Position numbers and translations under genes: made by a program
Notes under the pieces: model-generated
Told to the model about the DNA's origin: nothing
Databases searched by the model: none
The model's input: only the letters and a program-made list of their open reading frames with translations
In this document: positions 1-46,050 of the stretch, piece after piece
Layout: each line of letters begins with the position of its first letter
Position numbering within the stretch: position 1 is the stretch's first letter
Assembly: GCA_017409905.1 (NCBI GenBank)
Contig: JAFQRV010000032.1
Location: forward strand, 1-46,050
DNA length: 46,050 bases
Source of the DNA: Bacilli bacterium
Lineage (GTDB): Bacteria; Bacillota_I; Bacilli_A; ML615J-28; CAG-313
Direction: 5' to 3'

Positions 1-1
1 T

Positions 2-286
2 AGAACAGTTATTGATAGATTAATAGTAAAAAAAGAAAATGTAAAAGTAATCATATATACAAATCAACAAACTAATAAAATAAGAGAATCTGATTTAATA
101 ATGTTTAATAAACAATATGGTTTATTAGAAATAATTAATACAAATAAAGTACACGATAGATATATTATTATAGATAGAGATAAATTATATCATTTAGGTC
201 ATTCTATTAAAGATATTGGTAAAAAGATTAGTACTTTGTGTGTTTTAGATTCATCATTAATTAATTATTTACTATTGTCAATATAA
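2..286 (+). CDS. C-terminal end of a RhuM/ORF6N-type protein (5' end outside the window)
   Basis: The frame is open from base 2, so the ATG at 101 is most likely internal rather than a start, and the gene begins before the window. The visible 94 residues contain a stretch NVKVIIYTNQQ, then FNKQYG, then KVHDRYIIIDRDKLYHLG followed by IKDIGKK. From memory, an HDR(F/Y)-IID-(V/L)YH-G-S-KD-GKK block is typical of the PLD-like tail of RhuM and ORF6N family proteins, often annotated as virulence or phage-antirepressor-like DNA-binding proteins. The molecular role of the family is not established. No clear terminator follows before the next gene. The family is fairly sure from the motif; the N-terminal domain type cannot be seen. 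A RhuM N-terminus lies at the other end of the window (45628). Confidence 0.6.
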   Translation, partial: RTVIDRLIVKKENVKVIIYTNQQTNKIRESDLIMFNKQYGLLEIINTNKVHDRYIIIDRDKLYHLGHSIKDIGKKISTLCVLDSSLINYLLLSI

Positions 287-349
287 TGTAGATAAAAGCA
301 TTTAATCATAATTAATCACTTTATGTAATATTATGTATTGGTGATTTAA

Positions 350-1150
350 TTGAATGTATTAATAGGTAATACAAGAGTAATTGAGTATAAAGGTATATAT
401 ATAAAATATGAACCAGATAATTTAACAGGTTCTATAAAAGATCGAGCAGCTTTATCTTTTATGGAGAATTTAAAAGATTTAAATAAAACATTTGTTTGTG
501 CAACAGGTGGTAATTTAGGTATTAGTTTATCTAGACTATGTAAATTAAATAAGCAAAAGTTGATAGTAATAATGCCCCAGGGAAATGATGAAAAAAGAAA
601 ACTAATCGAAAAAGACGGTACAGTTGTTTTAGAAACAAGCAAAGAAGAAGGGATGAAAGGAACTCTCAAAATTTTAAAAACTTATCGATTAAATAAAGAA
701 TATGTATATATCAATCAATTTACTTCTTTATATAATCCTTTGGGATATATAAGTTTATGTAAAGAGATTGTAAAAAGTTTTAAACATCTTGATTATGTTG
801 TTTTAGGAATTGGAAGTGGAGGCACTTTTTATACAATAAATCGGGTATTGAAAAAGTGTTATCCAAAGATAAAAGTAATAGGTGTATTACCAGATAAAGA
901 GGAATATATAGAAGGAATTGGAGCAAATATTTTAAATCATTCATCCAAGATAAAGAATGATATTATATATATAAAAAGGAAAGAGGCAATTGAAAAAACA
1001 AAAGAAATTAATGAAGATGGAATACCAGTTGGAATTAGTAGTGGAGCATGTTTAAAGGTGTCTTTAGATTTAAAAAAAGAACATCCAAATAGTGTAATCT
1101 TAATGATTGCACATGATGGAATAGATCGGTATCGTGATATCTTTGAATAG
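350..1150 (+). CDS. Cysteine synthase-like PLP enzyme (short, divergent)
   Basis: This is a fold-type II PLP enzyme of the cysteine synthase / cystathionine beta-synthase family, expected to make cysteine from O-acetylserine and sulfide in the cytoplasm. The PLP lysine is K30 in GSIKDRA, the substrate loop is at 51-57 (ATGGNLG), the phosphate-binding glycine loop at 153-159 (GIGSGGT), and GISSGA at 228-233 is the usual C-terminal cofactor contact. At 266 residues it is shorter than typical CysK (about 305). The substrate loop differs from the common TSGNTG. A TTG start at 350 is chosen because GGTGA at 340-344 sits just upstream and no ATG lies at the right place. It overlaps the serine acetyltransferase gene by 17 bases, which supports cysteine synthesis. 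A different beta-replacement substrate is possible because of the changed loop. Confidence 0.75.
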   Translation: MNVLIGNTRVIEYKGIYIKYEPDNLTGSIKDRAALSFMENLKDLNKTFVCATGGNLGISLSRLCKLNKQKLIVIMPQGNDEKRKLIEKDGTVVLETSKEEGMKGTLKILKTYRLNKEYVYINQFTSLYNPLGYISLCKEIVKSFKHLDYVVLGIGSGGTFYTINRVLKKCYPKIKVIGVLPDKEEYIEGIGANILNHSSKIKNDIIYIKRKEAIEKTKEINEDGIPVGISSGACLKVSLDLKKEHPNSVILMIAHDGIDRYRDIFE

Positions 1151-1643
1151 GTATATTAGATCCATAAAGGCAAGAGATCCAGCGATGAAATCAACCTTTC
1201 AAATTCTTTTATTTAATGATAGTTTAAGGGTTTTGTTTTGGTATCGAATAGCTAATTTTTTATATAGATATAAGATAAGGTTTTTAGCTTTCTTAATTAT
1301 GAATGGAGTCAAAAAAAGAAGAGGTGTGGATATACATCCAGCTGCAACAATAGGGAAAAATTTGCTTATCGACCATGGGGTAGGAGTGGTGATTGGAGAG
1401 ACTTCAATCATAGGAAATGACTGTACAATCTATCAAGGAGTTACACTTGGTGGTACTGGAAAAGAACAAGGTAAAAGACATCCTACTCTTGGTGATAATG
1501 TAATAGTTGGTGCAGGTGCAAAAATACTAGGAAATATCTATATTGGTGACTTTGTAAAGGTTGGTGCAAATGCGGTTGTATTAGAGGATATTCCTAGTCA
1601 AAATACGGTTGTTGGCTGCAAAGGGAAGATTGTAAAAAGGTAG
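1134..1643 (+). CDS. cysE: Serine O-acetyltransferase
   Basis: Transfers acetyl from acetyl-CoA to serine, giving O-acetylserine for the upstream cysteine synthase. The C-terminal two thirds is a left-handed beta-helix of hexapeptide repeats: DIHPAATIGKNLLIDHG, VVIGETSIIGNDCTIYQG, then VTLGGTGKEQGKRHPTLGD and GAGAKILGNI, all standard for CysE. The 169-residue protein is the short bacterial form with a reduced N-terminal helical domain. The start is GTG at 1134, inside the end of the preceding gene; a TTG at 1143 is an alternative. The 17-base overlap implies translational coupling. The family is sure; only the exact start is uncertain. Confidence 0.9.
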   Translation: MISLNRYIRSIKARDPAMKSTFQILLFNDSLRVLFWYRIANFLYRYKIRFLAFLIMNGVKKRRGVDIHPAATIGKNLLIDHGVGVVIGETSIIGNDCTIYQGVTLGGTGKEQGKRHPTLGDNVIVGAGAKILGNIYIGDFVKVGANAVVLEDIPSQNTVVGCKGKIVKR

Positions 1644-1652
1644 TATAATTAG

Positions 1653-1681
1653 TTGACTTTTGGGTTAAAAATTGGTATTAT
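1653..1681 (+). promoter_or_regulatory. Sigma-70-type promoter of the 1712 gene
   Basis: TTGACT at 1653-1658 and TATTAT at 1676-1681 are separated by 17 bases. A strong Shine-Dalgarno (AAAAAAGGAG) lies between the -10 box and the ATG at 1712. The gene therefore appears to be transcribed on its own, independently of the cysteine genes. Confidence 0.65.
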
Positions 1682-1711
1682 GGTATAGGCAAAAAAAAGG
1701 AGATATTAATT

Positions 1712-2797
1712 ATGAATTTAGATGCACAAAAAGTTTTAAAGGTATTTAATGAAGTACCATTCGTGGCTGTGCCACAAGTTAGAATTTCAGCTAACATTAA
1801 GAAAGACATTAATGATCAAGAATTATTCTTAATCTTAAGTTCATTAGTTGCTGAAGGTAAAATTCAAATGTCAATGGGTCCAAAAGGTCCTGAATATAGT
1901 CGTAAATGGAATACAGCTATTGATGAAGAAAGAAAACAATTAAGCAGAGATTTAAATAAACGTTTTAATGAAAATACTATTTTCTTCCCTCGTTATGAAG
2001 GTTATGTAGCAAATGTATTTGATAACTTTATTGATAACGAATATCAAGTATTATTTGATGCTTATAAAGAACTTAGTACAGAATATGTTTTATGGCATAA
2101 AAATGCTAAAACTGGTGTAGTTTATCCACCAAAAATGCATAACTTAAATTCAGCAAATGTTTTAGTATATAACGTATTAAAGGCTCAAAAAGCTAACGTT
2201 TCTAAATATGCTGTAGAACTAGATGTATTACAACCAGAAGCATTAAAAGATCGTCCAGAAGAAATTAGTGCTCCAAAAGTAATTTTTGATGCTGTTGTAG
2301 AAAGTGAAAATAGTGTTGAATTTATTCAAGGTAATTTCTTAGAACATTATTTATCACCATTTAAACAAAGTTTATGGGCATACCAATTCGGTAACCGCTA
2401 TTTATTTGCTGATGAACACACAATTAATACATGTAGAGAAATTGCAAAAAATACTAACTTTGTATGTTTTGATGGTGTAAATTTAATCAAAGAATTAGTA
2501 GCAGTATGCACAGAAATTCATAATAATACTGAAAATTATAAAGGTAAAAAAGTTGTAATTAAAAATCTTGCATTCGGTGTAAACGCTGAATCTGAATATA
2601 AAAATCTTGTAGAATACCAAGTTCAATATGATATAGAAGCTAAAAAATTAGAAGCTTTAATTAATGAAGAATTACAATATTTACCACTTCCAGAAGGAAT
2701 CACATTAGAATATAAGTACGTTAAAGTTGAAGAAGTTGCTGAAACTTTAGAAGATTCCGCCAAAGAATACATAACAAATCGTTATTTAGGATTTTAA
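1712..2797 (+). CDS. Hypothetical protein, 361 residues
   Basis: I do not recognise a family. The protein is soluble with no signal peptide or membrane segment. The first 70 residues look like a small helical, possibly winged-helix unit: helices around NLDAQKVLKVFNEV and NDQELFLILSSLVAEGK followed by a basic GPKGPEYSRKW turn. The rest alternates helices and strands, with an acidic C-terminus (KVEEVAETLEDSAKEY). Strong promoter and ribosome-binding signals and its own terminator suggest a well expressed monocistronic gene. It separates the cysteine genes from the peptidoglycan locus and has no evident link to either. A DNA-binding or nuclease-like role is conceivable, but no catalytic motif is visible. 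Confidence 0.8.
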   Translation: MNLDAQKVLKVFNEVPFVAVPQVRISANIKKDINDQELFLILSSLVAEGKIQMSMGPKGPEYSRKWNTAIDEERKQLSRDLNKRFNENTIFFPRYEGYVANVFDNFIDNEYQVLFDAYKELSTEYVLWHKNAKTGVVYPPKMHNLNSANVLVYNVLKAQKANVSKYAVELDVLQPEALKDRPEEISAPKVIFDAVVESENSVEFIQGNFLEHYLSPFKQSLWAYQFGNRYLFADEHTINTCREIAKNTNFVCFDGVNLIKELVAVCTEIHNNTENYKGKKVVIKNLAFGVNAESEYKNLVEYQVQYDIEAKKLEALINEELQYLPLPEGITLEYKYVKVEEVAETLEDSAKEYITNRYLGF

Positions 2798-2800
2798 TTA

Positions 2801-2830
2801 AAAATAAGGTCGTTTGACCTTATTTTTTTT
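2801..2830 (+). terminator. Intrinsic terminator after the 1712 gene
   Basis: A perfect 11-bp stem (AAAATAAGGTC with GACCTTATTTT) closes a GTTT loop and runs into further T residues. It separates the unrecognised gene from the peptidoglycan locus. Confidence 0.85.
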
Positions 2831-2852
2831 AAAAGATAAATATATTTTTTTA

Positions 2853-2881
2853 TTTACATTATGTTTAAAATATGATAAACT
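2853..2881 (+). promoter_or_regulatory. Probable promoter of the first muropeptide operon
   Basis: TTTACA at 2853-2858 and an extended -10 (TGATAAACT, hexamer at 2876-2881) are 17 bases apart. The same layout, TTTAC(A/T) with TGn before the -10, recurs at 39744. Shine-Dalgarno AGAGGTGA follows before the ATG at 2901. No cre-like site is visible here. Confidence 0.5.
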
Positions 2882-2900
2882 ATTACAAGAGGTGATATAT

Positions 2901-3989
2901 ATGTATTTAGAAAATTTACATCAACTAATACAAAGTGGTGTTGATATAGGCGCATATCCAGGCGCAACATATGCAGTAATATTAAAAGATAAAGTATATA
3001 TGAATGTTGTAGGATTAAAAGCAAAATATCCACAAGAAGAAGTAAATAGTATAGATACTATATATGACATGGCTAGTGTATCCAAAGTAGCTACTACTAC
3101 AACTTGTATTTTGAAATTAATCGAAATGGGTAAACTTCGTTTATTTGATAAAGTCCAATTATTTGTTCCAGAGTTTAAATATGAAAATATTATGGTTTAT
3201 CATTTGGTAACACATACTAGTGGTTTACAACCATGTTTATATAATCCAAGTCAAATAACTTCAAAAGAAGAAGCTTGGGAAAAAGTTTTAAATGCGGATG
3301 TTAATTTTGAATGTGGTAGTGATATGGTTTATTCTGATTTAAACTATATTATGTTAGGTAAAATTGTTGAAGCTATTAGTGGTATGCCACTAGATGTTTT
3401 CGCAAAAAAATATATTTATGATCCAATTGGGATGAAAGATACAAGTTATAATCCTGTAGATGTAAATCGATGTGCTCCAACTGAAGAAAGAAATGATCCT
3501 GTTGTTCAAGGAATTGTAAGAGGCAAAGTTCATGATGAAACTGCATATATCTTAGGTGGTGTTGCGGGCCATGCTGGAATGTTTTCAACAATCAAAGACA
3601 TGAGTAAGTTTTTACAAATGATTTTAAATAAAGGTACTTACAATGGAAATAAAGTATTATCACCAATTACTGTTGATAAATTATTTAAACCACTCGCAAG
3701 TAAAACAGTTGGCAATTCTTGTATGAAATTACAAAGAAGTATTGGCTGGATTGTTAAAGATTATAATTGTTCTTCAGGGGACTTAACAAGTGAAGAAACA
3801 ATTGACCATACTGGTTTTACTGGTACAAATGTATGGGTTGATAGAATTAATGAAGTAGCTTTTTGTATGTTATCAAATAGAGTTCACCCTACAAGAAATA
3901 ATACAAAACATATAAGATTAAGGGTATGTGCAGCTAATTATATTATGGCTAATTTAGAAGAAATTAAAAAGGAGATCGAAGAATGCTAA
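2901..3989 (+). CDS. Beta-lactamase-fold serine hydrolase, AmiE-like amidase candidate
   Basis: A serine hydrolase of the class C beta-lactamase / penicillin-binding family. The nucleophile motif SVSK is at 59-62, YSDLN starts at Y144 and HTG is at 303-305 (in HTGFTGT). There is no signal peptide, so it acts in the cytoplasm, which argues against a resistance beta-lactamase or a wall-synthesis PBP. Bacillus subtilis AmiE (YbbE), an N-acetylmuramyl-L-alanine amidase, belongs to this family and sits with NagZ and NamZ in a MurNAc recovery operon. The same partners occur in this window, so removal of the stem peptide from MurNAc is the best guess. The ATG at 2901 with AGAGGTGA before it is preferred over a longer in-frame start at 2814 that lies inside the terminator. 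An esterase role remains possible. Confidence 0.8.
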   Translation: MYLENLHQLIQSGVDIGAYPGATYAVILKDKVYMNVVGLKAKYPQEEVNSIDTIYDMASVSKVATTTTCILKLIEMGKLRLFDKVQLFVPEFKYENIMVYHLVTHTSGLQPCLYNPSQITSKEEAWEKVLNADVNFECGSDMVYSDLNYIMLGKIVEAISGMPLDVFAKKYIYDPIGMKDTSYNPVDVNRCAPTEERNDPVVQGIVRGKVHDETAYILGGVAGHAGMFSTIKDMSKFLQMILNKGTYNGNKVLSPITVDKLFKPLASKTVGNSCMKLQRSIGWIVKDYNCSSGDLTSEETIDHTGFTGTNVWVDRINEVAFCMLSNRVHPTRNNTKHIRLRVCAANYIMANLEEIKKEIEEC

Positions 3990-4969
3990 TAAAGAATTTT
4001 ACTGTAAATGAATTTGGAGAACAAGTTTACAACTTATTTATGAGTGATGTTGTAAGTGAAGGTTTCTATCAAGAATTTGAAAAAGAAGGTTTTTATAATT
4101 TTTTATACAAAAACCCACACTTTAAAGAAAGTGGTGCCTTCGTTGCTGTTGAAGGTGATAAAGTAATTGGTTTTACTTGTGGTTGGATTAGAAAAGAAGA
4201 TGAAGATGATGCAACAAAACCAGGTTACTTTAATACAATATTTGTTAAAAAAGAATATAGAAGACAATATGTAGCAACTAAGTTGTTTGAAAAAGTTGTT
4301 GAATGGTTTAAAGCTAATGGTAAAACTTTTGTAAGAAGTGTATTCCTTGGTCCATGTAATTGGCCATGGTATATTCCTGAAACTGAAAAACATAATCATC
4401 CAGGATTACCTGCTGTTCCAATTAACACACCTTATTATTTCTTCTTAACAAGAAATGATTTCCACGCTCAAGGACATATTGATGCATTCCATTTACCACT
4501 TGCTAAATTTGAAATGAATCCAGATGTTTTAAAGAGAATGGAAGAAAATGAAAAGAAGGGTTTAAAAATTGAAGTTTATGATCCAGAAAAACACTATGGT
4601 GTTGAAGAATTCTGTGAAGCAATTAATAATCCAGGATTTGCTAGAAGTATCAGATATAACTTAAATAGAGAAAAACCTTATCCATTCTTAATCGTTTCAG
4701 ACAATGGTAGAATGGCAGGTTGGACAGGTCCTATGTATACTGAATCAACAGGTCGTGGGCATTTAGATGGAATCGCAGTAGACCCTAATGTTAGAGGCGG
4801 AGGACTTGGAAAGAGTTTATTCTGTAGTCTATGCGATTATTCTAAAAAACAAGGATCAAGTTTTATGACATTCTTTACTGGTCTTGAAAATCCTGCAAGA
4901 TATATATATTTATATGCTGGATTTAGAATTTGTCAAAGTTTCGCAATTATGAAAAAGGAGATTAAATAA
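3983..4969 (+). CDS. Twin-domain GNAT acetyltransferase
   Basis: Two GNAT folds in tandem in 328 residues. The N-terminal half has FVAVEGDKVIGFTCGW followed by NTIFVKKEYRRQYVATKLF, where the Q/R-x-x-G/A acetyl-CoA loop is poorly conserved. The C-terminal half has the cleaner acetyl-CoA motif: HLDGIAVDPNVRGGGLGKSL, then LYAGF. The likely arrangement is one degenerate and one active half, as in mycothiol-synthase-like proteins. It overlaps the amidase gene by 7 bases and has AAGGAG upstream. The substrate is unknown; in this context an amino sugar or a peptide amine released from muropeptide is plausible. A second twin GNAT of similar size lies at 37117. Confidence 0.85.
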   Translation: MLIKNFTVNEFGEQVYNLFMSDVVSEGFYQEFEKEGFYNFLYKNPHFKESGAFVAVEGDKVIGFTCGWIRKEDEDDATKPGYFNTIFVKKEYRRQYVATKLFEKVVEWFKANGKTFVRSVFLGPCNWPWYIPETEKHNHPGLPAVPINTPYYFFLTRNDFHAQGHIDAFHLPLAKFEMNPDVLKRMEENEKKGLKIEVYDPEKHYGVEEFCEAINNPGFARSIRYNLNREKPYPFLIVSDNGRMAGWTGPMYTESTGRGHLDGIAVDPNVRGGGLGKSLFCSLCDYSKKQGSSFMTFFTGLENPARYIYLYAGFRICQSFAIMKKEIK

Positions 4970-4970
4970 T

Positions 4971-5672
4971 ATGGAAAATAAACCAAAAGTTATACTTGCT
5001 ATTGGTGGTCATATCGGTGATGCTGAACTTACTGCTGGTGGTGTTATGGCAACAAATGCTGTATTAGGTGGTAAGAATTATACACTTGCTCTTACTGCTG
5101 GTGAACGTGGTAATCCCGCTCATTTAACAGTAGAAGAATATCGTAAACAAAAAATTGAAGAAGCTGAAGCATTTGCTGAAATGATGAATGGTAAAGCTTA
5201 TGTATTAAGATATCAAGATGGTGAACTTCCAAATAATGAAGAAGTTAGATATGAAGTAGCTAATATTATTAGAGAAGTAAGACCTGATTTAATTATTACA
5301 CATTGGCATTCTACAATGCATAAAGATCACAATGCAACACACTACATTGTTCCAGATGCACAATTTTTAGCAAGTGTTGTTGAATGTGATAAGATTCAAG
5401 GAAAACGTCACTATGCTCCAATTTATTTTGCGGAAAACTGGGAAGACGATTTAGATTTTGAACCATATGTTTATATAGATATTACTCCTGGATATGATTT
5501 ATGGTGTGAAGCATTACATAAACATTGGTTTGTTATGAATAGTAAAGATTTTAAATATTACGATTATTATACATCACTTGCAAGAGTACGTGGTTGTCTA
5601 AATAGAACTATGTATGCTGAAGCATTTAATATATATGATCGTCAAAAGATTGTGAGAAGAAAATTATGGTAA
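4971..5672 (+). CDS. PIG-L (LmbE) family zinc deacetylase
   Basis: Zinc-dependent deacetylase of the PIG-L family, whose members remove acetyl from N-acetylglucosamine conjugates. The zinc motif GGHIGDAE gives H14 and D17, matching the family AHPDDE, and H117-K-D-H120 (HKDHNAT) is the second metal motif. There is no signal peptide, so it is cytoplasmic. At 233 residues it has the normal length. The gene begins 2 bases after the GNAT stop, with AAGGAG upstream. NagB is encoded in this window but NagA is not, so this protein could supply the missing GlcNAc or GlcNAc-6-phosphate deacetylation; some archaeal PIG-L proteins deacetylate chito-oligosaccharides. That role is inference only. Confidence 0.88.
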   Translation: MENKPKVILAIGGHIGDAELTAGGVMATNAVLGGKNYTLALTAGERGNPAHLTVEEYRKQKIEEAEAFAEMMNGKAYVLRYQDGELPNNEEVRYEVANIIREVRPDLIITHWHSTMHKDHNATHYIVPDAQFLASVVECDKIQGKRHYAPIYFAENWEDDLDFEPYVYIDITPGYDLWCEALHKHWFVMNSKDFKYYDYYTSLARVRGCLNRTMYAEAFNIYDRQKIVRRKLW

Positions 5673-8002
5673 AAAGAATAATCAAATATTTTGTAGTATT
5701 AGTAGTATTAGCAACATCTTGTGTATTTACTATTAGTTCTGCAGCAGAAGAAAAAGAATATGAAAATGTTGTTTTATCAGGTAAAACAATAACTTATAAT
5801 TATACTGGTGGACCTGTTCAAATACCAGTAAAATTTGTAGCTGATCAATCAGAAATGCGTGGTGCATGGGTAGCTACTGTTTGGAATAATGATATGCCAA
5901 AACAAAATGGTACATCAGCTGAAGCTATTGAAGAATATAAAAAAGCATATCTTGCGGTATTAGATACTTTAGAAAAGTATAATATGAATACAATATTCTT
6001 CCAAATTAGACCTTGTAATGATGCTTTCTATGAATCTGAATATAATGATTGGAGTAAGTTCTTAGCTGGTCAAGGTGTTAATCCTGGTTGGGATCCACTT
6101 GAATGGATGGTAGAAGTTACTCATGAAAGAGATATGTATTTCCAATGTTGGATGAATGCATTTAGAGTTACTGAAGGTGAATTATTAAGCAAAGATGCAA
6201 TTTATTATACTGATGAATAATTAATTGAAACTAAAGCAAAAGCAATTGCAAATTTAGCTTCAAACAATTTTGCTAAAAAACATCCTGAATATGTTTTAAT
6301 GGGTGATTATGATTCTAAACTTATTTTAAATCCTGCCGAACTTGAAGTTCAACAACATATCTTAAATACTATTGAAGAAATCATTACTAAGTATGATGTT
6401 GATGGATGTCATTTTGATGATTATTTCTATTTAAGTTCAAGAAGTGCTGATGGAATTGACCCACAAAAATCTAATTTAAGTTTTGCTGGTGGAACAAGTT
6501 ATAAAGAAAACTTAACTGGTGTTAATGTTATGAATGACTTAGGTACATATATGGATTATCAAAATGATCCAGAAAAATATGATTTACCTGCTGATTTAAC
6601 ACTAGGTGATTTTAGAAGAAAAAGTTTAAACAACTTAATGAAAAAAATTCGTGAGTTAGTTGATGAAGTAAATGAAGAATTAGATAAAGAAGTTGAATTT
6701 GGTTCAAAACCAGCAGCTGTATGGCAATCAAATAGTGCATATTGTCACGATGCCCCAAATACTGCTGTAGGTGGATCTAATACTCACTGTGGTGCATATA
6801 ATTCAAATCATGAATTATTCGCTGATACTAAATATTGGGTAGAAGCTGGTTATGTAGATTGGATTGCTCCACAAGTATATTATGGATTTGGTAGCAACGA
6901 AGTTCCTTATGCTGATATCGTTAAGTGGTGGGCAAATATTGTTACTAAATTAAATGAAACTAGACGCGCTAGTGGTCAAAAAGATGTTAAGATGTATGTT
7001 GCACATGGTATTTACAAATATCATGGTGGAAGTGACAAAGAATATACTGATCCAAAAGAAATGATTTCACAATTAAAATACAATAAGAATTTTGAATGTA
7101 TTAAAGGTAGTGCAATTTATGCTTATAGTGATTTAGTTGTTTTCCAAAATGATACTCATAAGCAAGGTGTTGGTAATCTATTCTACAACTTATGGAATAA
7201 TAGTCCTGCATTACCACTTCCTAAAAAGAATGTTGATTATAGTGATTTAGAACTTGGTAAAATCACAATTCGTGAGACTAGTGATGAACGTTACTTAGAA
7301 TTAAGTTTTGATGCCGTAGAACATGCTAGTATGTATCAAATTTATCGTTTACCAAAAGGTACTGAATTTAATCTAAATGACAACCAATATCGTGTAGCTA
7401 TTGTAAAAGGTTATGATGCAGATGTTATTAGAACTGAAATTAGATATGCAAGTAATTTTGATTACTATATTCAAGCTGTTTCTGATAATTATTATGCAAG
7501 TAGTAAATATACTAAATTAAACTTTGATACTATTGATTATAATAAAGCCCCTAATCCAGTTGTTATTGAATTAAGTTCAACTAATTTAACAGTAGATGAT
7601 ATGCTATATATTACAGTTCCATATGCAACTGATGAAGAAGGTGATGAACTAACATATGAATTTAGTTTATCATTTAAAGGAATGGATGGACCATTTACAT
7701 ATAAACTACAAAATATTCAATACAATGAAGATAATATTACAGCCGAATATAAGAGCTTTGGTGTTGCAACCGATGAATGTGTAATTAAGTTAGAAATCTC
7801 AGACGGATTAGATACTACAGTTGTATACAGTGATTTTATTACTTATACAAAAGATGCTACAACAAATCCTCCAGTGGGTGATAAACCTGATCCAGATACT
7901 CCTCCAACATCTTCAATGAACTGTAATTTTGGTACATATGTAGGTATGGCATTAGTTCCTGCAATGTTAGCATTATTCATTCTTAAGAAAAGACAAAGAT
8001 AG
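5666..8002 (+). pseudogene. GHL10 (DUF187, DigH/YngK-type) surface glycosidase, interrupted by an in-frame stop
   Basis: First of three GHL10 paralogues. The frame is open from 5666 to 8002 except for one TAA at 6218-6220 (codon 185); without it the product would be 778 residues. The signal peptide is at about 1-28 (ends FTISSAAEE). The catalytic barrel follows (QIRPCNDAFYES, DGCHFDDYFY, FGSKPAAVW), then Ig-like domains and a C-terminal anchor (SSMNCNFG, hydrophobic helix, KKRQR). E. coli DigH of this family cleaves peptide-free peptidoglycan strands. Several blocks shared by the two sister copies are altered: HAW(L/M)NPYR is QCWMNAFR from residue 160, and FGISP is FGSKP. Decay, or a sequencing error in a divergent paralogue, would both explain this. 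The ATG at 5666 overlaps the upstream stop and has only a weak ribosome-binding site. Confidence 0.8.
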
Positions 8003-8028
8003 AGAACAATATGTTCTCTATCTTTTTT
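7995..8028 (+). terminator. Intrinsic terminator of the 2901-8002 operon
   Basis: A 14-bp perfect stem (AAAGATAGAGAACA with its complement) closes an ATA loop and is followed by T residues. It overlaps the stop codon of the GHL10 gene. Confidence 0.88.
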
Positions 8029-8040
8029 GTTATTTACATC

Positions 8041-8069
8041 TTGAAAAATAATAACGAATATGATATAAT
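8041..8069 (+). promoter_or_regulatory. Promoter of the 8085-12362 operon
   Basis: TTGAAA at 8041-8046 and TATAAT at 8064-8069 are 17 bases apart, with TGA immediately before the -10 (extended -10). GGGTGA at 8075-8080 is the ribosome-binding site for the ATG at 8085. Confidence 0.75.
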
Positions 8070-8084
8070 AGATTGGGTGATAAA

Positions 8085-8954
8085 ATGAAAGTTTACGATT
8101 CACATAGTGATATATTTTATAATTTAGCATTTAGAAAAGAAAACGATCCTTTTGGAAAATACCATTTAGATGATTTAAAAAAAGGTAATATTGTTGGGGG
8201 TATTTGGGTAGTTTATTTTGATGCTGATTTTGATGTAATTGAAGCGTATAAACGTGCTTTAGAAAAGTATGAACCATATAAAGACCAATTTGATGTAATA
8301 TATGGTTTAGAAGGATTGAGAAATGTTAAAACATTAGAAGAATTAGATACTCTTTATAAAATGGGCATTCGTCATGCTATGCTTACTTGGAATGAAGAAA
8401 ACCATTTAGCAACAGGTGCAAAAGCTAATCCAGAAAGAGGAATAACTGATTTAGGTATTGAGTTTATTAGATATATGAATGAACATGATATGATAATTGA
8501 TGTTTCACATTTAAATGAAAAGAGTTTTTATGAAGTATTAGCTCAAAAACCTAAAATTTTAATTGCATCACACTCTAATGCTTATGCCTTATCAAATCAT
8601 GTTCGTAATTTAAAGGATGAACAATTAATTGCGTTAAAGGAAGCTGGCGGAATGGTAGGAGCTGTTGCTGCAAGAAATTTTGTTAGTAAAAATAAAGAAG
8701 AACAAAATTGTAAGGGATTTGTTAAACAAATCGAATATCTTGTTAAATTTATGGGTATTGATAATGTAATGCTTGGGTTAGATATGATGAATTTCTTATC
8801 AGATTTTGATAATAGTAATCTTGATGATTTACAAAGTCATGCTGATGTGGGAAATTTAATTAAGGCATTAAAAGAAAGTGATTTTTCTAAAGAAGATATT
8901 GAAAAAATTTTATTTAAAAATTATGAAAGACTAAAAGAAAGGGTAGGAAAGTAA
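8085..8954 (+). CDS. M19 (renal dipeptidase family) membrane-type dipeptidase
   Basis: Zinc dipeptidase of peptidase family M19, whose members cleave dipeptides, often with a D-residue at the C-terminal side. Metal ligands are visible: H7 and D9 in DSHSD, E76 in YGLEG, and histidines in IIDVSHLNE and IASHSNAY. The protein is 289 residues, normal for short bacterial M19, and lacks a signal peptide. The ATG at 8085 is chosen because GGGTGA sits 4 bases upstream; an in-frame TTG at 8073 would overlap that site. It is first in an operon with two GHL10 glycosidases. Hydrolysis of L-Ala-D-Glu or other stem-peptide fragments after amidase action would fit; the substrate is inferred, not shown. Confidence 0.9.
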   Translation: MKVYDSHSDIFYNLAFRKENDPFGKYHLDDLKKGNIVGGIWVVYFDADFDVIEAYKRALEKYEPYKDQFDVIYGLEGLRNVKTLEELDTLYKMGIRHAMLTWNEENHLATGAKANPERGITDLGIEFIRYMNEHDMIIDVSHLNEKSFYEVLAQKPKILIASHSNAYALSNHVRNLKDEQLIALKEAGGMVGAVAARNFVSKNKEEQNCKGFVKQIEYLVKFMGIDNVMLGLDMMNFLSDFDNSNLDDLQSHADVGNLIKALKESDFSKEDIEKILFKNYERLKERVGK

Positions 8955-8955
8955 A

Positions 8956-11064
8956 ATGAATAAATTTATTAAAGTACTAACTACTATCGTTATTACACTT
9001 TTGTTAACAGTAGTAGTTTTTGTCCCAAAATCTGAAGCCGCAATTTCAGGAGAAAATGTATCTGAATTAAGAGGTGTTTGGGTTTCAACTGTTTCGAATA
9101 TTGATATTACAACACAAAAAGGTACAGGAGAAAAAGCAATTAAAGATTATCAAAATGTTTTACTTACAATTTTAGATAAAGTTGAAAGCACAGGATTAAA
9201 TGCTATTTTCTTCCAAATTAGACCTGCAAATGATGCATTATATGAATCAAAATATAATGTTTGGAGTGAATTTTTAGCTGGTTATGGTGTTAACCCTGGA
9301 TGGGATATGTTAAGTTGGTTTATCGAAAAAGCACATGAAAGAGGAATTGAATTACATGCTTGGCTAAATCCTTATCGTGTTACTGCTTCAAGCGTAACAA
9401 GTGGAAAGACAGCAGAAGAAATTGAACAAATCAAATTAGATTTAAGAGCTAAAACTTTAAATGTTGCGCCTAATATTGATAACCCACTAACAATTATGGA
9501 TGACGAAGAATTCCTTGGTACAGTAGTTAATGGTGCTGAAGGAAAATTAATTTTAAATCCAGCCAGAGAAAAAACAATTTCTCATATTGAAAAAACAATT
9601 TCAGAAATTATTGAAAATTATGATGTAGATGGAATTCATTTTGATGACTATTTCTATCCTAGTGGTGGTATTGAATCAAAATATGATACTGAAGACTATA
9701 ATGCATACGTAAGTGGCGGAGGAACTTTAGGCAAAGCAGATTGGCGTAGAAGTAACGTTGATAAAATGGTTGAAAGAGTGCATAATTTAATTGATGCATA
9801 CAATGTAAAAAATCCATCAAAAGCTGTTGCATTCGGTATATCTCCTGCTGCTGTTTGGGCTGCTGACAGTACTAGATGTCCAGACCGTGGTCAACCTGGT
9901 GGTATGAATGTTATTTGTGGTAGTTATAGTGCATATACAGATTTATATGCTGATACAAAAAAATGGGTTGAAGAAGAATGGTTAGATTATATTCTTCCAC
10001 AAGTTTATTATAATTATGGTGATGACTATAAAGAAATTGTAAATTGGTGGGCAAAGGTTGTTTCTAAGACTAATGTTAAGTTATATGTTGGTACAGCAAT
10101 CTATAGAGCTCCTGAATGGCAAGATGGATTGGTAGTACAAAAACAATTTGATTATTTAAATTCAACTGAATTTTTGAAAAGATATGTATCAGGATTCGTG
10201 CTATTCTCTTATAGAAATTTGGTTAGTTCAGATCAATATTTAGTGATTGCGAATAACAGTTTAAAGAATTACTGTTTAAGAGGTGCATTACATCCTACTT
10301 ATGGATTTAATGATGCCAAGGTAACTGAAAAAGTTGATGTTGAAATATATAAAACAACTACAGATTATATAATTAAATTTAATGAAGTTAAAAATGCAAA
10401 TGGATATGTAATTTATGGTGTTCCTAAAGGTACTACAGAAATTAATTTTGCAGATCCGAGCATTCCAATTAAACAAGCTTTTAACCAAACAAATAGTGGA
10501 AAAAGCAATATCATTACTGTTACTCAAAAGAGTGTGGCAAACTTTGATTTTGTTTTAAGAATATATGATTTAGATAATAATCCACATGATTATGTAATTA
10601 TTAAGTTTGATAATGCATCAGAAAATGAAGGACCAACATTTAGTCATAACATTGATACTGAAAAAGTATATAATGTTGGTGAAAACATTGTAATGTTAAT
10701 TGAAGTTGATAGCCCTGCTGAATTGCCGGTTTCTGCTCAATTACATGTATCTGTAAATGGTGGAAATTTCATGACAAACTATAATTTAGAAGATAATGGT
10801 GATGGTACATATAGCTATAAATATACAACAATTAAAGATGGTACTGTAACATTCAAGTTTATTATTAATGATGGCGATGTTGAAAAAGAAATTATTGTAG
10901 GCCCAATAACAGTTGGCAAAGGTTTAAATAACGATGGTGGTGATGGTAAAACTGATACCGATACTCCTCCAACATCTTCTATGAACTGTAATTTTGGTAC
11001 TTTAATGATTTTACCAATGATTGCTGCTTGCGGCATATTTATTTTAAGAAAGAGAGAATTCTAG
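8956..11064 (+). CDS. GHL10 (DUF187, DigH/YngK-type) surface-anchored glycosidase
   Basis: Second and intact GHL10 paralogue, 702 residues. The signal peptide is at about 1-30 (ends KSEAAIS). The TIM-barrel domain follows with RGVWVSTVSN, QIRPANDALYES, HAWLNPYR from H134, DGIHFDDYFYP from D225 and FGISPAAVW. Then come two beta-rich Ig-like regions and a C-terminal anchor (SSMNCNFG, hydrophobic helix, RKREF). By analogy with E. coli DigH, it probably cleaves glycan strands of peptidoglycan outside the cell; other exopolysaccharides cannot be excluded. It starts 1 base after the dipeptidase stop. A 41-base stretch at its 3' end is almost identical to the corresponding part of the first copy. 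Confidence 0.9.
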   Translation: MNKFIKVLTTIVITLLLTVVVFVPKSEAAISGENVSELRGVWVSTVSNIDITTQKGTGEKAIKDYQNVLLTILDKVESTGLNAIFFQIRPANDALYESKYNVWSEFLAGYGVNPGWDMLSWFIEKAHERGIELHAWLNPYRVTASSVTSGKTAEEIEQIKLDLRAKTLNVAPNIDNPLTIMDDEEFLGTVVNGAEGKLILNPAREKTISHIEKTISEIIENYDVDGIHFDDYFYPSGGIESKYDTEDYNAYVSGGGTLGKADWRRSNVDKMVERVHNLIDAYNVKNPSKAVAFGISPAAVWAADSTRCPDRGQPGGMNVICGSYSAYTDLYADTKKWVEEEWLDYILPQVYYNYGDDYKEIVNWWAKVVSKTNVKLYVGTAIYRAPEWQDGLVVQKQFDYLNSTEFLKRYVSGFVLFSYRNLVSSDQYLVIANNSLKNYCLRGALHPTYGFNDAKVTEKVDVEIYKTTTDYIIKFNEVKNANGYVIYGVPKGTTEINFADPSIPIKQAFNQTNSGKSNIITVTQKSVANFDFVLRIYDLDNNPHDYVIIKFDNASENEGPTFSHNIDTEKVYNVGENIVMLIEVDSPAELPVSAQLHVSVNGGNFMTNYNLEDNGDGTYSYKYTTIKDGTVTFKFIINDGDVEKEIIVGPITVGKGLNNDGGDGKTDTDTPPTSSMNCNFGTLMILPMIAACGIFILRKREF

Positions 11065-11066
11065 AA

Positions 11067-12362
11067 GTGAAATTACATAAATTTAATAGTAGAAATTTAG
11101 TTTACTACTATGGTAACAAAAAAGCTGTTGAGTTACCTGAATATAAATATAATGATGAAAGCATTCGTGGGGTTTGGGTATCAAATGTAGTTAACATTGA
11201 TACACCTATTATGGAAGATATTGAAAGTTATCAAGCATATTTAAAGAATATGGTAGAAGTAATTGCATCATATAATATGAATTTAATTATTTTCCAAGTA
11301 AGACCAGCAAATGATGCTTATTATAAATCTAATTTGAATCCTTGGAGTAGATTTATAACTGGAACAGAAGGCAAAGATCCTGGCTTTGATGTATTACAGT
11401 TTGTTATTGAAGAAGCTAAAAAATATAATATTGAAGTTCATGCATGGATGAATCCATATCGTGTATCTCAAGTTCCACTTGAAAAAATGGAAATGACTAA
11501 AGAAGAATACTTAGATACTTTAGCTCCTAATAACTACGCTAGACTTCATAAAGAAGACACTACTTTAGATGGAACAAATAAAGTAATATTAAAACCATCA
11601 AGTAAAAATGTTATTAAATTTGTAACTGATACTATCATGGAAGTTGTAGATAATTATGATGTAACTGGCGTTCATATTGATGATTATTTTTATCCATATT
11701 CAAAAGTTCCAAGGGAACTTGAAGAAGAAGATTATCAAGAAGCTTTAAAAGAAAATCCAGGTTTAGAATTTGATGATTGGCGAAGAAATAATGTTGATGA
11801 AATGATTGAGAGCATTCATCTTGCTATGAAAAAATCGCTTAGTAAATCTGGAAAGAAAGTTGAATTTGGTATTAGCCCTTTTGCAATCTATCGTACAAAT
11901 AAAGCTTTAAAAGAAACTGGTTGGGAAAAAGGTTCATTCCATTCTGCTGGTGTTACAGAATGCTATGCTGATTTGTATTCAGACATTTATAAGTGGATGG
12001 AGAAAGGTTGGATTGATTATGTAGTTCCTCAACTTTATTTCCCATTTGAAAGAAAAGATGTTAACTATCACGATCTTGCAAAATGGTGGAGTGAGCGTTG
12101 TTTAGAAACGAAAACTAAACTATATGCTGGACAAGCTATTTATCAATTAGGTGCTAACCAAGTATGGGCCAACCCTTTAGAAATTGATAACCAATTAAGA
12201 TTTAATCAATTATATCCAAATATATTAGGTACTATCTTCTTTACTTATCACGATTTAGTACCTGGTCGTAATGCTGTAAAAGATGCTGGAATTGCTCTTT
12301 TAAAAGCTCGTTGGAATAGTAAAAAAATTGAAGAAAAAATGGCTGAAAGCCTTAAAAAATAA
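11067..12362 (+). CDS. GHL10 (DUF187) glycosidase without signal peptide, likely cytoplasmic
   Basis: Third GHL10 paralogue, 431 residues from the GTG at 11067. The barrel motifs are intact: RGVWVSNVVN, QVRPANDAYYKS, HAWMNPYR from H125, GVHIDDYFYPY with D205-D206, and FGISPFAIY. It has neither the signal peptide nor the Ig-like domains and C-terminal anchor of the other copies, so it should act in the cytoplasm on imported glycan fragments. A longer in-frame TTG start at 11028 would overlap the upstream gene by 37 bases and adds no membrane segment; GTG 2 bases after the upstream stop is preferred, although the ribosome-binding site is weak. It is the last gene of its operon, with a terminator directly after it. 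Confidence 0.85.
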   Translation: MKLHKFNSRNLVYYYGNKKAVELPEYKYNDESIRGVWVSNVVNIDTPIMEDIESYQAYLKNMVEVIASYNMNLIIFQVRPANDAYYKSNLNPWSRFITGTEGKDPGFDVLQFVIEEAKKYNIEVHAWMNPYRVSQVPLEKMEMTKEEYLDTLAPNNYARLHKEDTTLDGTNKVILKPSSKNVIKFVTDTIMEVVDNYDVTGVHIDDYFYPYSKVPRELEEEDYQEALKENPGLEFDDWRRNNVDEMIESIHLAMKKSLSKSGKKVEFGISPFAIYRTNKALKETGWEKGSFHSAGVTECYADLYSDIYKWMEKGWIDYVVPQLYFPFERKDVNYHDLAKWWSERCLETKTKLYAGQAIYQLGANQVWANPLEIDNQLRFNQLYPNILGTIFFTYHDLVPGRNAVKDAGIALLKARWNSKKIEEKMAESLKK

Positions 12363-12390
12363 GAGATTTCAATTGAAATCTCTTTTTATT
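12361..12390 (+). terminator. Intrinsic terminator of the 8085-12362 operon
   Basis: AAGAGATTTC and GAAATCTCTT form a perfect 10-bp stem with an AATT loop, followed by a T tract; the stem begins within the stop codon. Confidence 0.85.
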
Positions 12391-12402
12391 TTAATTTGAA
12401 AA

Positions 12403-12416
12403 TGAAAGCGCTACAA
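12403..12416 (+). promoter_or_regulatory. cre-like operator upstream of the GH20/transport operon
   Basis: TGAAAGCGCTACAA matches the catabolite-responsive element consensus TGWAARCGYTWNCA at all but one position. It ends 18 bases upstream of the -35 box. It could be bound by CcpA or by another LacI-family regulator; no regulator gene lies in the window. Confidence 0.55.
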
Positions 12417-12434
12417 TTTTCATTAATGTTTCGT

Positions 12435-12463
12435 TTGAAATTGGTACTCTGTTGTGGTATAAT
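12435..12463 (+). promoter_or_regulatory. Promoter of the 12506-33582 operon
   Basis: TTGAAA at 12435-12440 and TATAAT at 12458-12463 are 17 bases apart, with TGG before the -10. A strong Shine-Dalgarno (AAAGGAGG, 12491-12498) precedes the ATG at 12506. Genes from here to 33582 are spaced by at most about 22 bases. Confidence 0.78.
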
Positions 12464-12505
12464 AAGATGATAGTATGGACAATTGTCACTAAAGGAGGTA
12501 AGTAT

Positions 12506-14362
12506 ATGAAATCGTTAATTCCCATATGCAAAGAATTAAAGTATCATAATTCAGAAAAAAAACGATATTTAGACATAGCTGCCTGCCAGACAATTGATTA
12601 TACTTCTTTTTTTGATGAAAGGTTGGAAGCGCTTGCGGAAATTATAGTAGATTCGTATGTTTCTGATAAGCGTAATGGTTTAATTACTTTTAAATATCAA
12701 AAATTAGGAAGTGAAGCTTACTGTTTATCCATTCGGGAAAAAAGAGTGGTAATAAAAGCAGAAGATTTAAATGGATGTTATTATGCTTTAATTACTTTGA
12801 AACAGTTGGCGAAAAAATATCATGGTTTAATTCCCGAAATGACAATTAAGGATTCTCCTGATTTAAGAATTAGGGGTTTCCATTATGACATAAGTAGGTC
12901 AAAAGTACCGACAGTTAAAACAGTTTATGAGTTAATTGATCTCTTAGCAGATTTAAAATACAATCATTTAGAGTTATATGTAGAAGGTTTCTCTTTTGAA
13001 TATCAGAGTATGCCTTTTGTAAATAAAGACAAAAATTATATAAGTGTTAATGAATACAAACAAATAGAAAAATATGCGAATGATCACTTTATAGATTTAG
13101 TGCCTAACCAAAATGGTTTTGGACATATGACAGAGTGGTTAAAGTTAGACGAATTTAAAGACTTAGCAAATGTTGACGGTTTATTCTACATGTGGGGAAG
13201 CAATAGATATTATTCAACATTAGATCCGACAAATGAAGAAAGTTATAAGTTAGTAAAACAAATGTATGATGATATGCTTCCACACTCAAATTCTTCGTAC
13301 TTCAATATGGATTTTGATGAGCCTTATGAATTAGGTCATGGTAAATCAAAAGAAGCTTGTGAATTGTACGGCAAAGAAATAGTGTATACAAATTATTTTA
13401 ATAAACTTGCTAGTGTTACAAAGAGTTATGGTAAAAGACCTATGATTTGGGGAGATGTAATAATTCATCATCCTAAAGCCATTAAAACTCTTGATCCAGA
13501 TGCAATTTTATTAGATTGGGGTTATACAGACAGTTACCCATTCTTAAAAAATGCAGAAATGTTAAAGAAATTAAAAAGACCATTTATTACAGCACCAGGT
13601 ACATCAACATGGTCTGCTGTAACCGCAAAGTATACAGAAATGCTTGGCTCTGTCAAGAATGCCGCGGAAGCTGCGTATAGATATGGAGGTCTTGGAATTA
13701 TTTTAACGGATTGGGGAGATTTTGGTCACTTACAATATCTGCCATTTAGTTTACCAGGAATTGTATATACTTCATTACTTTCTTGGAATTACAATAGTAC
13801 AAGCATTCATCACATAAAAGAATGTTTAACAGACTTGTTAGAAAGTGAGTATTTAGCTAAGATGATAATTGAGATGTCTAATTATCACTTGAACGAAGAA
13901 CATTATAGAGATTATTCCACTAAGTTATTTAATCCGATAACTAATGCAGAATTAGTTCAAACAGAAAGTGACTTACTTGAAGTATTTAAACGAAAATGTT
14001 ACTACAATTTACTTACTGATGATGAATATAAATATCATGAAAAATATTTAAATCATCTAAAAGAAAAATTAAATTTAGATGATTCATGTTCACTTATACA
14101 TCAAGAACTTAATAATGCATACTTATTATTAGAAGCATTACTTGATGTTCAAAAATTTTTAAAGGGTTGTATGAATCAAAAATGTGATTTAGAAACATAT
14201 GATTTGATTAATACAAAACTAGAAAAATATTTAAATACCCATTATAAACTTTGGTGTGCTAGAAACAAAGAACCGGGATTTGTTTATAGTTCATTAAGAA
14301 TTGAAAGATTAAAAAACTGTTTAGAAATGTTAAAGAAAGAGGCAACTAATTATGAAATATAA
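12506..14362 (+). CDS. GH20-type beta-N-acetylhexosaminidase, cytoplasmic
   Basis: Glycosidase related to family 20, whose members release terminal N-acetylhexosamine by substrate-assisted catalysis. Residues 1-110 form the small N-terminal alpha/beta domain typical of GH20. The barrel starts near RGFHYDISRSKVP. NMDFDEPYELGHG carries the expected catalytic Asp-Glu pair, D271-E272, and TDWGDFGH lies near the end of the barrel. A helical extension follows. The 618-residue protein has no signal peptide, so its substrate must be imported. ATG at 12506 is chosen for the adjacent AAAGGAGG; an in-frame ATG at 12452 lies within the promoter. First gene of the large transport operon, so probably processing of imported GlcNAc-containing oligosaccharide. 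Confidence 0.83.
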   Translation: MKSLIPICKELKYHNSEKKRYLDIAACQTIDYTSFFDERLEALAEIIVDSYVSDKRNGLITFKYQKLGSEAYCLSIREKRVVIKAEDLNGCYYALITLKQLAKKYHGLIPEMTIKDSPDLRIRGFHYDISRSKVPTVKTVYELIDLLADLKYNHLELYVEGFSFEYQSMPFVNKDKNYISVNEYKQIEKYANDHFIDLVPNQNGFGHMTEWLKLDEFKDLANVDGLFYMWGSNRYYSTLDPTNEESYKLVKQMYDDMLPHSNSSYFNMDFDEPYELGHGKSKEACELYGKEIVYTNYFNKLASVTKSYGKRPMIWGDVIIHHPKAIKTLDPDAILLDWGYTDSYPFLKNAEMLKKLKRPFITAPGTSTWSAVTAKYTEMLGSVKNAAEAAYRYGGLGIILTDWGDFGHLQYLPFSLPGIVYTSLLSWNYNSTSIHHIKECLTDLLESEYLAKMIIEMSNYHLNEEHYRDYSTKLFNPITNAELVQTESDLLEVFKRKCYYNLLTDDEYKYHEKYLNHLKEKLNLDDSCSLIHQELNNAYLLLEALLDVQKFLKGCMNQKCDLETYDLINTKLEKYLNTHYKLWCARNKEPGFVYSSLRIERLKNCLEMLKKEATNYEI

Positions 14363-17300
14363 AAAACTGATTACCTTTGCTATAGTAGTTTTAGTTGTAG
14401 TTGCAGTATTCATTTTAATCGGTCAAATTAACAAAAAAGAACCGCTTGATTTTACTTATAATCATTCAAGTTCAATTGTTAATGGAATTGAAACAGGTGA
14501 CTACTCAACATACAAAAAAAATACTGGGCAACAAGTAGTTAATCCTACTCTTACACAAGAAGAAGCAGAAGGGTTAATTAAGAAAGCTTATGAATATTCT
14601 GCTTTATCTGGAACAGGAATTCTTGTTGAAAGATATAATGTAGACTTTACAAATAAAAAGCTTGAAATTAATGCTGATGGTGAATATTTATTTATAAATG
14701 ACCAAGGTGCTGTTACATGGACATTCAATGTTCCAAAAGCTGGTTTCTACAATTTAAAATTAGAATATGTTACTACTACATTACAAAGTAAATCATCTTC
14801 AATTGAAAGAAAGATGGTTATCGTAGTTGATCCAGCAAGCCAAGAAGAATTTAATAGACTTGCAACTACTTATGTAGAATTTAAAGAACTAGTTTCAACA
14901 GAAGATTATGCAAAAGCTAGCATTGTAGATAAGATGTCAAAAGTACAAACTTTATTTACTACTTTACTTACTGCTGAAGGAAAAGCAAATGCAGCAGAAT
15001 TAGCTGCAAAATATACACGTGTTGGTTTTGTAAATGAATCTTATGATGAAAATATGTCTAATCAAAGTTATGTATTCTCAAGAGTTTGGAAAGGTGACAC
15101 AGGAACTTTGAAAGAAGTTGAAAGTGATTATGACTCTAAGCATATGACTTTAAATGTAATGCCTGATACTTCTGGTAATGACGTTAAACCTTCACAAGTT
15201 GAAGTTGAATATCAACAAATTACAAGTTATCTCTCAGATTACATGGGTTATGTTACAGAACCTTATCAATATTATTTTGAACAAGGTGAAAATACAATCA
15301 CATTAAGTTCTGTAAAAGAATTTATTTTATTAAAAAATATAGGAATTGTAGAAGTAGATACTACTCCAACTTATAGTCAATATTTAGATAATTTAGCTAA
15401 ACAAGGTTTAACTGATCAACAAACTAAGACTTATAGTTACCGTATTGAAGGTGAAGCTTGCACATATACATCAAGTCCTACTTTATATCCAATTACAGAC
15501 AGAACAAGTTCAAATACTTATCCATATAGTGTTAAAAATACTAAATTAAATAGTATTGGTGGCGATAGTTGGAAAGTATTAGGTGACTGGATTGTTTGGG
15601 ACTTCTATATTGAAGAAGATGGTTTCTATAATATTTCAATGCGTGCTAGACAAAATCTAGTTCGTGGTATGTATTCACATCGTATGGTATATATTGACAA
15701 TGAAATTCCATTCGAAGAATTAAAATCTACAGTATTTGCATTCTCAAGCGATTGGCAAAATGTTACTTTAGGTTCTAATGAAGAAGAAGGTAGTGCTTTC
15801 AAATTTTATTTAAAAAAGGGTTGGCACTCAATTAAGATGGAAGTTACATTAGGTATATATGGTGAATTAGTAGAAGAACTTGAAAATGTTACTCAAGATT
15901 TAAATGCTTTATACTTAAACATTATCAAATATACAACTGCATCTCCAGATACAAACCGTGACTATCAATTAACAAAAATGGAAGATTTAAACTTAAATGC
16001 TAGATTAAAAGATGCACACGATAGATTAGTAAAATTATCAAGTGCTATTGCAAGAATATCAAGTAAAAACAGCGATAAAGAAGATCCAGTAGGTGATGGT
16101 GAAATTTATAAAGATGGTAAGAGTGATAAGACAGGGGTTATTGATACTATTGTTGAACAAATTGAATTATTCTTAGAATTATCAAAGAAAGTTACTCAAC
16201 AATTAGGTTCATTTAGTACTAATATTTCATCTCTAGGTACATTACTTTCTACACTTCGTGAATTCCCATTAACATTAGACTATTTAGTAGTTTATTCTGC
16301 CGATTCAGATTATAAATTACCAAAAGCTAATGAAGGTTTCTTTAAATCATTATGGAACTCAATCGCAAGTTTCTATTATTCATTTATAATTGACTATTCT
16401 GAAATTGGTACAACAATTGAAGGAAATGAAGATTTAGAAAATATTACTATCGATGTTTGGATGACATTAGGTCGTGACCAAGCTAACGTAATTAGAAAAT
16501 TAATTGACCAAAACTTTAATACATATTTAGAAGAGTCGGGAGCTAAGATAAATGGCAAAGTGCCAGGCAAAGATGTTCACGTATCAGTTAACTTAAAACT
16601 AACTGGTACAGACGTATTACTAAAAGCTGCTCTTGCTGGTGTTGGTCCTGACGTAGCAATTAACGTTGATTCTGGTTTACCAGTAAACTATGGTTTACGT
16701 TTTGCAACATTAGACTTAGCTGCTGAATTTGGCGAAGATTATTGGCAACATGTTAATAAATATTTCTTACCAAGTACTATTAGACAATTCACATTCAATG
16801 GTTCTACATATGCTTTACCTGAAAAACAAAATTATATGATGATGTTCGTGAGAACTGATATTATGGAAGACTTATACGGTGATGCTTGGGAATCAATGGT
16901 TCCAAGAACATGGGAAGATGTATTATCAATCATGACTGATTTACAAACAAATTCATTACAATTCTATCTACCAGTAAATGATGCTGGTGCTAATGCATTA
17001 AACCCTGCATTCGTATCAATGCTATATCAAAGAGGTGGAAAATTATATTCTGATGATGCTAAAGAAACAGGTTTATTAAGCAATGAAGCAATGGATACAT
17101 TTGAATATTGGACAGATTTCTATACTAAATATTCATTCCCTAAATCTGCATCATTCATTAACCGTTTCCGTTCTGGTGAAATGCCATTAGGTATTTCTTA
17201 TTATGAAATGTATAATACTTTAGCAGTATTTGCTCCTGAAATTCGTGGTAACTGGGCATTCTATCCAATTCCTGGTACTGAAATTACAATTAATAATGCA

Positions 17301-17975
17301 GCAGAAGATGATTATGGATTAAGAAATAATGTTCCTGAAGCTGATAGATATCCTTATACTGTAGTTGACCATACTTCAGTAGCTAGTGGTACTGCTGCTA
17401 TCATGATTGCTAAAAATGCTCAAAGAGATGCTGATAAGAAATATGCTTCTTGGGAATTCTTAAAATGGTGGACAGGTTCTATCCAAGATGAATTCGGAAA
17501 AGAAATGGAAGGTATCTTAGGTAGTTCTGCTCGTCATGCTACTGCAAACTATGAATCATTCGTTCAACTTGCATGGCCTAAAGCTGACCAAGAACAATTA
17601 TTAAAACAATGGGGTTATGGAGACTTTGATCCATATAATGTTCAAACAGGTGTAACTAACTACATCGCAGCTGATGACCCTAATAACTTCTACTTAAAAG
17701 TTAAAAATATTAGTGTTCCAGGATCAACATTTGGAACTGAATATTTAAATAAAGATGCCTATAGTTATGATAAGATAAGCGACACTTATTATCATGTATA
17801 TGGCGTTCGTGAAATACCACAAATTGCCGGTTCATATATCACAGGTCGTGAAATTGAAAATGCATACCGTGCAGTTATTAATAACAATTATAATGCAAAA
17901 GAAACATTATATAGTTATGCTCAAAATATTAACAATGAAATTGACCGTAAGCGTAGCGAGTTCAATTTAGACTAA
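14352..17975 (+). CDS. Giant membrane-anchored extracellular solute-binding protein of an ABC importer
   Basis: Sugar-capturing component for the adjacent permeases. Residues 7-26 form an N-terminal membrane anchor with no lipobox cysteine. Residues about 60-690 hold two carbohydrate-binding-like beta domains (YRIEGEACTYTSS; GDWIVWDFYIEEDGFYNIS) with helical linkers. Residues about 695-1130 form a family 1 solute-binding domain (ITIDVWMTLGRDQANVI, ALAGVGPDVAINV, NYMMMFVRTDIM, WEFLKWWT). At 1207 residues it is almost three times a usual binding protein. It overlaps the GH20 stop by 11 bases and is followed at once by two permease genes. The ligand is unknown; the neighbours suggest a peptidoglycan-derived glycan. 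A second, ordinary-sized binding protein is at 38092. Confidence 0.87.
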   Translation: MKYKKLITFAIVVLVVVAVFILIGQINKKEPLDFTYNHSSSIVNGIETGDYSTYKKNTGQQVVNPTLTQEEAEGLIKKAYEYSALSGTGILVERYNVDFTNKKLEINADGEYLFINDQGAVTWTFNVPKAGFYNLKLEYVTTTLQSKSSSIERKMVIVVDPASQEEFNRLATTYVEFKELVSTEDYAKASIVDKMSKVQTLFTTLLTAEGKANAAELAAKYTRVGFVNESYDENMSNQSYVFSRVWKGDTGTLKEVESDYDSKHMTLNVMPDTSGNDVKPSQVEVEYQQITSYLSDYMGYVTEPYQYYFEQGENTITLSSVKEFILLKNIGIVEVDTTPTYSQYLDNLAKQGLTDQQTKTYSYRIEGEACTYTSSPTLYPITDRTSSNTYPYSVKNTKLNSIGGDSWKVLGDWIVWDFYIEEDGFYNISMRARQNLVRGMYSHRMVYIDNEIPFEELKSTVFAFSSDWQNVTLGSNEEEGSAFKFYLKKGWHSIKMEVTLGIYGELVEELENVTQDLNALYLNIIKYTTASPDTNRDYQLTKMEDLNLNARLKDAHDRLVKLSSAIARISSKNSDKEDPVGDGEIYKDGKSDKTGVIDTIVEQIELFLELSKKVTQQLGSFSTNISSLGTLLSTLREFPLTLDYLVVYSADSDYKLPKANEGFFKSLWNSIASFYYSFIIDYSEIGTTIEGNEDLENITIDVWMTLGRDQANVIRKLIDQNFNTYLEESGAKINGKVPGKDVHVSVNLKLTGTDVLLKAALAGVGPDVAINVDSGLPVNYGLRFATLDLAAEFGEDYWQHVNKYFLPSTIRQFTFNGSTYALPEKQNYMMMFVRTDIMEDLYGDAWESMVPRTWEDVLSIMTDLQTNSLQFYLPVNDAGANALNPAFVSMLYQRGGKLYSDDAKETGLLSNEAMDTFEYWTDFYTKYSFPKSASFINRFRSGEMPLGISYYEMYNTLAVFAPEIRGNWAFYPIPGTEITINNAAEDDYGLRNNVPEADRYPYTVVDHTSVASGTAAIMIAKNAQRDADKKYASWEFLKWWTGSIQDEFGKEMEGILGSSARHATANYESFVQLAWPKADQEQLLKQWGYGDFDPYNVQTGVTNYIAADDPNNFYLKVKNISVPGSTFGTEYLNKDAYSYDKISDTYYHVYGVREIPQIAGSYITGREIENAYRAVINNNYNAKETLYSYAQNINNEIDRKRSEFNLD

Positions 17976-17989
17976 TAAGGAGGTAAAAA

Positions 17990-19342
17990 ATGGAAGTATT
18001 CTTATACGTCGCGTTTTCGTTAATATTTGCACTTATTACCTTCAAGATTATTAGAGTTATTTTAGAAAATAAGAAGGTTAATAAAAACCGCAAACATGCT
18101 TCACGCGAAGAACAAAGACAAAGCAAAGTTGAAGCAAAATTATCTCGTTCTGAAGAAAAGAAAAGAACAAGAGAAGAAATTAAAAGAAAGAAAGCTGAAT
18201 GGAAAGCACAAGATCAAGAATTTGATGCACAAGTTAAGTTAAACATTGCAGCTTTAAAAGAAGAAGTTAAAAAATCTAAAGAAGTTTGGAAAGAGTATCA
18301 TGCAGCTTATAAAGCTAACCCGGATGATGAACAAGCTTTCCAAGAATATATTGAATACAATAAAAAACATGACCGTTTAGTACAAAAATTAAGAATTGAA
18401 AAGAATCGTGGTTCTCTTACTTATAAAATGGAACGTTGGAGTAAGAGAGGTGGAAGATTACGTAGGGAAATTTTCATTAAGAGACAATACTATTATCTAG
18501 TTGCTCCATATGTAATTTTATTCTTTGTCTTCACAGTTGTACCTGTAATCATGTCTTTAATATTAAGTTTCACAAACTTTAACTTACTAGAATTCCCAGA
18601 CTTTGTTGCTTGGGAAAACTACATGAGATTATTTATTGATGATGAAAACTTCATTACTGCTATTAAAAATACATTAATTCTAGCTGTTGTAACAGGGCCT
18701 CTTGGTTATATAGCAGCATTTGTATTTGCATGGTTAATTAATGAACTTCGTCCAAGATTAAGATCATTTATGACATTAATCTTCTATGCTCCATCTATTT
18801 CTGGTTCAGCATACTTAGTTTGGAAATTAATATTCTCAAGTGACAGTTATGGTTATGCTAATGCTTATTTAATTAAATTCGGAATTATTAATGAACCTAT
18901 ACAATGGTTGAGTAATGAAAATTATATTATTTGGATTATCATGCTTGTACAATTATGGTTATCACTTGGTGTAAGTTTCTTATCATTCATTGCAGGTTTA
19001 CAATCTGTTGATAAAACACTTTATGAAGCTGGTGCCATTGATGGTATCAGAAACCGTTGGCAAGAATTATGGTTTATTACATTGCCACAAATGAAATCAC
19101 AATTAATGTTCGGTGCCGTAATGCAAATTACTTCTGCATTATCAATCGCTGATGTATCTATCCAAATGGCTGGGTTCCCATCAGTTAACTATGCCGGACA
19201 CACAATTATAACGCACTTAATGGACTACGGATCAATTCGTATGGAAATGGGTTATGCGAGTGCAATCGCAACAATTCTATTCTTAATTATGATTGGTGCC
19301 AATGCGTTAATTAGAAAAATTTTAAGAAGGGTAGGTAGCTAA
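17990..19342 (+). CDS. Sugar ABC transporter permease (MalF type) with N-terminal coiled-coil extension
   Basis: First permease of the first pair. The core from about residue 160 has six predicted membrane helices and the EAA loop EAGAIDGIRNRWQELWFITL, starting at E346, which contacts the ATPase. Unusually, the first 150 residues are a membrane helix (about 3-24) followed by a very charged Lys/Glu/Arg-rich helical stretch likely to form a coiled coil in the cytoplasm. AAGGAGG gives a strong ribosome-binding site 14 bases after the binding-protein stop. The partner permease follows at 19345. No ATPase is encoded nearby. Confidence 0.9.
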   Translation: MEVFLYVAFSLIFALITFKIIRVILENKKVNKNRKHASREEQRQSKVEAKLSRSEEKKRTREEIKRKKAEWKAQDQEFDAQVKLNIAALKEEVKKSKEVWKEYHAAYKANPDDEQAFQEYIEYNKKHDRLVQKLRIEKNRGSLTYKMERWSKRGGRLRREIFIKRQYYYLVAPYVILFFVFTVVPVIMSLILSFTNFNLLEFPDFVAWENYMRLFIDDENFITAIKNTLILAVVTGPLGYIAAFVFAWLINELRPRLRSFMTLIFYAPSISGSAYLVWKLIFSSDSYGYANAYLIKFGIINEPIQWLSNENYIIWIIMLVQLWLSLGVSFLSFIAGLQSVDKTLYEAGAIDGIRNRWQELWFITLPQMKSQLMFGAVMQITSALSIADVSIQMAGFPSVNYAGHTIITHLMDYGSIRMEMGYASAIATILFLIMIGANALIRKILRRVGS

Positions 19343-19344
19343 TA

Positions 19345-20358
19345 ATGGCAGATATTTATGATGATGCGTTACAGGGCGTAGGTCAATCAAAAGCTGAGAA
19401 GAGACGTTATAAGCGCCAACAAAAACTTCTAAAAAAATATGGTATTCGTGATGAAAATACCATGGGTAAAATTGAAAAGTTCTTCTATCTTCGCGCTAAG
19501 AAAAGAAGAATTAAGATGAAAAAAAGAATGAGCAGAAGCTTGGGTGGAGATATTGCGTTATTCACATTATTAATCTTCTTCGGATTATTTAGTGCATATC
19601 CACTTGTATATTCAATTAATGCGGCTTTCAAACCATTAAATGAATTATTCATTTTCCCTCCTAAACTATTTGTTCAAAATCCTACTACTGATAACTTTAG
19701 TGATTTAGCAATGTTAATGCAAGATTCATGGGTTCCATTCTCAAGATATTTCTTTAATACTATCTTTATCACTTTAGTTGGTACTATCGGACACGTTATT
19801 ATTGCATCAATGGCCGCTTATCCACTTGCAAAACATCGTTTCCCTGGTTCAAAAATTATTTTCGGTTTAGTAGTTTACTCTCTAATGTTCGCTGCACAAG
19901 TTACAGCAACTCCTAGATACATGATCTTTAGCATCTTTGGTTTAATTGATACTCAATGGGCAATTATCGTTCCAGCATTTGCTTATTCATTAGGTCTATA
20001 CTTAATGAAACAGTTCATGGATGATATCCCAATGGAATTAATTGAATCTGCAAAAATTGATGGTGCTAATGAATTCCAAATTTGGTGGAAAGTTGTTATG
20101 CCTCTTGTTAAACCAGCATGGTTAACATTAATTATTCTATTATTCCAAAGCTTATGGAATAATGATGGTGGAACATACATTTATAGTGAACAATTAAAAC
20201 CATTAAGTTATTCTCTACACCAAATCGTTGCCGGTGGTGTAGCAAGAACAGGTACTGCATCAGCAGTTATCTTAATTATGATGATTGTGCCAATTACTGT
20301 CTTTGTATTATCACAAAGTCAAATTATTGAAACAATGGCGCATTCAGGTATGAAATAG
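19345..20358 (+). CDS. Carbohydrate ABC transporter permease (MalG type)
   Basis: Second permease of the first pair, 337 residues. A basic cytoplasmic N-terminus of about 65 residues precedes six predicted membrane helices. The EAA loop is ESAKIDGANEFQIWWKVVMP, starting at E234. It starts 2 bases after the preceding stop. Together with the gene at 17990 it should form the membrane channel that receives ligand from the 14352 protein. The basic, Lys/Arg-rich N-terminus (KRRYKRQQKLLKKYG) is longer than usual for MalG proteins and echoes the charged extension of its partner. Confidence 0.92.
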   Translation: MADIYDDALQGVGQSKAEKRRYKRQQKLLKKYGIRDENTMGKIEKFFYLRAKKRRIKMKKRMSRSLGGDIALFTLLIFFGLFSAYPLVYSINAAFKPLNELFIFPPKLFVQNPTTDNFSDLAMLMQDSWVPFSRYFFNTIFITLVGTIGHVIIASMAAYPLAKHRFPGSKIIFGLVVYSLMFAAQVTATPRYMIFSIFGLIDTQWAIIVPAFAYSLGLYLMKQFMDDIPMELIESAKIDGANEFQIWWKVVMPLVKPAWLTLIILLFQSLWNNDGGTYIYSEQLKPLSYSLHQIVAGGVARTGTASAVILIMMIVPITVFVLSQSQIIETMAHSGMK

Positions 20359-20367
20359 GAGGTACTA

Positions 20368-22236
20368 ATGAAGAAAAAAATTTATTTTTTAAGTGCTATA
20401 TTAGTAGCTCTACTATTGATACCAAATCTAGTAGTAAATGCTGCTTCATATAACTATGATTTCTTTAAGAATCCAGTTTATTCAAGTGAAGGTTTAGCAT
20501 ATAAAGATACTGTATATTTCAGTGACACTATTTTAAATTCTACTTATGATGTAAATACAAATCCATTAATTATCCGTAAACAAAAGAATACTTATATAGA
20601 TTTATCAAATATTTTCGTAGATGATGCAACAAGCAAAATATATATCTTAGACGGTGCTGCGACTGATGGTGGTAAAACGCCAATCAAAGTTAAAACTAGT
20701 GCTGGCGAAGAAGTTGCAAATATTAGCAAGAATAGTGCAGTATATATTTTAAATAATGAATTTAAAATGGAATTTAGTTTTGATGTTTTAAGAATTAGTG
20801 ACGATGTAAAAGATACTTTATTAAGTTATTATGGTTTACCTTTAGTTGATGAAAACGGAAATCCTACTGATGGTTCAATTTTCACAAAAGCTCAAATTGA
20901 ATCAACAAAGACCATTGAACAACCTGATAGAAGATGTCCATTCTTTTTAGCAGACATTGAAGGTAGTGGTGTCTATGAAAATGTTGCTGTTTGTTATGGT
21001 GCTGAAGGTATCTTTGTTTCAGGCAAATATATCTATTTAGCTGATACATTTAATTCAAGAATTTTTAGAATTAACACTATGTATAATGATATTCAAGATA
21101 ATTATGTTGTAGATGAAGTATTTTTAACTCCTAATGATATTACATTCTATCAAATAGCTATTAAAGAAGATCAAAGTACTAAATCTGTTTTCTTACCATC
21201 AAAGATTGCTGTTGATGGTGATGGACGTGTTTACACTATTGCATCTAGTACATATCAAGGTATTGTTGAATATAAACCTAATGGTGAATTTAATAGATTT
21301 ATTGGTAAAAACTTAGTTTCTAAACGTTCTTGGTGGACATTCTTATTAACAGAAGAACAATATAATAAATTAGCATTAAACTTACCTTCTCAATTTACTA
21401 ATTTAGTAATTGATGATCGTAACTTATTATATGCTACAGCAAGACCAGACCAAGCTGCTACAACAGCTACTGAAATGATTAAGTTAATTAACACATCTGG
21501 TAAAGACGTTTTAAAACGAAATGGTTATGTAACTCCTGATGGTGATATTAATTATTCAACATATGTTAAACCTGCTGTTACAGGCTCTTCAATCTTCGTT
21601 GCAATCGATATTAATAAATCTCGTATATATTCTGCTGTTGACCAAACACGTGGTAGAATATTCACTTATGATGATGAAGGTAATTTATTATATATTTCTG
21701 GTGAACAAGGAAGTTTATCAAATACATTAAAAAATCCAGTTGCACTTAGTTACTTTACTAAGGGAGAAGAAGAATATGTATTAGTACTTGATAAAGGGTC
21801 TAAGAGCATGCTTGTTTATGAAACAACTGAATTCGGTAAAATTGTTAATGCCGCTACAGATTTATATTTAAATAATAAAATTGCTGAAGCTCAAACAAAA
21901 TGGGAACAAGTAGTTAAAATGAATAGTAACTACGAATTAGGTTATGTAGGTATTGGAAAGAGTATCTTACGAGATGCTAATAAGACAAGCGATAAAGATG
22001 AACAATTAGCTAAATATAAACAAGCTATGGAAATGTTTGAATTAGGTCACAATAAACAATATTATTCTGATGCATTTAAACAATATCGTAATATTATTTT
22101 AAAAGATAATTTCTCAATTATAATGACTGGTTTTGTAGTTGTTTTAGTTGCAGGTGTAACATTAGCTATTCTAAATAAAAAACATCGTAACGACGTAGCG
22201 AGAGCTGCAAGAGAGGCGGTGGAAAATCGTGAATAA
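20368..22236 (+). CDS. Secreted NHL-type beta-propeller protein with C-terminal membrane anchor
   Basis: 622 residues. The signal peptide is at 1-26 (ends LVVNAAS). A beta-propeller built of NHL-like blades follows: GIFVSGKYIYLADTFNSRIF, IAVDGDGRVYTIAS, LVIDDRNLLYATAR, SRIYSAVDQTRGRIFTYDD. Then comes a helical repeat region resembling TPRs (residues about 495-580). A C-terminal membrane helix (IIMTGFVVVLVAGVTLAI) with a short basic cytoplasmic tail ends the protein, so it is tethered with the propeller outside. Ribosome-binding AGGAGGT overlaps the upstream stop. In related Bacillota transport loci I recall this protein between the permease pair and a Yip1/DUF5696 pair; its function is unknown, perhaps substrate docking or transporter scaffolding. 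Confidence 0.8.
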   Translation: MKKKIYFLSAILVALLLIPNLVVNAASYNYDFFKNPVYSSEGLAYKDTVYFSDTILNSTYDVNTNPLIIRKQKNTYIDLSNIFVDDATSKIYILDGAATDGGKTPIKVKTSAGEEVANISKNSAVYILNNEFKMEFSFDVLRISDDVKDTLLSYYGLPLVDENGNPTDGSIFTKAQIESTKTIEQPDRRCPFFLADIEGSGVYENVAVCYGAEGIFVSGKYIYLADTFNSRIFRINTMYNDIQDNYVVDEVFLTPNDITFYQIAIKEDQSTKSVFLPSKIAVDGDGRVYTIASSTYQGIVEYKPNGEFNRFIGKNLVSKRSWWTFLLTEEQYNKLALNLPSQFTNLVIDDRNLLYATARPDQAATTATEMIKLINTSGKDVLKRNGYVTPDGDINYSTYVKPAVTGSSIFVAIDINKSRIYSAVDQTRGRIFTYDDEGNLLYISGEQGSLSNTLKNPVALSYFTKGEEEYVLVLDKGSKSMLVYETTEFGKIVNAATDLYLNNKIAEAQTKWEQVVKMNSNYELGYVGIGKSILRDANKTSDKDEQLAKYKQAMEMFELGHNKQYYSDAFKQYRNIILKDNFSIIMTGFVVVLVAGVTLAILNKKHRNDVARAAREAVENRE

Positions 22237-22894
22237 AGTACTTACAACAATTAAAAATTTATGGAAAAAATTTGTAGATAACTTTATTAAGATGCCACTT
22301 AGAGTTATGGCTCATCCAGTTATCGGTTATACAGAATTTAAAGAAGATAAAAAAGGCAAGCTTAGTGTTGCCATTGGTATGGTAATTATATATGCATTAA
22401 TAACAATTATTCGTTACAACGCTGATGGTATTATCATTAACGCTAATGACCCTACAAAGTTTAACAGTTTAAAATTGTTGGTTTATACAATTATGCCATT
22501 AATTATTTTATCAGTTGCTAACTGGAGTATTACAACACTGATGAATGGTAAAGGAACTATGAAACAAATCTTAACTATGGGTGGTTATTCATATTTCCCA
22601 CTTATCTTTGTTAGTATTATCAATTTAGTGTTAAGTAATGTATTAACAGTTAGTGAAGCTCAAATTATTACATTACTTACTGTAATCGGTGTAGTATTAA
22701 TGGTTTATATGATATTTATGGGATTGGTTGTAATCCATGAATATGGTGTAGGTAAAGCGATCACAACAATAGTTTTAACAATTATTGCTACTGCAGTAAT
22801 CCTATTTATCGCATTACTAATATTTGACTTATCATCTCAAATTTATGGTTTCATTTATTCATTATATAAAGAAATCGTATCGAGATATTTCTAG
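22229..22894 (+). CDS. Yip1-family integral membrane protein
   Basis: 221 residues with five predicted membrane helices, starting after the cytoplasmic segment FIKMPLRVMAHPVIGYTEFK, typical of the bacterial Yip1 domain. The start is GTG at 22229, inside the end of the preceding gene, with GGTGG just upstream; the 8-base overlap implies coupled translation. The biochemical role of this family in bacteria is not known. Position between the propeller protein and the DUF5696 protein suggests these three work together with the transporter. Confidence 0.8.
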   Translation: MNKVLTTIKNLWKKFVDNFIKMPLRVMAHPVIGYTEFKEDKKGKLSVAIGMVIIYALITIIRYNADGIIINANDPTKFNSLKLLVYTIMPLIILSVANWSITTLMNGKGTMKQILTMGGYSYFPLIFVSIINLVLSNVLTVSEAQIITLLTVIGVVLMVYMIFMGLVVIHEYGVGKAITTIVLTIIATAVILFIALLIFDLSSQIYGFIYSLYKEIVSRYF

Positions 22895-22904
22895 GAGGTA
22901 AAGG

Positions 22905-25900
22905 ATGGAAAAGAAATTTAAATGGCCAAAATTTCTAACTGTTAAAAGAACTATTCTTTTAGCGGTTCTAGTATTAGCTGTAACTATCCTATTAATTTAT
23001 TTCCTAGGTGGTTATAAAGAAGCTAGTTATAGTAGCGAAACACAACCTTTCGATGCTAATGATGAAGCTTTAAAAGAATATGATTATTATTTAGATATTA
23101 AAGAAGCAGATGTTGAAAAACATAATAATGATTATATTACAAGTTTAGAAAATTTAACTGCAGCAAATATTGTTGCTGAAATTGATTCTTATATTAACAA
23201 AATTATTACTGAAGATAATAAAGAAAGATTATTAAGAAAATTCACAGAAACTTATGCTGGAGATAAAACTAGTACTGAATTTGTTGATATTGAAAATAAA
23301 ATTAAAAATGCTGAATTTATTACAGATAAAGATTATGCATTAGAATTATTAGGACAATTTGAGTTCTTATACAAGAATAATAATTATGCTTTCTATTTTA
23401 ATTATCGTTATACAACATTCAGAATAGATTCTATTGAAAATGGTGATGTTACTAAAGTATTAAATACTTGGTATTCTAATCCTCAATTAGAAGGAAATGA
23501 CCCAAATTCATCTTCTCCTAATGACACAAGAATGAATCACTTAAGTCCAATTGTAATTAATTTCTTAACTAAAAAAGGTGAAATTAAACGTTATACTGCA
23601 TTTGAATATTCTATTACAGATGTATTCGTATCAAATGATGATAAAGAACCTGTTACACCTACTTTCCAAGTAAAGACTGATAAAGATAATTTTAGTACAA
23701 TTGTTTATTATGAATTATCTAAAAAAGGTACAACATACAGTGATTATCCTCAATACATCTCTAAAGCTAGATATGATGAATTAGTTGAACGTAACACTGC
23801 ATTTGTTCAAGAACAAATAGATATCTTAACTGGATATTTAGAAGAAGAAAATATTGATGCTATTTATAAATATGTTAAAGATCATAAAGATAACGGAATT
23901 ATTACAAATTACTTCGATATTCTTAACAATAGAAGTTTAATTGGTATTGAAGCTTATAAAGCTTATAAGGGTATATCTTTTAGTTCTTCAGCTGTAGATA
24001 GCAGCAATTATAATTCATTGATTTCAAGTATTTCAACTAATATTGAAGAATTATATAAGCTTGCATGTGAAATGGTTAGAGTTGAATATCAATTTAATTA
24101 TAAAGCTAAAAATGGTTTATCAATTGGTGATAAAGTTCAATTCCAAGTTCAATATAAATTAAAAACTGAAACTGTTACTGATGATAATGGAGAAGAAACA
24201 GAAAATAAATTCTATGAGTTTGAAAGTTATAGTGTAATGGCTTCTCCTTCAAGAAAAATTTTATCTCAAATTTTATATACAAGACTTCAATATACTGCGG
24301 AAGATTTAGCAAATGATCAATCTGAATTTGGTGTAGAAAATAATTCCACTAACGCTACTTATAAAGTTGCATTAGAATACAAACTTACTGAAAAAGGTTT
24401 AACAACTACAGTTTTAAATAATTCAATTTATGAAAGTAACCCTGAAAGTTTCCCATTATATACTATCGATATTTTACCTTATTTCACTTCTGAAATTTGT
24501 GAAATTGAAAAAGACGGTAATGTATATGAAACTAAAGGTGATATGGTTGTTCCTGATGGAAGCGGTGCTTTAATTGAATTAAATAATGGTAAACAATCTT
24601 ACACTCAATATTCAAAACGTGTATATAGTACAGACTTAGCATTTGGTAACCAAGTAAAACAAAGTGAAACTGCAGATATTTTATTACCAATGTATGCAAT
24701 TACATCTAATCGCTTATATGATGTTAATACACATGATATTATTAAAAATAGTTCAGCAATTATCGCTAGATTATCAAGCGGTGCTGCTCAATCAAGTGTA
24801 TCTGCTAACGTAAGCCGTTTTACAGATTCATATAATAAAATTTACTTTAGTACTACTTATCGTGAAAGTCAATTAGTTACTATTGGTACAGGTTACTATG
24901 CTAAAGAAATCACTAAGTTTACAGAAGAATTTGTAAAAGTTGATACAGTTGTTGACTACTACATGTACAGTAGTAAAGATATGGATTATGATTATGCTGA
25001 TGTTGCTAAAGAATATCGTAAGGTATTAGAAACAGAAGGAATTCTTACTGCTACAAATAAAGACACAACTGATACTCCAGTATTTAATGCTGAATTATTA
25101 GGTGTATATGACTTCACAACAAATTTCTTAGGTATCGTTTATAGTGGACATGATACATTAACAACTTATGATCAAGCTGTAACAATCTTAAAAGATTTAA
25201 AAACTTGGGGTGCAACTAATATAAATGTAATTTATAGAGGTTGGAGAGATAGTGGATTAGTAAATGAAACATTTAAAGATATGTCATTTGCTAATAAACT
25301 TGGAAGTAAGAAAGAATACAATAATTTCTTAAATTACTTAGAACAAGAATCTATTACTTTATATCCTTTAGTAAGTTTCTTAGAAATTAACAAGTTTAAA
25401 GACTCATTTGGTAAAACTAGATATTCTACTCGTGATGTATCAAGTGAATATACTGAAAAGTATCCATACGATTTAGCAGGTAATATTTATGATAAGAAAC
25501 AAAATCCTTATTATACAATTAGCCCTAAATTCTATAATACTTTTGCAGAAATGTTAGCTAAGAATTTCACTAAGAAAAATCCTGAATTACATGCCATGGC
25601 ATTTGATAAATTAGGTGGTAACTTAGTAGGTGATTATAAGAAACGTAGTGTTTTCTATAAAAACGAATCAGTTGCTGCTCAAATTGATGCATTTGAAATT
25701 ATGGCAAAAGATAATAGAATTACAGAATTCTCATTAAATTCTCCATATGAATTTGCTGTTAAATATGCTACTAATATTACAGAAGTTCCATATGAATCAA
25801 CACTACATGAAGTATTTAATTACTCTATTCCATTCTATCAATTAGTATTTAGTGGATATAAAGATTATAGTGGTGTTATTATTAATGCTAATGATGAAAT

Positions 25901-26300
25901 TAGTTTAACTAAACATTTAATGAATATATTCCAAACAGGTTCAAATATTCAATTTACATTCAGTTATGACAATTCAAGTGAATTAATTCAAACTGATTAT
26001 AATTATTATTACTATACTCAACATTCTCAATGGAAAACAGAAGTTACATCAGTATTACAAGAAGTTAATAAATATGAACTTTATAAATATCAATTAGCTG
26101 ATCATGAATTATATGTTGATCAACATAATGAAGAAATTAGTGGTGTTTATGTTGTAACATATGAAGAAAAAGCAAATGTAAGTAATACATTTAAAGTTTA
26201 TTTGAACTACTCTGAAAAAGCTATTAAGATTACTAATAAAGCTGGTGATCAAGTAGACTTACCAAGTTGGAATTACTATGTAGATAAGGAGGCGAAATAA
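22905..26300 (+). CDS. Large membrane-anchored DUF5696-type protein
   Basis: 1131 residues with one N-terminal membrane helix (about 13-33) and a long extracellular part. Residues about 40-480 are helical and beta regions. From GDMVVPDGSGALIELNNGK onward the pattern resembles DUF5696 proteins known from Paenibacillus- and Lachnospiraceae-like sugar-transport loci. Residues about 700-1050 look like a TIM barrel with glycosidase-like strands (GATNINVIYRGWRD, ITLYPLVSFLEI, HAMAFDKLGG, SLNSPYEFAVKY). A glycoside hydrolase or inactive glycan-binding barrel is plausible; no catalytic pair can be assigned with confidence. AGGAGG provides the ribosome-binding site. It is placed directly before the second permease pair. 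Confidence 0.75.
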   Translation: MEKKFKWPKFLTVKRTILLAVLVLAVTILLIYFLGGYKEASYSSETQPFDANDEALKEYDYYLDIKEADVEKHNNDYITSLENLTAANIVAEIDSYINKIITEDNKERLLRKFTETYAGDKTSTEFVDIENKIKNAEFITDKDYALELLGQFEFLYKNNNYAFYFNYRYTTFRIDSIENGDVTKVLNTWYSNPQLEGNDPNSSSPNDTRMNHLSPIVINFLTKKGEIKRYTAFEYSITDVFVSNDDKEPVTPTFQVKTDKDNFSTIVYYELSKKGTTYSDYPQYISKARYDELVERNTAFVQEQIDILTGYLEEENIDAIYKYVKDHKDNGIITNYFDILNNRSLIGIEAYKAYKGISFSSSAVDSSNYNSLISSISTNIEELYKLACEMVRVEYQFNYKAKNGLSIGDKVQFQVQYKLKTETVTDDNGEETENKFYEFESYSVMASPSRKILSQILYTRLQYTAEDLANDQSEFGVENNSTNATYKVALEYKLTEKGLTTTVLNNSIYESNPESFPLYTIDILPYFTSEICEIEKDGNVYETKGDMVVPDGSGALIELNNGKQSYTQYSKRVYSTDLAFGNQVKQSETADILLPMYAITSNRLYDVNTHDIIKNSSAIIARLSSGAAQSSVSANVSRFTDSYNKIYFSTTYRESQLVTIGTGYYAKEITKFTEEFVKVDTVVDYYMYSSKDMDYDYADVAKEYRKVLETEGILTATNKDTTDTPVFNAELLGVYDFTTNFLGIVYSGHDTLTTYDQAVTILKDLKTWGATNINVIYRGWRDSGLVNETFKDMSFANKLGSKKEYNNFLNYLEQESITLYPLVSFLEINKFKDSFGKTRYSTRDVSSEYTEKYPYDLAGNIYDKKQNPYYTISPKFYNTFAEMLAKNFTKKNPELHAMAFDKLGGNLVGDYKKRSVFYKNESVAAQIDAFEIMAKDNRITEFSLNSPYEFAVKYATNITEVPYESTLHEVFNYSIPFYQLVFSGYKDYSGVIINANDEISLTKHLMNIFQTGSNIQFTFSYDNSSELIQTDYNYYYYTQHSQWKTEVTSVLQEVNKYELYKYQLADHELYVDQHNEEISGVYVVTYEEKANVSNTFKVYLNYSEKAIKITNKAGDQVDLPSWNYYVDKEAK

Positions 26301-27568
26301 TGTCTGAAGAACTAAAAGTTAATGAAGAAATTCAAGAAGAAGAATTATTAGAAGAAACAGATGAAGAACAAGCCGGCCCTATCATAAATACTTTTGATGA
26401 AGAGGAAAAAATCGATGAATCAAAAGGTATTAAAAAATTCTTTAAAAACATTGGAAAGAAAATTGGTGCTTTCTTCAAACTTATTGCTAGAAAGTACAAT
26501 GGTTCAAAATTCAGTAAAGTAGTAGATGTTGTATTAAAATATATTGGTAAATTCTTCTATTACTTGTTCTATCCAGTTGTTTTATTTAAGAGAAAAGTAT
26601 ATGACAAAATGTCCCATGCAGGACAAAAAGTATTTGTATCAATTTTATTCTTATCTCCTGCATTATTAGGTTTCTTAATTTTCTATTTATATCCTTTAAT
26701 TATGTCTTTAGTTTATGCATTTAGTACTGTAAGCGTTGAGACAGGTAAGGGTATTCAAGTTATGTTTGGACAACACCAAGAAAATGGTGTTTGGGTAAAA
26801 GATTTCTTCTATAACTTTAAAGAGTTATTTACTGGTGCAACAGGTATGTTACCGATTAAAAATCCAACATCTGGTGCAGAAGAAAAAATTAGTTTATTCC
26901 AAGCTTTATTCCAAACTGCGGGAACTACAATTTTAGATACATTAGTTATTACAATATTCAGTTTATTAATTGCGGTTATGTTAAATGGTAATTTTAAAGG
27001 CCGTGCATTTGCAAGAGCAATTTTCTTCCTTCCTGTTATCTTAAACAGTGAAGCTATTGAAGCTGCTACTGAATCAACTGAAGCCATTGACTCAATGCTT
27101 AACTCAGTAGGTTCTAATGCTTTGACAAATATATTTGACATGAAAGCATTTATGACATCGATTGGTATACCGGGTAAATTAGTAACATTCTTAAATGGAA
27201 TTACATCTACTATTTATAGTACTATTTCATATGCCGGTGTTCAAATATTAATCTTCTTAGCTGCAATTCAATCAGTACCAGCTCACTTATATGAAGCTGC
27301 TAAAATCGAAGGTGCAACTAAATATGAAGAGTTCTGGAAAATCACATTACCAATGGTTTCTCCAATGATCTTAACAGTTGTTGTTTATACAATCGTTGAC
27401 TCATTCTTAAGAAGTGACTTAAATGAATATATTCAACAATTAGCTAAGAACCCAATGTATGGTTTCCATGCTGCTGCTTCGTGGAGCTATATTATAGTAT
27501 CGTTACTGATCTTGGGTATTGCATTATTAGTATTAAAGAAGGTGGTGTTCTATTATGACGAAAAATAA
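26300..27568 (+). CDS. Sugar ABC transporter permease with acidic N-terminal extension
   Basis: First permease of the second pair, 422 residues. The N-terminal 45 residues are very acidic (EEIQEEELLEETDEEQ), followed by a basic stretch to about residue 105, then six predicted membrane helices. An insertion of about 60 residues lies after the first helix of the core. The EAA loop EAAKIEGATKYEEFWKITLP begins at E332. Its ATG overlaps the upstream TAA by one base, with AAGGAGG upstream. The partner is at 27555. The two pairs could form two importers, or alternatives for one binding protein. Confidence 0.9.
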   Translation: MSEELKVNEEIQEEELLEETDEEQAGPIINTFDEEEKIDESKGIKKFFKNIGKKIGAFFKLIARKYNGSKFSKVVDVVLKYIGKFFYYLFYPVVLFKRKVYDKMSHAGQKVFVSILFLSPALLGFLIFYLYPLIMSLVYAFSTVSVETGKGIQVMFGQHQENGVWVKDFFYNFKELFTGATGMLPIKNPTSGAEEKISLFQALFQTAGTTILDTLVITIFSLLIAVMLNGNFKGRAFARAIFFLPVILNSEAIEAATESTEAIDSMLNSVGSNALTNIFDMKAFMTSIGIPGKLVTFLNGITSTIYSTISYAGVQILIFLAAIQSVPAHLYEAAKIEGATKYEEFWKITLPMVSPMILTVVVYTIVDSFLRSDLNEYIQQLAKNPMYGFHAAASWSYIIVSLLILGIALLVLKKVVFYYDEK

Positions 27569-28607
27569 TAAAAAAGAACCTTCAAAAGCAAGAATTAAAT
27601 ATGAACAAATTTTAGCTGATTTAAGAAATCCAATCAAAAAAGCAGTAAGAGCACAAAAGATTTCTAATAAATTAGGTTCACTATTTAGAGCAATAATTAT
27701 AATCGGTTTATCATTTGTTATCATATTCCCGATTTTCCAACAAATTACTTTAGCATTTAGACATCCTCAAGATGTACAAAATCCATTAGTAATTTGGATC
27801 CCTGAAAAATGGTCTATTCTTAACTTTAAAATAGCGTTTAGGTTATTAAAATATGAAGAATCACTATTTAACAATATTCAAGTATCATTAATTGCGATGC
27901 TTGGACAAGTAACTTGCTCAGTACTTGCAGGGTATGCTTTATCAAGATTAAAATTTAAAGGTAGTAATATTATTTTCTTGTTACTATTAATGACATTCAT
28001 TATTCCACCTCAAGCGGTATCAGTTTCAAGAATGCTATATTTTGCAAACTTTGACATATTTGGTATTGTTAAGTTATTAAATGGTGGCAATACAATTTCT
28101 CTTTCTGGTAAAAGATTTGTATTATACTTAATGACATTTACAGGACAAGGTATTAATTCTGCAATCTTTATTTTCTTGTTCCGTCAGTTCTTTAGAGGAG
28201 TTCCAGTTGAACTAGAAGAATCTGCTGAAATTGATGGAGCAGGTGTATTCAGAACATTCTGGAGTGTTATGCTTCCGAATGCTAGAGGTGTTATGGTTAC
28301 TGTTGCATTATTCTCATTTGTATGGCAATGGAACGATGTTTATTATACTAGTTTATTACAATTATCATCGACTGATTTTACTTTGTTAACAATGCAACTT
28401 AAAAATACTGCTGAATGGTTACCAAGCTTAATGAAATTTTATAAATTGGATGCGCTTGTTGACCCAGAAATTCGTGGTAACGCTATGTTTACATCTCTAA
28501 TTGCTAATACTGCCGGTTTCATGATGTGTCTTCCACTATTAATTGGTTACTTATTTGTACAAAAATTATTCGTTGAAGGTATTGAAAGAACAGGTATTGT
28601 AGGTTAG
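27555..28607 (+). CDS. Carbohydrate ABC transporter permease (MalG type), second pair
   Basis: 350 residues with six predicted membrane helices and the EAA loop ESAEIDGAGVFRTFWSVMLP (preceded by E222). It overlaps its partner gene by 14 bases, with AAGGTGG as ribosome-binding site. Like the other permeases here it lacks an associated ATPase gene, so a shared MsmX-like ATPase elsewhere in the genome is likely. There is no binding-protein gene directly beside this pair; the lipoprotein at 38092 may serve it. Confidence 0.92.
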   Translation: MTKNNKKEPSKARIKYEQILADLRNPIKKAVRAQKISNKLGSLFRAIIIIGLSFVIIFPIFQQITLAFRHPQDVQNPLVIWIPEKWSILNFKIAFRLLKYEESLFNNIQVSLIAMLGQVTCSVLAGYALSRLKFKGSNIIFLLLLMTFIIPPQAVSVSRMLYFANFDIFGIVKLLNGGNTISLSGKRFVLYLMTFTGQGINSAIFIFLFRQFFRGVPVELEESAEIDGAGVFRTFWSVMLPNARGVMVTVALFSFVWQWNDVYYTSLLQLSSTDFTLLTMQLKNTAEWLPSLMKFYKLDALVDPEIRGNAMFTSLIANTAGFMMCLPLLIGYLFVQKLFVEGIERTGIVG

Positions 28608-28629
28608 TATTTAAATATCGAGGATGACT

Positions 28630-29340
28630 ATGAAAAGTAAAATATTCAATAGTAAAGCATATCAAGTATTTGATTATATATGTCGATTAATTATTTTGAA
28701 TATTCTGCTTATCGGATGTTCATTCTCGATTTTTTTAATCGTAACAAGTATATTCAAAGACTTGAAAGAAATTTATCAATTATTATTATTTATACCTAGT
28801 GCTTTAACTTTATTCCCTTCAATTATGAGTGTATTTGGAGTAATTAAAGGTTATGAATTAGATGGCACAACAGGTGTTTTCAAAGAATATTTTAGATGTT
28901 TTAAAAAGTATTATTTAAAATCATTGTTATTTAGCATTATGTTAATTTTATATATAATTTTAATAAGTAATAGTTATTCATATTTTAATAATATGAAGAC
29001 AAATGGAGTTGGTTACTTAATTGGTTATTTGTTAACAATATCATTTGTTTTAATATCAATTTTCTGTTTTGTACATTTGCCATTAACAATTATTTATTTT
29101 GATGATCTTAATCTTAAACATTATATTAAACTATCATTTATATTTGCATTTAAAGATTTAGGATTAACAATTATTTTAACAATACTTTCGATAATTTCTA
29201 TAATTCTTTCTTATTATTTTAATTTGTATTTATTGATATTATCTTTTAGTTTAACGATATTTCTAATTGTCAAACTAACTAAAAGTAAGTACATAAAAAT
29301 TTATGAAAGGAACAAAGATAATGAAAAAAACAATGACTAA
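28630..29340 (+). CDS. YesL-like (DUF624) membrane protein
   Basis: 236 residues with about six predicted membrane helices and the YesL-type opening (FDYICRLIILNILLIGCSFS, FPSIMSVFGVIKGYE). YesL proteins commonly accompany carbohydrate ABC importers in Bacillota; their function is unknown. The ATG at 28630 is preferred over 28624 because GAGGA (28620-28624) is then correctly spaced. It overlaps the NagPA-type gene. A second YesL-like protein is encoded at 39798, next to NamZ. Confidence 0.8.
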   Translation: MKSKIFNSKAYQVFDYICRLIILNILLIGCSFSIFLIVTSIFKDLKEIYQLLLFIPSALTLFPSIMSVFGVIKGYELDGTTGVFKEYFRCFKKYYLKSLLFSIMLILYIILISNSYSYFNNMKTNGVGYLIGYLLTISFVLISIFCFVHLPLTIIYFDDLNLKHYIKLSFIFAFKDLGLTIILTILSIISIILSYYFNLYLLILSFSLTIFLIVKLTKSKYIKIYERNKDNEKNND

Positions 29341-31279
29341 AAGACTAGTTTCTTTTACATTAATTTTAATGTTTGCATTCGTATCATTTATTAAAGTAGA
29401 AGCTGCTGAAAAAACTACTAGTATTACTAAAAATGTAACTATGGTTGGGGATGCTGTTACAGGATCTTTATGGAACGGCGTTAATTATGAGAGAATGCAT
29501 GTTAAATCTGAAAGATTAGGTAGTATTATATCAACTGAAGTTGGATTAGTTTATAGTTGGGATGCAGTATCTGTTATTGCTGATAGTAATCCTGCAATTA
29601 AGGTTGCTTCTTGGGGTATAACTAATAATGTTAAACAAGGTTATAAACAAGGAACAACTACTCAAATTGCTGAAGATTATGAATTAACTCACCCAGGATA
29701 TACTGTTTTAGCTGCAATTAATGGCGACTTCTTTGCAAATGCATCATATACTACATCAAGTGGTGTTAATATGCAACCATCTTTTGAACCAATTAATACT
29801 TGGGTTGCAGATGGAGGCATTACATTTAAAAAATCAGTTGTTGAACATTGTCATCACAATGTAATAGGTATTAGAAATGATAGAAGTTATACTTATCATA
29901 TTGGTTCAGCATACGATCATTTAGGAAATCCAGTTGATTGGCTAATGCCAGAAAATGAATACTATACTGATTTAAAAGGTAATTTAATTACAACTCGTTC
30001 TGTTGAAGGTTATGGACAAAATATTCCTGAATTTACTGATACTTTAATTGCAACTATTGGTGGAGTTAAAATGGAAGCCCATATTGGTGCAAATGGATTC
30101 AGTGAAACAGGTGTGAATATTTTATTACCAGGAACATATGATTTGGATGCAACAGGATATTCTATTTATAAATTTAATATTGACCGTTATTCTAAACCTA
30201 ATGATGGTTTCCAAGGAAAAACTTGGTATGGTCATTCTATTACAGGACATTCATATAATTTAGATTATACAGGTATGTATTTAACAGGTAGAAATATGTC
30301 TACTATTACAGATCCTCATATTACTACAGTTGAAAATTGTTTCTATGTTGTTACTAAAGAAGATGCTATTAAAGATAAAATTGCATTTAAAGAAACTATG
30401 ACTTGTCAATATGAATTAACAGGTGACGTATGGGGTGATGTAAACTCTACAATGGGTACAGTTATTCCATTCTTTGTAAATGGTAAGAGAACACAATATG
30501 TATCTAAATCAGATAACTATCTAAATGATGGTAAGCCTAAAAGTGTAATTGCCTTTACAAAAGATAATGATGCAGTATTCTTCTTTATGGGTCCAGGTCC
30601 ATTAAGTGGAGCTAAAGAAAAAGGCCCATCTGGAATTGAAATGGCTGAATTATTAGAAAGATTAAATGTAGTTGATGCGTTCTGCTTGGATGGTGGAGGA
30701 AGTGCTACAATAGTAGTTAAAAATGAAAATGGTAAATTTGTGGAATTAAATTCTCCTACTGATGCTGGTGGAACAAGATCAATCGGTAATGCATTATTAA
30801 TGATTATTGAAGATTCTAATTTAGAATTAAAAGAAGCTAAAACAACAAAAGCTACTTTCCACCAATCTGCTCCAATGGCTGATTCAACATTATTAACTGC
30901 GAAACTTCATATGAATAATAAAACATATGAGTTAAAAGATGGCGAAGTAAGTGTTGAAGATTTAAAGGCTAATACTGAATATGAATACTATTTCTCATAT
31001 ACATATGAAAATGCAGGTGTTGAATATTCAACTCAAACAAATGTTATGACATTTACTACACCGTTAACAGATGATGTAGATCCAGATCCAAATCCAGATG
31101 TAGACCCTGATCCAAATCCTGATGTAGATCCAGATCCAAATCCAGATGATGGAAAAGAAGATGATAAGACTGATACAGGCAATGGTACTACAGGTAGTTG
31201 TGCTATGCCATTTACAGCAGTTGCTTCATTTATAATGGCAGCTAGTTTAATGTTTATCATTATTAATAAGAAGAGATAA
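29321..31279 (+). CDS. Surface NagPA-type phosphodiester glycosidase
   Basis: 652 residues. The signal peptide is at about 1-29 (ends IKVEAAEK). A phosphodiester glycosidase (NagPA) domain follows with AAINGDFFANA, FFMGPGPLSGA and the diagnostic CLDGGGSATIVV (D457 onward), then GTRSIGNALLM. The mammalian founder of the family removes GlcNAc from GlcNAc-1-phosphodiester-mannose. Here a sugar-phosphodiester in wall glycopolymers or lipid-linked glycans is plausible. After a short Ig-like domain come three DPDPNPDV repeats and a C-terminal signal (GSCAMPF, hydrophobic helix, KKR). The ATG at 29321 is chosen over 29303 because AAAGGA lies 9 bases before it. It overlaps the YesL-like gene. Confidence 0.85.
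   Translation: MKKTMTKRLVSFTLILMFAFVSFIKVEAAEKTTSITKNVTMVGDAVTGSLWNGVNYERMHVKSERLGSIISTEVGLVYSWDAVSVIADSNPAIKVASWGITNNVKQGYKQGTTTQIAEDYELTHPGYTVLAAINGDFFANASYTTSSGVNMQPSFEPINTWVADGGITFKKSVVEHCHHNVIGIRNDRSYTYHIGSAYDHLGNPVDWLMPENEYYTDLKGNLITTRSVEGYGQNIPEFTDTLIATIGGVKMEAHIGANGFSETGVNILLPGTYDLDATGYSIYKFNIDRYSKPNDGFQGKTWYGHSITGHSYNLDYTGMYLTGRNMSTITDPHITTVENCFYVVTKEDAIKDKIAFKETMTCQYELTGDVWGDVNSTMGTVIPFFVNGKRTQYVSKSDNYLNDGKPKSVIAFTKDNDAVFFFMGPGPLSGAKEKGPSGIEMAELLERLNVVDAFCLDGGGSATIVVKNENGKFVELNSPTDAGGTRSIGNALLMIIEDSNLELKEAKTTKATFHQSAPMADSTLLTAKLHMNNKTYELKDGEVSVEDLKANTEYEYYFSYTYENAGVEYSTQTNVMTFTTPLTDDVDPDPNPDVDPDPNPDVDPDPNPDDGKEDDKTDTGNGTTGSCAMPFTAVASFIMAASLMFIIINKKR
31076..31147 (+). repeat. Three tandem 24-base coding repeats
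   Basis: Three copies of a 24-base unit encode (V)DPDPNPD. They form an acidic, proline-rich spacer between the catalytic part and the C-terminal anchor of the NagPA-type protein. Copies differ at a few third positions, so the repeat is maintained at protein level or is not brand new. Confidence 0.9.
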
Positions 31280-31281
31280 TT

Positions 31282-32844
31282 ATGGTCGACATTAAAAAAT
31301 TAACAATAGAAGAAAAAGTTGGACAAATGATGGGTTTCGCATTCTATGGCACAGAATATAGTGAAGAACTTAGAATGCAAATTGAAGATATTCAAGTAGG
31401 TTTAATTATTTATTTTAAAGATAATTGTGATAACCCAAGACAAATTTTCAACTTAAATAAAATTATTAATGAAAGAAGTAAAATTCCACCATTTATTTCT
31501 TTAGACCAAGAAGGTGGAATGGTAGCGAGAGTTACCGAAGGAATTGTTCAATCACCTGGTGCTATGGCAATTAGTGCTTGTGAAAAACCTGAATATGCCT
31601 ATAAACTTGCATATAATATGGGTAAAGATATGGTTAAACTTGGTTTTAATTTTAACTTTGCACCCGTTGGTGATATTAATAATAATCCTTTAAATCCAGT
31701 TATTAATGTAAGAAGTTATTCAGAAGATCCAGAAGTTGTTTGTACATATGTAAGAGAAGCTGTTAAAGGTTATCATGATGCTGGTATGATGACAAGTATC
31801 AAACATTTTCCAGGACATGGTGATACATTAGTAGATACTCACTTAGGACTTGCGAAAGTAGATTTTGATTGTGAAAGATTATATAACATGGAATTAAAAC
31901 CATTCTTGCTTGCGAAAGAAGAAAATTTACCAGGTATTATGGCTGCCCACGTTATGTACACAAAATACGATGATGAATTTCCAACAACTATGTCTCATAA
32001 AGTAATTACAGGACTACTTAGAGAAGAAATTGGTTATGATGGTTTAGTTGTAACAGATTCTTTAACTATGAAAGCTGTATTTGATAATTTTAGTTTAGAA
32101 GAAATTGTATATCGCACAATGAATTCTGGTTGTGATATCTTATTACTTTGTGGTGCAAGAGATATCAAAATGCAAAAAGAATTTTATGAAACAGCAGTAC
32201 GTTTAGTTAAAGAAGGAAAGATTTCTGAAAAACATGTTGATGAATGTGTTGCAAGAATTCTTAAATATAAAGAAATGTATAATGCAGGCGTAATTGCAGA
32301 TTCTTTTGAAGATATCGAAAAAGAAATCAATATTTCTGAAGAAATAGCTTTCTCTCATAAGGTTAGCGAAGAAAGTATTACTGAACTAGTTAATAAAAAC
32401 AATTTATATCCATTACATGCTGGAGAAAAGATTTTAGTTGTTTTCCCTAAAATTAAAGTAGTTACTTTAGTAGAAGATGAAAACAAAAACTTAATGAGTT
32501 TATTTGATTTTATGACAATTCCTACTGATAGACAATATGTATCAATAGATCCAACTGATGAAGAAAAGACGGAACTATTATCAAAGGTTGAAAGTTATGA
32601 TAAGATTGTTTATTGTAGTTATAATGCATGTTTTAATCCTAAACAAGCAGAATTAATTAATGCAATTGATGCTGAAAAACTAATTGTTTGTGCAATTCGC
32701 ACACCATATGATTTAAGAGCATTACCAAATGTTCAAGCATATTTATGTAGTTATGAAGCAACTCCACTTAGTTTAGAATCACTTGCAAAAGTATTAACAG
32801 GAGTTATTAAACCTCAAGGTAAACTCCCAGTTACAATGAAATAG
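31282..32844 (+). CDS. nagZ: GH3 beta-N-acetylglucosaminidase (NagZ type), cytoplasmic
   Basis: Family 3 glycosidase that removes GlcNAc from GlcNAc-MurNAc(-peptide). Residues 1-340 form the barrel. KHFPGHGDTLVDTHLG at 174-189 contains the His-Asp general acid/base dyad typical of NagZ (D185, H187). LVVTDSLTM carries the nucleophile D259. Residues about 345-520 form the second alpha/beta domain found in Gram-positive NagZ. No signal peptide is present, unlike secreted B. subtilis NagZ. It starts 2 bases after the NagPA-type gene and is followed by NagB, giving a direct route from imported disaccharide to glycolysis. Confidence 0.92.
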   Translation: MVDIKKLTIEEKVGQMMGFAFYGTEYSEELRMQIEDIQVGLIIYFKDNCDNPRQIFNLNKIINERSKIPPFISLDQEGGMVARVTEGIVQSPGAMAISACEKPEYAYKLAYNMGKDMVKLGFNFNFAPVGDINNNPLNPVINVRSYSEDPEVVCTYVREAVKGYHDAGMMTSIKHFPGHGDTLVDTHLGLAKVDFDCERLYNMELKPFLLAKEENLPGIMAAHVMYTKYDDEFPTTMSHKVITGLLREEIGYDGLVVTDSLTMKAVFDNFSLEEIVYRTMNSGCDILLLCGARDIKMQKEFYETAVRLVKEGKISEKHVDECVARILKYKEMYNAGVIADSFEDIEKEINISEEIAFSHKVSEESITELVNKNNLYPLHAGEKILVVFPKIKVVTLVEDENKNLMSLFDFMTIPTDRQYVSIDPTDEEKTELLSKVESYDKIVYCSYNACFNPKQAELINAIDAEKLIVCAIRTPYDLRALPNVQAYLCSYEATPLSLESLAKVLTGVIKPQGKLPVTMK

Positions 32845-32853
32845 GAGGGAAAT

Positions 32854-33582
32854 ATGAAAATTATAGTAGTAAAAGATTACGAAGAAATGAGTGCAAAGTG
32901 TGCTGAAATCTTCATTAATCAATTAAAAAATAAACCAGATTCTACTCTTGGTTTAGCAACTGGAGGAAGTCCAGTAGGTACTTATAAAAAAATTGTTGAA
33001 GCTTATAATAATGGAGAAGTTGACTTTTCAAAAGTTAAAACTTATAACTTAGATGAGTACTGTGGTATTAGTATTTTGCATCCACAAAGCTATTATTACT
33101 TTATGCATGACAATCTATTTAACCATGTAAATATTGTTGAAGATAATGTTCATCTTCCATCTGCAAGTGGTGAAAATTTCGTTAAGCAATGCGATGAATA
33201 TAATGCGATGTTACATGAAGCTGAAATTGATATTCAACTATTAGGTATCGGTTCAAATGGTCATATCGCTTTCAATGAACCTGGTACTCCATTTGATTTA
33301 GAAACTCACGTTGTAGAATTAACTGATAAGACTCGTCAAGATAATAAACGTTTCTTTAATTCAATCGATGAAGTTCCAACACATGCTTTGACTATGGGTA
33401 TTAAAAACATTATGGCAGCTAAACAAATCGTTATGCTAATTAGTGGTGCCAATAAAGCAGATACTGTTTTACAATTATTAAATGGTCCTATTACTGAAGA
33501 ATTCCCAGCAAGTATTTTACATAAACATCCAAATGTTACTGTAATTATCGATGAAGCTGCTTATTCAAAGGTTCAAAAATAA
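32854..33582 (+). CDS. nagB: Glucosamine-6-phosphate deaminase
   Basis: Converts glucosamine-6-phosphate to fructose-6-phosphate and ammonia, feeding amino sugars into glycolysis. The 242 residues match short Bacillota NagB: LATGGSPVGTY for phosphate binding, TYNLDEYCG, and GIGSNGHIAFNEPG with the catalytic region, then VMLISGANKA. AGGAGG lies just upstream. It is the last gene of the large operon, followed by a terminator. No NagA (GlcNAc-6-phosphate deacetylase) gene is visible in the window. Confidence 0.95.
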   Translation: MKIIVVKDYEEMSAKCAEIFINQLKNKPDSTLGLATGGSPVGTYKKIVEAYNNGEVDFSKVKTYNLDEYCGISILHPQSYYYFMHDNLFNHVNIVEDNVHLPSASGENFVKQCDEYNAMLHEAEIDIQLLGIGSNGHIAFNEPGTPFDLETHVVELTDKTRQDNKRFFNSIDEVPTHALTMGIKNIMAAKQIVMLISGANKADTVLQLLNGPITEEFPASILHKHPNVTVIIDEAAYSKVQK

Positions 33583-33603
33583 AGGTAAAAAGGATTAAAA
33601 GAA

Positions 33604-33637
33604 AGGTCTGAGATACTGATTCTCAGACCTGTTTTTT
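33604..33637 (+). terminator. Intrinsic terminator of the 12506-33582 operon
   Basis: AGGTCTGAGA and TCTCAGACCT form a perfect 10-bp stem with a 7-base loop, followed by GTTTTTT. Confidence 0.9.
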
Positions 33638-33678
33638 AATGTTTCTAAAAAAATATAGGAAAAGTTTGCTAAATTTGA

Positions 33679-33692
33679 TAAAAACGCTTGCA
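33679..33692 (+). promoter_or_regulatory. cre-like operator overlapping the -35 box
   Basis: TAAAAACGCTTGCA differs from the cre consensus TGWAARCGYTWNCA at one position. It overlaps the -35 hexamer of the promoter for the 33761 gene, so a bound LacI-family protein would block transcription. Confidence 0.6.
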
Positions 33693-33716
33693 AAAAAAAT
33701 GATGTAATGTTATAAT
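33688..33716 (+). promoter_or_regulatory. Promoter of the 1102-residue surface protein
   Basis: TTGCAA at 33688-33693 and TATAAT at 33711-33716 are 17 bases apart. AGGAGG before the ATG at 33761 is a strong ribosome-binding site. Confidence 0.78.
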
Positions 33717-33722
33717 ATACTC

Positions 33723-33735
33723 GCAAACGCTTTCA
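33723..33735 (+). promoter_or_regulatory. Second cre-like operator near the transcription start
   Basis: GCAAACGCTTTCA keeps the AAACGCTTTCA core of cre sites and lies just after the -10 box, at about the expected transcription start. With the site at 33679 it makes an operator pair centred about 43-44 bases apart, roughly four helical turns. Confidence 0.55.
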
Positions 33736-33760
33736 AAATCTTATATAGGAGGAATTAAAT

Positions 33761-36700
33761 ATGAAAAAAGTTTTTGCTTGCTTAAGTGCTTTAGTACTTA
33801 TGTTAGTTACTTTTGGACTTTTAGTACAACCTGCTCATATCTTAGCTGCAGAAGTTGAAGATGGCAAGTTTATTGAAGATCCAACATTAGAGGAAGGTGA
33901 AATGCCACTTTATGTAATGAATAGTATTCGTTCATCTTTCCCACATTTATATGATGACAACGCTCAACCAGATCCAAATTATGGTATAAGTCGTGATTTT
34001 TATTGGAATGAAATTAAATTAATTTTCCCTGAATTTGGTGATGCTGGCGCAACAGGCAATTTCTGGTCTGTATACACTCAAGGTGACTACCAAGAAACTA
34101 TAGGAACTGCTGCTGCTGGTAAAGTTTACCTATGGATTGAAAATGAATTTGGAGAAATCGTTCCTGCTACATCTACAAGAGGTAGTATTGTTTGGAGAGA
34201 TGTAAAGGATGAAAGTAATCCTAATGCTCCATATAATCAATATGCTCCATTATTTGGTGATACATCATTATCAGGTGTTCGTTACAACGTAAGTGGTAAA
34301 CCTGTTGTAATGGATAACTACCAATTATATAATGGTATCATTAATGGTAAAGGTAGTTCTTATCAAACTGACCCATTCTTCATTATCGTTGATGGTAATG
34401 GTAAAGTAGTTCGTGGTCATGCTCATGATAACTATTTCGCTGCTGAAAACATTGAAACTTATGGATTTACTCCAATCTTCGGTTACAAAGATGGTGTTAT
34501 CGTATTAAGAAGTGACGTTGTTGGTGGTGAAGCTCTTCACGGTTTAAGTGCTAGTGATGCTGAATTAGATAGAGAACAAATCGCTGTTCCAGATATGGAT
34601 AGCCCAGTTCTTGATGATTTCGGTGAACCAGTATTAGGTGCAGATGGTCAACCTACTTATAACAATAAATATATTGATGGTGAAAATCCAAGTCTTTCAG
34701 TTGGAACTCGTTATATCTTCCAATGGTTCTCAGAAGAAGAATTCGCAAATGAAAAAGTTAACACTGTTGCTTATATGCAAGAAGGTTGGTTAGCTGATCG
34801 TTGGGATTATGCTTATGCTGATCCAAATGGTGGTTATGTATGTTTATCATTCACAGCTGCTTTAGGTAAATATAATGAAGTTACTGCTGACCAAGCTAGA
34901 ATTCATAACGCTTCTGTAAGAGCTTTAAAAGAAGCTGGTGAAATTTCTGAAGAAGAAGAAGCTGCTTTATTAATCAAAGAAACTATTACTACAGATGAAA
35001 CTACTGGTGCTGAAGTTGTTACTTATGCAACATATAGAAGACCTGAAACATTATCAGTTACTATCCCTGTAAATGGTATTATGTATCGTTATGGTTTCTT
35101 AGATTATTCTGGTGCTGCTGTTACTGAAATGCACTTTAATAAATTCTGTCATTTATTTGAAGATGCTTTAATTTATGGTCGTCATGCTGATTATCAAGCT
35201 TATGCTCGTACTTATAACTTCTCTGCAACTGGTTTAGTTGCTAAAAATGCAGTTTATGAAAATGAATCATTCTACGTTAGAGAAGAAAACGGAGAATACA
35301 TTTTCGAAGTTAAACAAGGTAGCAACATTAAAGTTAGTGAAGTAATTGACATCTTAGGTATGTTAGGTGGTTATGAAATTTACGGTAAACCTGCTAAAGA
35401 AGCTGGTTCTAACGTTCCTGCTGTTATTTCTTACAAACTATCAGATGTTGCTGGTTTAGAATATACAATGGATATCGATGGAAAACCAACAATGCGTCCA
35501 ATTCAATATTTATACAATGATTATAAAGAAGCTATTGAAGCTTTCATGCCTGTATTAGCTGCTCACGTTGGTGCTGATGCTAACCATGAAAATTGGTCTA
35601 ATAATACTTATGGTAAATTCACAGAAGAAAATCTTGCTTCATTCTGGGAAATTCATACTGAATGGTCATGGTTTAAAGATTATTATCAAGCTGTATTTGA
35701 TGAATTAGTAGCTGCTCAAGGCTATGACAAAGGTTATGCAGCATGGAGTCCAAATATGGCTCGTTTCGGTTTAGAATGCTTCTACACAGAAACTCATAGA
35801 ACTTCTTGGCCTGCAACTCCTGACTTCTCTAAAGGTTGGTCAGTTAAATTTGAAGATTACTGTCCTGAAAAAGCTTATAGATATAACACTTGGGAAGATT
35901 TCACAGCTGATTTCATTAAAGATTATAATGAATATGTATATGGTAAAGAACAAATTACTGACGTTCTTTCTTACTGGGATTTATCTTACACAACTGATAC
36001 AGCATTACAAGCAAAAGTTTGTGAATTCTTTAATACTGAAAAATGGGCTTGGTTCGGTAAAGAATTAGATACTGGTATTCAAGCTGCTGGTTGGACAAGC
36101 TATGCTAAGGATCATTACTACTATTATAGATGTAATGTTTGGGAATACATCACTAAGACTCAAAGAACTTCATGGCCTGCTTCTTGTGGTTCATTCCACA
36201 ATATGGCTGATCCACTTTGGATTGGTGTTCCACTAGAAAAAGATTATAACAAGATTATTTATAGTACTGAAGGTTATAACTTATTCGATACATTCGAATT
36301 AACATTAGACGTAGTTAACAATACAACAACTATTTCTGATAGTATTGCTGTTAAATTCCAAATCGTTGAACACTTCACACCTGTTATCAGAGTTGATGAA
36401 GAAGCATTAAAAGTTGAAGTTGGTCAAAAATCTATCAACTTATATGAAGCTGTTAAGGCTTGGGATATGGAATACAAAGAAAGCGGTAATGGTGTTTACG
36501 GAAGTAACATTTCTAGACAATATTTAGAATTCGTATATCCTGAAGGATTCGATCCAAATAACTTAAAAGGTGGTAATTGGACAATCGAAGCTGTTGCTAA
36601 ATGTCCTTATGAAACTGGTATTGAAGCTAGAACTTCATTCCAAATCGTTGTTATCGATAACGTTGCTCCAACTTTACGTTTAACTTCAACTGATTATTAT

Positions 36701-37069
36701 GTAGCTCAAGGTTCTGAATTAAATCCAGTAGATTTAATCGCTTTTGCTCATGATGACGTTCATGGTGACTTATTAAGATCAGCAGAAGTTAACTGGATTT
36801 GGTATACAGTTGATTTCGGTGGATATGATCCTGAATATTCTACAGTTGGCGAACAATTTAACTGCACATTATCAGTTTATGATGATGCTGGTAATAGTGC
36901 TTCTGCTGACTTCACATTAACAGTTACTGGTATGGATGTTGAAGTATCTGGCGGTACTGATGTTCCACCAACAGAAGAAAAAGAAGAAAGCTGTATTTCA
37001 TTTGCTTATGTTTCAAGCTTTATCGCTGCTGCTGGTTTAGCATTATTAATCTTAAAAAAGAGACATTAA
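33761..37069 (+). CDS. 1102-residue surface protein of unknown function with internal repeat
   Basis: No family recognised. The signal peptide is at about 1-30 (ends AHILAAEV). The middle is rich in Trp, Tyr and Phe and contains an imperfect duplication of about 122 residues: TEWSWF near 633 and RTSWPA at 680 recur as TEKWAWF near 759 and RTSWPA at 802. Residues about 880-1065 are two Ig-like or cadherin-like domains (VVIDNVAPTLRLTST, VYDDAGNSASADFTLTV). The end is the shared C-terminal signal (EESCISFAY, hydrophobic helix, KKRH). It stands directly after the nagB terminator behind its own promoter with two cre-like sites, so it is probably abundant and repressed when preferred sugars are present. 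Glycan binding or adhesion to a substrate surface is a guess. Confidence 0.85.
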   Translation: MKKVFACLSALVLMLVTFGLLVQPAHILAAEVEDGKFIEDPTLEEGEMPLYVMNSIRSSFPHLYDDNAQPDPNYGISRDFYWNEIKLIFPEFGDAGATGNFWSVYTQGDYQETIGTAAAGKVYLWIENEFGEIVPATSTRGSIVWRDVKDESNPNAPYNQYAPLFGDTSLSGVRYNVSGKPVVMDNYQLYNGIINGKGSSYQTDPFFIIVDGNGKVVRGHAHDNYFAAENIETYGFTPIFGYKDGVIVLRSDVVGGEALHGLSASDAELDREQIAVPDMDSPVLDDFGEPVLGADGQPTYNNKYIDGENPSLSVGTRYIFQWFSEEEFANEKVNTVAYMQEGWLADRWDYAYADPNGGYVCLSFTAALGKYNEVTADQARIHNASVRALKEAGEISEEEEAALLIKETITTDETTGAEVVTYATYRRPETLSVTIPVNGIMYRYGFLDYSGAAVTEMHFNKFCHLFEDALIYGRHADYQAYARTYNFSATGLVAKNAVYENESFYVREENGEYIFEVKQGSNIKVSEVIDILGMLGGYEIYGKPAKEAGSNVPAVISYKLSDVAGLEYTMDIDGKPTMRPIQYLYNDYKEAIEAFMPVLAAHVGADANHENWSNNTYGKFTEENLASFWEIHTEWSWFKDYYQAVFDELVAAQGYDKGYAAWSPNMARFGLECFYTETHRTSWPATPDFSKGWSVKFEDYCPEKAYRYNTWEDFTADFIKDYNEYVYGKEQITDVLSYWDLSYTTDTALQAKVCEFFNTEKWAWFGKELDTGIQAAGWTSYAKDHYYYYRCNVWEYITKTQRTSWPASCGSFHNMADPLWIGVPLEKDYNKIIYSTEGYNLFDTFELTLDVVNNTTTISDSIAVKFQIVEHFTPVIRVDEEALKVEVGQKSINLYEAVKAWDMEYKESGNGVYGSNISRQYLEFVYPEGFDPNNLKGGNWTIEAVAKCPYETGIEARTSFQIVVIDNVAPTLRLTSTDYYVAQGSELNPVDLIAFAHDDVHGDLLRSAEVNWIWYTVDFGGYDPEYSTVGEQFNCTLSVYDDAGNSASADFTLTVTGMDVEVSGGTDVPPTEEKEESCISFAYVSSFIAAAGLALLILKKRH

Positions 37070-37081
37070 TTAAATAATTAA

Positions 37082-37104
37082 GAGGGAGGTTAATGTCCTC
37101 CCTC
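37082..37104 (+). terminator. Hairpin after the 1102-residue protein gene, possibly a weak terminator
   Basis: GAGGGAGG and CCTCCCTC pair perfectly around a 7-base loop. Only ATTTCA follows, so termination is probably partial. The hairpin sequesters the only good Shine-Dalgarno-like sequence before the next gene. Confidence 0.55.
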
Positions 37105-37116
37105 ATTTCATAGAAA

Positions 37117-38079
37117 ATGCTAATATACAGAAAATTTAAAGAATTTGATAAACAATTTATCTTAGATTTAAGAAATCTTTGGAATGATGAATTTGGTTTT
37201 ATTTTTCCGATTTCTGAAGAATTATTTAATAGAAACACTTATTTAACTGAAGGATTTTTAGAAGAAAATTCATATGTTGTTTTAGATGATGGTTTTCCAA
37301 TCGCATTTATAATAAACAAAAATTGGCCAACTACAAATGTTGATGGTTTATATGAATCAACTGGTTGGATTAGTTTAATATATGTTTCTAAACAATATCG
37401 TAAAAATGGTATTGGTTCTAAATTATTAGAAATGAGTTTTGAAGCTTTTGAAGCTTTGAAAATTAAAAAAATTTATTTAGGAAAAGATTATCAAAATTTT
37501 TTTCCAGGTCTTCCTAAAGACCTAAAAGAAAACCTTGATTGGTTTAAACATAGAGGCTTTGAAGCTCTTTATGAAACAAATGATTTAATTAATTTAAACA
37601 TTGGTACTGATTTATTAATGAAAGATAGTCCTTTTGAATATAAATTATGTACAAAAGAGTTACTACCAAATTTAGTACAATTTATGAAAAATAATTTTCC
37701 AGGAAGATGGTTAAAAGAATTGAATGATTATATTAAAATTGGTGGTAATGGTAATGAGTATGTCATATGTACAGACTCCTCTAATATGATTTATGGGTTT
37801 TGTCGTATTGGAAGATTTAATACCCCTATTGAAAAAATAGCGTTTAGTCTAACATGGCGAAATCGCTTTGAAAAGCTAGGTGGTATAGGACCCTTAGGTG
37901 TTGATTCAAATTTTAGAAGACAACATATTGCTTATAATACAATAATAAAGGCAATGAATATTCTTAAAGAAGAAGGTTGTAAATGTCTAATTATCGATTG
38001 GACTAATTTATTATCTTTTTATAGAAGATTCGGTTTTGAAATTTGGAAAACATATATTTACATTGAAAAAAATTTATAA
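37117..38079 (+). CDS. Second twin-domain GNAT acetyltransferase
   Basis: 320 residues with two GNAT folds. The N-terminal half shows SLIYVSKQYRKNGIGSKLLE, a good acetyl-CoA loop. The C-terminal half shows GPLGVDSNFRRQHIAYNTII and FYRRFGFE. Overall layout resembles the 3983 protein, but here the N-terminal acetyl-CoA motif is the better conserved one. No convincing ribosome-binding site lies directly before the ATG at 37117; a tiny upstream reading frame and a hairpin occupy that space. The next gene follows after 12 bases, so transcription likely continues into the lipoprotein gene. The substrate is unknown. Confidence 0.85.
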   Translation: MLIYRKFKEFDKQFILDLRNLWNDEFGFIFPISEELFNRNTYLTEGFLEENSYVVLDDGFPIAFIINKNWPTTNVDGLYESTGWISLIYVSKQYRKNGIGSKLLEMSFEAFEALKIKKIYLGKDYQNFFPGLPKDLKENLDWFKHRGFEALYETNDLINLNIGTDLLMKDSPFEYKLCTKELLPNLVQFMKNNFPGRWLKELNDYIKIGGNGNEYVICTDSSNMIYGFCRIGRFNTPIEKIAFSLTWRNRFEKLGGIGPLGVDSNFRRQHIAYNTIIKAMNILKEEGCKCLIIDWTNLLSFYRRFGFEIWKTYIYIEKNL

Positions 38080-38091
38080 AGGAGAAATAAA

Positions 38092-39666
38092 ATGAAAAGA
38101 TTTTGGCAATTTTTAATTGTTATGATTTTTGGTTTAGCTCTTGTTGGCTGCGGTGGCGGCGGCGATGATACTGGTTCTACAGGTGGAGGATCAACTGATG
38201 GTGATACTTCTTGTGCTGCTGATTCAACACAAGCTAAATGTAGCGACCCTGAAACATGGGATTGGACATACAATCGTAGTGGATTTGATGGAAAAGGTAT
38301 GACTATCAAATTATTACACGGTGCTCCTGAAGAAGTAGACCCAAATGCTGCTGACTTTAGTGGCGAAAGAGAAGCTGATAAAGCTCTTCAATTATTTGAA
38401 ATTCAAGATGCATATAAAATCACTCTTTCTATTGAAAAATTCCCAGCTGAAGCTGCTTGGGGACCTGACCGTGTTGCATGGATTAATAACTTAGCTGCAG
38501 CTAATGAAACTACAAAAGGTGACATTTTCGCAATTTCATCTGACTGGGTTCCAAGCTTAGCTAAAGGTCAAAGTATTGCTGTTTTAGAAAACGTTGCTAT
38601 GAACAAGAATACTAAAGACTGGGAACAAGTTGGTGGTGTATTTACTGATTTAAAATATACTCAATCTCAAGAAAAGATTAAACAATACCAATTCAGTAAA
38701 AAAGTTTATGGTTATTCTACAGGTTCAGCTCATGCTGACTTCTTCTTATACTATAACCAAGCTTTAATTAGAAAATATTCATTAGAAGATCCAGCTACTT
38801 TATGGAATGAAGGTAAATGGGATTGGACAACTTTCTATAACTTCCTAGTAACTGCTCAAAAAGCATTTGATTCTGCTAAGACTGAAAGTGATCCTCAAAT
38901 GTACGCATTTGGTGGATGGATTAATGAAGTTGTACGTGGTGCTTTAGCAGCTCGTGGTGGTAAATTCGTTGACCCTGTTTTAAAGAAAGTTATGTTTAAC
39001 AGTGCTACAGTTATTCAAATGTATGAAGATTTAAGAGATATCAAAGAAGCTGGTATGTGGGCTCCTAAAGCTGGTGACGTTTGTGATGAATTCACAGCAG
39101 GTAACCAATTATTCCAACCTGCTCAAATTTGGTTCTTATCAAGTAAAATGAGATTTGCTCCAGCTGATGAAACTGAACAAAAGATGGAAATTTCTTTAGT
39201 TCCTTATCCAACTGCTGATGGCGATGCTCAAGCTAAAGAACGTTACACTATCCCTATGGGTGCTGACTCTGGTTATGCTGTTCGTAACGTAGTTAATGAA
39301 GCTAGTGGATTAAATGTTCAAATCTTAATCAATATTCTTGATGACTTCTGCCGTGGTTTAAGACCTGAATTCTCAGCTGAAGATATGACTGATGAACAAG
39401 CTTATAGAGTATTCTTAGGTAAGAGAATTGACTCATTACAATCAATCGAAGCAGTTATGAGCGTTGAAAACAATATTGAAAAATATGGTTATACTGACTA
39501 TCTAGATGTTATTTCTAAATCAGTTGGTAACGGTTCTGACTGGCAAGGTGATGGTTTCTATACTTGGGGTATTACATTATTAGATTTAAGTGTTGACCCA
39601 GTTAAAGTATTAAATGAAAAGATGCCTGTATATCAAGCTGCGCTTGATGACATCATGCCTAACTAA
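38092..39666 (+). CDS. Extracellular solute-binding lipoprotein of a sugar ABC importer
   Basis: 524 residues. A lipoprotein signal peptide with lipobox LVGC (C20) is followed by a Gly/Ser/Asp-rich linker and a family 1 solute-binding domain (ALIRKYSLEDPATLWNEGKW, GWINEVVRGALAARGGKF). AAGGAG lies just upstream of the ATG. No permease gene is adjacent, so it probably serves one of the two permease pairs between 17990 and 28607. It is much smaller than the other binding protein (14352) and lipid-anchored, so the two likely have different ligands or expression. Sugar specificity cannot be read from sequence; a muropeptide or amino-sugar ligand is inferred from the neighbours. Confidence 0.9.
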   Translation: MKRFWQFLIVMIFGLALVGCGGGGDDTGSTGGGSTDGDTSCAADSTQAKCSDPETWDWTYNRSGFDGKGMTIKLLHGAPEEVDPNAADFSGEREADKALQLFEIQDAYKITLSIEKFPAEAAWGPDRVAWINNLAAANETTKGDIFAISSDWVPSLAKGQSIAVLENVAMNKNTKDWEQVGGVFTDLKYTQSQEKIKQYQFSKKVYGYSTGSAHADFFLYYNQALIRKYSLEDPATLWNEGKWDWTTFYNFLVTAQKAFDSAKTESDPQMYAFGGWINEVVRGALAARGGKFVDPVLKKVMFNSATVIQMYEDLRDIKEAGMWAPKAGDVCDEFTAGNQLFQPAQIWFLSSKMRFAPADETEQKMEISLVPYPTADGDAQAKERYTIPMGADSGYAVRNVVNEASGLNVQILINILDDFCRGLRPEFSAEDMTDEQAYRVFLGKRIDSLQSIEAVMSVENNIEKYGYTDYLDVISKSVGNGSDWQGDGFYTWGITLLDLSVDPVKVLNEKMPVYQAALDDIMPN

Positions 39667-39690
39667 TAATTAGTTAATAATTGATTAATT

Positions 39691-39733
39691 AGTCCTAAAA
39701 GACGAAAAGTCTTTTAGGACTTTCTTTTTTTCT
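39691..39733 (+). terminator. Intrinsic terminator after the binding-lipoprotein gene
   Basis: A 13-bp perfect stem (AGTCCTAAAAGAC with its complement) closes a 5-base loop and runs into a T-rich tract. Confidence 0.9.
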
Positions 39734-39743
39734 ATTTAATGCA

Positions 39744-39772
39744 TTTACTTTTATTTGAATTCGTGATAAAAT
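39744..39772 (+). promoter_or_regulatory. Promoter of the YesL-NamZ-MupG operon
   Basis: TTTACT at 39744-39749 and an extended -10 (TGATAAAAT, hexamer TAAAAT at 39767-39772) are 17 bases apart. A second TATAAT lies at 39772-39777, without a matching -35. GAGGT precedes the ATG at 39798. The layout matches the promoter at 2853. Confidence 0.55.
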
Positions 39773-39797
39773 ATAATAGTAAAATGAGGTAAAAAAA

Positions 39798-40475
39798 ATG
39801 GACTTTGAAAAACGTGCTAATTCAAAAGCTTCAAGATTTTTTGAATGGCTTTTCGCAATCGTTATTATAAATTTATTTACTATTGTATTTAGTATTTTAA
39901 TTATTACATTCTTACCTGCTCATGTTGCGGCATATCAAACAATTAGTGATTTTAAAGAACATGGTACGCAAAGAGTTATCAAAAGGTATTTTAGTAATTT
40001 TTGGAAACATATTGAAAAATCCTTTTTAATTGGTTTATTTGTAATTATTATTTTAGTAGTTGCATTATTTTCGATGTATTTTTATAAAAATAACTTTGAT
40101 GCATCAAATATTGTTGGTCAAGTAGGTTATTGGGTAATGTTAATTGTTATAATTGTTTTATTATTCTTAAGCTTACATTTACCGCTTGTTATTATTAATT
40201 TTCCAAAACTAGGTATTAAAGATACAATTAAGATATCAATATTTATTTGTTTTAGATACATTTTATCTACACTAATTATCTTAATTAGTGATATTGTTAT
40301 GATTATTGGCGTATTAGCCCTTCCTATTTGGGTATTTATTGGTATTACTTTACCAATTCTATTAATAATTAAGTTTACTGAACCAACTTATTATTATTTG
40401 AAAAAAATAGATTTAGAAAAAATTATTGAAAGAGCAAAGGAGATTGAAAATGAAGAAGACGATTTTAGGGATTGA
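39798..40475 (+). CDS. YesL-like (DUF624) membrane protein, second copy
   Basis: 225 residues with about five or six membrane helices (WLFAIVIINLFTIVFSILII at the start) and the YesL-like pattern HVAAYQTISDFKEHGTQRVI in the first loop. Function unknown. The gene ends in TGA at 40473, the only TGA stop seen among the recognised genes, and overlaps the NamZ gene by 26 bases, so the two are translationally coupled. YesL-type proteins usually accompany sugar importers or glycosidases, as here. Confidence 0.75.
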   Translation: MDFEKRANSKASRFFEWLFAIVIINLFTIVFSILIITFLPAHVAAYQTISDFKEHGTQRVIKRYFSNFWKHIEKSFLIGLFVIIILVVALFSMYFYKNNFDASNIVGQVGYWVMLIVIIVLLFLSLHLPLVIINFPKLGIKDTIKISIFICFRYILSTLIILISDIVMIIGVLALPIWVFIGITLPILLIIKFTEPTYYYLKKIDLEKIIERAKEIENEEDDFRD

Positions 40476-41592
40476 AAGAGTAGATGAATTTAAAAAAGTA
40501 TTTGAAGGAAAAAGAATTGGTTTGATTACTAACCCTACAGGGATTGATTCAAATTTTAAATCAAGTATTGATATTTTATTAGAAAAAACTAATTTAGTTG
40601 CTTTATTTTCACCAGAACATGGTGTAAGAGCAGATATTCAAGCTGGTATGCATTATTCTACATATACTGATGAAGAAACGGGTTTACCAGTTTATAGTTT
40701 ATATGGTAAGAGTAAAAAACCATCAAAAGAAATGATGGATGAAATAGATATTATGAGTATCGATGTTCAAGACTGCGGTAGTAGATACTATACTTTTATT
40801 TATACAATGGCTTACTCAATGATGGCTTGTAAAGAATATGGCAAACAATTTGTTGTATTTGATAGACCAAATCCGATTGGCGGCGAAAAAGTTGAAGGTA
40901 ATATTTTAGATGTTAAATATCGTTCATTTGTTGGATATTATCCAATTGTTCAACGTCACGGTATGACAATTGGTGAACTCGCAAAAATGTTTAATGAAGA
41001 ATTTGAAATTGGTTGTGATTTAATTGTTATTCCAATGCAAAACTATGAAAGATGGATGAGTTTTGAAGATACTTTACTTCCTTGGGTAGTACCTACTCCA
41101 AATCTTCCAACTATTAATACAGCATATACATATAATACAACTTGTGTATTTGAAGGAACAAACGTTGCAGAAGGAAGAGGAACAACAACTCCTTTTGAAC
41201 TTGTTGGTGCTCCTTGGATTAAGAGTGAAAAATTAGCGAGAGATTTAAATGCATATAATTTAGAAGGTGTATATTTTAGACCACAATACTTTACACCAAC
41301 TTTTTCAAAATATGAAAAAGAATTATGTGGTGGAGTATTTGTTCATGTAACAGACCGAACTAAATTTAATTCAATGAAAGCTAGCTGGGTAATGTTAGAA
41401 GAAATTAGAAGAAATTATCCTGAATTTAAAGTTAATAAACCATATGTTGAAGGTAGACCAAGTTTATTTGAATTTGAAGTTGGTTGTGACTATATGATTG
41501 ATATGCGTTATTCACTAGAAGAAGAATTAAGAATCTTAGATGAAGATTCTAAAAAGTTCGCAGAAATCCGTAAACCTTATTTAATTTACTAG
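40450..41592 (+). CDS. namZ: NamZ-type exo-beta-N-acetylmuramidase (DUF1343), apparently cytoplasmic
   Basis: NamZ cleaves MurNAc from the non-reducing end of peptidoglycan fragments such as MurNAc-GlcNAc. Family hallmarks are all present: GLITNPTGID, LFSPEHGVRADIQAG, VFDRPNPIGG, PTPNLPT and EGRGTTTPFELVGAPW. The 380-residue protein starts directly at MKKTILGIERVDEF with no signal peptide, whereas B. subtilis NamZ is secreted, so here MurNAc-containing oligosaccharides must be imported first. ATG at 40450 is chosen because AAGGAG lies 7 bases upstream; an in-frame TTG at 40426 is less likely. The gene overlaps the YesL-like gene and is followed after 7 bases by the MupG gene. Confidence 0.92.
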   Translation: MKKTILGIERVDEFKKVFEGKRIGLITNPTGIDSNFKSSIDILLEKTNLVALFSPEHGVRADIQAGMHYSTYTDEETGLPVYSLYGKSKKPSKEMMDEIDIMSIDVQDCGSRYYTFIYTMAYSMMACKEYGKQFVVFDRPNPIGGEKVEGNILDVKYRSFVGYYPIVQRHGMTIGELAKMFNEEFEIGCDLIVIPMQNYERWMSFEDTLLPWVVPTPNLPTINTAYTYNTTCVFEGTNVAEGRGTTTPFELVGAPWIKSEKLARDLNAYNLEGVYFRPQYFTPTFSKYEKELCGGVFVHVTDRTKFNSMKASWVMLEEIRRNYPEFKVNKPYVEGRPSLFEFEVGCDYMIDMRYSLEEELRILDEDSKKFAEIRKPYLIY

Positions 41593-41599
41593 GTGTTAT

Positions 41600-42640
41600 A
41601 TGAAAAAAATAAAAGGTATATCAGTCTATTGTGGACTAGATGATTATCCGTTAGAAAGTAATTTAGAGTATTTAGAACTAGCTAAATCAAAAGGTGTTGA
41701 CTTTGTTTTTTCTTCTGCTCATATTGATGAGGCTAAGTCTTTTAATGAGTTTGAAACAATTGTTAATAAATGTTATGATTTAGGTTTACAACTTGTTGTT
41801 GATGCTTCTAGGAAAGCATTTGAGAAAGTTGAAAAGTTTTTAGATAAATGTGTATTAAGACTTGATTATGGATTTTCCAAAGACGAAGTTGTAGAATTTA
41901 CTAATAAGTATCCTTTAATAGAACTTAATGCATCACTTGTCACAAAAGATTATTTAGATAGTTTGAAAGAATTAGGAGCTAATTTAGAGCATATTCGAGT
42001 TAGTTATAATTTTTATCCAAAAAGATATACTGGTTTAGATATTCATTTTGTGAAAGAAAATAATAAGTTATTTAAAAGCTATGGTTTAACAGTTATTGCA
42101 TATATTCCTAGTAATAGTAATAAAAGACCACCTTTATATGATGGATTACCAAGTGTTGAAAGACATCGTAATTTAGATATTGAATTAGTTTGTTATGAAT
42201 TATTTGCTGCACTTTGTGATGGAGTTTGTATTGGTGATGCATATGCAAGTCATAACGATTTAGAAAAGTTAGTTAATGTTAGTAGTGAATATTATGAAAT
42301 ACCTATTAAAGTAATTGAAGGTATTAGTAAAGAAGAATTAGAAATTTTAAATAGAATTCACAGAATGCGTTTAGATAGTGGACCATATATGAAAAGATCT
42401 TCATCATCTAGAGGTATCGATATTGTTCCATTTAATACAATTTCTATTATTCCTTATATGGTAACTATTGATAATAGTAATTATTTAAGATATCGTGGTG
42501 AATTAGGTATTGCTTTAAAAGATATGGAAAATGTGGGAAAAGTCAATGTAGTAGCTAACATTTTGAAAGAAGCTCACACTTTAGTAGACTTAATTGATGC
42601 ACCAGCTCAATTTAGGTTTAAAATAACAAATGAAGTTTAA
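41600..42640 (+). CDS. mupG: MupG-family 6-phospho-N-acetylmuramidase (DUF871)
   Basis: 346 residues of the DUF871/MupG family. A TIM barrel starts at GISVYCGLDDYPLESNLEYL, with FVFSSAHIDEA as second strand, and a small C-terminal beta domain contains YLRYRGELGIAL. Staphylococcus aureus MupG splits MurNAc-6-phosphate-GlcNAc taken up by the MurP phosphotransferase. No MurP or other PTS component is encoded in this window, so the phosphorylated substrate must come from elsewhere or the specificity differs. AGGTG provides a modest ribosome-binding site just after the NamZ stop. Family is sure; exact substrate less so. Confidence 0.88.
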   Translation: MKKIKGISVYCGLDDYPLESNLEYLELAKSKGVDFVFSSAHIDEAKSFNEFETIVNKCYDLGLQLVVDASRKAFEKVEKFLDKCVLRLDYGFSKDEVVEFTNKYPLIELNASLVTKDYLDSLKELGANLEHIRVSYNFYPKRYTGLDIHFVKENNKLFKSYGLTVIAYIPSNSNKRPPLYDGLPSVERHRNLDIELVCYELFAALCDGVCIGDAYASHNDLEKLVNVSSEYYEIPIKVIEGISKEELEILNRIHRMRLDSGPYMKRSSSSRGIDIVPFNTISIIPYMVTIDNSNYLRYRGELGIALKDMENVGKVNVVANILKEAHTLVDLIDAPAQFRFKITNEV

Positions 42641-42645
42641 AATGA

Positions 42646-42673
42646 AAAATGAGGCTTATTTTAGCCCCATTTT
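42646..42673 (+). terminator. Probable weak terminator after the MupG gene
   Basis: AAAATGAGGCT pairs with AGCCCCATTTT with one mismatch and a 6-base loop. The T stretch is part of the stem and the sequence after it is not T-only, so read-through into the AnmK gene is likely. Confidence 0.5.
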
Positions 42674-42703
42674 GACACTTTTATAAATAACTGGAGTAAC
42701 TTT

Positions 42704-43858
42704 ATGAAAGATATTTTTAAAATACTAAAAAAGAAAGTATATAGTATAGGATTAATGAGTGGTACTAGTTTAGATGGTATAGATGTAGCATTAGTAGAAC
42801 ACTATAAGAATAATCATAAATTAATTGATTTTAGAAGTTATGAATATCCATTAAGTTTAAAAGAAAGAATAATGGAAGTATCAAAACTAGAAACATCAAA
42901 TATTCAATTAGTTTGTAGTGTTAATAAAGAACTAGGTCTTGCTTATACAAAAGCTATTGAACAATTCTTAATTGATACTAATAGAAGTATTGATGATATT
43001 TATTTTATTAGCAATCATGGTCAAACTGTTTGGCATAATCCAATAGAAACAAATGAGTTTAAATCATCAACTTTACAACTTGGTGATGCATCAACAATTG
43101 CTTATCACTTTAATAAAATAGTTGTTTATGATTTTAGAAGTTTAGATATCTCTGCTGGCGGTATTGGTGCACCACTTGTTCCCATTGTTAATTACTTATT
43201 ATTTAAAGATAAAGCTCCAGTAATCTTTTTGAATATTGGTGGTATTAGTAATATCACTTATATTCAAGATCAAAATATTGAAAATGTTATTGCGTTTGAT
43301 ACAGGTCCAGGTAATATGGTAATAGATGCTTTAATGAAAGAGTTATACAATTTACCATATGATGATGAAGGTAAAATTGCATCAAGTGGTAAAGTATCTA
43401 AAGAATTACTTGATTATTTATTAACTGATGATTATTATAATTTAGATTATCCAAAATCAACTGGTAGAGAAAAATATAGTCAAGAATATATATCTAATTT
43501 ACTTAATAAAGCCAAAGAATTAAGTTTAAGTAATGAAGATATTATAACTACTACAACTTATTTAACAGGTTATGTTACTAAGTATCAAATCAAAAAGTTA
43601 TTTAAAGATTTTAAAGGTACTTTAATAGTATCTGGTGGTGGAGCGAAAAATAAGTTTATAATTGAAACTTTAAAAGATCCACAGTATATTGTGAAAGAAA
43701 GTATTGAAGAAAACATTAATTCTGATGGTTTAGAAGCATATAGTTTTTCAGTACTAGGTTATTTGAGATTAACTAATCAAATTAGTAATTTAAAAAATGT
43801 TACAGGAGCTAATACTTCTGTATCCCTTGGTAGTATTATATTACCACCAAGAGTTTAA
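42704..43858 (+). CDS. anmK: Anhydro-N-acetylmuramic acid kinase
   Basis: Phosphorylates and opens 1,6-anhydro-MurNAc to MurNAc-6-phosphate. The ASKHA-fold kinase motifs are clear: GLMSGTSLDG at 16-25, SNHGQTVWH, LGDASTIAY, NIGGISNITY, FDTGPGNMVID and VSGGGAKN. At 384 residues it has the normal length. The substrate arises from lytic transglycosylases, not hydrolases, so part of the incoming material is expected to be anhydro-muropeptide. No promoter is obvious in the 63-base gap, so it is probably co-transcribed with the MupG operon through the weak hairpin. MurQ follows after 9 bases and takes the product. Confidence 0.95.
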   Translation: MKDIFKILKKKVYSIGLMSGTSLDGIDVALVEHYKNNHKLIDFRSYEYPLSLKERIMEVSKLETSNIQLVCSVNKELGLAYTKAIEQFLIDTNRSIDDIYFISNHGQTVWHNPIETNEFKSSTLQLGDASTIAYHFNKIVVYDFRSLDISAGGIGAPLVPIVNYLLFKDKAPVIFLNIGGISNITYIQDQNIENVIAFDTGPGNMVIDALMKELYNLPYDDEGKIASSGKVSKELLDYLLTDDYYNLDYPKSTGREKYSQEYISNLLNKAKELSLSNEDIITTTTYLTGYVTKYQIKKLFKDFKGTLIVSGGGAKNKFIIETLKDPQYIVKESIEENINSDGLEAYSFSVLGYLRLTNQISNLKNVTGANTSVSLGSIILPPRV

Positions 43859-43867
43859 GGAGGATTT

Positions 43868-44773
43868 ATGAGTATTGATATTAAAAAGATTTCAACAGAA
43901 TCAAGATTAGAAAATAGTTATAATATTGATCAAATGGAAACAATTGATATTTTAAAAACAATTAATAATGAAGATAAAACTGTACCAGTTAGTGTAGAAC
44001 AAGCAATTCAACAAATTGTACCTCTTGTTGATAAAATCGTATCTGCCATTGAAAATGGCGGAAGACTTATTTATATGGGAGCTGGAACAAGTGGAAGAAT
44101 AGGCTTACTTGATGCGGTTGAATGTCCTCCAACATATGGAGTAAGTGATGAAACAATCATGTGTTTACTAGCTGGTGGTAAAAATGCTTTTTCAAAAGCA
44201 GTTGAAGGAGCTGAAGATTCAAAAGAATTAGCAGTTCAAGATTTAAAAGAAGCCAATTTATCAAAAAATGATGTAGTTGTAGGAATAGCCGCAAGTGGTA
44301 GAACTCCTTATGTTATTGGTGGTATTGAATATGCGAAAAGTGTTGGTTGCATAACTGGTTGTATTGTAAATGCGAAAGCATCAGTACTTGCAAGTATTGT
44401 TGATTATCCAGTTGAAGCAGTAACAGGAAGTGAAGTAATTAGTGGATCAACTAGAATGAAAAGCGGTACTGCACAAAAACTTGTTTGTAACATGATTTCA
44501 ACATCAGTAATGGTTAAACTTGGTCATGTTTATCATAACTTAATGATTGATGTTCAAGCAACCAATGAAAAGCTAGTCGCAAGACAACTTGGTATTATTC
44601 AAGAAGCTATTGGTTGTTCAAAAGAAGAAGCAAGTTTAATGTTAAAGAAATACAAAACAGTAAAAAAAGCAATATTTGCGTATATTACAAATATTGATGA
44701 AGAAGAAAAAGTTGAAGAAATTTTAAAGGGTTATAAGTATAATTTACCAGTTGCCCTAAGGGAGTATAAATAA
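43868..44773 (+). CDS. murQ: N-acetylmuramic acid 6-phosphate etherase
   Basis: Removes the D-lactyl ether from MurNAc-6-phosphate, giving GlcNAc-6-phosphate and D-lactate, the committed step of MurNAc catabolism. The 301-residue protein has the SIS-domain signature YMGAGTSGRIGLLDAVECPP (G71 onward), then GIAASGRTPYVIGG and EVISGSTRMKSGTAQK, and a helical C-terminus, all typical of MurQ. AAGGAGG is the ribosome-binding site. The next gene's ATG overlaps this stop by one base. Its product needs deacetylation before NagB can use it. Confidence 0.96.
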   Translation: MSIDIKKISTESRLENSYNIDQMETIDILKTINNEDKTVPVSVEQAIQQIVPLVDKIVSAIENGGRLIYMGAGTSGRIGLLDAVECPPTYGVSDETIMCLLAGGKNAFSKAVEGAEDSKELAVQDLKEANLSKNDVVVGIAASGRTPYVIGGIEYAKSVGCITGCIVNAKASVLASIVDYPVEAVTGSEVISGSTRMKSGTAQKLVCNMISTSVMVKLGHVYHNLMIDVQATNEKLVARQLGIIQEAIGCSKEEASLMLKKYKTVKKAIFAYITNIDEEEKVEEILKGYKYNLPVALREYK

Positions 44774-45519
44774 TGATTAATTATATTGAAATAAAAAGTG
44801 GAAAATATATATTAAGAGGATTACATACTAAAGCAGAAAATGAAAAAGGTTTAGTAGTAATGTTCCATGGCTTTACTGGTCATATGAATGAAAATGGCTA
44901 CTTCTTTAAAGTCCTAGCCGAAGAACTTGCGAAAGTAAATGTATCAAGTATTAGAATGGACTTTATGGGAAGTGGAATGAGCGATGGACATTTTGATGAA
45001 ATGACGTTCTCAACTGAATTAGAAGATGCAAGAAATATCCTAAATCATGCGTTAGAAATAAAAGGTGATACTCCACTTTATGTATTAGGTTTCTCATGTG
45101 GTGGTGCTGTAAGTGCTGTAATGTCTAGAGAATATAAGGAAAAAATCGCTAAACTAGTTTTATGTGCACCTGCAGGAAACATGGATAGATTAGCAAGAGC
45201 TAGAAAGATTAACCCAGCAGCTATTTGGTATGATGAAGAAAATATTGATATGGGTGGATACCTATTAAATATTAACTTCATGGATGGATTTAAAAATGAT
45301 AATATTGATTTATATAAAGATGTGGAAACATTCCAAAATCCAGTTTTAATTGTACATGGCAGCAACGACCAAGCAGTTCCAATTGAATTTGGAAGAAAAT
45401 ATGCAAGTTTATATCCAAACTGTACTTTCCATGAAATCGAAGGTAGCGAACACTGTTTCACTAGAGTTCCATATAGATTAAGAGTTAATAAATTAATAAC
45501 TGAATTCTTATCAAAATAA
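44773..45519 (+). CDS. Alpha/beta hydrolase (S33 / esterase type)
   Basis: 248 residues with a complete catalytic triad: nucleophile S108 in GFSCGG, acid in HGSNDQAVP, and base in GSEHCF. The oxyanion segment MFHGFTGH is near the start, and a short cap (about 125-170) contains basic residues. No signal peptide, so cytoplasmic. It most resembles small feruloyl-esterase-like or serine aminopeptidase S33 hydrolases. Translational coupling to MurQ suggests it handles an ester or amide in the muropeptide pathway, such as O-acetyl groups on MurNAc, but nothing in the sequence fixes the substrate. Followed by a terminator. Confidence 0.85.
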   Translation: MINYIEIKSGKYILRGLHTKAENEKGLVVMFHGFTGHMNENGYFFKVLAEELAKVNVSSIRMDFMGSGMSDGHFDEMTFSTELEDARNILNHALEIKGDTPLYVLGFSCGGAVSAVMSREYKEKIAKLVLCAPAGNMDRLARARKINPAAIWYDEENIDMGGYLLNINFMDGFKNDNIDLYKDVETFQNPVLIVHGSNDQAVPIEFGRKYASLYPNCTFHEIEGSEHCFTRVPYRLRVNKLITEFLSK

Positions 45520-45574
45520 ATATTTTTTTCGAAAAATAAATTACTTTATTTATCTTAAATTTTAAATTATAATT

Positions 45575-45611
45575 AAAAGAGGATTAAAAAATTTTTAATT
45601 CTCTTTTTTTT
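45575..45611 (+). terminator. Intrinsic terminator after the AnmK-MurQ operon
   Basis: AAAGAGGATTAAAAA pairs with TTTTTAATTCTCTTT apart from one internal mismatch, followed by a T tract. It closes the peptidoglycan locus. Confidence 0.75.
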
Positions 45612-45627
45612 ATTAGAAAGGATAAAT

Positions 45628-46050
45628 ATGAATAAAGCAAATAATTATGATATTGTAAAATTTATTGATGGTGAATTTGAATTAGAAGTAAGTGTTAATC
45701 CAAAAGAAGAAACTATATGGATGACTCAAGAACAAATGTCTATTTTATTTAATAAAGCTAAATCGACGATTAATGAACATATTAAAAATATTTTAAAAAA
45801 TGAGTTAGATATTGAGAACGTCGTAAGAAAATTCGGAAAAACCGAATTATCTTATATAAAAACAAAATATATTTTAATGTATAATTTAGATATGATATTA
45901 GCAGTAGGATATCGAGTTAAATCAAAAAGAGGAATAATGTTTAGACAATGGGCTAATAAAATATTAAAAGAATATTTATTAAAAGGTTATGTAATAAATG
46001 AAAATAGAGTAATTGTTTCTAATGATAACTATATTGAACTAAAGAATCAA
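45628..46050 (+). CDS. RhuM-family protein, N-terminal part (runs off the window)
   Basis: Open from ATG 45628, with AAAGGA upstream, to the last base: 141 codons and no stop. The translation has the RhuM signature: ETIWMTQEQMSILFNKAKS as a helix-turn-helix-like segment, INEHIKNILKNELD, VVRKF, then YNLDMILAVGYRVKSKRG, FRQWANKILKEYLLKGY and NYIEL. RhuM was named as a Salmonella virulence-island protein; bacterial homologues are common on mobile islands and their biochemical function is unknown. It lies after the terminator of the peptidoglycan locus and seems unrelated in function. The left end of the window carries the C-terminal part of a protein of the same or a related family. Confidence 0.85.
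   Translation, partial: MNKANNYDIVKFIDGEFELEVSVNPKEETIWMTQEQMSILFNKAKSTINEHIKNILKNELDIENVVRKFGKTELSYIKTKYILMYNLDMILAVGYRVKSKRGIMFRQWANKILKEYLLKGYVINENRVIVSNDNYIELKNQ

Follow-up and report, generated by a model that had tools for sequence, protein, structure and literature searches.

A cysteine-containing C-terminal tail on surface proteins of Bacilli resembles the MYXO-CTERM sorting signal, with a CPBP protease as the candidate reader

Four proteins encoded in a 46,050-nucleotide stretch of the genome of a Bacilli bacterium (hereafter the window; contig 29 of an assembly of 1.37 Mb with an estimated completeness of 71%) share a C-terminal tail that consists of a Gly, Asn or Ser residue followed by a cysteine, approximately 18-20 hydrophobic residues and, finally, Lys/Arg. 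That this tail is a shared functional signal appears almost certain; the best reading is that it is a Cys-type, MYXO-CTERM-like sorting signal which is used where Clostridia have LPXTG and for which a CAAX-type membrane protease is the probable reader. The system looks like a Bacilli relative of the MYXO-CTERM tag, with both the tail and the protease below the curated cut-offs.

Four tailed surface proteins in the window

The first-pass annotation of the window had reported four proteins that end with a shared cysteine, a membrane helix and a basic cluster and that lack LPXTG. Direct reading of the translations bears this out: all four tails are present, none includes LPXTG, and the cysteine codon is TGT in each. 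The tail of GHL10 surface enzyme a is SMNCNFGTYVGMALVPAMLALFILKKRQR, with the portion from the cysteine onward, CNFGTYVGMALVPAMLALFILKKRQR, encoded at 7922..8002 on the plus strand (Cys codon 7922-7924) and matching the tail profile, which itself includes this tail, with an E-value of 9.4e-23. The gene (5666..8002, plus strand), for which 5666 is the true start, encodes an N-terminal signal peptide and is interrupted by a single in-frame TAA (6218-6220), with PF02638 matched on both sides of the stop. The 790-aa copy in the sister species is uninterrupted, and a tblastn search with this protein crosses the TAA in one frame; the stop is either a nonsense mutation or an assembly error, and which of the two cannot be told.

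The other three tails were identified both with the tail profile and by direct reading. GHL10 surface enzyme b (702 aa; 8956..11064, plus strand; PF02638, E 4.2e-55) ends in SMNCNFGTLMILPMIAACGIFILRKREF, with the Cys tail CNFGTLMILPMIAACGIFILRKREF at 10987..11064 on the plus strand (Cys codon 10987-10989); the closest solved structure is that of Cwp19 (5oq2), a peptidoglycan hydrolase of C. difficile. The NAGPA (phosphodiester glycosidase) family surface protein (658 aa; 29303..31279, plus strand; PF09992, E 6.5e-19) ends in TGSCAMPFTAVASFIMAASLMFIIINKKR, with the Cys tail CAMPFTAVASFIMAASLMFIIINKKR at 31199..31279 on the plus strand (Cys codon 31199-31201). The 1102-aa surface protein (33761..37069, plus strand) ends in EESCISFAYVSSFIAAAGLALLILKKRH, with the Cys tail CISFAYVSSFIAAAGLALLILKKRH at 36992..37069 on the plus strand (Cys codon 36992-36994). 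No Pfam domain scores over the cut-off in this protein, and neither a profile search of solved structures nor a search of the genome contigs with the protein as the query produced a match; it has an ortholog in the sister species, with 59% identity over the last 531 residues.

A third GHL10 ORF in the window, which is untagged (11028-12362, plus strand), has a listed start that falls, out of frame, inside the tail codons of GHL10 b. The ORF probably begins downstream of 11028; the same overlapping layout is found in the sister species (L195:7018).

Recurrence and conservation of the tail

A profile of the four window tails, combined with the reading of all ORFs, identified three further tailed proteins in the same genome (1277, 711 and 650 aa, on contigs C6, C36 and C30, respectively), so that the total rises to seven and the concern that no more such proteins would exist in the genome falls away. 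The cysteine lies 25-26 residues from the C-terminus in all seven proteins, the ectodomains of which include three GHL10 (PF02638) and three NAGPA (PF09992) domains and one without a known domain. The signal peptides of the tagged proteins are of the ordinary type, and the tagged proteins are separate from the 40 to 45 or so plausible lipobox lipoproteins of this genome (52 raw regex matches, some plainly false). No tagged protein passes the screen for a lipobox cysteine at the end of the signal peptide, bar a loose match on the ORF starting at 5666, where TSC lies inside the signal peptide, which continues to SSAAEE.

Among the non-polytopic proteins of the genome, 11 finish with a helix that has a basic end; seven of these have a cysteine at position -25 or -26, and the remaining four lack such a cysteine. 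The binomial probability of this outcome is about 2e-9 (proteome Cys frequency of 1.24%, two positions), an indicative value only, given that the positions were picked after viewing the data and paralogy was ignored. Stronger support than this figure comes from the comparison with the sister species: the tail cysteine is kept in 7 of 7 pairs of orthologs vs 15 of the 37 other cysteines, with 55% identity outside the tail and 5 to 13 of the approximately 27 spacer residues just before the cysteine retained. In the NAGPA pair, the tail cysteine was matched by eye; the script left it unpaired because the two proteins differ by two residues in the Cys-to-end length.

In the sample of the order to which this bacterium belongs (43 genomes from two families), we read 40 distinct Cys tails from both families, all with the MYXO-CTERM layout of an invariant cysteine, a helix and a basic cluster. 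The usual form is GCxxG, with a glycine before the cysteine in 28 of the 40 tails and at position +3 in 24; the Cys-to-end length is 24-29 in 39 tails, and 32 in the remaining one, which contains two cysteines. The invariance of the cysteine among these tails is partly the result of selection because Cys tails served as the input for the profiles, an effect to which the comparison of orthologs is less exposed. The tail profile yields nine matches in the sister species, and a 20-row profile, at E<=0.003, matches 22 of 40 genomes of the order vs 3 of 355 genomes from the rest of the class; no Cys tails outside the order were seen among the profile matches elsewhere in the class.

The order-wide recurrence, rigid geometry and conserved cysteine uphold the likeness to MYXO-CTERM that the first-pass annotation had perceived. 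The attachment of the tail to unrelated ectodomains (GHL10, NAGPA and unknown) likewise supports the sorting-signal reading, as does its position where homologous enzymes have LPXTG.

Different anchors on homologous GHL10 proteins

Searches with an alignment of GHL10 proteins as the query retrieved homologs with Cys tails from an uncultured Bacilli bacterium (Lapin-020), Candidatus Izemoplasma GMC6 and Tenericutes M17C-02. Three tails were found in Lapin-020 and two in Candidatus Izemoplasma GMC6; one tail among them lacks a glycine before the cysteine. By eye, the Lapin-020 locus and the window share a run of gene types, namely, a serine hydrolase, a dipeptidase-like protein, tagged GHL10, untagged GHL10, a hexosaminidase-like protein and a large lipoprotein or binding protein. 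The GHL10 homologs from Caloramator and Clostridium carry LPXTG (LPKTG-type) tails in the same place as the Cys tail, and those from Acholeplasma and relatives end in a plain helix without the cysteine. Thus, the anchoring device on one type of enzyme differs from host to host.

Comparison with known C-terminal sorting signals

Work on Cys-type C-terminal signals and their CPBP proteases is recent, and Myxococcus is the only case in the literature consulted for which cleavage has been demonstrated. The tails described here resemble MYXO-CTERM in having a short conserved-Cys motif, often after glycine, a single helix and a basic end, in being located on signal-peptide-bearing surface proteins, including hydrolases, and in the presence of a CPBP protease. 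They differ in that the end is Arg-rich in MYXO-CTERM and consists of Lys/Arg here, and in the hosts, which are the diderm Myxococcota, with type II secretion as the last step, in one case and Bacilli, for which such a step would not be expected, in the other. The cut-offs of the MYXO-CTERM models TIGR03901 and TIGR03382 are not reached: 4 of 20 tail members match, with the best E-values of 0.033-0.039, and tail member 1 scores 13.4 of 20 bits and 13.5 of 15.85 bits. The initial statement that no mechanism had been described is too strong for Cys tails in general because, in Myxococcus, cleavage in such a CPBP system has been demonstrated, with the Cys-dependent processing of the MYXO-CTERM protein TraA by MrtX, and lipidation of the cysteine has been proposed (PMC11980579). 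As for Bacilli, no description of this Cys-tail system was found in the literature searched, which did not extend to the main in silico study of Cys-type signals.

Synerg-CTERM with MrtS (TIGR04564, NF040589) and JDVT-CTERM with MrtJ (NF033191, NF033192) are also Cys-type tails paired with CPBP proteases according to the NCBIfam descriptions, the latter pairing being reported in the literature as well (PMC11980579). The best tail E-value for Synerg-CTERM is 7.5e-5, below the curated cut-off, and, more generally, none of the Cys-tail models of NCBIfam release 20 reaches its cut-off among the matches listed. The same holds for the proteases: the CPBP proteins of the order score at best 47.7 of 75 bits with MrtJ and 36.3 of 130 bits with MrtS, and the main CPBP orthologs are also below the curated MroQ cut-off. 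Given that both tail and protease fall below the curated cut-offs despite the shared anatomy, we set this system apart from MYXO-, JDVT- and Synerg-CTERM.

The tripartite layout is shared with the LPXTG signals as well, and 4 of 20 tail members score with the LPXTG_anchor model (best E 6.9e-7), a result presumably due to the helix and the basic end, yet none of the Cys tails contains LPXTG. The tripartite signals GlyGly-CTERM, processed by rhombosortase, and PEP-CTERM, processed by exosortase, have different motifs. N-terminal lipoproteins, which depend on Lgt and LspA, similarly place a cysteine, the residue that is likely modified, at the outer membrane border; in the tailed proteins, however, the cysteine is C-terminal, the order of helix and protein is inverted, and the signal peptides are ordinary ones.

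Candidate processing enzymes

Sortases, rhomboid proteases and exosortases were each found above the cut-off in 0 of the 43 genomes of the order; in the control genomes, sortase was detected in 3 of 14, rhomboid protease in 14 of 14 and exosortase in a single genome, so the sensitivity of the exosortase search is less well controlled. With no match above the cut-off, these three types of enzymes are rejected as readers of the tail. A cell wall is likely in this bacterium given the presence in the genome of a MurG-type glycosyltransferase, FtsW, FtsZ and, by eye, a MurB-like ORF, and thus, the missing sortase is not due to a missing wall.

In contrast to the sortase-, rhomboid- and exosortase-like genes originally suggested, a CPBP (CAAX/Rce1-like) protease remains as a good candidate, with matches in 42 of the 43 genomes (over the cut-off in 40). 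CPBP proteases are glutamic intramembrane proteases, the class that also includes myxosortase. The main CPBP orthologs, examples of which are L176:2489-3370 and L183:1330-2142, contain the catalytic-type residues of this class (EE, R, H, H/N). In the alignment of 15 of these orthologs, E190, E191, R195, H224, H277 and N281 are invariant, as is the N of an S-x-N-Q motif; a profile search of solved structures with the CPBP alignment gave no match. The sister species has the main CPBP (PF02517, E 9.6e-18), whereas in this genome only a weak paralog was found. One tail-encoding genome (G038) has no CPBP or Lgt match; both this assembly and that of the window are incomplete. The presence of CPBP is weak evidence for tail processing because such proteases are widespread among bacteria, with 11 or 12 of the 14 control genomes encoding one; furthermore, approximately 18 genomes of the order have CPBP without a tail at the threshold, no co-loss of CPBP with the tails was observed, and no link between tail and CPBP genes was seen in the gene neighborhoods that were read.

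Lgt is encoded in 41 of the 43 genomes and LspA in 36. Two forms of Lgt, one canonical (GRWGNFFNQE-type) and the other divergent, with a GR(I/V/L)GCFxxGCC motif, coexist in most genomes of the order. A representative of the divergent form with the cysteine motif is L104:99-998, with orthologs in L229-L248. In the genus g20 and in genome G016, the divergent form is the sole Lgt found and is accompanied by LspA, so that this enzyme probably serves ordinary lipoproteins, and its assignment as a dedicated tail acyltransferase is not supported. Across the genomes, tail presence does not cleanly track with the divergent Lgt. A tail acyltransferase has been predicted by the authors of the myxosortase study, although the enzyme itself was not found (PMC11980579). 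In one locus (L031:7441-9198, minus strand), the canonical Lgt is fused in one frame to a PpaX-like HAD-type phosphatase; in other genomes of the order, the two are separate neighbors.

Proposed route to the cell surface and alternative explanations

Under the scheme that we infer for the topology, cleavage, protease and lipidation of the tailed proteins, export would proceed via the ordinary signal peptide, and the helix of approximately 20 residues, with its K/R end, would act as a membrane stop that leaves the (G/S/N)-Cys at the outer border. The CPBP (Rce1-like) glutamic intramembrane protease would then probably cut next to the cysteine, possibly after lipidation of this residue, and the mature protein would be kept at the surface, probably via a lipid on the tail cysteine. 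Cleavage by CPBP and retention by lipid are proposed by analogy to MrtX-TraA and MYXO-CTERM (PMC11980579). We give processing of the tail by CPBP an even chance, and lipidation of the tail cysteine appears somewhat doubtful. A specific version, in which Lgt, perhaps the paralog with the Cys motif, would lipidate the tail cysteine and CPBP would remove the helix, amounting to a C-terminal lipoprotein pathway, is a tentative and, on balance, rather unlikely one; if it is true, a lipid at the C-terminus, and not a link to the wall, would hold the surface glycan enzymes on the cell.

The tail could also be a permanent anchor, that is, an uncleaved stop-transfer helix with a cysteine kept for another purpose, such as acylation in place. 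A plain helix can evidently anchor such proteins, as the Cys-less GHL10 proteins of Acholeplasma and relatives imply, and other proteins of the same genome have C-terminal helices without the cysteine. Nevertheless, the fixed Cys-to-end length, the GCxxG context and the retention of the cysteine in all seven pairs of orthologs fit processed signals better. Moreover, almost no residues follow the K/R cluster, as in processed sorting signals, whereas the ends of the other C-terminal-helix proteins of the genome are variable; permanent anchoring is thus possible and yet somewhat unlikely in our estimation. Under another, improbable, explanation, the signal is processed by something other than CPBP: a protease or transpeptidase that has escaped recognition, or a pathway similar to Lgt/LspA that works in reverse topology. 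The unspecific presence of CPBP and the second, divergent Lgt (GCFxxGCC) in most genomes of the order are compatible with such an enzyme, as is the fact that the MYXO-CTERM acyltransferase was predicted but not found (PMC11980579); conversely, the occurrence of the divergent Lgt as the only one, together with LspA, in g20 and G016 makes an ordinary lipoprotein role probable, and it is a CPBP protease that serves the one Cys-type system already studied (PMC11980579).

The proposition that the tails resemble each other through common descent or chance, with a cysteine that has no role, is extremely improbable. Admittedly, the three GHL10 proteins are paralogous, as are the three NAGPA proteins, and the alignment of GHL10 a with GHL10 b extends through the tails. 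However, at least three unrelated ectodomains are tailed in one genome, the tail recurs across the order, and the cysteine is retained where the adjoining spacer has diverged; the recurrence in 40 tails and the conservation of the cysteine among orthologs (7/7) argue strongly against chance or paralogy alone, which we reject.

Significance and genomic context of the tagged enzymes

If the sorting-signal reading is correct, the Bacilli version would show how walled bacteria that lack sortase display surface enzymes and would bring a Cys-type system into cells that are expected to have a single membrane, and the tailed proteins would constitute a large natural set of substrates for finding the enzyme that modifies the cysteine. 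Given that the tag is carried by glycan hydrolases, the genes for which lie next to those for sugar transporters, it may decide which of these bacteria retain such enzymes on the cell.

The neighborhood in the window includes GH20 and NamZ as well as, by eye from the translations, NagZ-, NagB-, AnmK- and MurQ-like genes and ABC permeases. Glycan-use genes, including one for a DUF5696 protein, form a long collinear series over 12452-45519 on the plus strand; this series probably serves amino-sugar or muropeptide use. In the second family of the order (f2), the Cys tail is found on large proteins that, by eye, resemble starch- or pullulan-type enzymes (L192:5400-7862 and L193:3837-6308) and that are encoded next to lipoprotein and transporter genes.
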